64,000 bases of DNA from positions 62,001 through 126,000 of the forward strand of contig NZ_AVSQ01000013.1 of assembly GCF_000685395.1 (NCBI RefSeq), written 5' to 3'. The first letter of the stretch is position 1. Each line of letters starts with the position of its first letter. Under the pieces are notes generated by a model, which was not told where the DNA came from, ran no database searches, and saw only the letters and a program-made list of their open reading frames with translations. Positions 1 to 64,000 of the stretch are shown here, piece by piece. This DNA comes from Candidatus Nitrosotenuis chungbukensis. GTDB taxonomy: Archaea > Thermoproteota > Nitrososphaeria > Nitrososphaerales > Nitrosopumilaceae. A program made the position numbers and the translations under genes.

Positions 1-201
1 ACGCAAAATCAAAGATATTCTCAGAAATCAAAATTGGATCTTGCAAGCCAAATCATAAATGACTCTGACAAAGTAAAATCCAAAGTAAAGGAAATCGTCA
101 CCTGCGGACTGAACTGTGATCATGGATGTCCAATCTGGGGTTTTGAAAAAAAATACACATGCTGTGTTACACAGCAAGTATTGTGGCCTCAAAAAAGATA
201 A
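1..201 (+). CDS. C-terminal end of a Cys-rich protein of unknown function (partial)
   Basis: The reading frame is open from base 1 and closes with TAA at 199-201, leaving the last 66 residues of a protein that starts outside the window. The visible part is basic and Lys/Gln-rich. It then holds a Cys-rich stretch (CGLNCDHGCPIWGF, then YTCC) with six Cys and one His in about 25 residues, which suggests a metal site. I do not recognise the family. No other long frame covers these bases. Function is not assigned. Confidence 0.5.
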   Translation, partial: TQNQRYSQKSKLDLASQIINDSDKVKSKVKEIVTCGLNCDHGCPIWGFEKKYTCCVTQQVLWPQKR

Positions 202-247
202 CATAGCTAAACAATCCTTAAGAGCGATGATGCTGTAATTTATCGGA

Positions 248-532
248 ATGGATTTTTTTCATAGAAAGAAAAAATGCGAGCAGTGTGATGAGAAATTTAC
301 AACAGATGGTGATCTGATGCATCATGCAAGACATATTCATCATCAAACAATTGTGAATTGCACTGAATGTGGAAAAGAGTTCGTTCATGAAAAAGACCGA
401 CTGCACCATGCAAGAAAGGAACACGACGAAAAGATGAAGAAAAGATCAAACAAAGAGTCGTTTCCTGATAAAAATGACTCGCTCCAAGATAGGGTAGACG
501 AGCAAACCAAACACTTTAGCGACAAGCTTTGA
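248..532 (+). CDS. small C2H2 zinc-finger protein
   Basis: 94 residues. Two tandem fingers are visible: CEQC, a 12-residue spacer, then a His pair near residues 27-32; and CTEC with the same spacing and a second His pair. Both fit C-x2-C-x12-H-x4-H, the classical eukaryote-like C2H2 pattern. Both fingers end in a similar HHAR segment. The last 35 residues are charged and probably disordered. Such small C2H2 proteins occur in archaea and are usually taken as nucleic-acid or protein binders. The partner here is unknown. The gene stands alone between a rightward partial gene and the convergent leuS. Confidence 0.75.
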   Translation: MDFFHRKKKCEQCDEKFTTDGDLMHHARHIHHQTIVNCTECGKEFVHEKDRLHHARKEHDEKMKKRSNKESFPDKNDSLQDRVDEQTKHFSDKL

Positions 533-554
533 ATGTTTAGATCTGTTTTTGATC

Positions 555-3428
555 CTATTCTATTAGGATGGCCGGCTTGAATGGCCTTGCAGTCTTAGAT
601 TTGTTTTTTGGGTCGTACTTTGCAGGATCTGATTCAGAAAACACCTGCATTTCTACGTTAAAGTCGGCCCTGATCAATCCTGACAGTTCACTTGCAATCA
701 ATTTCTTTTCATCAAAATCCAAAATCTCTAGTTTTATTTTTCTCAGATCAGTCGATTCTGATAAAATATCTTTTATTGTCCTCTGCACAAAGTCTGGGTT
801 TTTCTTTATCTCTTCTGTTTCTTTGTTTGCGATCAAATCCTTCATTATTATGCCCATGTTGGTCTGACCACTCATGATTTTATCCAAGACGAAATGATAC
901 GCCTTTGCCTTGAGCGAATCTGCCGTATAGATGGTGATCTTTTGTGGCGCAATTTTTGTTACCTTGAGAATATTTGCAATATCTCCTATGATTGATTTTA
1001 GCAGTTCCTCTGACTGTATTGCGTAGCCGTCGATTTTTTCTGATACCTGAGGCCAGCTTGACGTTGAAACCATTCCTGAGTGGCCAAGTCTTTCCCACAT
1101 CTCTTCTGCAATATGCGGTGCAAACGGGGATAGCAATGCCACTCTGATGGAATTTATCTCGTGTAAAATTCCGGAAATGTTTGTTCTTTGTTTTGCATTT
1201 ACCCTTTTCATGTACCACTGCAGGTCTGATTCAAACGAGAACAATATGTTGTGAAGTGCTTCTCGCAGCCGCATCTTTTCAATTGACGATGTGAGATCCG
1301 ATACTGCGCTATGCAGCTTGCTTTTTATCCACTTGTCTTCTGGCTCTAATTCGTTCTGCTTTCCTGGTTTCAGCTTTGTACATTCTTCTAGCAACGACTC
1401 TAGTTTGTGCTTTATTCCTGACACTGACTCTAAATTAAAGTCCGCATCCTGGAGAAGTTCTGCTGATATTATTATTGCCAGCCTGATTGGGTCTGCGCCA
1501 TAATCTCGAATCGCCTTTCGCAACGGGATGATGTTTCCCATGGACTTTGACATCTTCTTTCCGTCCATTAGGACCGAGCCGTTTACCACAATTTCCTTCG
1601 GCCAGTTTTCTTCTGGGAAAATGGCCACATGGTTCAGTATGAAAAATGTCAAATGATTCGGCACCAAATCGCGCCCTGAATGTCTCGAGTCTACTGGATA
1701 AAAATAAGAAAACTCTTTTCTGATCTGCTCGACTTTTTCTTTTGGGATTTTTGTCTTTTCTGATGCTATGTCTGAGCTGCCCTGTCCCAAAAACACGTAA
1801 TCGAAAAACTCCTGCCCTAGGCTTTCTGGTCTTATCTCGTTGTTATTGACAAATTTTACAATGACATAGTATGCCATGTAGATGACAGAATCTGAAAGGC
1901 TCTCTACTATCCAGTCCTTGTCCCACGGGAGTTTTGTTCCAAGGCCGTGCTGTCTTGCACAAGCCCTTTCCCGCAGCCACCCGATCACATAATTGAACTC
2001 AGGCCTTATTTCCTGGGGAAGGACGCTCATTTCATCAAGGCATTTTGTTGCCTTTTCCTTCCAGGCCTTATCTGAGTAATTCAAAAACCACTGGTTGTTT
2101 AGAATTTTCACAACGCACTCTGCACCGCACCTGCATCTGACAGGGGCGTTTGTCAGTTCCAGTAAAATGTCTGCAAACTTTTCCTTGATCAGCCATTCCT
2201 TCACGACATCCTTTGCGTCTGCTACCTTTTTTCCTGCAAACTGGCCTGTGTTTTGCTTTAGCCTTCCACCATAGAATTCCTTTCCATAGATTTCCTTTGT
2301 TGCCTCTTCTAACCTGGAATCTGTTTGGTCTTTTATCCCAAGCCTGTCAATTGCTTCCTTTGCTGGAATGTTTCCATATCCGTCCGTCTCTATGATTGAA
2401 ATTGCCTCGATTTTTTGAATTTCTTCTGCAAGGGATGCGTCTTTATTGGAATTTTTCAAGTCCTGCAAGGCCTGATAGTCAAATGGTGCATGGGCTGGAA
2501 CCGACATCACTATGCCGGTGCCGGTGTGGGATTCAACAAAACTAGCTGGTAGCATCACTGCAGAATCATTTCTGTGGGGAATCTGGACCTTCTTTCCGCA
2601 AAGCTCGGAGCCTTTTATCTCTCCCTCATATGTCACCTTCTTGTCCAAATATTCTAATTTGTGTGCGCACTCTGCACTAACTATCCAGTTCTCTCCATCT
2701 ACTTTGATCTTTTTGTAAACTATGTCTGGATTCACCCAGAGGTTTGTTACGCCAAAGAGCGTTTCCGGTCTGAGCGTTGCAGTTGGTATGATGTAATCAT
2801 CCTGGCGGAATTTTATCAAAATGTATTCTGTAAAGTCTGGCTCCACGTCTCCAAGTGTGTCGTGTTGTGATACTGGATTTTGATCCTTTGGACACCATCC
2901 GACAGGGTGAGATCCCTGGATGATTAGGTTCTTTTTTCTAAGTGTGTTGATTTGCCATTCGATAAATTTCTGATATGCCGGATCAATTGTGGTAAATTCC
3001 CGTCTCCAGTCAATAGAGTATCCCATCTCGATCATTCCAGATTTTATCTCCTCGTGGAAATAGTCGGCAATTTTTACCGGCTCTACAAATTCTTTTATCT
3101 TGTCTTCGGGTACATGATACAATTCCCTAAAGTTTTGTATCAGTTCCTTGTCCCCGTCTTGAACTCTTTTTGCCATTCCTAAGATGGGCGTTCCAGTATA
3201 ATGGAATCCCATTGGGAAAAGTACGTTGTAGCCCTTCATGCGCAAAAACCTCGCATGAACATCTGCAAGCGTATACGTTCTTCCATGACCTATGTGCTGG
3301 GGTGAATTTGGATATGGGTATGCCACTGTGATGAACTTTTTTTCTTTGGAGTTTGGATCGGTCTCAAAGTCTTTTGACTCTTGCCACTTTTTCCTCCACT
3401 TTTCCTCTATTCCATTCCAGTCTATCAT
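555..3428 (-). CDS. leuS: leucyl-tRNA synthetase
   Basis: 957 residues, class I aminoacyl-tRNA synthetase that charges tRNA-Leu in the cytoplasm. The HIGH signature is intact (HIGH at residues 45-48, preceded by PYPNSPQ), and KMSKS lies near residue 625. Between them is the long CP1 editing insertion. The length and the C-terminal extension fit the archaeal/eukaryotic type. The start overlaps the alaS stop by four bases (ATGA at 3425-3428), so the two synthetase genes are very probably co-transcribed leftward. Confidence 0.96.
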   Translation of the reverse strand: MIDWNGIEEKWRKKWQESKDFETDPNSKEKKFITVAYPYPNSPQHIGHGRTYTLADVHARFLRMKGYNVLFPMGFHYTGTPILGMAKRVQDGDKELIQNFRELYHVPEDKIKEFVEPVKIADYFHEEIKSGMIEMGYSIDWRREFTTIDPAYQKFIEWQINTLRKKNLIIQGSHPVGWCPKDQNPVSQHDTLGDVEPDFTEYILIKFRQDDYIIPTATLRPETLFGVTNLWVNPDIVYKKIKVDGENWIVSAECAHKLEYLDKKVTYEGEIKGSELCGKKVQIPHRNDSAVMLPASFVESHTGTGIVMSVPAHAPFDYQALQDLKNSNKDASLAEEIQKIEAISIIETDGYGNIPAKEAIDRLGIKDQTDSRLEEATKEIYGKEFYGGRLKQNTGQFAGKKVADAKDVVKEWLIKEKFADILLELTNAPVRCRCGAECVVKILNNQWFLNYSDKAWKEKATKCLDEMSVLPQEIRPEFNYVIGWLRERACARQHGLGTKLPWDKDWIVESLSDSVIYMAYYVIVKFVNNNEIRPESLGQEFFDYVFLGQGSSDIASEKTKIPKEKVEQIRKEFSYFYPVDSRHSGRDLVPNHLTFFILNHVAIFPEENWPKEIVVNGSVLMDGKKMSKSMGNIIPLRKAIRDYGADPIRLAIIISAELLQDADFNLESVSGIKHKLESLLEECTKLKPGKQNELEPEDKWIKSKLHSAVSDLTSSIEKMRLREALHNILFSFESDLQWYMKRVNAKQRTNISGILHEINSIRVALLSPFAPHIAEEMWERLGHSGMVSTSSWPQVSEKIDGYAIQSEELLKSIIGDIANILKVTKIAPQKITIYTADSLKAKAYHFVLDKIMSGQTNMGIIMKDLIANKETEEIKKNPDFVQRTIKDILSESTDLRKIKLEILDFDEKKLIASELSGLIRADFNVEMQVFSESDPAKYDPKNKSKTARPFKPAILIE

Positions 3429-6130
3429 AAGCCCACTGTCTTTTTTATCAATAATTCTGCGTATCCGAGTGCGTCAGCAAGCCTTGATGTGTCCTTTCCT
3501 CCGCCCTGCCCAAATCTCGCATCTCCTCCACCGGAACCGCCGAGTTTTGCAGAAATCTCCTTTACCAAATCTCCTGCCTTGAACGTCTTTGATGCGTCTG
3601 CTCCAGCAAAAACAATAATTCTGATTCCACCTCCTTTTATGATCAAAGCGCAGTAAATTGCAGACGGGTTTTGCGTTATCATGTCTTCGCCTACTGCGAT
3701 GTGGAACTCTTCGTCCAACTCTTCATCGATCACCGAATAGAATTTCAAGGCGCCAAAGGTCTTGGAATTATCAGCTGCCTGTTTTGCCACCGTGCCGCTG
3801 GTCCTCTTGATTAGCTGCTTTAGCTTCTTTTTTGCAGACTCTGAATCACTCATTGCGTGCTCAAATGACTTGACTAGTTTTTCTTTGTTTGAGCCAAGTG
3901 ATTTTATTATTATGGATAGGTCGCTTTCCTGTTTTTGCACGTATCTTATTGCTGCCTCGCCTGAAACAAATTCTAGTCTTACCACGCCGTCCTGGATTCT
4001 TTCTGACTTTGTAATCTTGATCAGCCCAAGGTCTCCAGTTCTTTTTACATGCGTGCCACCACACGCCTCAACATCAAAGTCCTCGATTCTTACTATTCTT
4101 ACTGATTTTACGGGAACCACTCCCCCTTGGTATATCCTAAAGCCAAACGTCTGCTCTGCCTGACCTCTGTCATATTCTTTGATTGTGACTGGAAGGTTTT
4201 TTTGAACTATGGAGTTTGCGACGTTTTCAATTTTCTTGATCTCCTCCTCGTTTAGACTGGAGTGGTGTGTAATGTCCAGCCTGCCGTAATCCTTTTCTTT
4301 GAATGCAGAGTGCTGCCATACCCAAGAGCCCAAAACGTTTCTTGCAGATGAATTGAGTACATGGGTGCTTGTGTGGTGTTTTGTTATGTTTACTCTTCTT
4401 GAGATGTCAATTTCGCAGTTGACCATTACGCCCTCATTTGGAACTGTCTTCATTTCATGCAGTACGATGCGGCCGTGTTTTGTAACGTCTAATACGTCTG
4501 CGCCGTTTATCTTTCCGTGATCAGGCTCCTGTCCGCCTCCCCTTGCGTAAAACGAGGTCCTGTCCAATATGACAAACTTGTTTTTTATTACCTTGAGTAC
4601 CTTGGCGTCAAATTTCATCGGATCGTCTTTGTAGAACAGTAATTCCGTATCTGGGATTCCTTTTAGATCAAATTCCTCGCCCGTTTTCTTTTTTTCCGAT
4701 TGGTGGAGATCCGATAGTTTGGTGTAAAAACTGTCTGGAATTTCGGCAATTATCTTGTGTTCCTTTAGATAGTCAGGTGTAACCCCGTCTGACTCGTATA
4801 GCCTGATCATGTCGTCTACGTCTAGGCTCTTGTTTTTGAGGCTCTCGGCAATCTTTACCATTCTTGACTTGGAGTCATGGTATCTTTCCACCTCGATTCC
4901 GATTATTGTCTTAACCTCGTCTCGGTACTCCTCAAGCTCAGGATATGTTGCCTTGAGGTAGTCGATGTGGCTGTCGATTAGATCATTCAAGTCCAAACTT
5001 AGGCCGAGTCTGTCAATTGTGGCCATGATTCTCCTTAGGATTATTCTCAGATTGTATCCTCCTCCAACATTGCTTGGAAGGGCGCCATCAGATATTGCAA
5101 AAATCAAAGTCCTTAGGTGGTCTGCTATCGTGTAAATCCCCTCAAGCGGGGTAATGATTCTGTTTAGATTATCGTCTGTAAGGTTTGTTGCCTTTATCGC
5201 CGCCTTTCTTACCTGTGACAGGTCTGGATATTTTTCAAGACTTTTTGCTATTTCGGTAAAGTATTTTGTTAGAATGTTTGCGTCTGCATCAATTCCTACT
5301 TTTTGAATTAGCTTTTGCGTTATTGGCCCAAAACAACAATCATAGGCAGTCGGCGTTCCCATTGTAATCCATGCAAACCTCTCAAGGCCTGCACCCATGT
5401 CTATGATTCTCTGATCAAGTGTTGTGTGATGTCCTAGATCTCCTTGGAATTCCGTAAATACAGCATTTCCTAATTCTAGTCCTCTTACGTAGAACTCTAG
5501 TGATGAGCCAAAGGATCCTCCTCCTGCCCAAACGTCCTCGACAAAAACAATCTCTTCTTTGTTTATTCCAAAAGATTCTGTCAGCAGTCTAAAGTCCAAA
5601 TCAACGCATTCGTCCTTCCAGTAACCATTTCCGTTTGGAATGCTGTGCTGTCCTATCATGCAGAAACTAGAAAAGTGTCTTCCTGTGACTCCTACATTTT
5701 CCAAGTCTTTGAACCGAAGACATGTCTGTGGAACGACTAGCGGATTTGCAGGGAACTCAAAGACAACCTTTGAGCCCATCACTCTTTGAAAATCAACAAT
5801 CGATGCAATAGTAAAGTAAAGATCATCACGCCACCTGCACACTACTGGATATCTTGATACTGAGGTGTGTCCGTTTTTTACAAAAAAGGATTCTACCTGC
5901 TTCCATGCCTCTGTGTAGTCAAATCTCTTTTTCGTGGGGGGATTGCCAATGAACGAATAGGTGTCATCCGAATGATCCGGGCAAGTCTTTCTCTGCGACT
6001 CTAAAGTCCAAAAAAATCTCTTGCAAACTGAGCACGATTTGCGCTCAAATCCCTGCTCGGCAAATAATTTTACCTTGTAGTATCTATCCGGCTCGCTTGA
6101 AAACTTTGCAAGGATCTCTTCCTTGTCCAT
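3425..6130 (-). CDS. alaS: alanyl-tRNA synthetase, archaeal type
   Basis: 901 residues, class II synthetase for tRNA-Ala. The N-terminal part has the archaeal-type leader with a Cys pair (SCSVCKRFF, then a further Cys at the PDH segment) before the catalytic core. The editing domain carries the HxxxH zinc motif (HHTSTHVL) and the CGGTH motif, so mischarged Ser/Gly-tRNA can be cleared. A glycine-rich C-Ala end (GGSGGGDARFGQGGGKD) is present. It is the first gene of the alaS-leuS pair, with a TATA-like box 21-30 bases before ATG. Confidence 0.96.
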   Translation of the reverse strand: MDKEEILAKFSSEPDRYYKVKLFAEQGFERKSCSVCKRFFWTLESQRKTCPDHSDDTYSFIGNPPTKKRFDYTEAWKQVESFFVKNGHTSVSRYPVVCRWRDDLYFTIASIVDFQRVMGSKVVFEFPANPLVVPQTCLRFKDLENVGVTGRHFSSFCMIGQHSIPNGNGYWKDECVDLDFRLLTESFGINKEEIVFVEDVWAGGGSFGSSLEFYVRGLELGNAVFTEFQGDLGHHTTLDQRIIDMGAGLERFAWITMGTPTAYDCCFGPITQKLIQKVGIDADANILTKYFTEIAKSLEKYPDLSQVRKAAIKATNLTDDNLNRIITPLEGIYTIADHLRTLIFAISDGALPSNVGGGYNLRIILRRIMATIDRLGLSLDLNDLIDSHIDYLKATYPELEEYRDEVKTIIGIEVERYHDSKSRMVKIAESLKNKSLDVDDMIRLYESDGVTPDYLKEHKIIAEIPDSFYTKLSDLHQSEKKKTGEEFDLKGIPDTELLFYKDDPMKFDAKVLKVIKNKFVILDRTSFYARGGGQEPDHGKINGADVLDVTKHGRIVLHEMKTVPNEGVMVNCEIDISRRVNITKHHTSTHVLNSSARNVLGSWVWQHSAFKEKDYGRLDITHHSSLNEEEIKKIENVANSIVQKNLPVTIKEYDRGQAEQTFGFRIYQGGVVPVKSVRIVRIEDFDVEACGGTHVKRTGDLGLIKITKSERIQDGVVRLEFVSGEAAIRYVQKQESDLSIIIKSLGSNKEKLVKSFEHAMSDSESAKKKLKQLIKRTSGTVAKQAADNSKTFGALKFYSVIDEELDEEFHIAVGEDMITQNPSAIYCALIIKGGGIRIIVFAGADASKTFKAGDLVKEISAKLGGSGGGDARFGQGGGKDTSRLADALGYAELLIKKTVGL

Positions 6131-6150
6131 CTTCTGAGATTCAAACTGAC

Positions 6151-6160
6151 CAATATTAAG
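6151..6160 (-). promoter_or_regulatory. TATA-like box of alaS
   Basis: On the minus strand CTTAATATTG lies 21-30 bases before the alaS ATG (6130). That is where archaeal TBP sites sit for a leaderless or near-leaderless message. Inferred from position and composition. Confidence 0.5.
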
Positions 6161-6174
6161 GACTGTCGATTACG

Positions 6175-6187
6175 ATAAATTAAATAC
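6175..6187 (+). promoter_or_regulatory. TATA-like box before the 6209 gene
   Basis: ATAAATTAAATAC ends 22 bases before the ATG at 6209, and a GGAG string lies about 14 bases before the ATG. It is divergent from the alaS promoter in a 78-base intergenic region. Confidence 0.5.
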
Positions 6188-6208
6188 GCTACCTGGAGAC
6201 ATTGAATC

Positions 6209-6718
6209 ATGTTTGGTCGCAAAAGAGGAATCAAGGAAGGCGATTATGCTTTTTCATCAAAACAAGATGGCGACTACAAGAACATAATTTTTGGAATAGT
6301 GACGGGAGTTGATGGCTCTAAAATTGGCATCAGCGGATTAATCGTAAATCCAATTGGCCTAAAAAACAAAGTATCGCAGGGAAAGGCAGGACCGCGTTCT
6401 GAAGAGATTCTAAAATCCCCTACTCCTGAGAACTGTATCTTTGCATTCATCTACAGAACCGAGCATGAAAACTTTAACGACGTAATCGATCTGGATTCTG
6501 GCAGAATAACTCCGATCTCTGAAAAGGCATATTCTGTTTTGGATGGGTGGATAAGAGAGTCACTGCCTGAGTTGATCAACAATGTTCTGTCGTTGCCAGA
6601 CGGCGCAGAAAAAGATGAGGCAAAGCGCACCCTCAAACGAAGAATGGAAACTCTGTACGACAAGAACCTAAAGCAGAACCTTTACTCTGTTTGCCGAAGT
6701 CTTAAGATCCTGGTATAA
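6209..6718 (+). CDS. protein of unknown function
   Basis: 169 residues, soluble, no signal peptide or membrane segment. The first half has alternating beta-type segments with many Gly, beginning MFGRKRGIKEGDY. The second half is helical and charged (from about residue 105). I recognise no family motif and there are no Cys/His clusters. The gene has its own promoter and lies just before rpl12 with a 43-base gap. Function unknown; the clean codon pattern and good upstream box support a real gene. Confidence 0.75.
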   Translation: MFGRKRGIKEGDYAFSSKQDGDYKNIIFGIVTGVDGSKIGISGLIVNPIGLKNKVSQGKAGPRSEEILKSPTPENCIFAFIYRTEHENFNDVIDLDSGRITPISEKAYSVLDGWIRESLPELINNVLSLPDGAEKDEAKRTLKRRMETLYDKNLKQNLYSVCRSLKILV

Positions 6719-6728
6719 TCCTACATAG

Positions 6729-6738
6729 TTTTATATTA
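6729..6738 (+). promoter_or_regulatory. TATA-like box of rpl12
   Basis: TTTTATATTA ends 24 bases before the rpl12 ATG (6762). It lies right after the stop of the upstream gene, so rpl12 can be transcribed alone. Confidence 0.6.
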
Positions 6739-6761
6739 TCCCCAAAGAAAATCACGATACA

Positions 6762-7064
6762 ATGGAATACGTCTACGCTGCATTAATTCTGCACAAACTG
6801 AAAAAGGAAATTAATGAAGCTAACATTACTAGTATAATCAAAGCCACTGGCGAATCAGCAAATGATGCCCAGGTAAAAGCACTAGTGTCTGCACTCGCCG
6901 ATGTTAACATCGAAGAGGCAATCAAGGCAGCACCAGTAGCAGTTGCAGCAGCACCAGCCGCAGCAGCAGCACCAGCAGGTGGCGGAGATGCAAAGAAAGA
7001 TGAGGCAGCAGCAGGAAAGTCTGAAGAACAAGCAATGGAAGGCCTCGCTTCACTGTTCGGCTAA
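6762..7064 (+). CDS. rpl12: ribosomal protein P1/L12 (stalk)
   Basis: 100 residues, archaeal P1-type stalk protein that recruits translation factors to the large subunit. The N-terminal helical dimerisation domain (MEYVYAALIL...) is followed by an Ala/Pro/Gly-rich hinge (about residues 50-75) and an acidic tail ending in GLASLFG, the conserved factor-binding end. It is separated from its usual partners rpl10 and rpl1, which lie on the other strand beyond the channel gene, and has its own TATA box. Confidence 0.95.
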   Translation: MEYVYAALILHKLKKEINEANITSIIKATGESANDAQVKALVSALADVNIEEAIKAAPVAVAAAPAAAAAPAGGGDAKKDEAAAGKSEEQAMEGLASLFG

Positions 7065-7119
7065 ATCTTCAAAATTTTCATTTTTACCTTTAATTATGAT
7101 TGGGTATAACCAATTCTAG

Positions 7120-7749
7120 TTGCCAGACATATCGTTTGCCTTTCTGATTTACGTTTTTGATCTCTTTGGGACTATGGCATTTGCAGTGACAGGTGCATTC
7201 AAGGCAATAGAGCACAAGTCCGACATTGTCGGAATAATAATTCTCTCCGTCATCACCGGCGTTGCGGGAGGAACCATCCGTGATATCATAATTGGCAAGT
7301 TTCCTCCAAACTCCATTTCAGATCCGTCATACGTGATTGTGTCTGTCGCATCTGCCGTTGCCCTGTTTTTCCTTTATCCGCATTTGAAAAAGCACTGGAA
7401 CGTATTTTTGAAATTTGACGCAATAGGACTGGGTGTTTTTTCCATAACTGGTGCGACCTTTGCGTACAGTATTTTTGGGCTGAACTTTCTTGCGATGGCA
7501 TTTGCAGGCATTCTTAGTGCAGTTGGAGGGGGTATACTCAGAGACGTTTTTGTGAACGAGGTTCCAATTATTTTTGTAAAGGAGCTATATGCCGCTGCAA
7601 GCTTTGTAGGGGTTGTGGTCTTTTTCTTGCTTCTAGTTGGTGGCACACCACTGTATATTGCGTCTATAACTGGAATCGTAATTATCACGTCTCTACGACT
7701 TGTCGCAATGAAATACAACTGGAATTTGCCGCGGGCTAGGGAGAAATAA
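7120..7749 (+). CDS. TRIC-type/UPF0126 membrane channel protein
   Basis: 209 residues with about seven hydrophobic segments in two similar halves. Each half has a Gly-rich signature: GVAGGTIRDIIIG near residue 47 and AVGGGILRDVFVNE near residue 130. This is the duplicated GGxxRD pattern of the UPF0126 family, which is related to trimeric intracellular cation channels. It probably forms a K+-permeable or small-solute channel in the cytoplasmic membrane. The start is TTG; no better start lies upstream. A TATA-like stretch (CCTTTAATTATG) precedes it. It converges on rpl10 with only four bases between the stops. Confidence 0.85.
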   Translation: MPDISFAFLIYVFDLFGTMAFAVTGAFKAIEHKSDIVGIIILSVITGVAGGTIRDIIIGKFPPNSISDPSYVIVSVASAVALFFLYPHLKKHWNVFLKFDAIGLGVFSITGATFAYSIFGLNFLAMAFAGILSAVGGGILRDVFVNEVPIIFVKELYAAASFVGVVVFFLLLVGGTPLYIASITGIVIITSLRLVAMKYNWNLPRAREK

Positions 7750-7753
7750 TTTT

Positions 7754-8620
7754 TTATGCTGGAGTGTAGCCTTTTGCCTTTGAGGCAACTGACTGTGCTT
7801 GGGCATTTGCCTTTTGCAAGACTGCGTCTTTTGTATCGTCTGTAATGTAGCCTGCCTCGATTGCGACAGAGCGGGCGCCTTGGCCTAGCTTTGCCAAAAT
7901 GAGCTTTATGTTGTCTTGCGTGATGTATGCTGCCTCGATTGATAGCGATAATGCTTCTTGGTGTGCTCTTGCAAACATCTCTCTGTATTTGTCAAGGTCA
8001 ATTACCAATTCTGATCGTTTGTATGCCTGTCCCTCCTCAAGTGCTGCCTCTAGGGCGATTCCTGCCTCGATTGTCTTTATGTCTAGTTTTTGTAGTAGCG
8101 TAGCTAGCTTGTCTGGTACTGCTCCGCCCTTTTTGACCGGAGTGACATCCTTTGTAATCCAAATTGTTCCCTGGTCAATCTTTGTTGGAACTCCCGCCTC
8201 TTTGAACTCTGTCAGCATTGGGCCTGGTGCGATTCCGGTGTTCTTTGCTGGAACTGTAACGTCGATGCTTGCAATGTCTCCGCCACGTGCAAACATCATT
8301 ACTTTGTTCTTGCCGAGAAGAACATTTAGCTTAAACGGTGACATGTTTGTAAACATCAAAACGCATTGACCTGTAAGCGATTCTATCATTTTTGCAATTC
8401 CTGGAACGTCAAGTGTGGCCAGCGCTTTTCTTGCAACTTGGTCCTTTATGCTGACTATCTTTACATCACTGAGGAATTTTTTTCTTAATGGTAAAAGCTG
8501 AGACGATCTTACTTTTTCCATTCTGACTAGTGCCGTGACTCTGTATTTTTTTGGGAGTTCTTGCAGCTCTTGGTACATCTGCATTTTCTTTTTAGGATAT
8601 TGTGTTCTGTTTTCTCTCAT
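7754..8620 (-). CDS. rpl10: ribosomal protein P0/L10
   Basis: 288 residues. It is the base of the ribosomal stalk: the N-terminal part binds 23S rRNA and later helices carry P1/L12 dimers. The central region (FARGGDIASIDVTVPAKNTG...PGPMLTEF) is typical of archaeal P0. The C-terminus consists of two similar Ala-rich helical segments (IEAAYITQDNIKLILAKL and IEAGYITDDTKDAVLQK) and ends in YTPA. It therefore lacks the acidic GFGLFG-like tail that many P0 proteins share with P1. It follows rpl1 with one base between stop and start. Confidence 0.93.
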   Translation of the reverse strand: MRENRTQYPKKKMQMYQELQELPKKYRVTALVRMEKVRSSQLLPLRKKFLSDVKIVSIKDQVARKALATLDVPGIAKMIESLTGQCVLMFTNMSPFKLNVLLGKNKVMMFARGGDIASIDVTVPAKNTGIAPGPMLTEFKEAGVPTKIDQGTIWITKDVTPVKKGGAVPDKLATLLQKLDIKTIEAGIALEAALEEGQAYKRSELVIDLDKYREMFARAHQEALSLSIEAAYITQDNIKLILAKLGQGARSVAIEAGYITDDTKDAVLQKANAQAQSVASKAKGYTPA

Positions 8621-8621
8621 G

Positions 8622-9278
8622 TTATTTCATCTGCTGTGCTTGTTTGATTGGTTTTCCCATTGATGTTTTGATTACTATTTTTCTAATGTTTCTCTCCCCG
8701 TTTGGTAATTTCTTTTCAATTGCACTTAGTATTGCGTGTGCGTTTGCAGCCAAATCTGCATCGTCCATTGATTCATCTCCAATCTTACATGATAATGATA
8801 GGGAGTTTTTCACCTTGACTCTGATTGATGATCTAAATCTGTCCAGGAATGATTCGATTGGAGCGTTAAATGGAACTGGAACTGGCATCTTTCCTCTTGG
8901 ACCTAAGAGCTGACCCAAAACTTTACCGACTGTTGTCATAAGCTGGGTGTCTGCCAGAAAGAAGTCATAATTGTTGATAAATTTACGAGCCTCACGTTTG
9001 TTTGCAGCAAGTGCGTTAATTTCGTCGCCGCTGATAACCCTGTCTGCATTTGCACTCTTTGCCTTTAATCCCATGTCTCCGCCTGCCATTATGCAGACTG
9101 TAGTTGGACTGCTGAGTTTTTTTGGCAACTGGATTGTCTCATTCATTGCAAATCCTTTCTTAACATCAATATCCTTTAGAATCACATACATTTCGACAGA
9201 CTGTCTGAACTTACGTTCTTTGTCTACTGTCTTTGCTTCCTTTATCATCTTGGCTAGTTCAGACTCGTTGATCAACAT
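8622..9278 (-). CDS. rpl1: ribosomal protein L1
   Basis: 218 residues when started at the ATG at 9278 (MLINESELAKMI). The frame stays open 48 bases further upstream, but the shorter start matches the family's length and sits 16 bases behind a strong TATA box. The conserved block GKVLGQLLGPRGKMPVPVPFN and the C-terminal TSMGKPIK segment are present. L1 forms the mobile L1 stalk at the ribosomal exit site and often represses its own operon by binding mRNA. It is first in a two-gene rpl1-rpl10 operon. Confidence 0.94.
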   Translation of the reverse strand: MLINESELAKMIKEAKTVDKERKFRQSVEMYVILKDIDVKKGFAMNETIQLPKKLSSPTTVCIMAGGDMGLKAKSANADRVISGDEINALAANKREARKFINNYDFFLADTQLMTTVGKVLGQLLGPRGKMPVPVPFNAPIESFLDRFRSSIRVKVKNSLSLSCKIGDESMDDADLAANAHAILSAIEKKLPNGERNIRKIVIKTSMGKPIKQAQQMK

Positions 9279-9293
9279 GGTTTTCCGCGAAAG

Positions 9294-9304
9294 CCTATTT
9301 AAAA
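9294..9304 (-). promoter_or_regulatory. TATA box of rpl1-rpl10
   Basis: TTTTAAATAGG on the minus strand lies 16-26 bases before the chosen rpl1 ATG (9278). It lies inside the longer open frame, so it argues against the upstream start. Confidence 0.6.
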
Positions 9305-9405
9305 TCGTTTGTCGCTTGCAAGCCAAAACTTGAGAAAAATTGTAAAATTTTCGAAATTGACCATACTGCTTTGTATTATATGCAAATTCTAATAATAAAA
9401 ATTAC

Positions 9406-9414
9406 ATTTATTAA
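9406..9414 (+). promoter_or_regulatory. TATA box of the Lrp-type gene
   Basis: ATTTATTAA lies 26-34 bases before the TTG start at 9440, in the 161-base divergent region shared with the rpl1 promoter. Confidence 0.55.
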
Positions 9415-9439
9415 CATCGAATCGACAATTTTGTAAACA

Positions 9440-9898
9440 TTGCATAAACTAGATGATTTGGATATGAAGCTCCTCTACGAATTGACCAAGGATGGAAGTA
9501 TTTCAGTTCCAAACCTTTCAAAAAAGATGGGAATCAATGCATCTGTCTTGTATAGCAGAATCAAAAGACTAACCAAAAAGAAGATCATCAAAAGATTCAC
9601 TGTCCTAGTTGATGAAGCGCAACTTGGCATTGCCGTGAAGGCGACAATAGGAATCAACAGGGATCCGAAACTAAAGGACGCAATTCACAAGCAATTGTTC
9701 CAAACTGCAGAAATCGTCTCGATCTCAGAAGTGACTGGAAGGTTTGACATCATGGTTGGAGTTCACGCAGAAAGCCTTGAACAACTACACACAATTGTCA
9801 TTGAAAAAATTGGTAAAATAGAGGGAATTCAAAGCACGGAAACTTTCGTTGAACTGCAAAAGACTGACAAAGAGCCTTCCTACCTGATTTCTAAATGA
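9440..9898 (+). CDS. Lrp/AsnC-family transcriptional regulator
   Basis: 152 residues. The N-terminal winged helix-turn-helix (DLDMKLLYELTKDGSISVPNLSKKMGINASVLYSRIKRLTKK) is followed by a ferredoxin-like RAM/AsnC effector domain (about residues 65-145, with VSEVTGRFDIMVGV). Such proteins form dimers to octamers and sense amino acids or other small ligands. The start is TTG. The gene is placed between rpl11 and rpl1, which are adjacent in many archaea, and is divergent from rpl1, so control of the rpl1 promoter or of its own promoter is possible. The ligand is unknown. Confidence 0.9.
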   Translation: MHKLDDLDMKLLYELTKDGSISVPNLSKKMGINASVLYSRIKRLTKKKIIKRFTVLVDEAQLGIAVKATIGINRDPKLKDAIHKQLFQTAEIVSISEVTGRFDIMVGVHAESLEQLHTIVIEKIGKIEGIQSTETFVELQKTDKEPSYLISK

Positions 9899-9899
9899 C

Positions 9900-10382
9900 T
9901 TAGCCTAATTGGCTGTCCCATTTTCCTGCATTTATCTCTGCAGTGAATTCTTTTGGAGTCTTGCCCTCGATTTTAATTCCTAGTGGGAGACAGGTTCCGA
10001 CAACTTCTTTTGCGACTGATTTTAGGGAGCTTGCGTATGATTTTTCAAGTTTTGCCTTTGCCACCTTGACGATGGACTCTACTTTGATATCTCCAACCCA
10101 AGTCGAGCCAGAAGTCCCTGAGCCTTTTTGAATTCCTGCCTCCTTTAGCAGTAATGCCGCAGCAGACGGAATTCCGACAATTACTTCCCATTTCTTTGTC
10201 TTGGTGTTGACGTTAACTGTTACTGGAACCTTCATTCCCTCAAAATCTTTAGTTTTATCGTTTATTGCCTGGATGATCTCCATGATGTTTACTCCAAGTG
10301 GGCCTAGTGCTGGACCTAATGGCGGGCCTGCAGAAGCTTGTCCGCCAGTTACTAGTGCAGAAACAGATTGAGTATCAGACAT
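9900..10382 (-). CDS. rpl11: ribosomal protein L11
   Basis: 160 residues. The N-terminal block GGQASAGPPLGPALGPLGVN is the L11 signature, and the C-terminal RNA-binding domain has the usual EAGIQKGSGT segment. L11 forms the GTPase-associated centre with 23S rRNA. It is last in the leftward secE-spt5-rpl11 operon, and its stop abuts the convergent Lrp gene with one base between them. Confidence 0.96.
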   Translation of the reverse strand: MSDTQSVSALVTGGQASAGPPLGPALGPLGVNIMEIIQAINDKTKDFEGMKVPVTVNVNTKTKKWEVIVGIPSAAALLLKEAGIQKGSGTSGSTWVGDIKVESIVKVAKAKLEKSYASSLKSVAKEVVGTCLPLGIKIEGKTPKEFTAEINAGKWDSQLG

Positions 10383-10418
10383 ATTTTCATCTTTTTTTGA
10401 GTGAAGATTTAATCCTTC

Positions 10419-10880
10419 CTAAGCCGTGGATATCTTGAGATAGTTGCTATCGACTGTGACTGGCAATTGGTATGGTGCATCTAATAGAATGACTGTTGCT
10501 TCCTGCTTTTCATTGTCTACCCTTGTTACTGTTGCCTTCATTCCCTTGAATGGCCCTCCAATAATTTCGACAACGTTGTCTATTGCTAGCTGTGCCGCAC
10601 TTGTCCTAGTTACCAAATAACCTTCGATATCTTTGAATTCTAACTCCCCCCTGAGCTGGCCGCGGATGTGCCTGATTCCCTGTAGGGCATCAAAAGCAGC
10701 GTTTGCGTCTTTTGCCTCAATTACGACATAGCCCTTTAGATTATCAACTAGTAAAACTGAAAGAACGTTAATCTTGTTTGTCTTTATCTTGTTCTGTAGC
10801 AAGTTCATTACTACTTTTTCCTGACCTCCTGTGGTTCTGACTGCAAAAAGATGCGATTTAATTTCTTGTGACAATTCCAT
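10419..10880 (-). CDS. spt5: transcription elongation factor Spt5 (NusG)
   Basis: 153 residues: an N-terminal NGN domain (FAVRTTGGQEKVVMNLL...) and a C-terminal KOW domain (about residues 95-140, VEIIGGPFKGMKATVTRVD). It binds the RNA polymerase clamp with Spt4 to raise processivity and may link to the ribosome. The start codon directly follows the secE stop, with no gap between 10881 and 10880. Confidence 0.94.
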   Translation of the reverse strand: MELSQEIKSHLFAVRTTGGQEKVVMNLLQNKIKTNKINVLSVLLVDNLKGYVVIEAKDANAAFDALQGIRHIRGQLRGELEFKDIEGYLVTRTSAAQLAIDNVVEIIGGPFKGMKATVTRVDNEKQEATVILLDAPYQLPVTVDSNYLKISTA

Positions 10881-11051
10881 CTATCCGAATCTAAACACAG
10901 CAAAAACAAACTGAATTATAAATCCAATCGTCCCAATGGCAGCTATTCCTAAAAGAACCAGTCTCAAATGTTGCATATAGTCCTCTTTGTCTGACTTTTT
11001 GGCAAGTTTCATCGTGTTTGCCATGTTCTTGAAGGTACTTACTAGATCCAT
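10881..11051 (-). CDS. secE: protein translocase subunit SecE (Sec61 gamma)
   Basis: 56 residues. An amphipathic, charged N-terminal helix (MDLVSTFKNMANTMKLAKKSDKEDY) is followed by one membrane span (about residues 31-53, LVLLGIAAIGTIGFIIQFVF). This is the architecture of archaeal SecE/Sec61-gamma, the clamp around SecY. Its position as first gene before spt5-rpl11 is the conserved bacterial/archaeal order and supports the call. It is divergent from the DTD2 gene across 39 bases. Confidence 0.92.
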   Translation of the reverse strand: MDLVSTFKNMANTMKLAKKSDKEDYMQHLRLVLLGIAAIGTIGFIIQFVFAVFRFG

Positions 11052-11090
11052 CGCTGGAAGTTAATAAAGTGGCCTTATATCTTTTAGGTC

Positions 11091-11864
11091 GTGGAACTGC
11101 TAGTTGCGTACGAACAAGACCCGGCTGGCCATAACATGGCAAAATTCATCTCAAAACGGATGAAAAAAGATGGTGACATTTACCGGGGAAAAAATTTTGA
11201 TCTAGTAATTATTCCAACCCCTGCTATTTCTGCAGACTGGCTTGAGGAAAAATATCATTATGATGGATTCGTATTTCTGTCAAAACATGCAGCGCAGTCT
11301 GGAGAACTTGCCCTGACGTGCCACAGCACCGGAAACTTTGACGCGGCACAGTTTGGCGGAAATAACAGGCAAGTCGCAGTTCCGCACCCACACCTGCAAA
11401 AATCCTACCTGCAAACGTTATGGAAAAATAAAGATGCTTTTTCTGAATTTCAAATCACAATAGAGGCCACCCATCATGGGCCTACCGCTTTGAACAAGCC
11501 TGCGATATTTATCGAGATTGGAACCACCGAAAAACAGTGGACAGATGAGTCCCTTTGCAACTCTGTCGCAAACCTGGTGCTGCAAACCCTGTCTGGGCCA
11601 ATTGCGACTAATCCTGTGGCAATATGTTTTGGCGGCACCCACTACCCTGAAAAATTCACAAAAGAGCTCATCGAAGGAAAGCATGCCCTGGGGACCGTGA
11701 TTCCAAAGCACGCACTTGAATTTCTAGACGAGTCTCTCTTTTCTCATATTTTAGATCGAAACAGAGCAAAAACCGCACTGCTAGATTGGGGAGGGTTAGG
11801 ATCACACAAACAAAAGGTAATCGATTTAATCCGGGATGCCGATATGGAAATGATAAAACTTTGA
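11091..11864 (+). CDS. dtdA: D-aminoacyl-tRNA deacylase, archaeal/plant type (DTD2)
   Basis: 257 residues. It hydrolyses D-aminoacyl-tRNA, freeing tRNA charged with the wrong amino-acid enantiomer. The family signatures are the SxHxA-like segment (FLSKHAAQSG), the THHGPT motif near residue 125 and the late FGGTHYPEKFT block, all fitting the GEK1/DTD2 fold rather than bacterial DTD. GTG start. The alkyltransferase gene begins inside its last codons, so the two are co-transcribed. Confidence 0.92.
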   Translation: MELLVAYEQDPAGHNMAKFISKRMKKDGDIYRGKNFDLVIIPTPAISADWLEEKYHYDGFVFLSKHAAQSGELALTCHSTGNFDAAQFGGNNRQVAVPHPHLQKSYLQTLWKNKDAFSEFQITIEATHHGPTALNKPAIFIEIGTTEKQWTDESLCNSVANLVLQTLSGPIATNPVAICFGGTHYPEKFTKELIEGKHALGTVIPKHALEFLDESLFSHILDRNRAKTALLDWGGLGSHKQKVIDLIRDADMEMIKL

Positions 11865-12163
11865 ATGATCTGGAACGTAGGGTTTATCGAAAGTTGCTCA
11901 TGGTGCCAAAAGGGAAAGTTACTACGTATGGTGATCTTGCAAAGGCAATCCATCTGCCAAATGGTCAGCGAGTAATCGGCAGAATTATGAACAAAAACCC
12001 ATTTCCAGTAATCATTCCATGTCACCGTGTTGTCAAGTCTGATGGAAAAATTGGCGGCTATTTCTACGGCGAAGATGTAAAGACCAACATGCTCTCAAAA
12101 GAAGGAATCTCAGTTAAGAGTGGAAAAATTCAAAATTGGGAAAAAACTGTTTTCCGATTCTAA
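11861..12163 (+). CDS. ogt: methylated-DNA-[protein]-cysteine S-methyltransferase, short form
   Basis: 100 residues, covering only the DNA-binding/active-site domain. The acceptor motif PCHRV is intact, so it can take the alkyl group from O6-alkylguanine and is not an alkyltransferase-like protein with a replaced Cys. The upstream VYRKLLMVPKGKVTTYGDLAKAI and GGYFYG segments are typical. I chose the TTG at 11861, which overlaps the dtdA stop as TTGA. The frame is open 75 bases further upstream, but that stretch lies inside dtdA and has no family match. Confidence 0.9.
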   Translation: MNDLERRVYRKLLMVPKGKVTTYGDLAKAIHLPNGQRVIGRIMNKNPFPVIIPCHRVVKSDGKIGGYFYGEDVKTNMLSKEGISVKSGKIQNWEKTVFRF

Positions 12164-12615
12164 TCTTTGCGTCTTGCCTTTATTTCCTCAATTAGGCCTC
12201 TTAGGTGAGCAGTATCTTTTACTGTGTTTCCGCCTACCTTTCTGTAGAGTTCCCAGAATTCCGGATTTGTGATATCTTTTCTGTCTTTTGCTACCTTGAG
12301 TCTATATCGTAATGCGCGTGTTCTTTTTACATAGACTTCTTTCTTTCCGACACGAGCTCCCTTCCTTCCTTTCTTTGAACCAGTGGTAGCTCCCCTTTTG
12401 GACTTTTGTGATTTCTTGAACTTTGATCTTCCACGAGATGTTCCCTTTGCTGGTTTGATTGTAATTGTGCCTGCAGTTATGAGACTTCTAATGTTCTCAC
12501 GAGTGATGGCATCTGCAATATCGTCTGATCTCTCAGTATCAAATTTAATTCTGTCAAGGCCTACTCCAACGACTCGAGATACGAGGCGCTTTTTAGCTCT
12601 AAGATTTACTACCAC
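12160..12615 (-). CDS. rpl19e: ribosomal protein L19e
   Basis: 151 residues, very basic. The N-terminus (VVNLRAKKRLVSRVVGVG...) and the middle SRGRSKFKKSQKSKRG segment are typical of L19e, an archaeal/eukaryotic large-subunit protein. GTG start, overlapping the end of rpl32e by 17 bases. Its stop overlaps the convergent alkyltransferase stop by four bases. Confidence 0.94.
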   Translation of the reverse strand: MVVNLRAKKRLVSRVVGVGLDRIKFDTERSDDIADAITRENIRSLITAGTITIKPAKGTSRGRSKFKKSQKSKRGATTGSKKGRKGARVGKKEVYVKRTRALRYRLKVAKDRKDITNPEFWELYRKVGGNTVKDTAHLRGLIEEIKARRKD

Positions 12616-13006
12616 TAGTCCTCACCCTCGCATTGAAAACCTTGAATTTCTTTTCCATTGCTTTTTTAACTATTTCCAATCTCTTCTTTGTTCCAACACC
12701 GTGGCCAATTCTTACGCCGTCTGTCTTTGGGTTTAGTTTCTCTAAATCAGCAACATTGTGAACTAAATTATCTGTAAATCCTGATGGGTGCAAACCCTTT
12801 GCTATTTTTGGACCGCCATATCCTACCTTGACTAATCCTGGTCGACCTCTGAACTTTTGTTTTCTCTGGTGGTTGTCTATTCCCTTTGGTTTTCTCCAAG
12901 CTAGTCCGACTCTTACATATCTCCAACTTTCTTGTCTCACAAAGTCTGGCCTGTGCTCTGCAATTGTTTTTCTTAATGCCAGTTCTTCTTTATTGATGGT
13001 CAACAT
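12599..13006 (-). CDS. rpl32e: ribosomal protein L32e
   Basis: 135 residues, basic. The signatures FVRQESWRYVRVG, WRKPKG and KVGYGGPK identify L32e. It is first in a leftward rpl32e-rpl19e pair. In many archaea these two directly precede rpl18 in the spc operon. Here rpl18 is about 7.7 kb away on the other strand. A TTTATT-rich box lies about 25 bases before the ATG on the minus strand. Confidence 0.94.
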   Translation of the reverse strand: MLTINKEELALRKTIAEHRPDFVRQESWRYVRVGLAWRKPKGIDNHQRKQKFRGRPGLVKVGYGGPKIAKGLHPSGFTDNLVHNVADLEKLNPKTDGVRIGHGVGTKKRLEIVKKAMEKKFKVFNARVRTSGSKS

Positions 13007-13146
13007 ACGGACTCTTAGATTTTACAATAAATAGGTTACTTGTGCAAATTTTCGCATAAAAAGTAAGAGATAATAATGAATCTGCAACCGGATCGAATAT
13101 TTGACGTTCATGCCTGCGTTTCTTGAAATTGGGTTGATAAACAAAC

Positions 13147-14748
13147 ATGACTGATCCTAAATCGACCATTACTACCAAATTTGTCTCTCAGATAGACGCA
13201 TTTGGTATAAAACCGTCAAAAATTCACCGAAACCTCTCGCCTGAAAATCTAGTCGAAATGGCCGTGCAAAAAAACGAAGGCATACTTACCACCACTGGCT
13301 CGCTTGCAGTAAAGACTGGCAAATACACGGGAAGGTCACCTGACGACCGCTATATTGTAGATGACGACGAAACCCACGACACTATTGACTGGGGGAAAGT
13401 TAACCATCCAATACCGCTTGATAGATTTGATAAGATTTTCAACAAGATGAAAAAGTTTGTCGAGGGAAAGGAGCTCTTTGTATTTGATGGATTTGTAGGC
13501 GCGGACACTGAAAATCGCCTTGCCATTCGCGTAATCAATGATCACTCTTGGCAGAGTCTTTTTGCAAGGCAATTGTTTGTAAGGCCGTCTGCGGCGGAGC
13601 TTGAAAACCACGAACCTGAATTTACAGTTCTATGCATAAATGACTTTGAGGCTATACCCGAAGTGGACGGAACTGGATCAAATGTTTTCATACTGATCAA
13701 TCTGACAAAAAAACTTGTTTTGATTGGCTCTACAAGCTATGCCGGTGAGATGAAAAAATCCATGTTCTCTGTCATGAATTACCTTCTCCCAAAACGAGGG
13801 ATTTTTCCAATGCACTGTTCTGCAAACATTGGCAAAAGCGGAGACACTGCACTGTTCTTTGGTCTTTCTGGGACTGGCAAGACCTCGCTTTCTGCAGATC
13901 CAAACCGAATGCTAATTGGCGATGATGAGCACGGTTGGTCAGATAATGGTGTTTTTAATTTTGAAGGCGGTTGTTATGCAAAATGCATCAACCTAAACCA
14001 AGAAGCAGAACCGCAAATCTGGAACGCGATAAGATCCGGCGCCGTATTAGAAAACGTGGTAATTGACAAACAAACACTCAAGCCGAACTTTGATGATGGC
14101 TCACTTACAGAAAACACCAGGGCCGCATATCCGCTTGAGTATATTCCGACGGCAGTCTTTCCAAGTGTTGGCGGACATCCAAAGGTAATCGTGTTTTTGA
14201 CAGCGGACGCGCTTGGGGTGTTGCCTCCGCTCTCAAAGCTAACAAAGGAAGGCGCCATGTATCATTTTATGTCTGGTTATACAAGCAAGTTGGCAGGAAC
14301 AGAAAGGGGGATAAAAGAACCAAAAGCTACATTCTCAGAGTGCTTTGGCGCTCCATTCATGCCTAGGCCTGCAGAAGTTTATGCCAAACTATTGGGAGAA
14401 AAGATAAGCAATCACAAGACTGTGGTCTATCTGATTAACACCGGGTGGTCAGGCGGACCATACGGAGTTGGCAAGAGAATCAGCATCAAGTACAGTAGGG
14501 CGATGGTCACGGCAGCTCTTACTGGGGCACTTGATATCGTAAAATACAGACACGATCCTCTCTTTAATGTGGATGTTCCTACCGAATGTCCCGGCGTTCC
14601 GTCCGAAGTCTTGGATCCAAAAACCACGTGGCAAGACAAAGACGCATACGAACTTTCTGCAAAAAAACTGGCTCAGATGTTTGCAGACAACTTTAACAAG
14701 TTCAAAAATGTGGCCCCAGAAATAATAAACGCAGGGACAAAACCGTAA
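13147..14748 (+). CDS. pckA: phosphoenolpyruvate carboxykinase (ATP)
   Basis: 533 residues. It converts oxaloacetate + ATP to PEP + CO2 (the gluconeogenic entry step) in the cytoplasm. The kinase-1a loop GLSGTGKTSLSADP lies near residue 238, followed by the IGDDEHGW metal-binding motif; the earlier TGRSPDDRYIV is the substrate site. These mark the ATP-dependent type. In an autotroph this enzyme links C4 products of carbon fixation to sugar synthesis. Single gene with its own upstream region; it converges on the protease gene with no gap. Confidence 0.96.
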   Translation: MTDPKSTITTKFVSQIDAFGIKPSKIHRNLSPENLVEMAVQKNEGILTTTGSLAVKTGKYTGRSPDDRYIVDDDETHDTIDWGKVNHPIPLDRFDKIFNKMKKFVEGKELFVFDGFVGADTENRLAIRVINDHSWQSLFARQLFVRPSAAELENHEPEFTVLCINDFEAIPEVDGTGSNVFILINLTKKLVLIGSTSYAGEMKKSMFSVMNYLLPKRGIFPMHCSANIGKSGDTALFFGLSGTGKTSLSADPNRMLIGDDEHGWSDNGVFNFEGGCYAKCINLNQEAEPQIWNAIRSGAVLENVVIDKQTLKPNFDDGSLTENTRAAYPLEYIPTAVFPSVGGHPKVIVFLTADALGVLPPLSKLTKEGAMYHFMSGYTSKLAGTERGIKEPKATFSECFGAPFMPRPAEVYAKLLGEKISNHKTVVYLINTGWSGGPYGVGKRISIKYSRAMVTAALTGALDIVKYRHDPLFNVDVPTECPGVPSEVLDPKTTWQDKDAYELSAKKLAQMFADNFNKFKNVAPEIINAGTKP

Positions 14749-16785
14749 TTACTTCTTTTTAATTATTATTCCGACTGCTGCAATTATTGCCATGATCCCA
14801 AATATGATTAGTATCTGTCTTTGGGGTATTCCGATTGCACTAAAGTCGATCTGATCTTTTGCAGACGACTCTACAAGTATGGTGTTGTACACGTTGACCG
14901 TATTGTTTCCGTCTTTGACGTTTGCCTCAATCCAATATTGCCCTATTTCGTGGATTAAAACAGGATCGCTTTTTGTTGGCGTTATGGATGCAGTGCTTAC
15001 TAGATTAGAATCATCGTTATACACTGAGATTTTTGCATAAGACCAAGTGTCATTTGAATAAACTCTAAAGTTTAATTTTCCGTTATCGTTAACTGCATCA
15101 ACTGAACTTGTCGATACTCTTACCAACACTGGAATGTGATGTTTTGTCGTTCCGTCATCTAGCGTGATCATTCCTTGATACTCACTTGGAATCTCCCTTA
15201 CAAGATTGGAGGTGATGTAAAGATGGTTGCCGTCAAGGAAATGTTCAAAATTCACCGCATCTCCGTTCAATTTGAAATCCACGTTTACTTTTGGGGATTC
15301 ATGGTTGATTGTTTTTAGCTGCAACGTGGCAGTCTGTGTTTTGATGTGTGGCGACAAATCAAAGATGACCTGGTATGGCGTTATGATTAGATTTGCATTA
15401 AACGCCTTTGTTATATTCAGTCTGCCGACTCCGCTTATTTCAAGTGGAAACGGCGTTTCATAGGTATCTGATATTGGATCTGCCGTAGTTGAAATTATGG
15501 AGTTGATCTCATGCGGGGTCAATTCTGGGTTTTTTTGCAATAAAATGGCAACCGCGCCTGAAACGTGGGGGGCTGCAAAACTCGTCCCGCTTGTCAGATT
15601 ATAATTGCCGTTAATCGAGGTCGCATTCACAAAAACCCCTGGCGCTACCAAGTTTGGCTTTATGTAAAAGGGAGAAACAGGACCACGCGAGCTAAAAAAT
15701 GAAACAAAGTCTGGATGATAAAATGCGTTGAGCGTACCTATTGTCTTGTTCTGTATTCTGTTTTTCAAAGACAACCCATCTTCTCTTGACATGGATACTG
15801 CAGGAATTGTTGACTCGTAATCTGGGCCTGTAAGCTTGTGGTTTAATTCCCCGAGAAATATTCCCTGCTCGTTGTTGTATACTATTATGGCTTTTGCACC
15901 CGCACTTGAGGCGTTTTTTTCCTTGTCTGAAAAATAGACAAGCTCATCTTTTTTATCGCTGCCTCTTTCAACTAGCAGGATCTTTCCCCTTGCATCAACC
16001 CCGATGAGGTCTTCGGCTCTTCCGTATTTGCCAAAGACGATTTCAGCTACAACTGGTTCACTTGTCGGTTTAATCCCGGCCATTGGCAAAACCTGTAAAC
16101 GTTCGCCGTTGATTTGGAGTGTTGCGACAAGACTGGATGTGATGTTGTTGTATGTGGCGCCGACCGTAATTGTGTTGGGATCCTTCCCCGGGCTGCCTAT
16201 GGTGCTTGGGTCAGGCCCATTGTTTCCAGCTGCTGTCACTATCACGATTCCTTTTTTTACTGCATAATTGATCGCCTCGTCAATTCTTTCATTTGTTCTG
16301 TTGACTCCAAGACTGATGTTGATCACGTTTGCACCGTCTGCTACTGCCCGATGTATTGCCTTTATGATGAGATCTGATGACACTCCCTCACCAGTATCTG
16401 AAACCCGATAAGCCAGAATCTTTGCAGACGGTGCGATTCCTTTTAGACTTCCATTTGCGGCAATTATGCCGGCAACCTCAGTTCCGTGCCCGTTTGTGTC
16501 GTTTGGGGAATCGTCGTTTTCGATAAAGTCGTATCCGCCTACTACCTTGCCAGACGGACCAAACCCAAAAAGATCAGGATGACTGTAATCCACACCCGTG
16601 TCGATTACTGCGACCTTTATCCCATTTCCATTGAAACCAAGATCGTGGGGATAGTCTGCACCGACGTATTTGCCGCTCTTGTCGAGAAGAATTTCTAATG
16701 TTATGTCTGACTGTATTTTTTGGGAGCTCAAAATAACGCCAAACAAAATGACAAATGCGAAAAAAATTATCTTTTGACGTTTCAC
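14749..16785 (-). CDS. secreted, membrane-anchored subtilisin-like serine protease (S8)
   Basis: 678 residues. A signal peptide is clear (about residues 1-26, with a KRQK start and a long hydrophobic core). The catalytic triad can be read as Asp62 (VIDTGVDYSHP), His100 (NGHGTEVAG) and Ser402 (SGTSFAAPHVSGA). A PA-type insertion probably fills about residues 225-345 (VGVDARGKILLVERG...AGAKAIIVYNN). A beta-rich C-terminal region leads to a final membrane span (QILIIFGIMAIIAAVGIII) and KKK, so the protease should face outward while tethered to the membrane. No propeptide domain is obvious. Target unknown. Confidence 0.92.
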   Translation of the reverse strand: MKRQKIIFFAFVILFGVILSSQKIQSDITLEILLDKSGKYVGADYPHDLGFNGNGIKVAVIDTGVDYSHPDLFGFGPSGKVVGGYDFIENDDSPNDTNGHGTEVAGIIAANGSLKGIAPSAKILAYRVSDTGEGVSSDLIIKAIHRAVADGANVINISLGVNRTNERIDEAINYAVKKGIVIVTAAGNNGPDPSTIGSPGKDPNTITVGATYNNITSSLVATLQINGERLQVLPMAGIKPTSEPVVAEIVFGKYGRAEDLIGVDARGKILLVERGSDKKDELVYFSDKEKNASSAGAKAIIVYNNEQGIFLGELNHKLTGPDYESTIPAVSMSREDGLSLKNRIQNKTIGTLNAFYHPDFVSFFSSRGPVSPFYIKPNLVAPGVFVNATSINGNYNLTSGTSFAAPHVSGAVAILLQKNPELTPHEINSIISTTADPISDTYETPFPLEISGVGRLNITKAFNANLIITPYQVIFDLSPHIKTQTATLQLKTINHESPKVNVDFKLNGDAVNFEHFLDGNHLYITSNLVREIPSEYQGMITLDDGTTKHHIPVLVRVSTSSVDAVNDNGKLNFRVYSNDTWSYAKISVYNDDSNLVSTASITPTKSDPVLIHEIGQYWIEANVKDGNNTVNVYNTILVESSAKDQIDFSAIGIPQRQILIIFGIMAIIAAVGIIIKKK

Positions 16786-16855
16786 GGTTTATCCTTTTCC
16801 TCAGAGAATAAAATTCATGCTTGGATTTTATTTCTGATGGTAGGCAAGACAAATC

Positions 16856-16865
16856 ATTAAATTAT
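16856..16865 (+). promoter_or_regulatory. TATA box of sod
   Basis: ATTAAATTAT lies 21-30 bases before the sod ATG (16886), consistent with a leaderless message. Confidence 0.6.
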
Positions 16866-16885
16866 GAACACCTGGTTAATACGTC

Positions 16886-17506
16886 ATGGGAAAATTCACA
16901 CTTCCTGAAGTACCATATGCCTATGATGCGTTAGAACCACACATCGATGCAAAAACAATGGAAATCCATCACACAAAACATCATCAAGCTTACACCAATG
17001 GCCTAAACGATGCCTGGGACAAGCTTGGTTCTGATTTGCAACAAAAGGATCTCCTAGACGTTCTTGCAAACATAAACCAAGTGCCAGAAGCAGTACGTGG
17101 CGCAATCAACTTCCACGGTGGAGGATATGACAATCATAAGCTGTTTTGGAATAACATGAAACCAAATGGCGGCGGCAAACCTGGCGGATCAGTTGCAGAT
17201 GCAATCAACAAAACATTTGCCAGTTTTGATTCCTTCAAGGAACAATTTTCGACAAAAACCACGGGAGTTCAAGGAAGCGGTTGGGGCTGGCTCGTATTCA
17301 ATCCAAAATCAAACAGTGTTGAATACAAATCAATGCCAAACCAAACGAGTCCGAGAACCGAAGGACTGGTTCCATTGCTTGGTCTTGATGTTTGGGAACA
17401 CGCATACTATCTCAAATATCAAAACAAAAGAGCAGACTATGTTACAGCATGGTGGAACGTCGTAAATTGGGATGAAGTAGAAAAGCGTTATTCCAAAGCT
17501 AAATAA
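16886..17506 (+). CDS. sod: superoxide dismutase, Fe/Mn family
   Basis: 206 residues. It converts superoxide to O2 and H2O2. Metal ligands can be placed at the first His of MEIHHTKHH, at His in the NHKLFWNNM segment, and at the Asp/His pair of LLGLDVWEHAYYLKY. The C-terminal domain is complete. There is no signal peptide, so it is cytoplasmic. Fe versus Mn cannot be decided from sequence alone. Single gene with a strong TATA box. Confidence 0.96.
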   Translation: MGKFTLPEVPYAYDALEPHIDAKTMEIHHTKHHQAYTNGLNDAWDKLGSDLQQKDLLDVLANINQVPEAVRGAINFHGGGYDNHKLFWNNMKPNGGGKPGGSVADAINKTFASFDSFKEQFSTKTTGVQGSGWGWLVFNPKSNSVEYKSMPNQTSPRTEGLVPLLGLDVWEHAYYLKYQNKRADYVTAWWNVVNWDEVEKRYSKAK

Positions 17507-17525
17507 TTCTATCTTCTTTTTTTGT

Positions 17526-17918
17526 TCATTCTTCCATCCAGATGTTGTCGATCTTTTTCCTAGTTCCTATTGCGAATGCTATGCCCTCCCAAGGATTTGA
17601 GAATTTGTTGTAAAATCGGTGTGGGACTTTGGGCGGGATGAAAATCATTGTGTTTGGGAGAATCGTTTTTGTTTTTTGTCCAACTGTTACAACACATTTT
17701 CCGCTAAGAGAATAAACTAGTACGTACTCGTTTTTGTGAATGTGCATCTGATGCACGTCCCCCGATTCGATTCGTGCCTCAAGTCCAACTATTCGGCTCC
17801 CCCTGATTTTCTCATTTAGAATTAACTTGATCTTCAGTCTGTCTGTAGGATGATCCTTGTATGGGTGAACCCATTTTGTTTTTGACTTGACAAATAATCC
17901 ATTTTTCTTTGAAATCAT
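17526..17918 (-). CDS. cupin-domain protein
   Basis: 130 residues forming one small beta barrel. The first cupin motif is HQMHIHKNEYVLVYSLSG (two His and a Glu as metal ligands), and the second is FIPPKVPHRFYNK with the fourth His. The pattern suggests a metal-binding cupin, either enzymatic or a small sensor/isomerase. The substrate cannot be told from the sequence. It converges with sod (19-base gap) and is divergent from pfdA. Confidence 0.8.
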   Translation of the reverse strand: MISKKNGLFVKSKTKWVHPYKDHPTDRLKIKLILNEKIRGSRIVGLEARIESGDVHQMHIHKNEYVLVYSLSGKCVVTVGQKTKTILPNTMIFIPPKVPHRFYNKFSNPWEGIAFAIGTRKKIDNIWMEE

Positions 17919-17977
17919 TTGTATCGGAGTTCATCCAATAAATGCATTTATAGGCATCTGAACTGATTTTTTTGTAA

Positions 17978-18400
17978 ATGAGCGAAGAACAAGCCCAGCA
18001 GCTTCTTTACCAAATGCAAATGCTTGAGTCCTATACTGCGAGCATGGATCAAAAAGAAGAAGCAATTATGACTTTTCTGCGTGAAGCCGTATCCTCAGTT
18101 GAATCCGTTAGGGGAATTAACCAAAAGCAAGAGTTCGAATCACTAATTCCTGTGGGACTTGGCACATATGTCAAGGCCAACGTTTCTGGAACATCAAAGG
18201 TATTGATAGATGTTGGTGCGGGGATAATGGTGGAAAAGGAACACGATTCTGCCATAAACTATCTTGAATCAAGAATAAAGGAGCTCCAGGTGGCACTAAA
18301 CGAGACTGCGTCACAAAAACATCAGGTCTTGATGAGACTAGAGCAACTAAAACAGGAAATGAATCGATTAATACAATCTGCAAATCCCCCCAAACAGTGA
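17978..18400 (+). CDS. pfdA: prefoldin subunit alpha
   Basis: 140 residues with the prefoldin pattern: two long coiled-coil helices (about residues 1-50 and 90-135) flanking a beta-hairpin core (LIPVGLGTYVKANVSG...DVGAGIMVEK). The alpha subunit pairs with beta (pfdB at 47983) into an alpha2-beta4 jellyfish that holds unfolded proteins. Directly upstream of ftsY with six bases between, an order conserved in archaea. Confidence 0.93.
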   Translation: MSEEQAQQLLYQMQMLESYTASMDQKEEAIMTFLREAVSSVESVRGINQKQEFESLIPVGLGTYVKANVSGTSKVLIDVGAGIMVEKEHDSAINYLESRIKELQVALNETASQKHQVLMRLEQLKQEMNRLIQSANPPKQ

Positions 18401-18406
18401 GACTTC

Positions 18407-19768
18407 ATGTTTGATAAATTACGTAGTGCCTTTTCATCTGTCACTAAAAGCCTTGGTGAAAAGGAACTAAAAGAAAATGATATCGATGATCTCTTATTCC
18501 AATTAGAAATCGCGCTAATGGAATCCGACGTTGCAACCGAAGTAATAGATGCAATCAAATCTGATCTTAAAAAAAAGTTAATCGGAACATCTGTTGATAG
18601 AAAAGAAATTGAATCCTTTGTCAAAAACAGTCTAATTCAGAGCATTTCTGATCTTTTCGACGCGGCAGGCACTGTTGATATAATGTCTAGGATCAACACA
18701 AAGAAAAATTCTGGCGAGCCATGCGTTATTCTGTTTGTTGGAATTAATGGGACTGGAAAAACAACCACTCTTGCAAAACTAGGACATCTTTTAAAGGAAA
18801 ATAAATTTTCAATAGTTATTGCAGCTGCAGATACGTTTCGAGCAGGTGCAATAGAACAACTGACAGAACATGCAAACCGGTTGAACCTTAAGATAATTGC
18901 GCAAAATTATGGCTCTGATCCTGCGGCAGTTGCACGAGACGCAGTACTGTATGCCAAATCGCACAAAATTGACTGTGTTTTGATTGACACTGCAGGAAGA
19001 ATGCAGACAAGCAAAAACCTCATGGATCAAATTGAAAAAATTACCAAGGTGGTAAAACCAGATCTGAAAATCTTTGTAGGTGACTCGTTGGCTGGAAACG
19101 ACACTGTCAACCAGGCAAGGGAGTTTTATCAGCACGTGCAGTTTGATGGTGCGATACTGACAAAAAGCGATGCCGATGCTCGTGGAGGGGCGGCGTTATC
19201 TGTAGTTAAAATCACATCAAAGCCAATCTTGTATGTGGGCGTAGGTCAGGAATATTCGGACCTAAAACCCTTTGATAAGCAGGTATTCCTTGAGGCAGTC
19301 TTTGGCAGTGGAGATGACTACAAACCAGAACCAAAACCAGAACCAAAACCAGAACCAAAACCAGAACCAAAACCAGAACCAAAACCAGAACCAAAACCAG
19401 AACCAAAACCAGAACCAAAACCAGAACCAAAACCAGAACCAAAACCAGAACCAAAACCAGAACCAAAACCAGAACCAAAACCAGAACCAAAAAAAGTCTC
19501 AGATCCATTCGAAGGAATCAAGGATCAAGACATCTCCACGTATGCTGACTTGTATGATGTCCCGCCACCAGAAAATGACGAAGATGCGTTTACCATGGCC
19601 AAAAACATTAGAAACTGGATAGCCAACGGTCGTCCAAAGCCAGGCCAGCCGCCAAAGAAAGAGTCGGAATCAAAATTATCAGAAGTTGAAGAGCCCAAAG
19701 AAAAACAAAAAGAAGATAAAAAAGAAGAGGAACCAAAAAAGAAGCGGCGTTTTGGTTGGTTCAAATGA
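18407..19768 (+). CDS. ftsY: signal recognition particle receptor FtsY with a C-terminal (PEPK)14 extension
   Basis: 453 residues. N domain at about 1-95. The GTPase G domain has [13 protein letters not shown] near residue 108, DTAGRMQT near 195, [12 protein letters not shown] near 253 and [12 protein letters not shown] near 281, and is complete by about residue 300. A tail follows that is not usual for FtsY: fourteen exact Pro-Glu-Pro-Lys units (residues 307-362), a short conserved-looking segment ([19 protein letters not shown]...[12 protein letters not shown]), a Lys/Glu-rich stretch and a basic-aromatic end ([10 protein letters not shown]). FtsY docks SRP-ribosome complexes at SecYE. Its stop overlaps the argF start (ATGA). 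Confidence 0.95.
19325..19492 (+). repeat. 14 perfect tandem copies of a 12-bp unit inside ftsY
   Basis: The unit CCAGAACCAAAA is repeated exactly fourteen times (168 bases) without a mismatch, encoding Pro-Glu-Pro-Lys each time. Because the unit is a multiple of three, gain or loss of copies keeps ftsY in frame. The repeat also opens false frames on both strands. Perfect identity at all third positions suggests recent expansion or homogenisation by slippage. Confidence 0.97.
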
Positions 19769-20670
19769 TAAAATCTAAAGATGTGTTGACACTGGATGAG
19801 GTTGATAAGAAAGAGCTAGTGCAGATACTGGACCTTGCGATAAAACTAAAAAAAGATCTCAAAAAAGGAATTTCAAAACCGCTATTAAAAAATAAAACAC
19901 TTGCAATGATATTTCAAAAACCGTCAACTCGAACACGCATAAGTTTTGAGGCAGGGATGTTCCAGCTTGGAGGCCATGCTCTAAATCTTTCCTCACAGGA
20001 ATTACAGCTATCTCGTGGAGAGACAGTCGAGGACACTGCAAAAACAATCTCTAGGTATGCAGATGTAATCATGGCACGCGTCTACGAACATTCTACAGTT
20101 GAGGCACTGGCAAAAAATTCCAAAGTTCCGGTAATCAACGGTCTATCCAACTCATTTCACCCATGCCAAATTCTGGCAGATCTGATGACTATCAAAGAAA
20201 AGAAAGGAAAACTCAAGGGACTAAAACTTGCTTGGATTGGCGATGGCAACAATGTGTGTAACTCAATGATTTATGGCTGCGCCAAGGCGGAAATTTCCAT
20301 ATCTATTGCAACCCCAAAAGGATTTGAACCAAGTCCCAAAGTAATCCAAAACTGCAAAAAATTAATCGATATCGAACTAACTCAGGATCCGCAAAAGGCA
20401 GTATTGAACTCTGACGTTGTGGTTACAGACACGTTTGTATCAATTCATGACGATCCGAAACGACTCAAAAAATTCTACCCAAAGTATCAGGTCAACTCTT
20501 CGCTTATGGCAAAAGCTAACGAAAGCGCCATTTTCATGCACTGTCTTCCAGCAAAAAGGGGTCAAGAGGTAACTGCCTCTGTAATAGATGGATCACAATC
20601 AGTTGTCTGGGATGAGGCAGAAAACAGGCTCCATTCCCAAAAAGCATTACTTGCATCTCTTTCTATCTAA
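19765..20670 (+). CDS. argF: ornithine carbamoyltransferase
   Basis: 301 residues when started at the ATG at 19765, which overlaps the ftsY stop. It joins carbamoyl phosphate and ornithine to give citrulline in arginine synthesis. The carbamoyl-phosphate motif STRTRISFE lies near residue 52, followed by [11 protein letters not shown] (ornithine domain hinge) and [11 protein letters not shown] near the C-terminus with the catalytic Cys. A frame three codons longer starts with TTG but lies inside ftsY. Confidence 0.95.
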
Positions 20671-20671
20671 C

Positions 20672-20680
20672 GTTTATAAG
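20672..20680 (+). promoter_or_regulatory. TATA-like box before rpl18
   Basis: GTTTATAAG sits 30-38 bases before the rpl18 ATG, right behind the argF stop. It probably starts the long rpl18-to-cbf5 transcript with a short leader. Confidence 0.5.
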
Positions 20681-20709
20681 AGTAGTTCAAAAATTTCATC
20701 AATATCGCA

Positions 20710-21192
20710 ATGGCTTATTCCACCATACTACGACGATTACGTGATGAGAAGACCAACTATAAGAAGCGTAAGCTAATGCTTATGGGCAGGCGTGATTTTG
20801 TCACAATTCAGATTTCTAACGAAAATACTCTAGTTCAAATTCATAAACCAGAAATGAAAGGAGATCTGGTAATCGCATCTGCTCACTCTAGATTCTTAAT
20901 ACAAAAAGGCTGGAAGGGATCAAGAAAAAACGTCCCAGCAGCATATCTTACAGGTTATCTTGCAGGCAAAAAGGCACTCTCAAAGGGAGCCAAAGACGCA
21001 ATCATGTATAGCGGAACAAGAAAGTATACCCAAAGAATGTCCGCTGCTCTAAAAGGAGTCATTGATGCTGGTTTGACAATACCTGCCGGCGAAGAATCCC
21101 TCCCAAGTGCCGACAGAATAAATGGAGAGCACCTTAAAGTAAAAAACGATGTTGCAAAAATCAAATCCACAATTGATAGTGAGGTCAAGTAG
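20710..21192 (+). CDS. rpl18: ribosomal protein L18
   Basis: 160 residues of the archaeal/eukaryotic L18/L5e form, which binds 5S rRNA. The segments RRDFVTIQISNENTLVQI, KNVPAAYLTGYLAGKKAL and PAGEESLPSADRINGEH are typical. First gene of the distal spc-type operon in this window. It ends two bases before rps5. Confidence 0.95.
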   Translation: MAYSTILRRLRDEKTNYKKRKLMLMGRRDFVTIQISNENTLVQIHKPEMKGDLVIASAHSRFLIQKGWKGSRKNVPAAYLTGYLAGKKALSKGAKDAIMYSGTRKYTQRMSAALKGVIDAGLTIPAGEESLPSADRINGEHLKVKNDVAKIKSTIDSEVK

Positions 21193-21194
21193 AC

Positions 21195-21908
21195 ATGAGT
21201 GAAACACAAACTCCAAAATCAGACGCACCTTCTAGTGCGCCAAGATCAGATTCTCGCGGATACGGACAAAGGGGAGACAGACCAAGAGGAGACAGACGTG
21301 GTGGATTCAAAAAAGAAGAAGAGGTTTGGGTGCCTCGCACAGAGCTTGGCAAAAAAGTTGCCACTGGCCTCATTACAACAATGGATGAAATTTATGCTAA
21401 CGGACTTAGAATACAAGAAGCAGGAATAATCAAAAAACTACTGCCTGACCTGAAAACCGAAGTCATCGACGTCGGCATGGTACAAAAAATGACACCAAAC
21501 GGCCAAGCAACAAAATTCAAGGCACTTGTTGCGGCAGGAAACGAAAACGGCTATCTTGGAATTGGCCAAGGAAAATCAAAACAAATGAGAATTGCAATTG
21601 AAAAAGCAACAACTAACGCTTACCTCAACGTCAGTCCTGTAAAACTTGGCTGTGGAAGCTGGGAATGCAGATGCGACAAACCTCACTCCGTCCCATTCAA
21701 AGTACGTGGAAAGGGTGGCAGCGTTGTTGTCGAAATTGTACCTGCGCCAAGAGGATTAGGTTTGGTTGCAGGTGGAAAAATTAGAAATCTTCTCAAACTT
21801 GCAGGCCTTAAAGATGCATGGACCACAGCAAAGGGCTCAACTGCCACAATGGGTTCTACATCAAAAGCAATACTGGAATGTCTACGACAGACATTTAGTC
21901 AGGGTTGA
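21195..21908 (+). CDS. rps5: ribosomal protein S5
   Basis: 237 residues. An Arg/Gly/Asp-rich N-terminal extension of about 45 residues precedes the S5 core. The core has the double-stranded RNA-binding fold (VVAAGNENGYLGIGQGKSK) and the archaeal Cys-bearing segment CGSWECRCDKPHSVPF near residue 153. It guards decoding accuracy in the small subunit. The stop overlaps a TTG in the next frame, but rpl30 probably starts at the following ATG. Confidence 0.95.
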   Translation: MSETQTPKSDAPSSAPRSDSRGYGQRGDRPRGDRRGGFKKEEEVWVPRTELGKKVATGLITTMDEIYANGLRIQEAGIIKKLLPDLKTEVIDVGMVQKMTPNGQATKFKALVAAGNENGYLGIGQGKSKQMRIAIEKATTNAYLNVSPVKLGCGSWECRCDKPHSVPFKVRGKGGSVVVEIVPAPRGLGLVAGGKIRNLLKLAGLKDAWTTAKGSTATMGSTSKAILECLRQTFSQG

Positions 21909-21913
21909 TAAAA

Positions 21914-22381
21914 ATGGCAAAAGCATACCTCGTAGTCAGAATGAGCGGACAAATTAACGTCCCACACTGGGCAAAAACAACACTGCAACTCTTAAAACTA
22001 GACAAGAAATTTAGAGCGACAATAATTCCAGCCAAGGACAACACGCTTGGAATGCTAGACAAAGTCAAACACTATGTATCGTACCAAGAAGCAAATCTTG
22101 ACATCACGAAAGAACTTCTAAATAAAAAGGGCAGAAAGGAAGGATACAAAAAAATCACAAACGCAGACTTGGAAAAATCTGGATTTAAAACAATAGATGA
22201 TCTTGCAGCCTCACTAAACGAAGGTAAAATCTCATTAAACAAAGTAAAACCACTCAAACCCTGGTTTGCACTTGCTCCACCAAGAAGCGGCTTTAAACGA
22301 AGCACACGAAAAACATATGGTGAAGGCGGCATACTTGGAAAAAACAAAGACCTCATCGAGCTTGTCAAGAGAATGATTTAG
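21914..22381 (+). CDS. rpl30: ribosomal protein L30
   Basis: 155 residues from the ATG at 21914 (MAKAYLVVRMSGQINVP); a TTG nine bases upstream is possible. The L30 core covers the first 60 residues, and the archaeal/eukaryotic L7-type extension follows, ending with PRSGFKRSTRKTYGEGG. Its stop is followed at once by the rpl15 ATG. Confidence 0.94.
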   Translation: MAKAYLVVRMSGQINVPHWAKTTLQLLKLDKKFRATIIPAKDNTLGMLDKVKHYVSYQEANLDITKELLNKKGRKEGYKKITNADLEKSGFKTIDDLAASLNEGKISLNKVKPLKPWFALAPPRSGFKRSTRKTYGEGGILGKNKDLIELVKRMI

Positions 22382-22804
22382 ATGGCAACAAGACTACGAA
22401 AGACAAGAAAGTTCAGAGGCTCCAGAACTCATGGCTGGGGACAAATAGGACAGCACAGAGCAAGTGGTCACAAAGGTGGACTTGGCAAATCAGGACTGCA
22501 CAAGCACCTGTACAGCACTTTACTGAAATTTGATCCTGATCACTTTGGTCACGATTCCACTCATCCACCTCACCCAAACATAATAAAAAAATGGGCTAGT
22601 GTAAGAGACCTAGACGATATATTTGCAAAACATGGAAAGCTGGAAGGCAACAGAAAGCTAATAGATCTTACCAGTCTGGGATACGACAAACTTCTTGGTG
22701 GAGGACAGGTAAAGAATGCCTACTTAGTCAAGGTAGAACAATACACCGCCTCTGCGGAAGACAAGATCAAAAAAGTCGGGGGAGAGGTGTTAGTCGTTGA
22801 GTGA
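22382..22804 (+). CDS. rpl15: ribosomal protein L15
   Basis: 140 residues, archaeal L15/L27Ae form. The N-terminal Gly/Arg/His-rich stretch (RKFRGSRTHGWGQIGQHRASGHKGG) inserts into rRNA; the C-terminal globular part includes KLLGGGQVKNAYLVKV. It overlaps secY by eight bases. Confidence 0.95.
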   Translation: MATRLRKTRKFRGSRTHGWGQIGQHRASGHKGGLGKSGLHKHLYSTLLKFDPDHFGHDSTHPPHPNIIKKWASVRDLDDIFAKHGKLEGNRKLIDLTSLGYDKLLGGGQVKNAYLVKVEQYTASAEDKIKKVGGEVLVVE

Positions 22805-24224
22805 AGGAACAATCACTGCACTAGTCAAGAAAATAGTGCTAAAATCTGAACCCTATCTAGTACAAGTACCAAAACCAAAAAAGAAACTTTCGCTACAGAC
22901 TAGACTGATTTGGACAGGAATCGCTTTACTAATTTACCAGGTAATGGGCCAAACTCCACTTTTTGGTGCGACTACCCCGCAATTTGACTTTCTGGCATTT
23001 GCCAGAGTAATTTTTGCATCTCAGCAAGGAACCCTGATTGAGCTTGGAATAGGACCGATAGTCACCGCAGGACTCTTGATGCAGTTGCTAAAAGGATCAG
23101 AAATTCTGAAATTTGACTTTAAGAATCCTGAAGAGAGGGGAGCCTTCCAGACAGCGACAAAGATAGTCACTTACATCGTAATCATAGTTGAATCAGTAGT
23201 ATATGCCATGGCAGTTTATGGCCCAGGAGTCACGCCAGACGTACTTTATGTGATAACAGGGCAACTAATTGCCGCATCTATACTGATAATGTTCCTTGAC
23301 GAGCTTGTCCAAAAAGGATGGGGTCTTGGCAGCGGAATCAGTGTTTTCATCATGGCAGGAGTTGCACAACAAATAGTGTGGAGTCTCTTTAGCCCAATCC
23401 CAGCAGGAGACGGAAGCATGGTTGGGCTCATACCGTACATTGGGCAGTCCATCACCAGTGCCAATCTGTCAGATATAATGTTCAGAAGCAATAATCTGCC
23501 AAGCCTGCTTAGCATGTCAATGACTGCCGGCATATTGCTGATCCTAGTTTACACTCAGGGAATGAAAGTGGAAATACCTATTGTCTCTACAAAATACCGA
23601 GGATTCTCCGCTACATATCCGATCAAACTCATGTATGTTTCAAACATTCCAGTTATTCTTGCATCTGCACTAACTGCAAACGCGGTGTTTATGGGCCAGA
23701 TGTTGTGGGCTAACTTTAATCCACGAAACAATAATGCACTTTTTAACATACTTGGACAATTTGATCCTACCAGTCCCTCTACACCGATAGGCGGAATCAT
23801 CTACTATATCACGCCTCCAAGAGGATTCACGATTGCAGCCCTTGACCCTATACGAGCTCTAGTTTACGTTTTGTTTATGATTGGAATTGTAATCGTGTTT
23901 GGAAGACTGTGGGTAGAGCTTGGTGGATTATCTCCAAAGAGCGCAGCAAAGAACCTGCTTGACGCCGATGTCCAAGTTCCAGGATTTAGAAGATCAAATC
24001 AACCAGTTGAGGCACTTCTTAACAAATACATCCCATCTGTAACCATAATCGGTTCGGCAATACTTGGCGCGCTAGCTGGCGTATCTGATGTTCTTGGAGT
24101 GATTGGTGGTGGAGTAGGCATATTGCTGATGGTTGATATCTTGATTAACTATTACCAACAATTGATTCGAGAACAAGTCGAAGTTGTCATGCCTCGTCTG
24201 GGTGCGTTACTTGGGCGAAAGTAA
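22797..24224 (+). CDS. secY: protein translocase subunit SecY (Sec61 alpha)
   Basis: 475 residues with about ten membrane spans. It is the pore of the Sec translocon. The plug and pore-lining region begins near MGQTPLFGATTPQ, the archaeal motif LIELGIGPIVTAGLLMQLL is visible near residue 82, and the cytoplasmic loops KYRGFSATYPIKLMY and RVIF-type segments bind the ribosome and SRP receptor. TTG start inside the end of rpl15. With secE (10881) and ftsY (18407), the main cotranslational export parts are in this window. Confidence 0.96.
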   Translation: MSEGTITALVKKIVLKSEPYLVQVPKPKKKLSLQTRLIWTGIALLIYQVMGQTPLFGATTPQFDFLAFARVIFASQQGTLIELGIGPIVTAGLLMQLLKGSEILKFDFKNPEERGAFQTATKIVTYIVIIVESVVYAMAVYGPGVTPDVLYVITGQLIAASILIMFLDELVQKGWGLGSGISVFIMAGVAQQIVWSLFSPIPAGDGSMVGLIPYIGQSITSANLSDIMFRSNNLPSLLSMSMTAGILLILVYTQGMKVEIPIVSTKYRGFSATYPIKLMYVSNIPVILASALTANAVFMGQMLWANFNPRNNNALFNILGQFDPTSPSTPIGGIIYYITPPRGFTIAALDPIRALVYVLFMIGIVIVFGRLWVELGGLSPKSAAKNLLDADVQVPGFRRSNQPVEALLNKYIPSVTIIGSAILGALAGVSDVLGVIGGGVGILLMVDILINYYQQLIREQVEVVMPRLGALLGRK

Positions 24225-24789
24225 AAAAGTCATAATGGTTGGAATTGCAGGTGTTGGAAAAACAACACTCGTGGCAAAAATTGTTGAACTCTTAAACAGC
24301 CGCAAGAAAAGTGTCAGCGTTCACAGCTTTGGAACCGTCATGTTTGAAGAAGCGAAAAAAATGGGAATTAATGACAGGGACGAGCTAAGAAAATTATCTG
24401 TATCAAAGCAAAGAGAACTTCAAACAAAGGCAGCTCAAATAATTGCGGAATTTAACGATAATGTGGTAATTATTGATACCCACGCATTCATCTCAACTAA
24501 AGAGGGATTTTACCCTGGCCTGCCGTACCACGTCCTTGAGGAGCTAGAACCTGCAAACTTTATCTCAGTTTCCGCAAGGCCTGAGGAAATCTATAATCGA
24601 AGAATGAAAGATACCACAAGAAACAGGGACATTGTCTCAATAGATAGCATAAAAAAGGAGCTGGCAGTCCAAGATGCAATGCTTTCAAGCTGCGCAGTGT
24701 TGACTGGCTCCCCAATGAAATCAATCCTAAATACGGAAGGTAACATCGAGGAGGCAGCCGAAGAGGTAATAAACGCAATAGGATTTTGA
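24211..24789 (+). CDS. adkA: adenylate kinase, archaeal type
   Basis: 192 residues from the TTG at 24211 (GESKKVIMVGIAGVGKTT). It interconverts ATP + AMP and 2 ADP. The Walker A loop GIAGVGKTT is followed by DTHAFISTKEGFYPGLP, typical of the archaeal AdkA family rather than the bacterial form. The frame is open 27 bases further upstream within secY. It follows secY in the conserved archaeal order, overlapping it by 14 bases. Confidence 0.9.
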   Translation: MGESKKVIMVGIAGVGKTTLVAKIVELLNSRKKSVSVHSFGTVMFEEAKKMGINDRDELRKLSVSKQRELQTKAAQIIAEFNDNVVIIDTHAFISTKEGFYPGLPYHVLEELEPANFISVSARPEEIYNRRMKDTTRNRDIVSIDSIKKELAVQDAMLSSCAVLTGSPMKSILNTEGNIEEAAEEVINAIGF

Positions 24790-24791
24790 AC

Positions 24792-25409
24792 ATGGAACCA
24801 ATCATAATATTACATTTTTTACAGTCAATACTCCTTCAAGGCGATTTGCTTGGTATACAAAGCGGACCGCTTGGCAGCGCAGACCCAATAGTAAAGGGAA
24901 TGATTCCAGCAATGTTTGGAATCACTGGAATTGCAATTCTTCTAAATTTGTTTAATGCCGTAGTGAGAAAAAAACTCGTTGATCAGCAAAAGCTGCAACG
25001 AATCATGAGGGAAACAAAGGCATGGCAAAAAGAGCGCATGGCCGCATTTAGATCAAAGGATGTGGAAAAACAGGCAGAGCTAAACAAGAAATCCTCCTAC
25101 ATGAGCAAGCTCAACCAAGAAATGATGCAAATGAACATGAGGCCAATGATGATTACGTTTGTACCGCTGATTCTGGTTTTCTATTTCGTACTTCCTCCCC
25201 TGTTTTCATATACTGTGGCAGTGTCGCCAATTTCGCTAAATGTGATTCCTTATCACTTTTTTGAGCTTACGTGTACTGCTGACAAAATTGATGGAAAAAT
25301 ATGCAACAACGTAAACGATGTTTATTTCTGGGCTTGGTACTTTTTGGCATCAATTACATTTAGCGGTATAGTAATGAAACTGACCAAAACTTCAATGGAT
25401 TTATCGTAA
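24792..25409 (+). CDS. EMC3/DUF106-type membrane insertase-like protein
   Basis: 205 residues from ATG 24792; a TTG at 24786 overlapping the adk stop is an alternative. It has one N-terminal membrane span (near MIPAMFGITGIAILLNLF), a charged coiled region rich in Lys/Gln/Met (about residues 60-115, with KLNQEMMQMNMRPMM), and two further spans. This matches the archaeal DUF106 family, related to EMC3, TMCO1 and the YidC/Oxa1 insertases. Its place between adk and cmk, next to secY, supports a role in membrane protein insertion. Confidence 0.87.
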   Translation: MEPIIILHFLQSILLQGDLLGIQSGPLGSADPIVKGMIPAMFGITGIAILLNLFNAVVRKKLVDQQKLQRIMRETKAWQKERMAAFRSKDVEKQAELNKKSSYMSKLNQEMMQMNMRPMMITFVPLILVFYFVLPPLFSYTVAVSPISLNVIPYHFFELTCTADKIDGKICNNVNDVYFWAWYFLASITFSGIVMKLTKTSMDLS

Positions 25410-25410
25410 C

Positions 25411-25971
25411 TTGATAAAATCAATCGTCATTTCTGGGCCTCCAGCTATTGGCAAAACCACAGTTTCAAAAGGACTCGCAAAAGAATTTGGCCTGCAAAGC
25501 CTAAGTGGCGGCGACGTTCTAAAGGACTTTGCACAAGAACAAGGGTTTCAAACAGGCGGTGACGACTGGTGGGATACAAAAGACGGAATGAAATTCCTAA
25601 ACCAAAGAAAGGACAATTATGAATTTGACCGAAAGGTGGACGAAAAATTAAAGGATATTTTTCTCAAAGGAAACGTGGTAATAACGAGCTATACGCTGCC
25701 ATGGCTTGTCAAAGACGGAGTAAAAATCTGGCTTGCAGGCTCTCAGGAAAACAGTGCAAAACGCATGCAAATTAGGGATAATATGCCGCTTTTAGAAGCG
25801 TTGGGCATTGTCAAAAAAAGATATGAAGAAAATAAGAATTTGTACAAAAAATTATACGGCTTTGACTTTGGAGATGATTTATCCGTATTTGACATCATAA
25901 TTGATACTGACGGGCTTGATGCAAGCAAGGTTCTGACAACTGCGATAGAAAAGGTGCACAAAATATTTTGA
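25411..25971 (+). CDS. cmk: cytidylate kinase
   Basis: 186 residues. It phosphorylates CMP/dCMP with ATP. The Walker A loop is ISGPPAIGKTTVSKGLA at the N-terminus, followed by LQSLSGGDVLKDFAQE, typical of the archaeal short form. TTG start one base after the upstream stop, and a TTGA overlap with cbf5 at the end, so it is tightly embedded in the operon. Confidence 0.9.
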   Translation: MIKSIVISGPPAIGKTTVSKGLAKEFGLQSLSGGDVLKDFAQEQGFQTGGDDWWDTKDGMKFLNQRKDNYEFDRKVDEKLKDIFLKGNVVITSYTLPWLVKDGVKIWLAGSQENSAKRMQIRDNMPLLEALGIVKKRYEENKNLYKKLYGFDFGDDLSVFDIIIDTDGLDASKVLTTAIEKVHKIF

Positions 25972-26966
25972 AACTACCTCAACTGCAAAATCTAGTCGTG
26001 CTTGACGATGATATAACAAATGATCAATACGGCGTATACTTTAACAAAAGAACAATCAACGACCTTCTAAACTACGGTCTTATTCTGCTTGACAAGCCAC
26101 CGGGACCGACAAGCCATGAGACTGTGGCATGGGCAAAAAGAATCCTAAAACTTCCAAAGATTGGTCACAGTGGGACGTTGGATCCTCAGGTTTCAGGCAT
26201 CCTGCCGCTTGGTCTTGGAGAAGCAACAAAGGCATTGGGCGTCTTGTTGCTTGGACCAAAAGAATACTATGGGCTGGGGAGATTGCACTCTCTTCCAAGC
26301 AAAGAAAAACTAGACGCCGTACTAAATCAATTTCACGGGGAAATTTTCCAAAAGCCACCTCAACGTTCTGCTGTCTTGCGCAAAACTCGAACAAGAACTA
26401 TCTATGAACTTGAACTGGTGGAACAAAAAGAGCGACTCTTGCTGCTGCGAGTACTGTGTGAGGCTGGAACTTACATTCGTAAGCTATTCTATGATATTGG
26501 TGAAATCCTGGGACCTGGCGCAACCATGGTTGAGCTTCGCCGTTCCCGTGTACACCAGTTCAACGAATCTAACAAGCTAGTTACCCTACATGAGCTTGCA
26601 GATGCATATGCGCAATGGGAAGAAAAAAAGGACGACTCCAAATTATACAAGATGATTCTCCCCATAGAACTCGCGTTGACTGAAATAAAGTCAGTCGTAA
26701 TACGTGACTCCGCAGTTGACGCACTGTGTCATGGAGCGCAACTTGCAATACCTGGAATTCTCCAGATATCCCCAAATCTTTCAAAAGGTGACCTTGTAGC
26801 TGTATATACGCAAAAAGGAGAAGTTGTAGCGCTTGCAGAATCTCTCTTGTCTGAAACCGAAATCAAGGATGCTACAAAGGGATATGCGTTTACCACAAAC
26901 AGAATAATCATGGCCCCAAACACCTATCCAAAAAACTGGCGCACAAAGGCCGTTCGACCAAAGTAG
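25968..26966 (+). CDS. cbf5: H/ACA RNA-guided pseudouridine synthase Cbf5
   Basis: 332 residues. Catalytic TruB-type domain with the active-site Asp in HSGTLDPQVSGILPLGLGEATK (near residue 70) and a C-terminal PUA domain (about 240-320, SAVDALCHGAQLAIPGI...GDLVAVYTQKGEVVALA). It is the catalytic subunit of H/ACA ribonucleoproteins with Nop10, Gar1 and L7Ae, and can act on tRNA U55. TTG start overlapping the cmk stop (TTGA). Last conserved gene of the operon. Confidence 0.95.
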   Translation: MKLPQLQNLVVLDDDITNDQYGVYFNKRTINDLLNYGLILLDKPPGPTSHETVAWAKRILKLPKIGHSGTLDPQVSGILPLGLGEATKALGVLLLGPKEYYGLGRLHSLPSKEKLDAVLNQFHGEIFQKPPQRSAVLRKTRTRTIYELELVEQKERLLLLRVLCEAGTYIRKLFYDIGEILGPGATMVELRRSRVHQFNESNKLVTLHELADAYAQWEEKKDDSKLYKMILPIELALTEIKSVVIRDSAVDALCHGAQLAIPGILQISPNLSKGDLVAVYTQKGEVVALAESLLSETEIKDATKGYAFTTNRIIMAPNTYPKNWRTKAVRPK

Positions 26967-26967
26967 C

Positions 26968-27411
26968 ATGTTTCCAAAAGGACTAGTAATTGCAGTCTGC
27001 ACTGGGGTGGTATCTGCAGCAATGCTTGGCATATATCTGGATCAAATAAGCTCCAAAAAACAAGGCTTGGAATTTGTTGAAGGCCCCTCACTGTCAGTTA
27101 TTACGGACAAGCAAAATTATCTTGCCGGAGAAAGCGTACAAATTAGAATCATCAATTCCGGGACATACCCCCTGATGTTTTCTGACAATACTACAAAATT
27201 GCAAATCAGGGCCCTTGACGGCACTACGATTTTTTCATCAAATATTCAAAATTCAAAACTAGATCCAAAACAAGAGTCCGTATTTGTCTGGAACCAAACA
27301 AAAAATGACGGTACTGCGGTAATCGGCGGCAGATATGTCGTGGAATCCGGCACATTTACAGAAAATGAGCAAAAGATTACGGATTCTGTCACCATCAACG
27401 TGCTCAAGTAA
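26968..27411 (+). CDS. membrane-anchored beta-sandwich protein, BsuPI-like
   Basis: 147 residues. One hydrophobic segment at the N-terminus (about residues 4-24, GLVIAVCTGVVSAAMLGIYL) acts as anchor or signal. The rest is beta-rich, with ITDKQNYLAGESVQIRIINSG, PLMFSD and FVWNQTKNDGTAVIGGRYVV. The last pattern resembles the intracellular proteinase inhibitor (BsuPI) domain. Exported, function unknown. It starts one base after cbf5, so it is probably on the same transcript. Confidence 0.7.
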   Translation: MFPKGLVIAVCTGVVSAAMLGIYLDQISSKKQGLEFVEGPSLSVITDKQNYLAGESVQIRIINSGTYPLMFSDNTTKLQIRALDGTTIFSSNIQNSKLDPKQESVFVWNQTKNDGTAVIGGRYVVESGTFTENEQKITDSVTINVLK

Positions 27412-27440
27412 CCGTAACTTCCGGGTTTGGCTAGGCAGGA

Positions 27441-27450
27441 AAATTTAAAA
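27441..27450 (+). promoter_or_regulatory. TATA box of ino1
   Basis: AAATTTAAAA lies 27-36 bases before the TTG start of ino1 (27477). Confidence 0.55.
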
Positions 27451-27476
27451 CAAGTCTATCGACACCCAAAATAGAC

Positions 27477-28568
27477 TTGGGGAAAAAAATCAAAGTAGGG
27501 CTAGTCGGAATAGGCAATTGTTTTTCTGGACTAATTCAAGGAATCGAGTATTACAGGAGAAATCCGAAACAGCAAGTAATTGGGCTAATGCATGAAAAAA
27601 TAGGCGATTATTCAATTTATGATCTAGAGTTTGTAGCCGGCTTTGATGTTGGCATAAACAAGATTGGCAAGACAATCAACGAGGCAATCTATGAATCCCC
27701 GAACATGGTCAACTGGGTTCCAAAACAAAAGATGCCAAAATCAAGCGGGCGCGTTTATGAGAGTCCGCTTCTTGACGGCGTCGGAATCTGGGTAGAAAAC
27801 AAAGTAAAACCAGTAAAAAGCAAAAAAACCCAAGAACAAATTACAAAGGAAATTAAAAGAAAGCTGGACGAAACCGGCGTTGAAATAATTGTCTCCTATC
27901 TGCCTGTCGGCTCTGACAAAGTAACGCAATACTGGGCTCAGACATGTCTTGACACTAACACTGCATTTGTAAACTGCATTCCATCATTTATCGCATCGGA
28001 AGGAAAGTGGGGCAGGAAATTTGCAGAAAAGAAAATTCCGGTAATCGGTGATGACATAAAAGGCCAGGTTGGGGCAACAATTGTCCACAGGACACTTGCC
28101 AAGCTCTGTGACGATCGCGGAACTAAAATTGAAAAAACTTACCAAATCAACGTTGGAGGCAATACTGACTTTTTGAACATGAAAGAACAAGAAAGATTGG
28201 TAAGCAAAAGAATCTCCAAGACCGAAAGTGTTCAAAGCCAGCTAAAGCAAAGACTTGCTGACGATCAAATCTATGTGGGACCGTCTGACTTTATTCCATT
28301 TTTAGGAAATACAAAGCTGATGTTTATGAGAATTGAAGGGAGACAGTGGGCAAACATCCCATACAACATGGAAGTAAGACTCGAAGTCGACGACAAGGCA
28401 AACTCTGCCGGAATTGTAATTGACGCAGTGCGTTTGGCAAGACTGGCCTTGGATAGAAAGATGGGCGGACCTATAATTCCGGCATGTGCCTACCTGATGA
28501 AGCATCCTCCAAAACAGATGAGCGATCCCGAAGCAAAGAACGAACTAGAGAAATTCATCAAAGGATAA
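27477..28568 (+). CDS. ino1: myo-inositol-1-phosphate synthase
   Basis: 363 residues. It turns glucose 6-phosphate into 1L-myo-inositol 1-phosphate using NAD, for inositol phospholipids and compatible solutes. The NAD-binding start is VGLVGIGNCFSGLIQGIEYY; later PVIGDDIKGQVGATIVHR and NVGGNTDFLNM are family hallmarks (active-site Lys and Asn). The length matches the archaeal/actinobacterial form. TTG start, single gene, good TATA box. Confidence 0.94.
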   Translation: MGKKIKVGLVGIGNCFSGLIQGIEYYRRNPKQQVIGLMHEKIGDYSIYDLEFVAGFDVGINKIGKTINEAIYESPNMVNWVPKQKMPKSSGRVYESPLLDGVGIWVENKVKPVKSKKTQEQITKEIKRKLDETGVEIIVSYLPVGSDKVTQYWAQTCLDTNTAFVNCIPSFIASEGKWGRKFAEKKIPVIGDDIKGQVGATIVHRTLAKLCDDRGTKIEKTYQINVGGNTDFLNMKEQERLVSKRISKTESVQSQLKQRLADDQIYVGPSDFIPFLGNTKLMFMRIEGRQWANIPYNMEVRLEVDDKANSAGIVIDAVRLARLALDRKMGGPIIPACAYLMKHPPKQMSDPEAKNELEKFIKG

Positions 28569-28608
28569 ACAGTCTGATCCTCAACTAAACCGAGCCGCAA
28601 AAATCACG

Positions 28609-28617
28609 TATTAATAA
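28609..28617 (+). promoter_or_regulatory. TATA box of tRNA-Ser
   Basis: TATTAATAA lies 36-44 bases before the mature tRNA 5' end, fitting a start site some ten bases before the tRNA and a trimmed 5' leader. Confidence 0.5.
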
Positions 28618-28652
28618 TCAGTCTTGAGATAGTTTTTTGTCGTAAAGACGTT

Positions 28653-28752
28653 GCCGAGGTCGCCTAGCCTGGTAGGGCGCGCGCCTGGAAATTGAAAAAA
28701 CCATACAGCGCGTACTCGTAAGGGTACGGGAGTTCAAATCTCCCTCTCGGCG
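28653..28752 (+). tRNA. tRNA-Ser (anticodon GGA) with a 16-base intron
   Basis: The acceptor stem GCCGAGG pairs with TCTCGGC (one G-U). The D arm holds AGCCTGGTA. The anticodon stem CGCGC/GCGCG encloses CTGGAA, then about 16 extra bases, then A. A long variable arm (ACTC-GTAA-GGGT core) marks a class II tRNA, and the T arm is GGGAG-TTCAAAT-CTCCC. With the intron taken out after position 37 (about 28691-28706), the loop is seven bases with anticodon GGA. The discriminator base is G, as expected for Ser. CCA is not encoded. Confidence 0.92.
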
Positions 28753-28753
28753 C

Positions 28754-28759
28754 TTTTTT
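28754..28759 (+). terminator. oligo-T terminator after tRNA-Ser
   Basis: A run of six T follows the tRNA 3' end by one base. This is the usual archaeal termination signal for short RNA genes. Confidence 0.55.
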
Positions 28760-28793
28760 CATAATCCATTAATCGTTGCATTTTGGTATTCTG

Positions 28794-30098
28794 GTGTTGA
28801 ACAAGTACGATGTGGGTATAATTGGAGGCGGCATACTGGGCACTAGCATTTCGTACTGGCTCTCTACTGTTTCAAATCTCAAGACATGCGTGATCGAAAA
28901 GGAGAGCGGTGTTGCGCAGCACGCAAGTGGAAGGAACACCGGCGTAATACATTCTCCATTCTACCTTGATCCACAAAAAAAGAAGACAATTGCAAGGGCG
29001 GCCATGGTGTCTCGTGACCTCTGGAAGGAGTTTTCAATTCCGAGAAACATTCCATGGAATGAATGCGGCACACTTGAAGTTGCACTAGATGAGTCGCAAC
29101 ACAAAACATTGGAAAAATATCTAAAGTGGGGGGCACAAAACGGGATTCCAGAAGACGCCCTTGAGCTAATGGATTCAAGCGAAGTTTCAAAAAAAGAGCC
29201 AAACGTTCAATGTAACTCTGGAATTTACTGCAGCCGCGACGTCTCAACTGACTATGGTGTTATGACTGGGGAGCTTTACCGTTATTCCAAAAACCACGAT
29301 GTAACATTTTTGTTTGAGCATAAGATGACTAGAATCGAAAATATGGATGAGTGTGTGAAATTGCATTTTTCAAATAATTCTAGCATTGAGTGCAAGTTCG
29401 TGATAAATTGCGCCGGCGGACATTCGCTTGAAATAGCAAAAATGTTCGGTCTTGCAAACGAATACTCGTCGCTCCACTTTAGGGGAGAATATTGGATTGC
29501 GGAGAAAAAACATGAAAACCTGGTAAACACCAACGTTTATTCTGTAGCCAAGTTTACGAACTTTCCATTTTTAGATCCGCACTGGATCAAAAGAGCAGAC
29601 GGCACAACAGAAATCGGGCCAAACGCAGTTCCCGTTGCAACTCCAGAAACATATTCTGGCTATGTTGGAAATATTTCCGACGTGGTATCAAAGCTTGGTG
29701 AGATTCTCAGCGGAAGCTCAAAAAAACTATTGGTAAACCCAGAATTTCTATCTTTGATTTCAAAGGAATGGAAAAGCTCGCTGTCAAAAAATACCATGAT
29801 AGATAGGGTAAAACAATTCATACCGAAAATAAATCCTGACTTTTTCGCAAAGCGGGGAACCTCCGGGATCCGAACCCCACTAATCTCAAAAAAAGGAGAA
29901 TTTGTACCTGAAATCTTGGATCTTGAGGGGGACAATTCGTTTCATATTCTCAATTACAACTCTCCTGGGGCGACAGGTGCCCCTGCATATTCTGCCCTGG
30001 TTGTCAAAAAACTGCAGGAAAGAGGATTTCTAAATCTCCAGAAAGCAAGGGAGTCTTTTTGGAACTTTGATAAAATAATTGAACAAATCAATCTCTGA
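28794..30098 (+). CDS. FAD-dependent oxidoreductase, L-2-hydroxyglutarate oxidase-like
   Basis: About 434 residues. An N-terminal Rossmann FAD site (YDVGIIGGGILGTSISYWL...CVIEKE) is followed by the family segment HASGRNTGVIHSPFYLDP, typical of LhgO/L2HGDH in the DAO superfamily. The late GTSGIRTPLISKKGEFVPEILDLEGDN...GATGAPAYSALVV also fits. It probably oxidises L-2-hydroxyglutarate or a related 2-hydroxy acid. The start is uncertain: GTG 28794 or TTG 28797 put the Rossmann strand at the N-terminus; a TTG at 28776 is longer. Confidence 0.88.
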   Translation: MLNKYDVGIIGGGILGTSISYWLSTVSNLKTCVIEKESGVAQHASGRNTGVIHSPFYLDPQKKKTIARAAMVSRDLWKEFSIPRNIPWNECGTLEVALDESQHKTLEKYLKWGAQNGIPEDALELMDSSEVSKKEPNVQCNSGIYCSRDVSTDYGVMTGELYRYSKNHDVTFLFEHKMTRIENMDECVKLHFSNNSSIECKFVINCAGGHSLEIAKMFGLANEYSSLHFRGEYWIAEKKHENLVNTNVYSVAKFTNFPFLDPHWIKRADGTTEIGPNAVPVATPETYSGYVGNISDVVSKLGEILSGSSKKLLVNPEFLSLISKEWKSSLSKNTMIDRVKQFIPKINPDFFAKRGTSGIRTPLISKKGEFVPEILDLEGDNSFHILNYNSPGATGAPAYSALVVKKLQERGFLNLQKARESFWNFDKIIEQINL

Positions 30099-30139
30099 GA
30101 AGTTCATGAACCTTTACATAGTTATTTCACAAAGATGCT

Positions 30140-30406
30140 TTGTTGCTTCCAGATCGTTGCTCAATTAAAGAAAAAGGAAGAGGCTGCGTCAATCCGCCAG
30201 AGTTCATAATCTCCATCGCGTCTGAGAATGACGAATACATGGTGGGTGTAACATGTGACAGGCACAAAAAAATTTTTAGCGCAAAACTGGAGGCTTTACA
30301 AAAGGAAGACAAGATGCCCAAAGGCGCAATCAATTTTTCCGCATTAAAACCAGTCGGAACTGACTGCATAAAGGCACACCCAGACGACCTAGTCCAGATT
30401 GACTGA
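30140..30406 (+). CDS. small Cys-containing protein of unknown function
   Basis: 88 residues with four Cys (DRCSIKEKGRGCVNPPE, VTCDRHKK and GTDCIKAHPDD) and two nearby His, spaced so that they could bind one metal. The middle reads as beta strands (FIISIASENDEYMVGV). TTG start; no family recognised. It converges on the next gene with an 18-base overlap of coding ends. Possibly a zinc-stabilised small domain. Confidence 0.65.
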   Translation: MLLPDRCSIKEKGRGCVNPPEFIISIASENDEYMVGVTCDRHKKIFSAKLEALQKEDKMPKGAINFSALKPVGTDCIKAHPDDLVQID

Positions 30407-31354
30407 GTAAATCATCTTCTTTTGCTCAAGGCCATAAATTAAATTCTTGATTGTAATTTCCGCCATCTTTTTTCTTGTTTCGGTAGTAGAACTTCCAATG
30501 TGGGGCGCAAGTACCGCATTTCTCATTTTCGCAAGTCCGTGATTTTTTCCTATTGGCTCTTTTTCAAATACGTCAAGGGCAGCTCCTGCAATCATGCCTG
30601 ATCTTAGTGCTTTTATCAGATCTTTTTCGTTTATTATTTTTCCACGTGACGTGTTGATCAAATGTGAAGTCTTTTTCATTTTTTTCAAAAGACGCATGTC
30701 TACAATTCCACGTGTTTCTTTTGTGTATGGAACGTGAACTGTTATGGCGTCGCTTTTCTCAAATAGTTCATCAAGCGAAACAAATTTTGCACCTAATTTT
30801 TTTTCTTGGTTTTTTGGCAATCTGTGTCTGCTGTGATATGTGATTTTCATTCCAAATGGGGTGATTCTTTTTGCTACCGCACTACCTATTCTTCCCATCC
30901 CAAAAATTCCGATTGTTTTTCCTTCTATGTCAGTACCGACATAATCATGTGGACCAAATATGACCTTCCAATTTCCACCTCTGATCATTCTGTCACCCTC
31001 GGTGATCCTTCTCATAGAATCAAGCATGAGAGCTACTGTAAGGTCGGCAGTTGCGTTTGTTAGAACATCTGGAGTGTAACCAATTTTGATTTTGCGTGCT
31101 TTTGCCTTTTGCAAATCAATGTGGTCATACCCAACACTATACGTGCTGATTACCTTGAGTTTTTTTGCATTTTCAATTATCTCCTCATCTATCACATCGT
31201 AGGGGAAGCAAACAAGGCCGTCAACCTGACTTATTTTTGATAGCAGTTTGCCTTTTGGCATTGGTATTTCCCCACTGTGAACGTAAATGTCATATCGCTT
31301 CTTCAGCTCTGTCATAGCAAATTCGTGCAGTTTTCGAGTGAGAAGAATTTTCAT
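30389..31354 (-). CDS. D-2-hydroxyacid dehydrogenase (glyoxylate/hydroxypyruvate reductase-like)
   Basis: 321 residues from the ATG at 31354 (MKILLTRKLHEFAM); a TTG 15 bases upstream is possible. The NAD(P) site is IGIFGMGRIGSAVAKR (near residue 150), and the catalytic residues are Arg in TSRGKIINE, Glu in FEKEPIGKN and His in APHIGSSTTETR. Fits the D-isomer 2-hydroxyacid dehydrogenases, closest in pattern to archaeal glyoxylate reductases. True substrate unknown. Confidence 0.9.
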   Translation of the reverse strand: MKILLTRKLHEFAMTELKKRYDIYVHSGEIPMPKGKLLSKISQVDGLVCFPYDVIDEEIIENAKKLKVISTYSVGYDHIDLQKAKARKIKIGYTPDVLTNATADLTVALMLDSMRRITEGDRMIRGGNWKVIFGPHDYVGTDIEGKTIGIFGMGRIGSAVAKRITPFGMKITYHSRHRLPKNQEKKLGAKFVSLDELFEKSDAITVHVPYTKETRGIVDMRLLKKMKKTSHLINTSRGKIINEKDLIKALRSGMIAGAALDVFEKEPIGKNHGLAKMRNAVLAPHIGSSTTETRKKMAEITIKNLIYGLEQKKMIYSVNLD

Positions 31355-31431
31355 TCTAGATTTTGCCAACTGTCTGCGGAAATCTCATCAATCCTTATAA
31401 GATTTGTTATCACAACCATGGTGACCAAAAA

Positions 31432-31563
31432 TTGGAGGAAGAAGAGTTTGCATTATGCATAGAATGCGGTAACGCGATAGAAAAATGCGTTTGTGTTTGT
31501 CCTTATTGCGGGGAGCGAGACAAATGTGAATGCGCTCTCTTTGAAGCAGCAACTGGTGGATAA
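31432..31563 (+). CDS. 43-residue Cys-rich (zinc-ribbon-like) protein
   Basis: Starting at TTG 31432 it reads as an acidic N-terminus (LEEEEFAL), then CIECGN, CVCVCPYCGE and CECALFEA. There are eight Cys, arranged as CxxC and CxCxCxxC with a final CxC, which could hold one or two zinc ions or an iron-sulfur cluster. The frame is open further upstream, but that part overlaps the divergent dehydrogenase start. A TTATAA box lies about 35 bases upstream. Stop is 39 bases before korA, so the two may be transcribed together. Confidence 0.6.
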   Translation: MEEEEFALCIECGNAIEKCVCVCPYCGERDKCECALFEAATGG

Positions 31564-31575
31564 ATTTTACATATT

Positions 31576-31583
31576 CTTAATAA
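31576..31583 (+). promoter_or_regulatory. TATA box of korAB
   Basis: CTTAATAA lies 20-27 bases before the korA ATG (31603). A GGTGA string six bases before the ATG may act as a ribosome-binding site. Confidence 0.5.
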
Positions 31584-31602
31584 CAAACAAAACTTAGGTG
31601 AC

Positions 31603-33516
31603 ATGTTGGAACAAACAGACATCAGCTGGCTAATTGGTGGGCCACAGGGAAGCGGGGTAGAATCTGGAGCTAACATATTTTCCCGAGCATGTGCTGCAAT
31701 GGGCTATGAGATCTTTGGGAAAAGAGAATTTTATTCTAACATAAAGGGCGAGCACAGCTATTTTGTTGTCCGGGTGTCAAACAATGCGATTCACTCAAAC
31801 ATCAACGACGTAACACTGATGGCCGCATTTGACGCAGAGACAATTTTTCGGCATGCAGACGAAGTAATCAAAAACGGCGCGATAATCTACGACTCTGATC
31901 TTGTTGCCACCAAAGTTGACGAGGTCCATAACATGGATCTCAACTACAAGCAAAGATTGCTAAAGTATTTGGACTCTAAAAACAAACCGTACACAATTCA
32001 GGGAATTTTAGATATTGCGCAAGAGCGCGGCGTTAATCTGTATCCTGTATCTTTTAGAAATGTTTTGTCTACAATGGCAGACGAGGTAAACAATCCCCGA
32101 CTCAAAGGAATGGTGAGGATGTTCAATGTGCTTGGAGTCTCGTTCTCACTTGGCGTGCTTGGAATGCCTCCTGAGACACTGCTTAGCTCAATTGATGCGA
32201 TTTTTGCAAAAAAGCAAGCCATTGCGGATCTTAACAAAAAAACAGCAAATTATGCGTATAATTTTGCCACTGCAAAGTTTCCGAATTTTACGTATCGTCT
32301 AAAGCAAGTTGAGAAAAAACCTGGCACCATCCTGGTTCAGGGATACCAGGGAACTGCGCTTGGCAAAATGGTCTGTGGCTGCAGATTTCAGCCGTACTAT
32401 CCGATCACCCCCGCCTCTGATGAGAGCGTCTATTTGGAATCAAACGAAATTTTAGATGTCAAGGAAAACAGGCCTGGCTCAACTGTTGTGGTACAAACAG
32501 AAGATGAGATATCTGCAATGGGGATGACGATTGGGGGTGCACTAACAGGTACCCGTTCAGCAACCTGCACGTCTGGTCCAGGGTTTTCACTTATGGCAGA
32601 AATGCTGGGATGGGCAGGAATCAACGAGGTTCCAGTTGTAATTACTCTGTATCAGCGAAGTGGACCGTCCACCGGGTTACCTACACGACACGGTCAGGAT
32701 GATCTAATGTTTGCAATCTATGCAGGACACGGCGAATTTCCGAAAATGGTTTATGCGTCAGGCGACATCGAGGAAAGCTTCTATGATACTGGAAGATGTT
32801 TTAACTATGCTGACATCTATCAAGTCCCAGTCATCCACATGATGGACAAGTTTCTGGCAAGCTCTGTAGTTACATGCAAGAGGTTTGATTCTGATAAAAT
32901 AACAATTAACCGAGGAAAACTCTTGGATAAAATTGAGGGAGACTACAAGAGGTTTGCTTTTGTCCCAGATGGGATCTCTCCAAGGTCAAAACTTGGGCTT
33001 GAAAATGGCATATTTTGGAATACTGGCGACGAAAGTGATGAGTTTGGCCACATATCCGAAGATCCTGAAATTAGAATAAAGAAAATGGACAAGCGATACT
33101 CCAAACTGGACTACATGCTAAAAACAATGCCTCAAGAGGAGCAGGCAGTATCGTATGGAGTATCTGACTACTGTGTTGTGAGCTGGGGCTCCACAAAGGG
33201 CCCGATTCTTGATGCAATTGACATGCTAAAAAAAGAAAATATCAACATAGGATTCATCCAAATGAAACTACTTCATCCATTCCCAACTGACTATATCAAA
33301 TCGTTACTGAAAAATGCCAAAACAATAATTGACATTGAGGCAAACCAGACAGGTCAGCTCGGACTGCTTTTAAAGCAAAACTTGGAACACAGTCCTGATT
33401 ACTATATTCTAAAATACACTGGAAGGGCAATGACTTCAACAGAATTGTACGATTCACTAAAAAACATAATAGCAAACAAGGCCGAAAAAAGGCAGGTACT
33501 AACTCATGGCGCTTAA
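31603..33516 (+). CDS. korA: 2-oxoacid:ferredoxin oxidoreductase, fused gamma-alpha subunit
   Basis: 637 residues. The gamma domain (about 1-200) starts with [24 protein letters not shown]. The alpha domain begins near residue 245 with [30 protein letters not shown] and carries [15 protein letters not shown]-type and [19 protein letters not shown] motifs. With KorB it oxidises 2-oxoglutarate, pyruvate or other 2-oxoacids with CoA and reduces ferredoxin, and can run in reverse. The gamma-alpha fusion is the archaeal OFOR form. It overlaps korB by eleven bases. Confidence 0.95.
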
Positions 33517-35566
33517 GATAGGTGACTACAAAACCGAGGTACACAACGACTGGTGTCCTGGATGCGTACTGCCTGACACTTTACTTCACTGCAATCCCTC
33601 GGTGAAACAAATACAACAAGTCAGCGTTGGAGAGCGAGTTCTTGGAAGAGATGGCCTTTACCATAGGGTGAGCGAAGTTATGGCACACATTCATAGGGGA
33701 AAAGTTTTCAAGATTATGACAAAATGTTTTGGAGCAACATATCTTACGGATGAACACCCTGTCCTAATAGTAAGACGTGAACATCAAAAACGACACAACA
33801 AAAAATTTGATGCCGTTTGGACAAGAGCAGACGAAATCAAAACAAAAGATTATCTTGTATATCCTGTTCAAAAAGAACAAATTGACAGAGAGTTTATTGA
33901 TGTCGATTATCAATTAAAGAAAAAAGACACCGTAAGCAAAGATCTGCCAAACAAAATTCCGCTCAACGAGGATACTCTGAGACTAATGGGATACTATATT
34001 GCGGAAGGACATGTGCATGAACGAGAGATTTGTTTTACATTTAACTCAAAAGAAGTCGAATTCATAAATGATGTTGAAAATATCATGCTGCAAACGTTTG
34101 GTCTAACTGGAACGGAAACTACCAAAAGAAATGTAACGACCATTTCATTTTATTCGGCACCACTTGCAAGGATATTTTTAGATTGGTTTGGACACAAATC
34201 ATACAACAAAAAAATACCGCATTTTGCAATGCTTCTTCCTGCCATGAAGCAAAAAGAACTGATCAAAGGATTGTGGCGCGGGGATGGCTGGTTAAGCACT
34301 GAACAAATACGTGGCAATTTCAAGACTGTTTCAAAGACCCTGTCTGAACAGCTAAAATCCTTGTTGCTAAGACAGGGAATTGTACCAATAATTTCTGTTG
34401 CCAATGCAAAAGGCATTCACAGAGAATCGTATTCGATTCAGATTGTAAACGATCGTGATTTTGCAATACTGTGTAAAATACTAGATGAGAAGATGGAACC
34501 AAAAAACCATGTTGGAAAACCCCCATCATCCGTACTCACACCTGACTATGTAATGATCCCAATCAAAAAAATTGAAAGTTTTGACTATGATGGCCCAGTA
34601 TACAACCTAGAAGTTGACGATGTTAACTCTTACGTAAGCGAAAACGCAATCTTGCATAACTGTGGTGATTTTGGTATTGTCAATGCAATACAGATGGCGC
34701 TATCCGAAATGCAGATACCTCGACACCAAGCCGCAATATTTTCTGGAATAGGGTGCTCTGGCAAGACATCTCACTTCATCAACGTGTACGGTGTCCATAC
34801 TCTGCATGGGCGAGTTCTGACATTTGCACAGGGCGCAAAGCTTGCAAATCCGGATATGAAAATCATTGCAGCGGGTGGTGACGGAGACGGGCTTGGAATA
34901 GGGGTGGGTCATTTTATCGCAGCCGGTAGGCGAAACTTGGATCTAACATACATCATATTTAACAACGGAGTTTACGGACTTACAAAGGGGCAGGCATCTC
35001 CAACACTGCGGCTGGGAGAAAAAACAAAATCACTGCCAACCCCAAACACAAACTACAACGTCAATCCAATCGGCCTTGCGATTACAAGCGGGTTTACCTT
35101 TGTCGCGCGTGGATATGCGTATGACGTGAGGCATCTAAAGGATCTCATTATAGCAGCGGTGAACCACAAAGGTCTTGCATTTCTTGACGTTTTACAGCCA
35201 TGTCCTACATACAACGACATCAATACCCGTGACTGGTATTCTGGGATGGATAATCTGGACGAATCAAAAAAACAGCACTCACGAATCTACAAGCTTGAAG
35301 ATACAGGATATGATCCAGTGGTTCATTATGACTCTGAAACGGAATTTAACGAAAAATTAACACAGGCACTAATCAAATCTCTAGAATGGGACACTAAAAT
35401 CCCAACTGGCATATTTTATAAAAATGAAATAATCAGCCAATATGAAAAGAGAATCATGGATAAAATTCCAAACTATATGGAAAACCCGCCATCCTCGCAG
35501 GTCGTCTCATCAAATGGCAAGCCAACTACTGACATATCAAAAATTTTAGATTCCATGTCTGTTTGA
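33506..35566 (+). CDS. korB: 2-oxoacid:ferredoxin oxidoreductase beta subunit, interrupted by an in-frame intein
   Basis: 686 residues before splicing and 320 after. The N-extein (residues 1-19) ends in NDWCPG, and the C-extein resumes at residue 386 with [14 protein letters not shown], restoring the conserved WCPGCGDFG motif. The thiamine diphosphate site [21 protein letters not shown]...[11 protein letters not shown] lies near residues 454-495. In solved archaeal OFORs the two Cys of WCPGC bind the [4Fe-4S] cluster, so the enzyme should be inactive until the intein leaves. It forms the catalytic half of KorAB. Confidence 0.95.
33563..34660 (+). mobile_element. KorB intein with LAGLIDADG homing endonuclease (366 residues)
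   Basis: All standard intein blocks can be read. Block A is [11 protein letters not shown] at the first residue (Cys1). Block B is [13 protein letters not shown] with the TxxH motif. The first LAGLIDADG helix is [11 protein letters not shown] (near KorB residue 160) and the second is [11 protein letters not shown] (near 252). Block F is [13 protein letters not shown], and block G ends ILHN followed by Cys+1 of the extein. His-Asn before a Cys nucleophile is the canonical class 1 end. Both endonuclease acidic residues (Glu in AEG, Asp in GDG) are present, so it could still cut. Confidence 0.95.
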
Positions 35567-35625
35567 AATGTTATGGGTTATAATATAATGAATATTAGCA
35601 AGTTACACGGAAGGTTGTACTATAA

Positions 35626-36060
35626 TTGAATCTGACTGAAGCAAACAAGATATTTAGAAAATCCATAATTAAAGGATATTTTGAGCCAAGCTTGCTTAAT
35701 CTTGACTTTAGCAAATCCAACATAAAGCACCCGATAATGCCTGAAGACGGACTCATGCAATCAAACCTGTTGCACATCTTTTTTGATGTTGAGACTGGCT
35801 CTGATTATCCTGATGGTGATGAATGGCTTATAGCAGAATTTCTATTCCCCTACAACATAAAAATTCCAGACAGCGTCAAGGGTCCTGACTATTTTACATC
35901 GCTTTCGTTAAGTGATGGCAAAAATTACTGGCATCATAGAGAACTAATCAGATTCAAGTACGGGAAATCAAAAAAACTTGCCGAATCATTAGAATTCTTG
36001 GATTCCAAGTACAAAGAACTTCATTCGATGCTAGAGCCGCTAGAAAAAGACATCAAATAG
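35626..36060 (+). CDS. protein of unknown function
   Basis: 144 residues, soluble and acidic, starting with TTG. Visible parts are a helical N-terminus (LTEANKIFRKSIIKGYF), a central beta region with FFDVETGSDYPDGDEWLIAEF, and a C-terminal helix rich in Lys/Glu/Leu that may be a coiled coil. I recognise no family. A TATAATATAATG stretch lies 35-46 bases upstream. It overlaps the next, convergent gene by eight bases at the stops. Confidence 0.65.
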   Translation: MNLTEANKIFRKSIIKGYFEPSLLNLDFSKSNIKHPIMPEDGLMQSNLLHIFFDVETGSDYPDGDEWLIAEFLFPYNIKIPDSVKGPDYFTSLSLSDGKNYWHHRELIRFKYGKSKKLAESLEFLDSKYKELHSMLEPLEKDIK

Positions 36061-36589
36061 ATATTTTCCAGACGTCGTTTTTTAGGATGAATTTTTTCTT
36101 GTTTGCAAACAGGGTGTTCAGCTTCCACTTTCTAGTCTCGACATCGAAGTTGTAAATCACATTTGATATTTCCTGGGGCATGTTGGAAGAGTCCAGGTGA
36201 AATGGCAACAATTCAATCACAAAATCCATCTTTTCTAGTGCGTTATCAAACCAACTGCGGTCCTCTACGTCCAATACAAATCCTATCTGTGGGCTGCCGG
36301 AAAAATTGATCTCGATTTTCAGCGCATTGCTTGATCCTCTGCGCCTTTTCATCTCCTTGAAAATCTGTTTGACCTTGTCCCATCTGCGATACTCAAACCA
36401 TTTGAAAAATTCCTCATTGAATTCAAGCGGAATTGACAGTGTGACAAGACTCACAAAGTTTGGATCCATTTCCTGCGTTTCAAATTGCGTTACGCGAAAT
36501 CTCTCGTTAAATATTCCATAAATTACCTCGATTTCCCACGGTGAGATTCCATAATATCTCAAATCTGCAGTGAGAAAGCCGTCAGACAT
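36053..36589 (-). CDS. protein of unknown function
   Basis: 178 residues, soluble, no Cys and no signal. Alternating beta and helical segments rich in aromatics (EFFKWFEYRRWDKVKQIFKEMKRRR near residues 60-85, then INFSGSPQIGFVLDVED). The size and pattern suggest a single alpha/beta domain. No motif points to an enzyme. Single leftward gene between the 35626 gene and the tail-anchored protein. Function unknown. Confidence 0.65.
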   Translation of the reverse strand: MSDGFLTADLRYYGISPWEIEVIYGIFNERFRVTQFETQEMDPNFVSLVTLSIPLEFNEEFFKWFEYRRWDKVKQIFKEMKRRRGSSNALKIEINFSGSPQIGFVLDVEDRSWFDNALEKMDFVIELLPFHLDSSNMPQEISNVIYNFDVETRKWKLNTLFANKKKFILKNDVWKISI

Positions 36590-36649
36590 GATTTTCTTTT
36601 CTAAAAAATTGTAATTAAAGTTTCGAGGAGCGGCTCCGGAAAACTAGTC

Positions 36650-37207
36650 TTACCATATGGTGTTTATGTATTTCCAGAGATAAAATATGCTAATCGTGCC
36701 GATGAAAAAGAGCATTGGCTTCCATGCAAAGACAGGAATGCTTGGAGTTGCTAATCTTATCTTGTAATTGTCAAATACTGTGTGGACATAGTTCTTTACT
36801 TTGTCATTCCATATTTTGTAGTCGATTTGGTGTTTTTTCAGCATACCTTCAATCTCATAAATCACAGGAGTTCTCTGGCAGAACAAGTGCTGCAAATAAT
36901 CCCTTGAGACCTCGACTTCTGCATGTATTGCAACTAGTCCCTTTTTCATATCGACCAGTCTGACGTGCATCTCCCATGGCTTTTTCAGCTTTAGCGACAG
37001 GCCGTGGCCAATTTGGGACTCTTGTTTGTGTTCAAATTTTACGTGAGTAAAGCCCTCGTTTTTGAATAATTTTAGTAGATCCTCTACATTTTTTTTAACA
37101 ATAACTGTAAGCTGTTCTACTCCCTTAGCATCAATGGATATGGTTCGCTTGATTCCGTCTTGGAGCGATATTGTCTTTGGGTATTTTGTGAGGTATTCTT
37201 GCGCCAT
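36650..37207 (-). CDS. tail-anchored membrane protein of unknown function
   Basis: 185 residues: a soluble N-terminal part of about 155 residues and one C-terminal membrane span (about 163-182, FAWKPMLFFIGTISIFYLWKYI) with only a few residues after it. That places the bulk in the cytoplasm. The soluble part has beta/alpha alternation with no known motif (SISLQDGIKRTISIDAKGV...FTHVKFEHKQ). It lies downstream of cofE on the same strand with a 63-base gap. Confidence 0.65.
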   Translation of the reverse strand: MAQEYLTKYPKTISLQDGIKRTISIDAKGVEQLTVIVKKNVEDLLKLFKNEGFTHVKFEHKQESQIGHGLSLKLKKPWEMHVRLVDMKKGLVAIHAEVEVSRDYLQHLFCQRTPVIYEIEGMLKKHQIDYKIWNDKVKNYVHTVFDNYKIRLATPSIPVFAWKPMLFFIGTISIFYLWKYINTIW

Positions 37208-37270
37208 TTCTCTATTCTGTCCTCAAAACCAGTTTTATTTAAAGGAATAAACCTGTCTTGACAATATGCT

Positions 37271-38038
37271 CTAATTTTTGCTCTGAAAGCCACGAACATA
37301 CACGCACTGATCGTAGGATATTGCCATCTCATCTGTCCTGATTTTTCTGTCAGTTAGTTTTACTCCTGATTTTTTTATTACTGCAACCGGCGTTGACTCT
37401 GATCCCTCCCCCATCTTGTGATTTGCGATTGTGGCAAGATTGTCAGCAGTTGCCTTTAGGGTAACTTTGAGGGGATTGCCGTCAAGGTCTTTCTGTCCTC
37501 GCATGTCGTGCACCGGCTCTAATCCCGCACACGCGATTGCGACGCCAGTAGTCCCAATTCTTGCTGGCATCAACCTGCTGTCCACAATTATTACCCCTAC
37601 GTGAATTCCAAGATTAAGGAAGATCTTTCTGCGCAGCTGCTCTGCCATCAAATACGGCAAGTCTGGATACAAAATTACGCTGCCCTTTCTCACATTTGAT
37701 TTGTCTATTCCTGCGTTTGGAGCAAGAATGTTATCTGATGACGTGAGTACAAAGCCTGCAACTCCTCCGAAAATTTTATCCGACTCGCGCAAAACTATCT
37801 CAGCTGTCTTTGCGTCAAGCTGAAACCTTTCCGATATGGCTTGAGACTTTTCAGACGATTTGACTTTCTCGATATCTACTATGCGGTTCTGCGAGTTTGC
37901 CGTATACTTGCTTGATATTGCCAAAACGTCTCCGTCTTCTAATCTGACCGCGCCGTCTAGTGAATTCATTATGTCTTGGTACAGATCAAAACCGCCTTGT
38001 CGTTTTTCTATTCTGACTGGAATGACTTCTAGCGACAC
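37271..38038 (-). CDS. cofE: coenzyme F420:L-glutamate ligase
   Basis: 255 residues. It adds L-glutamate residues to F420-0 using GTP. Family marks are LAPNAGIDKSNV near residue 108, DSRLMPARIGTTGVAIA near 155 and KMGEGSESTPVAV near 213. GTG start. The genes for making the F420 core are not in the window. Divergent from the first leuC across 76 bases. Thaumarchaea are known to make F420, so presence here is expected. Confidence 0.92.
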   Translation of the reverse strand: MSLEVIPVRIEKRQGGFDLYQDIMNSLDGAVRLEDGDVLAISSKYTANSQNRIVDIEKVKSSEKSQAISERFQLDAKTAEIVLRESDKIFGGVAGFVLTSSDNILAPNAGIDKSNVRKGSVILYPDLPYLMAEQLRRKIFLNLGIHVGVIIVDSRLMPARIGTTGVAIACAGLEPVHDMRGQKDLDGNPLKVTLKATADNLATIANHKMGEGSESTPVAVIKKSGVKLTDRKIRTDEMAISYDQCVYVRGFQSKN

Positions 38039-38082
38039 AACCTGTTATGCGAATTTCGTATCTTTTAGTCTTCTTCTACAAA

Positions 38083-38092
38083 GCTTTTAATC
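38083..38092 (+). promoter_or_regulatory. TATA box of the first leuCD pair
   Basis: GCTTTTAATC lies 23-32 bases before the GTG start (38115). Confidence 0.5.
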
Positions 38093-38114
38093 CAAAATAC
38101 TGCGTATTTTTCAT

Positions 38115-39386
38115 GTGAATATCACAGAAAAACTCCTAGCAAAGGCTGGCGGCAAGTCAAGCGTAGCGCCAGGCGACATTGTTTTTGCAAACGTGGACAA
38201 GGTGATGATTCACGATGTTTCAGGACCTGGCGTCATCAAGGTATTTGACAAGCTGAAAAAAGAGGGAACGATCAGCGTGGAAAAGCTTTGGGATCCGTCA
38301 AAGGTGTGGGTTGCAGAGGACCATTTTGTCCCGTCCGCTGAAAAAATTTCCGCAGAAAACATCATGAAACTAACAAAGTTTACAAAGCAATATGGGATTG
38401 AAAAACACTTCAAGTACGGGATGGGCCAGTATGGAATATGCCATACCCTGTCACATGAAGAGGCCCTGGTCTTGCCTGGCGAGATATATGTTGGCGGCGA
38501 CTCGCACACAAATACCACCGGGGCACTGGGCGCATTTGCCTGTGGCCTAGGGCATACTGATGTTGCATATGTCCTACTGAATGGAAAGATCTGGTTCAAG
38601 GTTCCAGAGACGTTATACTTTAAGCTAAATGGAAAACTACCAGAGAACGTAATGGCGAAAGACTTTATCTTAAAAATAATTGGCGATATTGGAAATGATG
38701 GCGCCGCATACGCTGCGATGCAATTTGGCGGAAGCGGAGTATCTGATATGTCAGTAGAATCTCGGCTTACACTGTGCAACATGACTACCGAAGCTGGCGC
38801 AAAAAACGGAATCGTAGAGCCAGACCAAAAGCTCTTTGATTATCTTGCCGCTCGCGGAGCTACCAATTATTCTCCGGTGTATGGTGATTCCGATGCGCAA
38901 TATCAAAAGGTCTACGAATACGAGGCATCAGAACTGGAACCGTTAGTCGCAAAACCCTTCTCCCCAGAAAACATCGCAGTTGTAAGGGATGTTTCAGGAA
39001 TTGAGCTTGACAAATCATACATTGGTTCCTGCACTGGTGCAAAATACGAGGACTTGGAAGCTGCAGCAAAAATTCTAAAGGGAAGAAAAGTCAAAATTAG
39101 AACCGAGATCTTACCTGCAGCAATATCCATTTACAAAAGGGCGATGGAAAACGGCCTGCTCAAAATATTTCTTGACGCCGGTGCGACTGTGGGGCCTCCG
39201 ACATGCGGCGCATGCTGTGGAGCACACATGGGGGTCTTGGCTAAGGACGAAATCTGCATTAGCACTACTAACAGAAACTTTCCTGGACGAATGGGCCATG
39301 TGGAATCTCAGACGTATCTGTCATCTCCTCTTGTTGCTGCAGCGTCTGCAGTCACTGGTAAAATCACCGACCCGAGGGATCTGTAA
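38115..39386 (+). CDS. leuC: aconitase-family dehydratase large subunit, archaeal type (isopropylmalate/homoaconitate)
   Basis: 423 residues. The three Cys ligands for [4Fe-4S] can be placed in SYIGSCTGAKYEDLEAA (near 302) and GPPTCGACCGAHMG (near 360). The motif GDSHTNTTGALGAFACGLG is present. The length and lack of the long insertion fit the archaeal/methanogen LeuC-HacA type. It moves the hydroxyl group of 2-isopropylmalate or the homocitrate chain intermediate. It overlaps its small subunit by one base. A second, different pair follows, so the two probably have different substrates. Confidence 0.88.
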   Translation: MNITEKLLAKAGGKSSVAPGDIVFANVDKVMIHDVSGPGVIKVFDKLKKEGTISVEKLWDPSKVWVAEDHFVPSAEKISAENIMKLTKFTKQYGIEKHFKYGMGQYGICHTLSHEEALVLPGEIYVGGDSHTNTTGALGAFACGLGHTDVAYVLLNGKIWFKVPETLYFKLNGKLPENVMAKDFILKIIGDIGNDGAAYAAMQFGGSGVSDMSVESRLTLCNMTTEAGAKNGIVEPDQKLFDYLAARGATNYSPVYGDSDAQYQKVYEYEASELEPLVAKPFSPENIAVVRDVSGIELDKSYIGSCTGAKYEDLEAAAKILKGRKVKIRTEILPAAISIYKRAMENGLLKIFLDAGATVGPPTCGACCGAHMGVLAKDEICISTTNRNFPGRMGHVESQTYLSSPLVAAASAVTGKITDPRDL

Positions 39387-39868
39387 TGGGCAAGGTAATA
39401 AAATACGAGCGCGACAACATCGACACTGATGTAATTTTACCTGGTACTTATCTGAAACTACATGATTATGATGAAATAGCAAAGCACGCAATGGAGGGAA
39501 TCGATCCTAATTTTCATGCAAGGGTGAAAAAAGGCGACTTTATTGTGGCAGGAAAAAACTTTGGTTGTGGCTCCTCGCGTGAACACGCCCCTATTGCATT
39601 GAGCCACTGTGGAATCAAAGCAGTTCTGGCACTGTCGTTTGCAAGGATTTTTTACAGAAACGCAGTCGATGGGGCGTTCTTACTTCCAATAGAAATCGAC
39701 GAAGCTGCCTACAAGAAAATATCGGAAAACGATGAGCTGGAGATCAACACTGACAAAAACGAAATCAAAAATCTTACAAAAAATGAGACCTACCCGATGA
39801 AGCCCTTCTCAGACATCATATCGAAGATAATCGCGGCGGGCGGCCTCTTCAAATACAAACCAGACTGA
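39386..39868 (+). CDS. leuD: aconitase-family dehydratase small subunit, archaeal type
   Basis: 160 residues, swivel domain. [20 protein letters not shown] carries the loop that reads the substrate side chain (YLKL at residues 22-25), and [14 protein letters not shown] near residue 55 is the family signature. The Lys at residue 24 stands where methanogen homoaconitase is reported to have Arg, so homoaconitate (lysine pathway) is a possible substrate besides isopropylmalate. Start ATG touches the large-subunit stop. Confidence 0.87.
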
Positions 39869-39920
39869 GCGTTATCTGTTTTACAATTTTATATTGAATC
39901 TTACAACCATCTAGTGTAAA

Positions 39921-41327
39921 ATGCCGCAAACGTTGTTTGAAAAAGTCTGGAACTCCCACAAGGTTACCGAAATTGACGGTAGGACCCTCATCTACATCGA
40001 TAGACATTTGGTGCATGAGGTAACGTCGCCACAGGCCTTTGACGGATTACGGATAAACAAAAGAAGGGTTCGAAGACCTGACTTGACGTTTGCCACCATG
40101 GATCACAACGTCCCGACAAACAACCGCTCCCTTCCAATCATCGACCAAATTTCTGCAATCCAAATCAAAACGCTGGAGACAAACTGCAAAGAGTTTGGCA
40201 TAGAGCTATTTGACTTGCACAGCCCGTATCAGGGAATAGTGCACGTGATAGGACCGGAGCTTGGGATAACGCTACCTGGAACTACGATTGTATGTGGAGA
40301 CAGTCACACCTCAACGCATGGTGCCTTTGGTGCATTTGCCTTGGGCATTGGAACAAGCGATGTGGAACACGTCTTGGCAACACAATGTCTTGTGATGGAC
40401 AAGCCAAAAACATTTGAAATTAGAGTGGACGGGAAAAGAAAGCACCGACACGCAATTACTGCAAAAGACATCATTCTTTCTATCATAAAAAAAATTGGGA
40501 CGGCGGGCGGAACTGGTACTGTAATTGAGTATCGTGGGGAGGCAATCTCTGATCTCTCCATGGATGAAAGAATGACCGTGTGCAACATGTCAATTGAGGC
40601 AGGCGCAAGGGCAGGCTTGATTGCACCTGACAACAAGACATTTGATTATTTGAAAGGAAGAAAATACGCTCCTAAAAATTATGATGACCTAGTTAATTCT
40701 TGGAAGGCTGATTTGGTGACAGATAATGGGGCCAAGTTTGATAAGACATTTGCAATAAGTGCAAGCGACATCGTACCCCAAGTAAGCTGGGGAACAAATC
40801 CAGCAATGACTAGCGATGTTACAGATGCTGTGCCATACCCAGACGAATACGCAAAAGGAAACAAAAGCCAGGAAGACGCAGCAAAAAAAGCGCTAGAATA
40901 CATGGATCTAAAACCTGGAACGCAGATCACCGACATCAAAATAGACCGAGTGTTCATAGGATCTTGCACAAACGCCAGGCTCCAAGACTTGGTAGAGGCA
41001 GCAGATGTCATTCATGGAAGAAAAGCATCGCCAAATGTTCGCGTGATGGTTGTCCCAGGATCCCAGCAGGTAAAAAAACAAGCAGAAGAAATGGGGCTAG
41101 ATAAAATATTTCAGGACGCAAATTTTGAGTGGCGAGAATCCGGATGCAGCATGTGTCTTGGAATGAATCCTGATATTTTGTCAAGGGGTGAAAGATGTGC
41201 CAGTACGTCAAACCGAAATTTTGAAGGAAGGCAAGGGTCTGGCGGTAGAACCCATCTTGTAAGCCCTGTCATGGCTGCAGCTGCTGCAATTGCGGGGCAT
41301 TTTGTTGACGTACGGGAGTGGTTTTAA
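39921..41327 (+). CDS. leuC: 3-isopropylmalate dehydratase large subunit, bacterial type
   Basis: 468 residues. The family marks of bacterial LeuC are clear: [36 protein letters not shown] at the start, THDHNVPT-type [50 protein letters not shown], and [12 protein letters not shown] with FeS Cys. It isomerises 2- to 3-isopropylmalate in leucine synthesis. A TTTTATATTG box lies about 32 bases upstream of ATG, so this pair can be expressed apart from the first pair. Confidence 0.94.
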
Positions 41328-41328
41328 T

Positions 41329-41901
41329 TTGGAAAAATTCAGCAAAGTATCAAGCACTGCCATCCCACTAGATAGGGCAAATGTCGACACTGACCAAATC
41401 GTCCCAAAACAGTTTCTCAAGCTAGTCCAAAGGACCGGCTTTGGCAAATTCTTATTCTATGACTGGAGGTTTGACCAAGACGGAAAGCAAAAGCCAGACT
41501 TTGTGCTAAATGATCCGACGTATTCTGATTCGCACATACTCTTGGCCGGTGAGAACTTTGGGTCCGGCTCGTCGCGCGAACATGCTGCATGGGCACTAAA
41601 GGACTATGGACTAGACGTGATTATAGCACCTTCCTTTGCCGACATTTTCTACAATAACTGTTTTAAAAACGGCATTCTGCCAATTTCCCTTCCAGGAAAT
41701 CTGGTGGATGATCTGATGCAGACAAAATCTGCAATCGAAGTTGATCTGGAATCTCAAACCATCCGGTATGATTCTAGGACAATCCCATTTGCGATAGACG
41801 AGGGCAGAAAAAAAACGCTGCTTGAAGGGCTAGATGACATTGCAGTTACACTGCAGTATGAAGACAGGATTACCTCATACGAAAAAAGTCACGCCTTGTG
41901 A
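41329..41901 (+). CDS. leuD: 3-isopropylmalate dehydratase small subunit, bacterial type
   Basis: 190 residues from the TTG at 41329, one base after the large-subunit stop (MEKFSKVSSTAIPLDRANVDTDQIVPKQFL). Signature FGSGSSREHAAWALKDYGLDVI and FKNGILPISLP are typical of bacterial LeuD. The frame is open 39 bases further upstream, but that part lies inside leuC. Convergent with the nucleotidyltransferase, overlapping it by 13 bases. Confidence 0.94.
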   Translation: MEKFSKVSSTAIPLDRANVDTDQIVPKQFLKLVQRTGFGKFLFYDWRFDQDGKQKPDFVLNDPTYSDSHILLAGENFGSGSSREHAAWALKDYGLDVIIAPSFADIFYNNCFKNGILPISLPGNLVDDLMQTKSAIEVDLESQTIRYDSRTIPFAIDEGRKKTLLEGLDDIAVTLQYEDRITSYEKSHAL

Positions 41902-42614
41902 CCCATCTGCTTTAGTATTTTTTTAACTACTGTATCATTGCGTTCTAGTATTGCGGGGGATTCAACATCGAGCCACGGCGTATCTTTGATATCAAATGCG
42001 CTAACCAGTCCCTTTTTTGATAGCCCCTGCAAAATGTCAAATGACAAGTTAACGTTCTTTTTTGTCCTAAATTTGGCCTTTATCAAATCAATTATTTTTC
42101 CATGGATTACATAGATTCCGGTGCATTCGAAATTCGGCATTTTGACTAGGGGCTTTTCAATGAACTCTGTGACGACACCGTTGCTTACTTTTGCAAACCC
42201 CGTCTCCTCCTTTCTGTACTGCCTTGTTGCAACGCACGCCATGCTCTTTTTTTCAACAAAATGCTCGTACATTTTTTCCAAGTTGACTGCCCCCATGTTG
42301 TCTACAAACCACAAGAAAAACGGCTCCTTTCCAAGCGTTTTGCCTAGGTGTAACAAGTCTCCCGCAGTACCGCTTCCTGAATCTTGGACAAATTTTATTT
42401 TGGGATCGTTTTCGAAATAGTTCTTTATCTGGCCTCCGAGGCCCGCGATGTCTGCAACTATGATTATCTCTGAGACTAGCTTGAATGATGACAGGTATCG
42501 TACGACGTGGTCTATCAGGGGACTTCCTAAAACTGGGATCATCGCCTTTGGGAAATAATCCGTAAACGGCCTCGCACGAGTTCCTTTGCCGCCTGCTAAA
42601 ATTACCGCTTTCAA
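41889..42614 (-). CDS. sugar-phosphate nucleotidyltransferase
   Basis: 241 residues. The N-terminal signature VILAGGKGTRARPFTDYFPKAMIPVLGSPLIDH is the nucleotide-binding site of the glucose-1-phosphate thymidylyl-/mannose-1-phosphate guanylyltransferase group. LWFVDNMGAV holds the metal Asp, and EKPLVKMPNFECTGIYVI is the late sugar-binding block. It makes NDP-sugars for surface glycans; the base and sugar are not certain. It directly follows rps9 (no gap) on the same strand. Confidence 0.88.
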   Translation of the reverse strand: MKAVILAGGKGTRARPFTDYFPKAMIPVLGSPLIDHVVRYLSSFKLVSEIIIVADIAGLGGQIKNYFENDPKIKFVQDSGSGTAGDLLHLGKTLGKEPFFLWFVDNMGAVNLEKMYEHFVEKKSMACVATRQYRKEETGFAKVSNGVVTEFIEKPLVKMPNFECTGIYVIHGKIIDLIKAKFRTKKNVNLSFDILQGLSKKGLVSAFDIKDTPWLDVESPAILERNDTVVKKILKQMGHKA

Positions 42615-43073
42615 TTACCTGTATGATTTCTGCTTTCTTCTTCTAGCTCCAGGCCCACCAAATTTCTTTGGCTCTTTTTGTCTGGCGTCTCCGCTTAGAA
42701 GGTGTTTATCAAACTCGTTGATTTTCTTGCGCAACTCGCTTCTGACCGGCTTTGCAAAGGGGTGCTCTTTTGGATCCTTTTTCGATTTTGTCCAGCCTGT
42801 AAGCGCCCTTGAAATTGCAGTTGCTGCAGCATATGCTTGACCCATAAATCCGCCGCCCTTGACGCGAACTGAAATGTCTACTTTGTTTCTTAATTCGCCT
42901 GCAAGCTCAAGTGGACTCAGGATTACCTCTCTTGCAGTCTCTTGCTGAATCATTTCTGCAGGAGTGTTGTTTATTCTAACTCTGCCAGTGCCTTTTGTGA
43001 TGTATACGTGTGCCCTTGACGTCTTTCTTGTTGCAAAGTAGATCTCTGTCTTTGGGATCATGCTGGTGTCCAC
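42615..43073 (-). CDS. rps9: ribosomal protein S9
   Basis: 152 residues. The segments TGRVRINNTPAEMI, VKGGGFMGQAYAAATAISRAL and the Arg/Lys-rich C-terminus GARRRKQKSYR that reaches the P site are typical. It overlaps rpl13 by 16 bases. The archaeal partners rpoN and rpoK that often follow rps9 are replaced by the nucleotidyltransferase. Confidence 0.95.
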   Translation of the reverse strand: MDTSMIPKTEIYFATRKTSRAHVYITKGTGRVRINNTPAEMIQQETAREVILSPLELAGELRNKVDISVRVKGGGFMGQAYAAATAISRALTGWTKSKKDPKEHPFAKPVRSELRKKINEFDKHLLSGDARQKEPKKFGGPGARRRKQKSYR

Positions 43074-43504
43074 CCTACTGTCTTTGACAAGTCATACATT
43101 GTGGTATAGTTGGCAGAAGGTCTTGTGATTTTTGCATTTTCCAAGACTATCTTTTTTGATGATTTCAACTGTTTTGGCACTCCCATGTATGTTCGAAGGC
43201 GTTTTAGTGCTGCATCCCCTGACGGCTTTTTCCTTGGAAGCATTCCACGCACCATTCTTGCAATTATTGTGTCTGGTCTTCTTGGGTGGTATGGGCCGTG
43301 TTCTGGATGCAATATGCTTGCAATCTCTAAAAAGTCCCTGTACTCGTTTATGATGTTGCTCCTGTTTCCGCTAAGCATTATTTTTTCACAATTTACAACT
43401 GTAACGCGGTTTCCCTGAAGTAGCATCTTTGCCACGTTTGAGCTCAGTCTGCCTGCAATCTGGTCAGTTCCGTCAATTACTATGTTTTGAGCCTGTTTAT
43501 CCAA
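43058..43504 (-). CDS. rpl13: ribosomal protein L13
   Basis: 148 residues, archaeal L13 form. IDGTDQIAGRLSSNVAKMLL at the N-terminus, GPYHPRRPDTIIARMVRGMLPRKKPSGDAAL in the middle. It assembles early into the large subunit. It overlaps both neighbours (rpl18e by eight bases, rps9 by 16). Confidence 0.95.
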   Translation of the reverse strand: MDKQAQNIVIDGTDQIAGRLSSNVAKMLLQGNRVTVVNCEKIMLSGNRSNIINEYRDFLEIASILHPEHGPYHPRRPDTIIARMVRGMLPRKKPSGDAALKRLRTYMGVPKQLKSSKKIVLENAKITRPSANYTTMYDLSKTVGWTPA

Positions 43505-43844
43505 TTATTCTCACTCCCTTCCCTGAAGGAAACTTGGATATCATTTCAGAATGACTGATAATTTTTCCGCCTGCCTCTAGAATCTTTTTTGCGGCTGAAG
43601 TGGAAATGGAAAACGAACAAACTGTTATTTTGTGAGAAATCTTTCCGGTTCCAAGCAGTTTGCCTGGCACCATGATGACGTCGCTGTCTTTGGTAACGTT
43701 GTCTATCTTAGTCAAGTTTACTATTCTTTTTGCAGAAGTCGGCTTTAGCGCCATCTCTGCAACCTTTGACCAAATGGGGGCCTCGTTCTTAATTGAAGCT
43801 TGTTTTAGCTCTTTTACCATCTTTACCATAACTTGATTGGTCAT
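43497..43844 (-). CDS. rpl18e: ribosomal protein L18e
   Basis: 115 residues from ATG 43844 (MTNQVMVKMVKELKQAS), which is the family's usual size. The frame is open to 43940, but that would overlap rpoD by 59 bases and would contain the TATA-like box at 43864-43876. PGKLLGTGKISHKITVCSFSIS is typical. Second gene of rpoD-rpl18e-rpl13-rps9. Confidence 0.93.
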   Translation of the reverse strand: MTNQVMVKMVKELKQASIKNEAPIWSKVAEMALKPTSAKRIVNLTKIDNVTKDSDVIMVPGKLLGTGKISHKITVCSFSISTSAAKKILEAGGKIISHSEMISKFPSGKGVRIIG

Positions 43845-43863
43845 AGAATGGCCTTTTGTAGCC

Positions 43864-43876
43864 CAAATATAATATG
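43864..43876 (-). promoter_or_regulatory. internal TATA-like box before rpl18e
   Basis: CATATTATATTTG on the minus strand, 20-32 bases before the rpl18e ATG, in the 37-base gap behind rpoD. It would let rpl18e-rpl13-rps9 be transcribed apart from rpoD. Confidence 0.5.
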
Positions 43877-43881
43877 TATGA

Positions 43882-44520
43882 TCACGCTTTGAGTTCGGAT
43901 ATTGTCTGTTTGAACTCTTGGAGTCTGCTTTCAAGCTCATCGACTCCTGCCACGAGAATCTGTTCTGGACTTAGTGCGCCCGTGGTTTCCAGTGTAAGGA
44001 CATACTCATCCGGCTTATCTGTGTGGGTTAGAACTGATACGTTTGCAGAATTCCATTTGGCGTGGTCTGATCCGCGCCCAAGTCTTGCATATGCCTCGAC
44101 TTTGAGCTTTTGCCCTGGTGCTAATTGTACAATTGGGATCTTGTCTGATACTGCCTTTACTGTATCGTCTTCTGAGCTGAGTTCTGAAGAATAGATGGTT
44201 CTTGTTGTGTCTGTTTCGCCAGAGTCTATTACCAGCATTACGCGGCAGTTTGAGCAGCCTGACTTACTTTGGCATGAGCACTTGGATGGTTCTGCAAATC
44301 GCTTTAGGTCAGTTTTTAGTGGAATGAGGCCTAGTCTGTGGGCAACACCCTCATCTGACATTACAGAGGAATTGTCAATGACGTCTACGGTGTCTATTGC
44401 AAAAACAGGAACTCCGTTAAGACAAATTCGTCTTAGAGCATTTGCGTACTGTAGGGGCGCGCCCTTGATCTTAACTGACATACGTTGCTTATCTTGCGAA
44501 ATAATCTCTAAAGAAGTCAA
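43882..44520 (-). CDS. rpoD: DNA-directed RNA polymerase subunit D (Rpo3)
   Basis: 212 residues, homologue of bacterial alpha N-terminal domain and Rpb3; it nucleates polymerase assembly with subunit L. The N-terminal LQYANALRRICLNGVPVFAID dimerisation segment is clear. Domain 3 has a short Cys cluster (CSCQSKSGCSNC near residue 80) that could bind zinc or an iron-sulfur cluster, as known for several archaeal D subunits. TTG start. Divergent from SBDS across 83 bases. Confidence 0.94.
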   Translation of the reverse strand: MTSLEIISQDKQRMSVKIKGAPLQYANALRRICLNGVPVFAIDTVDVIDNSSVMSDEGVAHRLGLIPLKTDLKRFAEPSKCSCQSKSGCSNCRVMLVIDSGETDTTRTIYSSELSSEDDTVKAVSDKIPIVQLAPGQKLKVEAYARLGRGSDHAKWNSANVSVLTHTDKPDEYVLTLETTGALSPEQILVAGVDELESRLQEFKQTISELKA

Positions 44521-44574
44521 ATCTTAAAAAAAAACTCGCTGGTCCACATAAAAATCTAGCGTGTTTTTGACAGA

Positions 44575-44583
44575 GATAAATAC
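44575..44583 (+). promoter_or_regulatory. TATA box of the SBDS-exosome operon
   Basis: GATAAATAC lies 21-29 bases before the ATG at 44604, and probably drives the seven-gene superoperon. Confidence 0.55.
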
Positions 44584-44603
44584 TGATATTTGGTTACTAA
44601 AGC

Positions 44604-45290
44604 ATGACTGAGGTAACGGTAATTAGACATTCCGTAGCCGGGGAAAAATTCGAGATTTTAGTAAAGCCTGATCCTGCCCTTGATTACAAGTTGGGCAAAA
44701 TAAAGGACGTCTCAGCAATTCTGGTATCTGACGAAGTATACACTGACTCTGGCAAGGGAACCAGGGCATCTACAGAAAAATTACTAAAGGCCTTTGGAAC
44801 CGAGGACACAAATGCAGTAATAGAGCAAATCATCAAAAAAGGAGAACTTAATCTAACCACTGATCAGAGGCGAAAAATGATTGCCGAAAAAAGAAAACAA
44901 ATCATCAACTTTATCGCAAAAACATACGTTGATCCAAGATCTCATCTGCCTCATCCTCCGATGAGAATAGAGCAGGCATTGGAACAAACGCGAGTCTCCA
45001 TCGACCCGTTCAAAAACTCAGAGGAGCAGGCAAAGGAAGTGGTTGAAAAACTCCGTACTATAATTCCGCTAAAGTCCGAAAACATGCTGCTAGAAATCAC
45101 GGTTCCAGCCCAATATGCGTCCCAATCTTATTCCGTACTAAAGTCAAATGGAACATTAAAAAAAGAAGAATGGCAAAATAATGGATCTCTTAAAGCAATA
45201 CTAGAAATACCTGCGGGAGCAAGGGCAAACGTGATAGACAGGCTTGGCTCCATAACCAAGGGTTCGGCAACTGTGGAGATGGTAAAGTAA
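44604..45290 (+). CDS. sbds: ribosome maturation protein SBDS (Sdo1)
   Basis: 228 residues in three domains: N-terminal FYSH (VAGEKFEILVKPDPALDYKLG), a central helical bundle (QRRKMIAEKRKQIINFIAKTYVDPRSHLPHPPMRIEQAL) and a C-terminal ferredoxin-like part. In eukaryotes it releases Tif6/eIF6 from 60S with EFL1; archaeal homologues act in large-subunit maturation. First gene of the exosome superoperon; its stop and the rrp4 start share one base. Confidence 0.95.
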   Translation: MTEVTVIRHSVAGEKFEILVKPDPALDYKLGKIKDVSAILVSDEVYTDSGKGTRASTEKLLKAFGTEDTNAVIEQIIKKGELNLTTDQRRKMIAEKRKQIINFIAKTYVDPRSHLPHPPMRIEQALEQTRVSIDPFKNSEEQAKEVVEKLRTIIPLKSENMLLEITVPAQYASQSYSVLKSNGTLKKEEWQNNGSLKAILEIPAGARANVIDRLGSITKGSATVEMVK

Positions 45291-45970
45291 TGGACGATAT
45301 TAAAAGAAAATATGTAATTCCTGGCGATGTAATAACAACTGGTCCGTACAGGGCAGAAGAAAATGTTAATCTTGTAGGTGACAAAATCATTGCGACCACC
45401 GTCGGCATTTCTGAAATTTATGATAGTGGCGTTAGGGTCATTCCGTTGACTGGAATGTATGTTCCAAGAATCGATGATTTCATAATTGGTATAGTAAAGT
45501 CTCACACCTCGCTTTCGTGGGAGCTTGACATGCGTTCATGTTATCCGGGTATTCTGCCTGCCCAGGATGTTTTTGGAAGGGATTTTAACCCAAAAGTTGA
45601 CGAGCTGACATCGCGTCTCAAGAAAGGAGACCTGGTTGCGGCAAGAATTGCAAACTTTGACAGATCACGCGACCCACTAATCACGATAGGCGATAGAGAC
45701 CTTGGGAAAATCGAGGAAGGCGAGCTAGTCAAGATTTCGCCAAGCAAAGTTCCAAGACTTATTGGAAAACGCGGCTCTATGATTCAAACAATAGAAAACG
45801 CCACGAAGGCGCTGATTACAATTGGACAAAACGGCTACATCGTAGTTTCGTGCGAGGAGCCAGAGGGATTATTAAAGGCACTTGATGCCATAAGAATGAT
45901 TGACGAACAGGCACATGTTCCAAATCTGACTGAAAAAATACAAGAAATGTTAGGATCAAATAGTGAATAA
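45290..45970 (+). CDS. rrp4: exosome RNA-binding cap protein Rrp4
   Basis: 226 residues with N-terminal domain, S1 domain (about residues 60-140, GIVKSHTSLSWELDMRSCYPG) and KH domain (about 145-215, PSKVPRLIGKRGSMIQTIENAT). It forms the trimeric cap that feeds RNA into the Rrp41-Rrp42 ring. Two bases separate it from rrp41. Confidence 0.95.
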   Translation: MDDIKRKYVIPGDVITTGPYRAEENVNLVGDKIIATTVGISEIYDSGVRVIPLTGMYVPRIDDFIIGIVKSHTSLSWELDMRSCYPGILPAQDVFGRDFNPKVDELTSRLKKGDLVAARIANFDRSRDPLITIGDRDLGKIEEGELVKISPSKVPRLIGKRGSMIQTIENATKALITIGQNGYIVVSCEEPEGLLKALDAIRMIDEQAHVPNLTEKIQEMLGSNSE

Positions 45971-45972
45971 TA

Positions 45973-46707
45973 ATGGGTGTAAAAAAAACAGATATAGTAT
46001 TACTAGATGACAAAGGGATTCGCTGCGACGGACGAAAAATCGACGAGCCTCGCAATATTATGATTAAAGCTGGCGTCCTCAAAAACGCAAACGGCTCTGC
46101 ATATATCGAATTTGGAGAAAACAAAATACTCGCAGGCGTCTTTGGCCCGCGCGACGTCCATCCAAAGCACTTGGCAAACACGGACCGCGGAATCCTAAGA
46201 TGCAGATATCACATGGAGCCATTTTCAGTAAGCGAGAGAAAAAACCCGGCACCATCAAGAAGGGAAATTGAGATTTCCAAAGTAATCAAAGAGGCACTGG
46301 AACCTGCAGTAATGCTTGAGAACTTTCCAAGAACCGTAGTGGACGTATACATCGAAGTTCTTCAGGCAGATGGCGGCTCAAGATGTGCAGCGCTTGACGC
46401 GGCAGCGGTTGCCCTAGCAGACGCCGGCATTCCGATGAGAGACATGGTTTCGGCATGTGCCGCAGGAAAAGTGGCGGATACTATTGTTTTGGATATTAAC
46501 AACGAGGAAGACCAGGAAGGTCAGGCAGACATGCCGGTTGCATACATGCCAAACCTCGAAAAAGTCACCCTTCTCCAGCTAGATGGAGTCCTGACTCCAG
46601 CTGAATACAAAAAATGCATCGAGACTGCAATAAACGGATGCAAGATAGTGTATGAGATTCAAAAGAAGGCACTAAAAGACAAATTCTTTGGAGACATGTC
46701 ACCATGA
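45973..46707 (+). CDS. rrp41: exosome catalytic subunit Rrp41
   Basis: 244 residues, RNase PH fold. IRCDGRKIDEPRNIMIKAGVLKNANGSAYIEFG, RGILRCRYHMEPFS and LQADGGSRCAALDAAAVALADAG contain the phosphate- and RNA-binding Arg and the catalytic Asp region. It degrades RNA 3' to 5' with phosphate and can add tails in reverse. It overlaps rrp42 by four bases (ATGA). Confidence 0.95.
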   Translation: MGVKKTDIVLLDDKGIRCDGRKIDEPRNIMIKAGVLKNANGSAYIEFGENKILAGVFGPRDVHPKHLANTDRGILRCRYHMEPFSVSERKNPAPSRREIEISKVIKEALEPAVMLENFPRTVVDVYIEVLQADGGSRCAALDAAAVALADAGIPMRDMVSACAAGKVADTIVLDINNEEDQEGQADMPVAYMPNLEKVTLLQLDGVLTPAEYKKCIETAINGCKIVYEIQKKALKDKFFGDMSP

Positions 46708-47522
46708 ACGTTTCAATTATAGATGATCTAAGGAAGAAAAAAATTCTTGCTTTGCTAAAGGATGGTCAAAGAGTTGACGGAAGAGCGTTAGACGAACCAA
46801 GGCCATTAGTTATTGATACTGGAGTGATTCCAAAGGCAGAAGGCTCGGCGCGAGTGAGATTGGGAGACACCGAAGTCGTATGTGGAGTAAAGATCCAACC
46901 CGACAAACCGTTTCCAGATCTTGGCGATAGGGGAATTTTCATATGCACCGCAGAAGTCCTGCCGCTTGCAGATCCTAACGTAGAAACCGGTCCTCCAAAT
47001 GAGGAAGTAATTGAACTTGCAAGAGTGGTGGACAGGGGAATAAGAGAAAGCCACATGATTGATCTCACTAAATTGGTTTTGACAAAGGACAAATCCGTAA
47101 TCGGAATATTTGTTGACAATACTGTTACTGATTATGATGGAAATCTATTTGACGCATGCTCATATGCCTCGGTAGCAAGCATACTTTCATGTAAGGTGCC
47201 AAAATGGGAAATCAAAAATGATGCCCCGTCATTAGTACCAGATTCAGCATCTGCCCCGCCAATCACGACAATCCCAGTTTCAGTAACCATGGGAAGAATT
47301 GCCGATACCATAATCGTTGATCCAAATGCTGACGAGTGGAAATGCATGGATGCTAGAATGACTATAACGACAAACAGCGAGGGTAACATTTGCGCCGTAC
47401 AAAAAGGCGGCGACGACGGTTTTACTTTTGAACAACTAGTAAAGTGCTCAGAACTCTCGATTGCAACCGGAGCAAAAATAAGGGAGATTCTCAAACAAGT
47501 ACCAGGTGGAAATGCATGTTAA
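46704..47522 (+). CDS. rrp42: exosome non-catalytic subunit Rrp42
   Basis: 272 residues, RNase PH fold without the active-site set. GQRVDGRALDEPRPLVIDTGVIPKAEGSARVRLG and GPPNEEVIELARVVDRGIRES are typical. It alternates with Rrp41 in the hexameric ring and completes the active site. The end overlaps the rpl37ae start. Confidence 0.95.
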   Translation: MNVSIIDDLRKKKILALLKDGQRVDGRALDEPRPLVIDTGVIPKAEGSARVRLGDTEVVCGVKIQPDKPFPDLGDRGIFICTAEVLPLADPNVETGPPNEEVIELARVVDRGIRESHMIDLTKLVLTKDKSVIGIFVDNTVTDYDGNLFDACSYASVASILSCKVPKWEIKNDAPSLVPDSASAPPITTIPVSVTMGRIADTIIVDPNADEWKCMDARMTITTNSEGNICAVQKGGDDGFTFEQLVKCSELSIATGAKIREILKQVPGGNAC

Positions 47523-47728
47523 AACCCGGTGGATCACTAAAAGGCCTTGGACAAAAGTATGGTCTTAAGCACAGGAAAAAGTTCACACAAGTTCATAGCC
47601 TTCTCAAGGCAAAAAGAAAGTGCCCAGAATGCGGCTCTCTGAAATTCGGAAGAGAGGCAGTCGGAATATGGGCCTGCAAAAAGTGCGGATACAAAGTAGC
47701 TGGCACTGCTTACGATGTCGCACTTTAG
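47516..47728 (+). CDS. rpl37ae: ribosomal protein L37Ae
   Basis: 70 residues from ATG 47516, overlapping the rrp42 stop by seven bases. Zinc ribbon with CPECG and CKKCG separated by about 16 residues (GSLKFGREAVGIWA). Basic N-terminus (GLGQKYGLKHRKKF). Its place after rrp42 is the conserved archaeal order. A frame 72 bases longer lies wholly in rrp42. Confidence 0.94.
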   Translation: MLKPGGSLKGLGQKYGLKHRKKFTQVHSLLKAKRKCPECGSLKFGREAVGIWACKKCGYKVAGTAYDVAL

Positions 47729-47960
47729 TGCCGTCATACAAGTTTCTGCAAAGGACAAGACAAAAGCAATTTTTGACTCCATTAGTATAGACAACAAATT
47801 TTATCCTGAAAACCCCACAAAGACTACCGTCTCTCTGAAAAAAAATACCCTTCACATATCACTTCAAACTGACGAGTTGCCGCACCTGAGGGCAAATCTG
47901 AACTCAACGCTCAGACTAATACAGGCAAGCTACGATTCTGTCGAATCCATAGAGATATAA
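47715..47960 (+). CDS. pcc1: KEOPS complex subunit Pcc1
   Basis: 81 residues. A small two-layer fold with ISLQTDELPHLRANLNSTLRLIQASYDSV, the Pcc1 helix signature. Pcc1 is the dimerisation subunit of KEOPS, which makes t6A37 on ANN-decoding tRNAs with Kae1. It overlaps rpl37ae by 14 bases. Its place between rpl37ae and pfdB is conserved in archaea and supports the call. Confidence 0.87.
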   Translation: MSHFSAVIQVSAKDKTKAIFDSISIDNKFYPENPTKTTVSLKKNTLHISLQTDELPHLRANLNSTLRLIQASYDSVESIEI

Positions 47961-47982
47961 GAAATTCAAACAACAAATCATC

Positions 47983-48351
47983 ATGTCTTCTGGCCAGCAA
48001 ATGCCTCCTTGGTTGCAAGAGCAAATCATGAAACTACAACAAGCTCAGCAAAACCTGCAATCTATAATGGCACAAAAACAGCAGCTGGAAATGGAGCAAA
48101 TAGAATCTGACAGGGCACTTGAGGAACTAAAGAAAGTTGCAGACTCTGATCCTGTGTACAAGCACGCAGGCTCGCTTTTGATAAAATCTACAAAGGCTGT
48201 ACTAATTGCAGAGCTGGAAGAGAAAAAAGAACTTGCAAACACCCGAGTCACAGTTCTTGCAAAACAAGAGGCAAGAATCAAGGAAAGCATCAAAGAGCAG
48301 GAAATAAAAATTAACGAAATGATGCACAGCGGACAAAAGCCGCCATCCTAA
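47983..48351 (+). CDS. pfdB: prefoldin subunit beta
   Basis: 122 residues, two long coiled-coil helices (LQQAQQNLQSIMAQKQQLEMEQIESDRALEEL split around residue 45-80) joined by a short hairpin (SDPVYKHAGSLLIKST). Pairs with PfdA (17978) into the prefoldin chaperone. Conserved last member of the exosome superoperon. Confidence 0.93.
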   Translation: MSSGQQMPPWLQEQIMKLQQAQQNLQSIMAQKQQLEMEQIESDRALEELKKVADSDPVYKHAGSLLIKSTKAVLIAELEEKKELANTRVTVLAKQEARIKESIKEQEIKINEMMHSGQKPPS

Positions 48352-48384
48352 GAAGATATTAACCATTTTACAACAACTGTCTTG

Positions 48385-49065
48385 ATGAAGATTGAAAGTC
48401 TTCGAATTGTAGTTGACGAAAGGGAAAGAAAAAGTGGCATTCCTGATTTACTAAAGGCAATTGGAATCAACCTTGAGGTAAAGACGCTTCCAATAGGCGA
48501 CTATATCGTGGCCCCTGAGACCGTGGTGGAGAGAAAAAGCGTCTCTGATTTGATATCGTCTATCTTTGATGGCCGCCTGTTTGACCAGTGTGACAGGCTA
48601 AAAGAAAACTTTGCGCATCCAATAATCCTAATGGAGGGAAACGTCGACGAAATCGACAGTTTGGTTGAGAACCCGTTTGTGTTTTATGGGGCGCTTTCCA
48701 CAATAGCGATCGACTTTAAGATACCAATAGTTCCGACTGCAAGTGCATCACACACCGCAAAACTCCTAGTATCCATGTGCTCCCGGAAGGACGTGACAAA
48801 GGGGCCGTTCCTAAAGAAGATAAGAAAATCAGACGACGTGCAAAAACAGCAGCTATCCGTCCTTTGCAGCCTTCCTGGGATTGGAGAAAAACTGGCAGTA
48901 AGGATGCTACAAAAGTTTGGCTCGCCTACACGCACGCTAAATGCGTCCCTTTCTGAGCTATCCAAAATAGATGGGCTTGGGGAGGCGCGAGCTAAAAAAA
49001 TAAAACAAATGCTGGAAAAGGAAAGCAAATTCAGAAAGGAAGAAAACCAGAAAACGCTTGACTAG
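48385..49065 (+). CDS. ERCC4/XPF-family nuclease
   Basis: 226 residues from ATG 48385. The nuclease domain (about 1-140) has VDERER, LPIGDYIV and the VERKSVSD active-site motif (ERKxxxD). Two helix-hairpin-helix motifs follow (LCSLPGIGEKLAVRML and LSKIDGLGEARAKKI). No helicase part, so this is the short crenarchaeal-type XPF that cuts branched DNA (3' flaps, forks), usually with PCNA. No PCNA-binding box is obvious at the C-terminus. Confidence 0.93.
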   Translation: MKIESLRIVVDERERKSGIPDLLKAIGINLEVKTLPIGDYIVAPETVVERKSVSDLISSIFDGRLFDQCDRLKENFAHPIILMEGNVDEIDSLVENPFVFYGALSTIAIDFKIPIVPTASASHTAKLLVSMCSRKDVTKGPFLKKIRKSDDVQKQQLSVLCSLPGIGEKLAVRMLQKFGSPTRTLNASLSELSKIDGLGEARAKKIKQMLEKESKFRKEENQKTLD

Positions 49066-49077
49066 ACATAGAATAAA

Positions 49078-49857
49078 ATGTCTTTTTACAATAAAAAAAT
49101 CGTGCTAGCTTCTCATCTGTGGCTCAAAGAACATCTTGATGATCCTAATTTAGTAATTTTAGACACTAGGCCAAAAGTTGCATACATGTATGGCCACATA
49201 CAAAATTCCATCTCGCTTACCGTTGAACAGGTAATAAAAATAAACCAGCATGGAGCACACCTGGTGCCAGATCCGGAGTTTTGCGCAGAACTGTTTGGCT
49301 CAATTGGAATAGACGAAACAAAGACCGTAGTGGTTGCAGGCGAGTCGATGGATCCGTCCGTTGCAAGAATCGCATGGACGCTTGATTACTTGGGGCATCC
49401 CGACATCAAAATACTTGATATTGGAATCGCTACCTGGCAAAACCTCGGGTTCCAAATGGCACGGGCACAAAAAAAACTACCTGCAACAGAGTTTGTGCCA
49501 AAGCCAAGGCCGGAAATAAGAATAGAATCCGATGATCTGAAAGACAGCCTTGGCAAAATCACCATACTTGATGCGCGCTCACCGCAGGAATTTTTTGGAG
49601 GGCACATACCGGGTGCGATTCTTTCCCCGTTCACAGACGGCCTTGGGCAGAATGGCTTTGTTTTTGATACCAAGGAATCCCTAGAAAGCCTGTATGCTGA
49701 AAAAATTCCAAAAGACAAAGAAATCGTATGCTACTGCATGCACGGTCATAGGGCATCAAGTCTCTTTTACCAGCTGAAAATATCTGGCTATGAGAATGTC
49801 CGACTCTATGACGGCTCGTTCATTGACTGGTACTCAAAAAGACTTCCCCTTGAGTAA
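49078..49857 (+). CDS. thiosulfate/mercaptopyruvate sulfurtransferase (two rhodanese domains)
   Basis: 259 residues: two rhodanese domains. The N-terminal one lacks the Cys loop (NLVILDTRPKVAYMYGHIQNS). The C-terminal one has the active Cys in VCYCMHGHRASS (near residue 222) and the HIPGA motif. It moves a sulfane sulfur from a donor to cyanide or a thiol acceptor. The stop overlaps the Nob1 gene by 24 bases on the opposite strand. Confidence 0.9.
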   Translation: MSFYNKKIVLASHLWLKEHLDDPNLVILDTRPKVAYMYGHIQNSISLTVEQVIKINQHGAHLVPDPEFCAELFGSIGIDETKTVVVAGESMDPSVARIAWTLDYLGHPDIKILDIGIATWQNLGFQMARAQKKLPATEFVPKPRPEIRIESDDLKDSLGKITILDARSPQEFFGGHIPGAILSPFTDGLGQNGFVFDTKESLESLYAEKIPKDKEIVCYCMHGHRASSLFYQLKISGYENVRLYDGSFIDWYSKRLPLE

Positions 49858-50322
49858 CTTTCTATTTAGCCTGCTTCCGCAAATGGGGCATTCTGTAATC
49901 TTTGAGAACTCTTTTGCACATGCAGGACAGTAATAGATCCAGCTTCCAACATCCCTTATGCCCTTTGTCATTATGGGCTGAACATGGAGATTCAAGTTTT
50001 TTGCGACATTTGAGACTGAAAAATCATCCGTAACTAGATTGCCTCCAAGCTGGTAGCACAAGGCAACTGCAGAAATGTCCGGCGCAGATAGTTTCTGAAA
50101 GTCACCTGTCTTTTTTGAAGCCTCTGTCACGATGTTGATATTTTGCTGTTCTGGATCCAAAATTCTGATCCGATTTGTCTCAATCAGCGTATCTAGTGCG
50201 CCGTGGTTTTTTTTGATGTGTTTTATTTCATCAAAGACTAGTGACGTGGTGTATCCTTCATCGGGCACCGCAAAGGGAACCCCTGCATAAAATGCACTTG
50301 CATCATAAACGCTAAAAGCCAA
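49834..50322 (-). CDS. nob1: ribosome maturation endonuclease Nob1
   Basis: 162 residues: an N-terminal PIN domain (YDASAFYAGVPF with the first Asp, APDISAVALCYQLGGNLVTDDFS with the later acidic residues) and a C-terminal zinc ribbon (CPAC...CPIC). It cuts the 3' end of 16S rRNA during small-subunit maturation. It overlaps the NAD kinase gene by 11 bases on the same strand. Confidence 0.93.
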   Translation of the reverse strand: MAFSVYDASAFYAGVPFAVPDEGYTTSLVFDEIKHIKKNHGALDTLIETNRIRILDPEQQNINIVTEASKKTGDFQKLSAPDISAVALCYQLGGNLVTDDFSVSNVAKNLNLHVQPIMTKGIRDVGSWIYYCPACAKEFSKITECPICGSRLNRKLLKGKSF

Positions 50323-51127
50323 GCTTGCTCATCTGTCTGAGACCCTGCCTTTTGAGTCTAACAAAGACTGCCTGGATTTTGTGTTTTTTGATAACTATCG
50401 GCTCCTCAAAATCGCAGGCCTTGATCACCTGTGCATCCATTACAATATTGCAGTCATGGGAGCAGATCACCTGTATTTTCTCATCCGGTACGACAATTGA
50501 TGGCAGTCTTCGCACCGGCGCAACAGGCGTTATTATCAATACATCTAGGCTTTCGTGCAAAATTGGGCCGCCAAGAGAAAAAGAATGCCCAGTCGAACCG
50601 CTCGGAGTTGATATCATCACTCCATCCATTTTTTGTTTTACTACGTCGTTTTGAAATTTGATCTCAAATTCTGCGGTCTTGGTCAGGTTTTGCCTATTGA
50701 TGTATATCTCATTTAACGCGGGGGGAAATTCTTGGCCTCCGACTGATGCCACGACCCGAGTCCTCTTGTCCAGCCAGACCTTGTTTGAGCGGATGTCGTT
50801 TATGGCAGCATCAATTTTATCCAGCGTTATTTCTGAAAGTATGCCCCTGTTGCCGCCGACATTGATTGTCAAAAGCGGAACTTCGCTAGTCAAACTTCTA
50901 AACGTGCGCAGAGTCGTCCCGTCACCACCAAGCGTCACAACCAAGTCCAGTTTTTTATCGCTGATTTCATCAACGGTGTCTATCTTCTTTGCGCCCTCGA
51001 CAAAAACTGGCGCAATTGTAAATACCTCTGCCTTGTTTGCAAGAAACTTTTTCGCTACTTTTTTTGCGACGTTTTCTGACTCTTCAGAACCAAACTTGCT
51101 TACTATTGCAACGCGATTTAACTTCAA
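50312..51127 (-). CDS. nadK: NAD kinase
   Basis: 271 residues. It phosphorylates NAD to NADP. The GGDGT motif (LVVTLGGDGTTLRTF near residue 67), GNRGILSEI and STPSGSTGHSFSLGGPILH are intact. TTG start (LKLNRVAIVSKFG). A TTTAAATAAATT box lies about 25 bases upstream on the minus strand. First of a nadK-nob1 pair. Confidence 0.94.
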   Translation of the reverse strand: MKLNRVAIVSKFGSEESENVAKKVAKKFLANKAEVFTIAPVFVEGAKKIDTVDEISDKKLDLVVTLGGDGTTLRTFRSLTSEVPLLTINVGGNRGILSEITLDKIDAAINDIRSNKVWLDKRTRVVASVGGQEFPPALNEIYINRQNLTKTAEFEIKFQNDVVKQKMDGVMISTPSGSTGHSFSLGGPILHESLDVLIITPVAPVRRLPSIVVPDEKIQVICSHDCNIVMDAQVIKACDFEEPIVIKKHKIQAVFVRLKRQGLRQMSKLGF

Positions 51128-51188
51128 GCAATTATCAATATGGCAATTTATTTAAAAATCATGGTTTTTCGGTTTATGCAGAAAACAA

Positions 51189-51197
51189 TTAAGTATA
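51189..51197 (+). promoter_or_regulatory. TATA box of the second sulfurtransferase
   Basis: TTAAGTATA lies 22-30 bases before the ATG at 51219, which supports this ATG over the TTG at 51207. Confidence 0.5.
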
Positions 51198-51218
51198 GAG
51201 GGAACATTGCAAATTGCA

Positions 51219-52064
51219 ATGAATTACGCTTATCCTGAAGTGTTAGTAGACACAGAATTTGTAGCAAAGCATCCGCCAAATGACAGTTTGAAGCTAGTTG
51301 AGGTCGATTATGATCCTGAGAATGGATACAGAAAAGGTCACGTAAGCGGAGCTACTCTGATTTGGTGGAAGCGCGACATTAATGATCCTGTAACTCGAGA
51401 CATCATAGACAAAAAACAATTTGAGGCACTGATGTCAAGAAACGGAATCAAGTCTGACACCGAGGTGATTCTTTATGGTGACTTTAACAATTGGTTTGCA
51501 GCGTTTGTGTTTTGGGTCTTCAAGTATTACGGCCACAAAAATGTCAAAATAATGAATGGTGGAAGAAAAAAATGGGAGATAGAAAAAAAACCATACACTA
51601 CTGACGAGCCACAAGTATCTTCAACCACATATGTCGCACAGCCTCCAGATGAGGGACTGAGGGCGTATCTGTTTGATGTCAGACGCGCACTGGACAAAAA
51701 TGACACCGTGCTGGTAGATGTGAGATCGCCAAAAGAATTCACTGGTGAAATAACTGCACCACCGGAATATCCTATGGAGCATGCACAGCGGGGCGGACAC
51801 ATACCTGGCGCAAATAACATTCCTTGGGCTACTGCAGTAAACGATGCAGATGGCACATTCAAGACAGTTGACGAACTAAAGCAAAACTATGTTCCAAAGG
51901 GCGTCACGCCAGACAAGGACGTAATCTGTTATTGCAGAATTGGCGAGAGATCGTCTCATTCCTGGTTTGTACTCAAGTACCTGCTTGGATATCCGCAGGT
52001 TAGAAACTATGACGGCTCTTGGACAGAATGGGGCAACATGATTGGAAACCCAGTAGAAAAATAA
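51219..52064 (+). CDS. thiosulfate/mercaptopyruvate sulfurtransferase (two rhodanese domains)
   Basis: 281 residues from ATG 51219; an in-frame TTG lies 12 bases upstream. The first domain has VEVDYDPENGYRKGHVSGATLIWW and no Cys loop. The second has VLVDVRSPKEFTGE, GGHIPGANNIPW and the active loop ICYCRIGERSSHSW with Cys near residue 232. Similar in plan to the 49078 protein but clearly different in sequence. One base separates it from the following small gene, and the extended ferredoxin follows. Confidence 0.9.
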   Translation: MNYAYPEVLVDTEFVAKHPPNDSLKLVEVDYDPENGYRKGHVSGATLIWWKRDINDPVTRDIIDKKQFEALMSRNGIKSDTEVILYGDFNNWFAAFVFWVFKYYGHKNVKIMNGGRKKWEIEKKPYTTDEPQVSSTTYVAQPPDEGLRAYLFDVRRALDKNDTVLVDVRSPKEFTGEITAPPEYPMEHAQRGGHIPGANNIPWATAVNDADGTFKTVDELKQNYVPKGVTPDKDVICYCRIGERSSHSWFVLKYLLGYPQVRNYDGSWTEWGNMIGNPVEK

Positions 52065-52065
52065 G

Positions 52066-52377
52066 TTGAGTCAAGATCCTCCAATTCTAAAAAAAGGCAC
52101 ATTTTATATCATCAAGGAAACACCTGACGCATTCATCATGGAAGACAGAACAAAAAGGGGCCTTACCGTGAGGGAGCAGTCGCTAGATGAGGCCCTCCAA
52201 GTTTCTGCCGATAAGGGGATGATCCATGACATGGACGGAATTGGTCACTGGGTCCCAATACGGTGGTATTTCCCAAAAAAGGAATACGATCTGCAAAAAG
52301 TGCTCGTGCCTGCAGAAAAAATGGAAAAGAAATACACCGAAATGCGCGAACTGACATGTCCTGACGACTCGGAATAG
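52066..52377 (+). CDS. small protein of unknown function in the sulfurtransferase-ferredoxin cluster
   Basis: 103 residues, TTG start one base after the sulfurtransferase stop, so almost surely translated from the same message. Beta-rich first half (KGTFYIIKETPDAFIMEDRTKRGLTVREQS) and a charged C-terminal helix. No Cys apart from one near the C-terminus (LTCPDD). No family recognised. Confidence 0.7.
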   Translation: MSQDPPILKKGTFYIIKETPDAFIMEDRTKRGLTVREQSLDEALQVSADKGMIHDMDGIGHWVPIRWYFPKKEYDLQKVLVPAEKMEKKYTEMRELTCPDDSE

Positions 52378-53373
<996 letters not shown>

Positions 53374-53413
53374 TAACACAATACAGAAATTCCCCATCGT
53401 TCAATCCTGAATA

Positions 53414-55429
53414 ATGGCAGTCAATTCGTTTACTGTATTTGTTTTTGACATTTTCATATTTTCGGCCATTCTGCTTACCGCATATTCAATCAATTTCTAT
53501 TATCTGGCGTTCTTGTCATCTAGGCGCAAAGACAAAAACCCCGTGGTGCAAGTTGGGACGCCGTCCATTACAATCCAACTTCCAATATACAACGAAAAGT
53601 ACGTGGCGGCAAGACTTGTGGACGCTGTCTGTGCGTTGGACTATCCAAAAGACAAAATGAAGATAATGGTGCTTGATGACTCTGACGACGACACGACAGA
53701 TCTCTTGGGCGATTTGGTTGCCAAGTATGAGAAAAAAGGATACGACATCTTGCATGTTCGGCGAGGAACGCGAAAGGGGTACAAGGCTGGCGCCCTCAAA
53801 TATGCAATGAAAATGACTGACACGGAATACGTTGCAATATTTGACGCGGACTTTATTCCGCCTGTCTGGTTTTTGCAGCGAGCCATACCATACTTTGCAA
53901 AACACAACATCGGCCTTGTCCAGTGCAGATGGGGACACGTAAACGAAAACTATTCTGCAATGACGCAAGCTCAGGCACTAAGCCTCGACTTTCATTTTTT
54001 GATAGAACAAAAGGCAAAGAGCAACTCGCACCTCTTCATGAACTTTAACGGAACTGCCGGAATCTGGAGGCGCGAATGCATCGAGGATGCGGGGGGATGG
54101 CACACCTCCACACTGGTAGAGGATCTTGACTTGAGCTATAGGGCCCAGATGAAAGGATGGAAATGTGTTTTCATTTCTGACATAGTAGTTGACGCAGAAC
54201 TCCCAGTCCAGATGAATGCTGCAAAAAGGCAGCAGTTTAGGTGGGCAAAAGGCGCAATCCAATGCGCAATCAAACTGCTTGGTGACATTTTGATAAAAAG
54301 AAAGATACCAATTGAAACAAAGCTTCAGGCGTTTGTGCAGCTGACTAGACACATCGCGTACCCGCTTCTACTAATACAGTTTCTTGCCTTACCAGTTCTT
54401 TTGGCATCTGAAATGAATCTTCACATAGTTCGACTTGTTCCTGGAATCACGCTTGCAACATATCTTGCAATGGGGCCTGGGGCGTATCTTTTTGTAATAT
54501 ACAACGTCTGGGGGAAAAATTGGAAACACAAGGCAAAGATTCTCCCGTTTTTACTGATTTATTCTTCTGGAATGGCAGTAAACAACACCGTTGCAGTGTT
54601 TGACGGGATATTTGGAAAAAAGAACGAATTTCTCAGAACTCCAAAATATGGAATCGTAAACAACACTGACGACTGGCGTGGCAAGGCGTACAATCTTCCA
54701 TTTACAAAGACTACGCTTCTTGAGTTGTTCTTTGGAGTTTACGGTCTCATGGGGATGCTTATTGCGATTTTTTCAAAAAATCCGATTTTTGCACCAATGA
54801 TAGCGATTCCAACCATTGGATTCTTCTATATTGCATACGTGAGCCTGTCCCACTCGAAATTTCAAAGAAATAAATCCAGTGTGCAAAAATCAAAGACGGA
54901 GAAGATGGCAGACAGATATTATCAGGCAGCAATCATTGGAATGTTTGCAATTATTGCGTTTGGAGGATATATGGCCTACTCTGGATATCAAAATGATGTG
55001 TATCCACTTGATCAGTCACGTGGACTACTCGACAGAATCGCGGCAAGCAAAGACCCACAATCAATACTTGCGGATCTTCGCGAAATAAAGCAGCACCTGC
55101 CAGTCAAAGGAAACCCAGTTTGGATATTCCCAACTGATACTACTGATTTTGGCAGAATACAAGAAGATATTGACTCCATGATTGCAAACGTTGAAGATCT
55201 TACCGGTGAGCCAAGCAACAAGGCTGATTTTAACACTGCCATGCTGCACCTTCAGGTAGGCGCAATTCAAATTCGACAGAACTTGATGGATGCAACGCCG
55301 TACATGTACGCGAGCTTTTCAAATATTGTATTTAGCTCAATTTGGATCGCGGCAATATTGGGAATCTTTGCAATGATGAAACGAAAGAAGGAACAACTAA
55401 AGGCATACGACAAGTCTGACGACGTCTAG
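53414..55429 (+). CDS. membrane glycosyltransferase, family GT2 (cellulose-synthase-like)
   Basis: 671 residues. One N-terminal span, then the catalytic domain with VLDDSDDDTTD (first Asp pair), IFDADFIPP (DxD), TLVEDLDLSYR (catalytic Asp) and QQFRWAKG (QxxRW). These are the marks of processive GT2 enzymes such as cellulose, curdlan or glucomannan synthases. About six more spans follow. A C-terminal extension (about 495-671) has two membrane spans around an outside-facing helical region. It probably exports a surface polysaccharide or glycolipid; the sugar is unknown. Confidence 0.9.
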   Translation: MAVNSFTVFVFDIFIFSAILLTAYSINFYYLAFLSSRRKDKNPVVQVGTPSITIQLPIYNEKYVAARLVDAVCALDYPKDKMKIMVLDDSDDDTTDLLGDLVAKYEKKGYDILHVRRGTRKGYKAGALKYAMKMTDTEYVAIFDADFIPPVWFLQRAIPYFAKHNIGLVQCRWGHVNENYSAMTQAQALSLDFHFLIEQKAKSNSHLFMNFNGTAGIWRRECIEDAGGWHTSTLVEDLDLSYRAQMKGWKCVFISDIVVDAELPVQMNAAKRQQFRWAKGAIQCAIKLLGDILIKRKIPIETKLQAFVQLTRHIAYPLLLIQFLALPVLLASEMNLHIVRLVPGITLATYLAMGPGAYLFVIYNVWGKNWKHKAKILPFLLIYSSGMAVNNTVAVFDGIFGKKNEFLRTPKYGIVNNTDDWRGKAYNLPFTKTTLLELFFGVYGLMGMLIAIFSKNPIFAPMIAIPTIGFFYIAYVSLSHSKFQRNKSSVQKSKTEKMADRYYQAAIIGMFAIIAFGGYMAYSGYQNDVYPLDQSRGLLDRIAASKDPQSILADLREIKQHLPVKGNPVWIFPTDTTDFGRIQEDIDSMIANVEDLTGEPSNKADFNTAMLHLQVGAIQIRQNLMDATPYMYASFSNIVFSSIWIAAILGIFAMMKRKKEQLKAYDKSDDV

Positions 55430-56797
55430 TCAGTTAGCTACTTTAACCAAGTTTTCAGGTGCTTTATCCGAGTCTACGCCTGATCCTATCTTGAATCTGG
55501 AGATGATCTGTTGAAGCTGCGTTGCAAGCTCCGACATCTGATTTGCAGAAGTTGCAATCTCTTGTGTCTGCGCTGTTTGTTGTTCCACTGCGGCTGATGC
55601 CTCTTCTGTGGCAGACGCGTTCTGCTCTGCCACTGCAGAAATTTCTGATGCGCTTTCTGATACCAGTTTTACTTTGGACATTTCTGCCTGAGCAGAGTCT
55701 GATAGCTTACTTACATTTTTAGATACATTTCTGATGCGAGATGCGATTTCGTCAAGCACCTTTAATGAAGAATCAATTACCATTTTTCCCTGGCTTACCT
55801 CGTTTGAACTAGTTTCGATGTCCTCGACTACTATCTGTGCGTTTTCCTGAATTTGTTTTAGTTTGGTATCAATATCCTCTGATGACTTTGCAGAACTTTC
55901 TGCAAGGCGCCTGACTTCGTCTGCAACCACTGCAAATCCTCGGCCAGCCTCTCCTGCACGCGCTGCCTCTATTGCGGCATTTAGCGCCAAGAGATTTGTC
56001 TGGTCTGCAATCTGTCTAATTACATCCAAAACCGCGGTAATCTCATTTGTCTTGTCTGCCAACTCTCTGACTTTCTGCGCCGAATTATTTGTGACCCTGA
56101 TTATGTTGTTCATTCTTTCTCCTGCCTCTTTAGCTGATTCTGAACCGCTCTCTGATAACTTGCCTACCTCGTTAGTTACCTCGACAGATTCTATCGCGTT
56201 TGTCGCAAGTTGGCTAATCTCGTCTGTAAGCTGGTCTACAATTTGTTTTGATTTATTGAGATCTTGTGCCTGTGTCTGGGAACCTCTTGAAATTTGATCA
56301 ACCGTTGTCGCAATTTGCTGCACTGATGAATTTAGTTCGTTGCCCGATGCGGCAATGTGTTGGGCGCTAGATGACACCGACTCTGCTGCCATCTGTACCT
56401 CTGACACTGTATCTTTCAAATTGAAAAGCATCTGCTTTTCCGCCTTTAGCAGTTTACCGATTTCATCTTTTGATTTTGTTTCCTCTACCTTGATGGAAAG
56501 GTCTCCCTCACTAATCTTGATTGCGATTTCAGTTGCTCTTGCGATTGGTTTTGATATGGAGCGTGAAATAAAGAAAGCAAATACCCCAACTGCCGCATTT
56601 ACAATTACACCTAAGATAATGGCCTGAGTTCCTATTTCTGCAAGATGTTCCCTTGCCTGCACACTGTCGAGTTTTTCAACCAGCTCGTTTGTCGCAATAT
56701 AATTGCCAACTGAGATGACTAGTACTGAAATTATGGCAATTGCGTTAAACAATATCTGCAACTTCCAGTTCAGGGAGTGGCTGAGGGGATTTATCAT
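55430..56797 (-). CDS. methyl-accepting chemotaxis protein lacking an external sensor domain
   Basis: 455 residues. TM1 (about 13-31) and TM2 (about 57-77) are separated by only about 25 residues, so there is no room for an outer ligand-binding domain. A HAMP domain follows ([24 protein letters not shown]), then the long cytoplasmic coiled coil. The hairpin tip is fully conserved ([21 protein letters not shown] then [18 protein letters not shown]). It should control CheA. No che or archaellum gene is in the window. Signal may come from the membrane state or a partner protein. Confidence 0.92.
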
Positions 56798-56906
56798 AAC
56801 TGTGATTCGTTATTACTGTATGATTATAGGAATGCGTGTGTTTGTGTTAAACAGAATATTTTTTGCATTTTGTTCGTGACCCTTGGTGATTGTATCATTA
56901 CCTTGG

Positions 56907-56914
56907 TATTAATA
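56907..56914 (+). promoter_or_regulatory. TATA box of the 35-residue CxxC gene
   Basis: TATTAATA lies 23-30 bases before the ATG at 56937 and directly borders a perfect palindrome. Confidence 0.5.
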
Positions 56915-56934
56915 GTACGGTACCATACCGTACT
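56914..56934. promoter_or_regulatory. perfect palindrome between TATA box and start codon, candidate operator
   Basis: Half-site AGTACGGTA, spacer CCA, then its exact reverse complement TACCGTACT: nine paired bases on each side. It fills the space from the TATA box to two bases before the ATG at 56937, the usual place for an archaeal repressor site that blocks TBP/polymerase. It could also form an RNA hairpin if the message starts upstream. Confidence 0.6.
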
Positions 56935-56936
56935 TT

Positions 56937-57044
56937 ATGATAACATGCGAATATTGCACAAAACAGTTCGTTGAATCCCTCACCGGACTGACCGAAAAGA
57001 CCTTCCACGAGATACTCCACGACCCAAAAATGGTCAACGAGTAG
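56937..57044 (+). CDS. 35-residue CxxC mini-protein
   Basis: An ATG frame of 35 codons: MITCEYCTKQFVESLTGLTE, then a helical, His-bearing end that closes at TAG (57042-57044). It has one CxxC pair in the first seven residues and His at about 24 and 28, so C2H2-like metal binding is possible. A TATA box and a palindrome sit just upstream, which argues that it is a real, controlled gene. No family recognised. Confidence 0.5.
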   Translation: MITCEYCTKQFVESLTGLTEKTFHEILHDPKMVNE

Positions 57045-57077
57045 CTACATTATTTTTTATCTTGTTTTAGCCGAACC

Positions 57078-57089
57078 TTTTATTATTTA
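57078..57089 (+). promoter_or_regulatory. TATA-like box before the coiled-coil gene
   Basis: TTTTATTATTTA-type A/T run ends 20 bases before the ATG at 57109. Confidence 0.5.
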
Positions 57090-57108
57090 ACAGTCTGTCA
57101 CTACTTTG

Positions 57109-58608
57109 ATGTCAAAGGCACCAAAGAAGGCAGTAAAGCCTGCTGAAAAGGAAAGACCCAATGCCTCTCTGACAAAAAAGGACTCTAGCACACTAGTTAA
57201 GAAAATCGCAGCAGTGTCTGATTCCACAAACACATTATCCAAAGAAATCAAGGGCATGGCAAAGATATTTTCTGAAAACCAAAAGGTGCTCATATCGATG
57301 AGGGACATGATTGACACACTTGCATCTGCAATTGAGCAAATCCAAAAACAATCCAAGCAGATCAACATCATGGAAGAAGACAGCCAAAGGCTCTTTGCAG
57401 GGCTAAATCAGGTGCGCTCGCAAGCATCGCTTGTCACAAAGCTGCACGACCAAACAAGCAGGCTCCAGGATCAGGTAAGCAAGATAAGTCAGGCCCAAAA
57501 GGAATCTCCTAGCTCAGAGAGCATAATGAAATCCGTGTCTGACAACATGGCGTCCACTCAAAACAACACACACATGATAATAAAAATCGCTCAAAGAATA
57601 GACAGCATAAAGGAAAATCTTGATGACATCTCGTCAAAGACGGAAAAAATTTCATCGGTTGGCACTGAAATTGAGGATCTCAAAAGAAAAATCCAGTCCG
57701 TCTATGACAAGTCAGAAAAAACCAATCTTGAATCTGAAATACTGTCGCTAAAGCAAAATCTCAATGATATCGCAGAAAAAACGGAATCTGCATCGGGAAT
57801 CATGGCAGAACTTGAATCAATCAAGGGCCAAATTATGCAGGTGTCTGACAAGGCTGCACAAATGGACTCGTTTGGGGACAAAATGCAAGGCCTCCAGCAA
57901 GAATTGCTTTCAAACATGGCAAGAACTGAGACCATAAAACACCTCTCAGGTGAAGTTCAAAAAATAGAATCCGAAATTAACTCTCTGGTAAAAAGGGCCG
58001 ACGCTACCGCGTTTGTCGGAGAGGGATTAAAGTCAGTACAGGAAGACCTGGCTGGATTCAAAGACGCGGTGTTTAACAAAACAAACACAATAGACCAAAA
58101 AGTATCTGCGATATCTGAATTATTCAAAAGATCTGACGCGTCTGCATCAGAATTCCACAAAAAAGCTGATCAGCTGTTCCAAAACATGCAGGAAATAAGA
58201 ACCGTAACAAACAAGTCGTCATCAAACGTATCAAGGGAAGTAATCGGACTGCTGAAGCTGTCCGAGTTTCAGTCTAACTTGAGAATTCTCTCAGAGTCCA
58301 AGTACGGTGAGCTAAAAGACATCGAAAGAATGGCAGAGCAAACTGCGTCCATAGTTAACCTGTTTGATAGGATCTCAATTGAGTCTGACGAAAAGCTCTC
58401 ACTCCCGCAAGAGGTGAGACAGTGGGCGCTATCCAAGATGCTAGATTCTGCAGACAAGTGGGAAATAAGATTCACTGACCTGTTTGCCGTACTGATAGAC
58501 AAGCTTGGAAAAGAACTGGTCAAAGAAAACATCCGAATCCAGCAAGTGCGGGACATCTTTGGGATACGGGGCGTTGACGAAATAAGAAAAGAACTTGATT
58601 TGGTATAG
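57109..58608 (+). CDS. long coiled-coil protein with 24-residue repeats, function unknown
   Basis: 499 residues from ATG 57109. A basic N-terminal tail (about 1-35) leads into a helical region covering most of the protein. Residues 164-306 hold six repeats of about 24 residues in a row, with a pattern like I..LK..I..VSDKTE......GxE (first copy IDSIKENLDDISSKTEKISS). The last 115 residues lose the repeat and look like a compact helical domain (RQWALSKMLDSADKWEIRFTDLFAVL). No Cys, no membrane span. It precedes a winged-helix-like protein and a P-loop ATPase, probably functional partners. Confidence 0.75.
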   Translation: MSKAPKKAVKPAEKERPNASLTKKDSSTLVKKIAAVSDSTNTLSKEIKGMAKIFSENQKVLISMRDMIDTLASAIEQIQKQSKQINIMEEDSQRLFAGLNQVRSQASLVTKLHDQTSRLQDQVSKISQAQKESPSSESIMKSVSDNMASTQNNTHMIIKIAQRIDSIKENLDDISSKTEKISSVGTEIEDLKRKIQSVYDKSEKTNLESEILSLKQNLNDIAEKTESASGIMAELESIKGQIMQVSDKAAQMDSFGDKMQGLQQELLSNMARTETIKHLSGEVQKIESEINSLVKRADATAFVGEGLKSVQEDLAGFKDAVFNKTNTIDQKVSAISELFKRSDASASEFHKKADQLFQNMQEIRTVTNKSSSNVSREVIGLLKLSEFQSNLRILSESKYGELKDIERMAEQTASIVNLFDRISIESDEKLSLPQEVRQWALSKMLDSADKWEIRFTDLFAVLIDKLGKELVKENIRIQQVRDIFGIRGVDEIRKELDLV

Positions 58609-58769
58609 TCTTGGAATTATGCTAAAACGCAGTCAGATACCCCAGGTCTAATTCTTCACCATGTCCGATGACCTAATCATCACTCTGCACATCGGCTTGT
58701 GTGGCATTCCTAATAATTCTGACTCTGCAAAACCTATGGCTGGTTGACTTGGCACAGCAGTTTGGTCTG

Positions 58770-58818
58770 ATGGGCAAGAATTTTTCACCAAATTGTAATA
58801 CAACGCGACCTTGCCCAT
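58770..58818. repeat. inverted repeat, 9-bp arms and 31-base loop
   Basis: ATGGGCAAG (58770-58778) and its exact complement CTTGCCCAT (58810-58818) lie in the 237-base gap between the coiled-coil gene and the winged-helix-like gene, 28 bases before the ATG. The right arm is followed by an A/T run that may be the TATA element. It could be an operator pair or an RNA hairpin. The rest of the gap (58609-58769) shows no convincing gene. Confidence 0.5.
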
Positions 58819-58845
58819 TAAAAAAAAATTTAGGGATTTTATGGC

Positions 58846-59382
58846 ATGAATTCCCAGATTCTTGACAAAGTAGTAGAATCAGGAGTCTGCGGAATAAAAA
58901 AGGCCGAATTAAAGAAGATCTTTGGCAACGAATGCGAACCATCGCTTGCGGAGCTAACAAACGATGAAAAAGTCATAATCGACAACAAGGGCATAGCGCA
59001 CTATGTCTGGACCAAGGAGAATTACCTTTCCCATATATCACAAAATGATCCTAAATTCAAAATACTATCAAATCTAGTCAAAAATCTGGAAAATTCTGTA
59101 AACCAGATGCGAAGCCAAACTCTGCCTAACGCAAATTCCGATTCGTCATTTCAGGCTCTCTTTGACGACTCTATTTCAAAACTGTCGTCTTCGATTGGAT
59201 GGGTCCAGATTTCAATCATACGGGAACAGGTCTGCGAATCACTTGGAATATCGCAGGAGAAATTTTACGCCCTGGCATCATCGCTAATTGAATCAAATCA
59301 GGCAAAATATGAGATCTCAACTGGAGGCCAAGAGGGTATCACCGTGCGGGGCATGTTGCACGGATACGTAAGAAAGCTATGA
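58846..59382 (+). CDS. winged-helix-like protein of unknown function
   Basis: 178 residues. The N-terminal part (about 1-65, ILDKVVESGVCGIKKAELKKIFGNE...YVWTKENY) and the C-terminal part (about 115-178, IIREQVCESLGISQEKFYALASSL...ITVRGMLHGYVRK) each look like a winged helix. They are joined by a helical linker. No enzyme motif. It overlaps the ATPase gene by four bases (ATGA), so the two are translated together and probably interact. Confidence 0.72.
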   Translation: MNSQILDKVVESGVCGIKKAELKKIFGNECEPSLAELTNDEKVIIDNKGIAHYVWTKENYLSHISQNDPKFKILSNLVKNLENSVNQMRSQTLPNANSDSSFQALFDDSISKLSSSIGWVQISIIREQVCESLGISQEKFYALASSLIESNQAKYEISTGGQEGITVRGMLHGYVRKL

Positions 59383-60983
59383 CCTACCCATACGGGCTAA
59401 AGACAAACCCGTATCCAAGCAGTCCTACCCCTACTGAACAAGATGCAAAAATTCTTGGGGGGACAAGGCACATTGAGGCAAAAGAAACCATAACTGAATG
59501 CATATCTGATCTTTACAAAAAAATCACGAGGAAAAATTCCACTGACAATGATTTCCGAGTAATAACTCTAGTCCAGGACGTGGGATCTGGCAAGACTCAT
59601 CTTGCACTGCACGTAAAAACCCTAAAGACAAGACAGGACATCGTAACAACGTATGTTGATCTATCTACAATATCTCCAAAGACAAACGAAAGCATCTACA
59701 ACGCACTGATCCACGGATTTAGCAAGGAATTGTTCTCTGATCTAAAACAAAAATTCCTAATGCAAATGTGCGACAAGGCACAAAGAGGAGATCCTTTGGC
59801 CAAAAGAGCCCTAGGGTACGGGATCATTGACAAGCTAAAGGGAGTCACACTAAAGCAAAAAACTGAGGACATCATATATGACAAGCAGCTTGCACCAAAG
59901 GAATCCCTTGAAAGATATCTTGGCGCAAACTATGACTCGCACGAAGCAGTGCTGGTCAAAAACATAATTTTCAACTCGTTTGACAAAATATCAAATCTTG
60001 ACGATTTGCTTGGAAGAATAACGGCAGTATCCAAATTTTCCCACAATTTGCTTGGCAAGGTGATCCTCTTTGAGCTTGACGAGGTCGACTCCCAGGAAGG
60101 AACGATGGAATTCATCAAGTCTCTGATAAATGCACACATTCCTGCATCTGTACTCTTGCTGATTACAACCCCGTCTGCATATCTTGACATACAGAAGGCA
60201 AACGCATCCGTATTTGACCGACTCGAGAAGGCAAACTACAAAATCGATCTCGCCGGGGCAAACTCTGTTGATGAGCTAATTGAAATTGCAATCGAGTACA
60301 TAAAAGACGCAGACAAGACGGAAAAGTTCAACAAAAAAGAACAACAGGACCTTGCCGCAAAAATACGCGTCCTGTGTGACGAGTTCCCAGAATTTAGAAA
60401 CGTCCGCTCCATAATCAACATACTAAACCACGCAGTAGAGGTAGCGCACTCACTATCTGCTCCGGAAATCACAGAAAATGTCATAGATGAGACTGTCAAG
60501 CATACTTATCCTGGACTGAAGATCCGGGGAAGCATAATGGAAGTGCCCATATCAGAGTTTATCAAAATTAAGAGGAGTTCGGGCGCAACCGAGCATCAGA
60601 TAAAGCAGGCGCTATCAAACCTGGTGAACTATGCCCATGAAATTGGAAACATTTCAAAGGCAAGCAAGGCAAACCCTTCATTTGACGTTGTGTTCAGCGA
60701 TCCCTTTGGCACAAAAATAGGAATCACGGTGGTGATGGATGATAATCACGCAAAGAACTTTGAGACAATATCAAACGTGCTCAAATCGTCTGCGTTTGTC
60801 GACAAGCTTGTGATTCTGACAAACACAAGCGTACCCCAGTCAAACCAGGCAACAATCGTGACAATGGACAAGTCAAAACTCGTTGATTTGCTGTACTTTA
60901 GCAGCAAATACACTGAGCGCAAGCTCGATGAGCCAGAAACTGAAAAAGTCAAGATGCTTGCAAAGACAATCTGCGTAATCTAG
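59379..60983 (+). CDS. P-loop ATPase of unknown function
   Basis: 534 residues. N-terminal NPYPSSPTPTEQDAKILGGTRHIEA resembles the start of ExeA/ORC-like AAA+ ATPases. The P-loop reads QDVGSGKTHLALHV (residues 66-79); the first Gly of the usual GxxxxGK is replaced by Gln. Walker B is VILFELDEVDSQ (near 229). A sensor-like segment LLLITTPSAYLDIQ follows, then a winged-helix-like region (about 390-430). The last 100 residues form a beta-alpha domain (FDVVFSDPFGTKIGITVVMDD...). It may act on DNA with the two upstream proteins. Not a known defence family by eye. Confidence 0.8.
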   Translation: MTYPYGLKTNPYPSSPTPTEQDAKILGGTRHIEAKETITECISDLYKKITRKNSTDNDFRVITLVQDVGSGKTHLALHVKTLKTRQDIVTTYVDLSTISPKTNESIYNALIHGFSKELFSDLKQKFLMQMCDKAQRGDPLAKRALGYGIIDKLKGVTLKQKTEDIIYDKQLAPKESLERYLGANYDSHEAVLVKNIIFNSFDKISNLDDLLGRITAVSKFSHNLLGKVILFELDEVDSQEGTMEFIKSLINAHIPASVLLLITTPSAYLDIQKANASVFDRLEKANYKIDLAGANSVDELIEIAIEYIKDADKTEKFNKKEQQDLAAKIRVLCDEFPEFRNVRSIINILNHAVEVAHSLSAPEITENVIDETVKHTYPGLKIRGSIMEVPISEFIKIKRSSGATEHQIKQALSNLVNYAHEIGNISKASKANPSFDVVFSDPFGTKIGITVVMDDNHAKNFETISNVLKSSAFVDKLVILTNTSVPQSNQATIVTMDKSKLVDLLYFSSKYTERKLDEPETEKVKMLAKTICVI

Positions 60984-61025
60984 CAGACCCAAAATAATTT
61001 TAATGAACAATTCTGTGAGTTACTA

Positions 61026-62321
61026 GTGCAAAATTATCTTTTACAAATTCTCGACAGCTCTGGCCCGGTTAACAGCCTAATTGACAAGATCACTCCTGAA
61101 ATCCCACACTCTTCGTTTATCACGGACTTGGCAATAATCATGATTTTAGCGTCAATAGTCACACTTGCGTTTTTCAAGATGAAGCAGCCGCTAATAATCG
61201 GGTACCTGTTTGCAGGAATGCTGCTTGGGCCTCTGTCCCCGCTTTGGGCCTCTCTCATACCTGAAGGAAGCGAGTTCATGGGCCTTGAAAAATCAGGCAT
61301 ACTTTCTGATGTTTCGGTGCTCAACATCTTTGCAGAGCTTGGTGTAATCCTGCTTTTGTTTGTGATTGGAATCGAGTTCCCATATTCAAAGATAAAATCA
61401 ATTGGTAAGGTAGCAATAGGTGCAGGAACAATAGGGTTGTTCTTGACACTCGGCGTCGTGTTTTATGTCTCAAGTCTATTTGGCCTTGGATTTATGGACT
61501 CGCTGTTCTTGGGCGCGGCACTATCAATCAGCAGTACTGCGATTATAGTAAAAATTCTAGAAGACACTGGGAAAATAAAAAAGGAATCATCAATTCTTGT
61601 CTTGGGTATGCTGATTGTGGAAGACATTATTGCAGTAATACTGATTGCAACTTTGGAGTCAGTTACGTTTGCGGGAAGCATTTCCTACACCAGTATAGTG
61701 ACAATTGTTATTGTCGCAGCAGGCCTAATTGGCGGAACGTTGACCGTTGGCACAAAAATAATTCCGAAATTAATTGACAAGGTTGCTGCAACGGAGCACA
61801 AAGAAATCCTACTGCTGTCAGTACTTGGACTGTGTTTTGGATATGCGCTGTTTGCAAACGTTGTAGGTCTGTCTGTTGCGATTGGCGCATTCTTAGCTGG
61901 GGTACTGGTAGCTGAATCAAAATCGGCAGAGGTCTCAAAAATACTGTCTAGCCCAATCAAGGACATGTTTGTTGCAATATTTTTTGTCTCAGTTGGCGCC
62001 CTGATGAACGTTGCAGAGCTTGGAAACTATATTGTTCTGGCAATCGGGCTTATCGTAGTATCCGTACTGGTAAAGTTTGGCAGCGTGCTGTTTGGCACTT
62101 GGCTGTTTAGACAAGAAAGGACAAAATCGCTACGCTCTGCATTCGCTTTGGCAGGCCCAAGGGGGGAGTTCTCAATAGTAATAGTGAAGACAGGCGTGGA
62201 TATTGGGGCAGTTAGCAGCTTTGTATTTCCGCTGATTGGCATAATATCCATAATCAGCGCGTTTATTTCACCGCTTTTGGTTAGGGCAAGTGATAGGGTT
62301 ATCCCGAAATTGGAGGATTAG
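61026..62321 (+). CDS. cation/proton antiporter, CPA2 (KefB/NapA-like) family
   Basis: 431 residues with about 12-13 membrane spans. Family marks: MKQPLIIGYLFAGMLLGPL near residue 57, FAELGVILLLFVIGIEF near 100, SISSTAIIVKILEDTGKIKKESSILVLGMLIVEDIIAVILI near 175, and GPRGEFSIVIVKTGVDIG near 379. The C-terminus ends soon after the last span, so there is no RCK/TrkA-N domain. It exchanges Na+ or K+ for H+. GTG start. The next gene begins two bases after its stop. Confidence 0.92.
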   Translation: MQNYLLQILDSSGPVNSLIDKITPEIPHSSFITDLAIIMILASIVTLAFFKMKQPLIIGYLFAGMLLGPLSPLWASLIPEGSEFMGLEKSGILSDVSVLNIFAELGVILLLFVIGIEFPYSKIKSIGKVAIGAGTIGLFLTLGVVFYVSSLFGLGFMDSLFLGAALSISSTAIIVKILEDTGKIKKESSILVLGMLIVEDIIAVILIATLESVTFAGSISYTSIVTIVIVAAGLIGGTLTVGTKIIPKLIDKVAATEHKEILLLSVLGLCFGYALFANVVGLSVAIGAFLAGVLVAESKSAEVSKILSSPIKDMFVAIFFVSVGALMNVAELGNYIVLAIGLIVVSVLVKFGSVLFGTWLFRQERTKSLRSAFALAGPRGEFSIVIVKTGVDIGAVSSFVFPLIGIISIISAFISPLLVRASDRVIPKLED

Positions 62322-62323
62322 AA

Positions 62324-62752
62324 ATGTCAGACGATGAAATGAAAAAATTAATGGACAGGGTGCACATGGGTATTACATCATTTAATTACAGTGGGACTCA
62401 GGTGCCATGTGTCATTCTTGCTGAAAAAAGATTCGACGAAATAATGGCAAAAGTCGCAGGAAAGCCAGTGTCTGTCGATACAAATCTCAACATACAGCAG
62501 GATGGCCTTGGGCACGTCTTTGTTGAAGTCGTCCTGACCTTTTCGCAGGGTGACATTGAGGAAAAACTGCTCTTATACGCCAACGAATCGCTTGCTTTTT
62601 TTGAATCATTGGAAAACACCGCAATGCTTGCACTGTCGTCTCCGCGTTCCCAGGTTGGAAAAGAAAACGTCTTCATGATTCAGCTCCCAAGGCCGGAAAA
62701 AATTACAAACGCCTTGGAGATAATAAAAAAGGGATTTGAGCCGCAAAAATAA
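62324..62752 (+). CDS. protein of unknown function downstream of the antiporter
   Basis: 142 residues, soluble. Two beta-rich stretches (GTQVPCVILAEKRFDEIMAKVAG and GHVFVEVVLTFSQGDIEEKLLLYANESLAFFESLENT) and a helical end closing IIKKGFEPQK. Two bases after the antiporter stop, so very likely co-transcribed; it could be a cytoplasmic regulator of the antiporter, which lacks its own regulatory domain. This role is a guess. Confidence 0.68.
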   Translation: MSDDEMKKLMDRVHMGITSFNYSGTQVPCVILAEKRFDEIMAKVAGKPVSVDTNLNIQQDGLGHVFVEVVLTFSQGDIEEKLLLYANESLAFFESLENTAMLALSSPRSQVGKENVFMIQLPRPEKITNALEIIKKGFEPQK

Positions 62753-62839
62753 ACTGCTAGCCATAAAAACGGGCAAATTGTTCTAAATCGCACATGTCCT
62801 GATCAGCTTGTTCTGCCAATACGCACAGCTGCTCTTTAT

Positions 62840-62974
62840 TTGACTGTTGAAAATTTCGTTGATGATCTGGGAGATGCTGCTCTAATGACTGATTTTGCAA
62901 AATTTGCATTACATTGTGCGTCTGCATCTGGACCTGAGTGGCAAATAATCAAAAAGGGATTTGGACATACATAG
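62840..62974 (+). CDS. possible small CDS or gene remnant
   Basis: A TTG-started frame of 44 codons (MTVENFVDDLGDAALMTDF, then FALHCASASGPEWQIIKKGF) ends at TAG 62972-62974. The frame is open back to the upstream stop but has no ATG, GTG or TTG before 62840. The end WQIIKKGF recalls the LEIIKKGF end of the preceding gene. It may be a small gene, or the tail of a lost copy. No other feature is seen in 62753-62984. Confidence 0.3.
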   Translation: MTVENFVDDLGDAALMTDFAKFALHCASASGPEWQIIKKGFGHT

Positions 62975-62984
62975 GCAGCAAACA

Positions 62985-64000
62985 ATGAAACTTGGATTAT
63001 ATCACATTCAGCTGATGCGGTACTATGAAGAAGTACTGGCACAGGCTGTGAGAAACTATGCCTTTACTGGCGATAAAAAATGGGAAATGCGGTACAGGGC
63101 AGTAGAACCAATGTCTGATGGTTTGCTCAAAGATGCAATTGCCAACACGGACGAGAAAATTAAGCCGTTCTTCATTGTGATGGATAAGGCAAACATGCGA
63201 CTTGTCAAAATGGAGTACGGATCAATTGATCTTGTAAACGAAGGAAAAAAAGAGCAAGCAATCGATCTCCTGGAAAGCAAAGAGTATGCAGATCAGAGAA
63301 AAGTGCTGGCAGGTGGCCTGGAGGACTTTATCACAAAAATTGAAAGCAAGACTTTTAGCTCAGACGACCTTTCTGACATAATGATTCCGTCAGTTCAACA
63401 AATAATCGAACTGGAAAGAAAGCTGGCAGTGATGGAGGACAATTTAAAAAAGGAAAAACTGTTCGCAATAGGCGAACTCTCAGCCAGACTGGCACATGAC
63501 ATACGCAATCCGCTTTCGGTAATCAAGACATCAATTAACATTCTTGTATCAAAAGGAGACGTCGATGCCAAAACAATGGAAATGTATGAAAGGATGGAGC
63601 GGGCGGTGGAACGAATCACATACCAAATAGACGACGTACTGAATTTTGTAAAGCCAAGGGTGTCATCTCTGAAAAATACGTCGCTCGATGAGATACTGGC
63701 ATCTGTTCTGGCGAGAATAGAAATCCCCAAGACTGTCGTCATGACGACACCTACTAAGAACATAGAGTTTGTTGGAGACATAATAAGTCTGGAAATTGTC
63801 TTTGTGAATCTGATCACTAATGCGCTTCAGGCAATTAACAATTCCGGAGAAATCACAATCAGTGCAGACGTACAAAACGAAAAAATCATAATCAAAATTC
63901 ACGATAACGGTCCTGGCATGCCAAGTGACGTCGTTCCAAAAATATTTGATCCGCTGTTTACCACAAAGCAGACTGGGACTGGGCTTGGCCTTACAAGCTG
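62985..64000 (+). CDS. histidine kinase, soluble (partial at window end)
   Basis: Open from ATG 62985 to the last base (338 codons). About 140 residues of helical N-terminal domain without a membrane span, a coiled linker, then HisKA with the phospho-acceptor His in LAHDIRNPLSVIK (near residue 170). The HATPase region has the N box NLITNALQAI, G1 DNGPGMP, F box IFDPLFTTK and G2 GTGLGLTS. It phosphorylates a response regulator, which would lie beyond the window. The sensor type is unknown; the N-terminal part resembles no PAS or GAF signature. Confidence 0.92.
   Translation, partial: MKLGLYHIQLMRYYEEVLAQAVRNYAFTGDKKWEMRYRAVEPMSDGLLKDAIANTDEKIKPFFIVMDKANMRLVKMEYGSIDLVNEGKKEQAIDLLESKEYADQRKVLAGGLEDFITKIESKTFSSDDLSDIMIPSVQQIIELERKLAVMEDNLKKEKLFAIGELSARLAHDIRNPLSVIKTSINILVSKGDVDAKTMEMYERMERAVERITYQIDDVLNFVKPRVSSLKNTSLDEILASVLARIEIPKTVVMTTPTKNIEFVGDIISLEIVFVNLITNALQAINNSGEITISADVQNEKIIIKIHDNGPGMPSDVVPKIFDPLFTTKQTGTGLGLTS

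Follow-up and report, generated by a model that had tools for sequence, protein, structure and literature searches.

MoaA is a radical-SAM iron-sulfur (Fe-S) enzyme, and Callahan et al. reportedly described a redox trap in the MoaA intein of P. abyssi in 2011. In this oxygen-labile host, a native cysteine at position -3 pairs with the first residue of the intein, Cys1, and oxidation blocks the first splicing step; Cys-3/Cys1 pairing has the same effect in an engineered Ssp DnaE construct (PMC3922620, PMC10663303). The intein of M. tuberculosis SufB has been reported to be sensitive to ROS and RNS (PMC8891592, PMC6195587), and not all class 1 inteins respond to oxidants (PMC6195587). The intein analysed here interrupts KorB, the beta subunit of a 2-oxoacid:ferredoxin oxidoreductase (OFOR), and lies in a stretch of 64,000 nucleotides from Candidatus Nitrosotenuis chungbukensis (the window), to which all positions below refer. 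Its features, and those of the genes around it, are as follows.

31603..33516, + strand: korA, alpha subunit of 2-oxoacid:ferredoxin oxidoreductase (NF041170, 2.9e-271, over cut-off; ORF list)
33506..35566, + strand: korB precursor gene, 686 amino acids plus stop (open frame, Pfam, NCBIfam)
33506..33562, + strand: N-extein, 19 residues, the last being WCPG (sequence; empty-site relatives)
33563..34660, + strand: class 1 intein with LAGLIDADG homing endonuclease, 366 residues (Pfam, alignment, AlphaFold model, fold matches)
33563..33583, + strand: block A, CVLPDTL, with Cys1 (C20 of the precursor; invariant in 42 inteins)
33746..33757, + strand: block B, TDEH (Thr62 and His65, both invariant)
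33977..34009, + strand: first LAGLIDADG motif, 11 residues (Pfam, alignment)
34259..34288, + strand: second LAGLIDADG motif, 10 residues (Pfam, alignment)
34589..34633, + strand: block F region, 15 residues (Pfam, alignment)
34643..34660, + strand: block G, NAILHN, with terminal Asn366 (invariant)
34661..35563, + strand: C-extein, TPP-binding part of KorB (TPP_enzyme_C, PFO_beta_C)

The end of korA and the start of korB share 11 bases. NCBIfam identifies the korB product as an archaeal OFOR beta subunit and PorB_KorB, with the match beginning at residue 385 (TIGR02177 is over cut-off for KorB and NF041171 is just below, at 419.8 bits against a cut-off of 423), and the Pfam domains of the C-extein are TPP_enzyme_C and PFO_beta_C. 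A second KorB that could back up the interrupted copy was sought by searching the genome for PorB/KorB and TPP_enzyme_C, and was rejected: korB is the sole OFOR beta gene found (a single TIGR02177 match), and the remaining TPP_enzyme_C matches are a 563-residue frame on contig C20, presumably of the acetolactate-synthase type, and one match below the cut-off. As KorB is single-copy in the genome, the enzyme depends on the intein splicing out. No further copy of the KorB intein was found in the same genome. The genome (G000, 98% complete) encodes an archaeal AmoA and its nearest named relatives are Nitrosopumilales MAGs, on which grounds the host is very probably an ammonia oxidiser, and probably an aerobic one.

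The insertion comprises residues 20-385 of the precursor, between WCPG and CGDFG, and its removal restores WCPGCGDFG. A reading made from the sequence alone (the sequence-only reading) had placed a 366-residue insertion at 33563-34660 inside WCPGC, with C17 and C386 on either side, exactly where we find them, and the Cys1, TxxH (here TDEH), two LAGLIDADG helices, HN end and Cys+1 that it listed in the KorB frame are all present. Pfam recovers Intein_splicing (PF14890) at 4.7e-11, over cut-off, and two LAGLIDADG_3 stretches at 1.1e-15, and each LAGLIDADG motif has its acidic residue (YYIAEG and WRGDG). Cys1, Thr62 and His65 of block B and the terminal Asn366 are invariant in 42 aligned inteins from several hosts; 13 other KorB inteins align end to end with that of the window, and the +1 residue is Cys in all KorB inteins. 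An AlphaFold model of the intein with eight flanking residues per side has a pLDDT of 88.8 and a pTM of 0.89 (that of the whole precursor was poor, with a pLDDT of 60, and was left out of the junction geometry). Its closest PDB folds are the TliVMA and PhoVMA inteins and PI-SceI (E 3.7e-24), which share the Hint domain and LAGLIDADG endonuclease but have V-type ATPase hosts and only 13-18% identity. By every testable feature the KorB element is thus a class 1 LAGLIDADG intein, and its observation is far beyond chance. Judging from its sequence, the intein almost certainly splices actively, and this copy likely homes actively as well.

The cysteines that bear on the Fe-S cluster are listed below.

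33554..33556, + strand: Cys17, predicted first cluster ligand of CPGC, at position -3 to the intein (alignment to 5B46/5B48; PMC5020499)
34661..34663, + strand: Cys386, +1 splice nucleophile and second Cys of CPGC once spliced (sequence; alignment; PMC5020499)
34754..34756, + strand: Cys417, probable third cluster ligand, GIGCSGK (invariant in 14 precursors)
35201..35203, + strand: Cys566, probable fourth cluster ligand, LQPCPTYN (invariant in 14 precursors)

The last two are taken to be ligands from our knowledge of the family. Spliced KorB aligns over its length with the S. tokodaii OFOR b subunits 5B48 and 5B46, and Cys17 and Cys386 fall on Cys12b and Cys15b of the S. tokodaii CXGC loop, the pair that ligates the [4Fe-4S] cluster (PMC5020499). 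From this alignment the KorB CPGC is predicted to be a [4Fe-4S] ligand pair, in agreement with the earlier claim that the intein parts two cysteines whose counterparts bind the cluster in solved relatives. A +1 residue with two roles is not new, the Mg-coordinating P-loop Ser of the M. smegmatis DnaB intein being a precedent (PMC6195587).

In the precursor the junction reads Cys17(-3)-Pro-Gly-Cys1 (C20), i.e. CPGC. The PDB chains 3NZM and 4GIG, which we take to be the engineered Ssp DnaE redox-trap entries, have CPG directly before Cys1 and so carry the identical tetrapeptide (CPGC was read from the PDB chains matched by an Ssp DnaE query). The Ssp DnaE trap is a laboratory construct in an unrelated small intein without an endonuclease; the junction of KorB occurs in nature. 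The intein of P. abyssi MoaA resembles that of KorB in combining a native Cys at -3 with Cys1; its host is another enzyme, and the trap has been tested in MoaA and is inferred in KorB. The M. tuberculosis SufB intein is also of class 1, of similar size, with Cys1, Cys+1, an endonuclease domain and a host in an Fe-S pathway, but this host is an Fe-S assembly scaffold, and the site and phylum are different. Since the KorB junction is the same as that of the redox trap, redox-sensitive splicing is a reasonable prediction, and by analogy a redox lock operating in vitro is plausible, at about even odds. Redox sensitivity had already been proposed by the sequence-only reading, and this part has published precedents; the trap chemistry on record is that of Cys-3 and Cys1 (C17 and C20 in KorB), rather than that of Cys386, as had been suggested. 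We consider the position of Cys17 at -3 to Cys1 the more important relation. Every KorB has Cys-3, which serves as a cluster ligand; the lock is therefore a product of the site, and CPGC cannot be taken as a sign that a switch was selected. In a sufficiently reducing cytosol the trap might never close.

Our preferred reading, to which we assign a probability of roughly 80%, is that a mobile class 1 intein has been placed precisely before the second Cys of the KorB WCPGC, with what would be a built-in redox lock as a by-product of the site. The Hint domain would excise the intein through formation of a thioester at Cys1, transfer to Cys386, cyclisation of Asn366 and ligation; this would restore WCPGCGDFG, after which the [4Fe-4S] cluster could form. 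Oxidation would probably link Cys17 to Cys1 in the precursor and stop the first step. The intein would persist by homing into a DNA site that is fixed by coding for cluster ligands, and the lock would, as far as shown, be a consequence of this site and not an evolved switch.

The distribution of the intein is patchy. It is found at the KorB site in 11 of the 250 genomes of the family, in five genera (KorB itself is encoded by 236, so that 11 of these 236 carry it), and the same site is also occupied in two other families of the order and in one genome outside it (3 genomes). Relatives without the intein carry the exact empty site. In a KorB extein tree of 50 rows, intein presence needs at least 9 changes, 8 of which are forced by supported branches. 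The KorB of genome G223 (L125) has an empty site in a protein 99.1% identical to that of the window; no co-conversion tract was found around the site between G000 and G223, the 6.5 kb flanks being evenly about 90.6% identical in DNA. The inteins of the window and of L006 (pair L003/L006) are 83% identical and their exteins 77%, and a pair of inteins closer than their hosts suits horizontal movement, though this is not a formal test. Values of dN/dS for the pairs in which they can be estimated, many intein pairs being saturated, are 0.03-0.11 for the whole intein, and reach 0.12 in the endonuclease part of a close pair. One KorB intein, that of L013 (1501-2571, minus strand), has lost both endonuclease acids (IAEG to LVAGG and GDG to GNG) and keeps every splice block. 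It is a natural splicing-only derivative, and its sequence has the pattern expected where splicing is needed and homing is not. From these patterns the KorB intein is seen to behave as a mobile element, and its history is the usual one for homing inteins in conserved positions; inteins in general occupy conserved sites, where homing sites cannot be lost (PMC2814812).

Phages were considered as carriers and rejected: a single-sequence scan of viral contigs confirmed no phage or virus carriers, and an alignment scan and tblastn against phages returned only distant inteins, mostly of 20-27% identity, with a few short or weak matches that were higher. The plasmid matches listed cover only the C-extein part of OFOR beta genes, and no plasmid record has a place that covers 80% of the query.

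The patchy presence, the sister with a 99% identical KorB and no intein, and the general preference for sites from which homing targets cannot be lost (PMC2814812) are accommodated by a purely selfish intein, which splices fast and constitutively in all conditions met, so that KorB supply is independent of the CPGC junction. This explanation has only slightly less than an even chance; against it, the exact CPGC tetrapeptide traps another intein, so that insensitivity in KorB would want a reason.

In the intein tree, the KorB inteins of both lineages form one group (support 100/96), the sister of which consists of inteins in the Fe-S scaffold IscU/NifU (98/93). These sister inteins, from the same phylum (L030 1219-2358 and L031 1501-2640, both on the minus strand), likewise lie directly before a conserved Fe-S Cys (GNP[V/I]/CGD), but in another host and without Cys at -3. 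In the wider clade (89/82), 15 of 17 rows are at Fe-S ligand cysteines (among them NuoI-type, ABCE1 and B12 radical SAM) and two are not (Hel308 and MetK). Resemblance to the KorB intein was part of the basis on which rows of the tree were picked, and Pfam and NCBIfam were used to confirm the hosts. A cysteine at -3 occurs in KorB, at two NuoI-type sites, in two radical-SAM types, and in Tes, ABCE1 and CdhA; IscU, one NuoI-like site and every listed non-Fe-S host lack it. Where relatives of the KorB intein are inserted, 6 of 12 host sites are Fe-S sites, compared with 2 of 33 in a Pfam-based census (p 0.002; host-site lists drawn by eye); when the comparison is confined to Cys+1 sites, significance is lost (6/10 against 2/9, p 0.17). 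Given this last value and the by-eye lists, we do not claim an enrichment of Fe-S sites, and regard it as a pattern to test only. It would be a bold and rather improbable step to propose that this archaeal lineage (KorB, IscU, NuoI, ABCE1 and B12 radical SAM) has specialised on Fe-S ligand cysteines, and that, its sites usually being CxxC, most copies have a ready-made Cys-3/Cys1 lock that holds oxygen-labile Fe-S proteins inert until cluster assembly suits.

Several further inteins stand before Fe-S ligand cysteines with a Cys at -3, giving CxxC in the precursor: L085 (CdhA), L044 and L047 (ABCE1/RLI), L036 and L037 (B12 radical SAM), L040 (radical SAM), and L049, L100 and L134 (Tes). The inteins of the tetraether lipid synthase Tes (NF045703, NCBI-curated) precede the third Cys of the radical-SAM CxxxCxxC, where Cys-3 and Cys1 form a CxxC as in KorB; they differ in host and fall outside the KorB-intein clade of the tree. 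In L100 and L134 the Tes intein is about 220 residues shorter than in L046 and L049, which would fit a loss of the endonuclease.

Conditional splicing could instead have evolved for the benefit of the host, which would hold back KorB, an oxygen-labile enzyme, in inert precursor form for as long as the cytosol is not reducing. An argument of this kind has been published for MoaA (PMC10663303), related inteins recur at Fe-S ligand cysteines, and the presence of an archaeal amoA makes the host probably an aerobic ammonia oxidiser. However, few KorB-bearing genomes in the family keep the intein, there is no sign of retention for the host, and archaeal OFORs without a ferredoxin domain are relatively oxygen tolerant (PMC5020499). 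The intein-less sister indicates that conditional splicing can be dispensed with. Evolved conditional splicing is hence unlikely, and it is similarly doubtful that the KorB intein exerts physiological redox regulation; the earlier proposal of a switch in central metabolism loses ground with the rarity of the intein and its absence beside a near-identical KorB.

A further rival builds on the sequence-only reading: splicing and cluster building would draw on the same thiol, that of Cys386, and iron, zinc or copper bound there would regulate splicing. Cys386 is placed for both roles (sequence, alignment, PMC5020499), and many inteins are inhibited by divalent metals (PMC4031507). Such competition is nevertheless very improbable: the cluster needs four ligands in the folded mature protein, two of which the intein separates before splicing, and it is Cys-3 and Cys1 (C17 and C20 in KorB) on which the known trap chemistry relies. 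Least credible of all is that the intein is inactive or the region misassembled and the cell lives without intact KorB: the same intein occurs in independently assembled genomes and named MAGs, and its catalytic residues are all intact, its frame open and under purifying selection.

The sequence-only reading knew of no described intein at this KorB site, and a literature search of open-licence papers likewise yielded none describing a KorB intein or one inserted at this site. The novelty lies in the host and its insertion site, in a CPGC junction that is natural and in the relationship to the IscU inteins, the element itself being an ordinary class 1 LAGLIDADG intein. If the junction works like its 3NZM twin, as the preferred reading of a built-in lock would have it, KorB provides a naturally occurring CPGC redox lock in an enzyme of core metabolism. 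As one of two nearly identical hosts has the intein and the other lacks it, the importance of conditional splicing to a cell could be tested cleanly, and the related inteins at Fe-S ligand cysteines provide a set of comparable natural junctions.

Other inteins were seen in the course of this work. PorB, which is also an OFOR beta subunit, has a different intein at its TPP-site motif, YMN/TGIQRSG (L156, L174 and L230; identified as PorB by NCBIfam for L156 and by sequence for L174 and L230), and OFOR beta genes are invaded at two cofactor sites, the Fe-S site of KorB and the TPP site of PorB. L014-L019 and L021, from several Nitrosopumilaceae, have inteins at GGH/C in an apparent UDP-sugar dehydrogenase family (host by eye). 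Inteins at MGLGK/T in SNF2-like helicases (by eye) are found in the same genus and a neighbouring one (L080, L082, L086, L088, L089, L091 and L098). Lastly, L228 and L231 carry inteins before a conserved Cys of an apparent endonuclease IV (LDT/CHAY) and thymidylate synthase (PP/CTIRLWF), with the hosts again assigned by eye.
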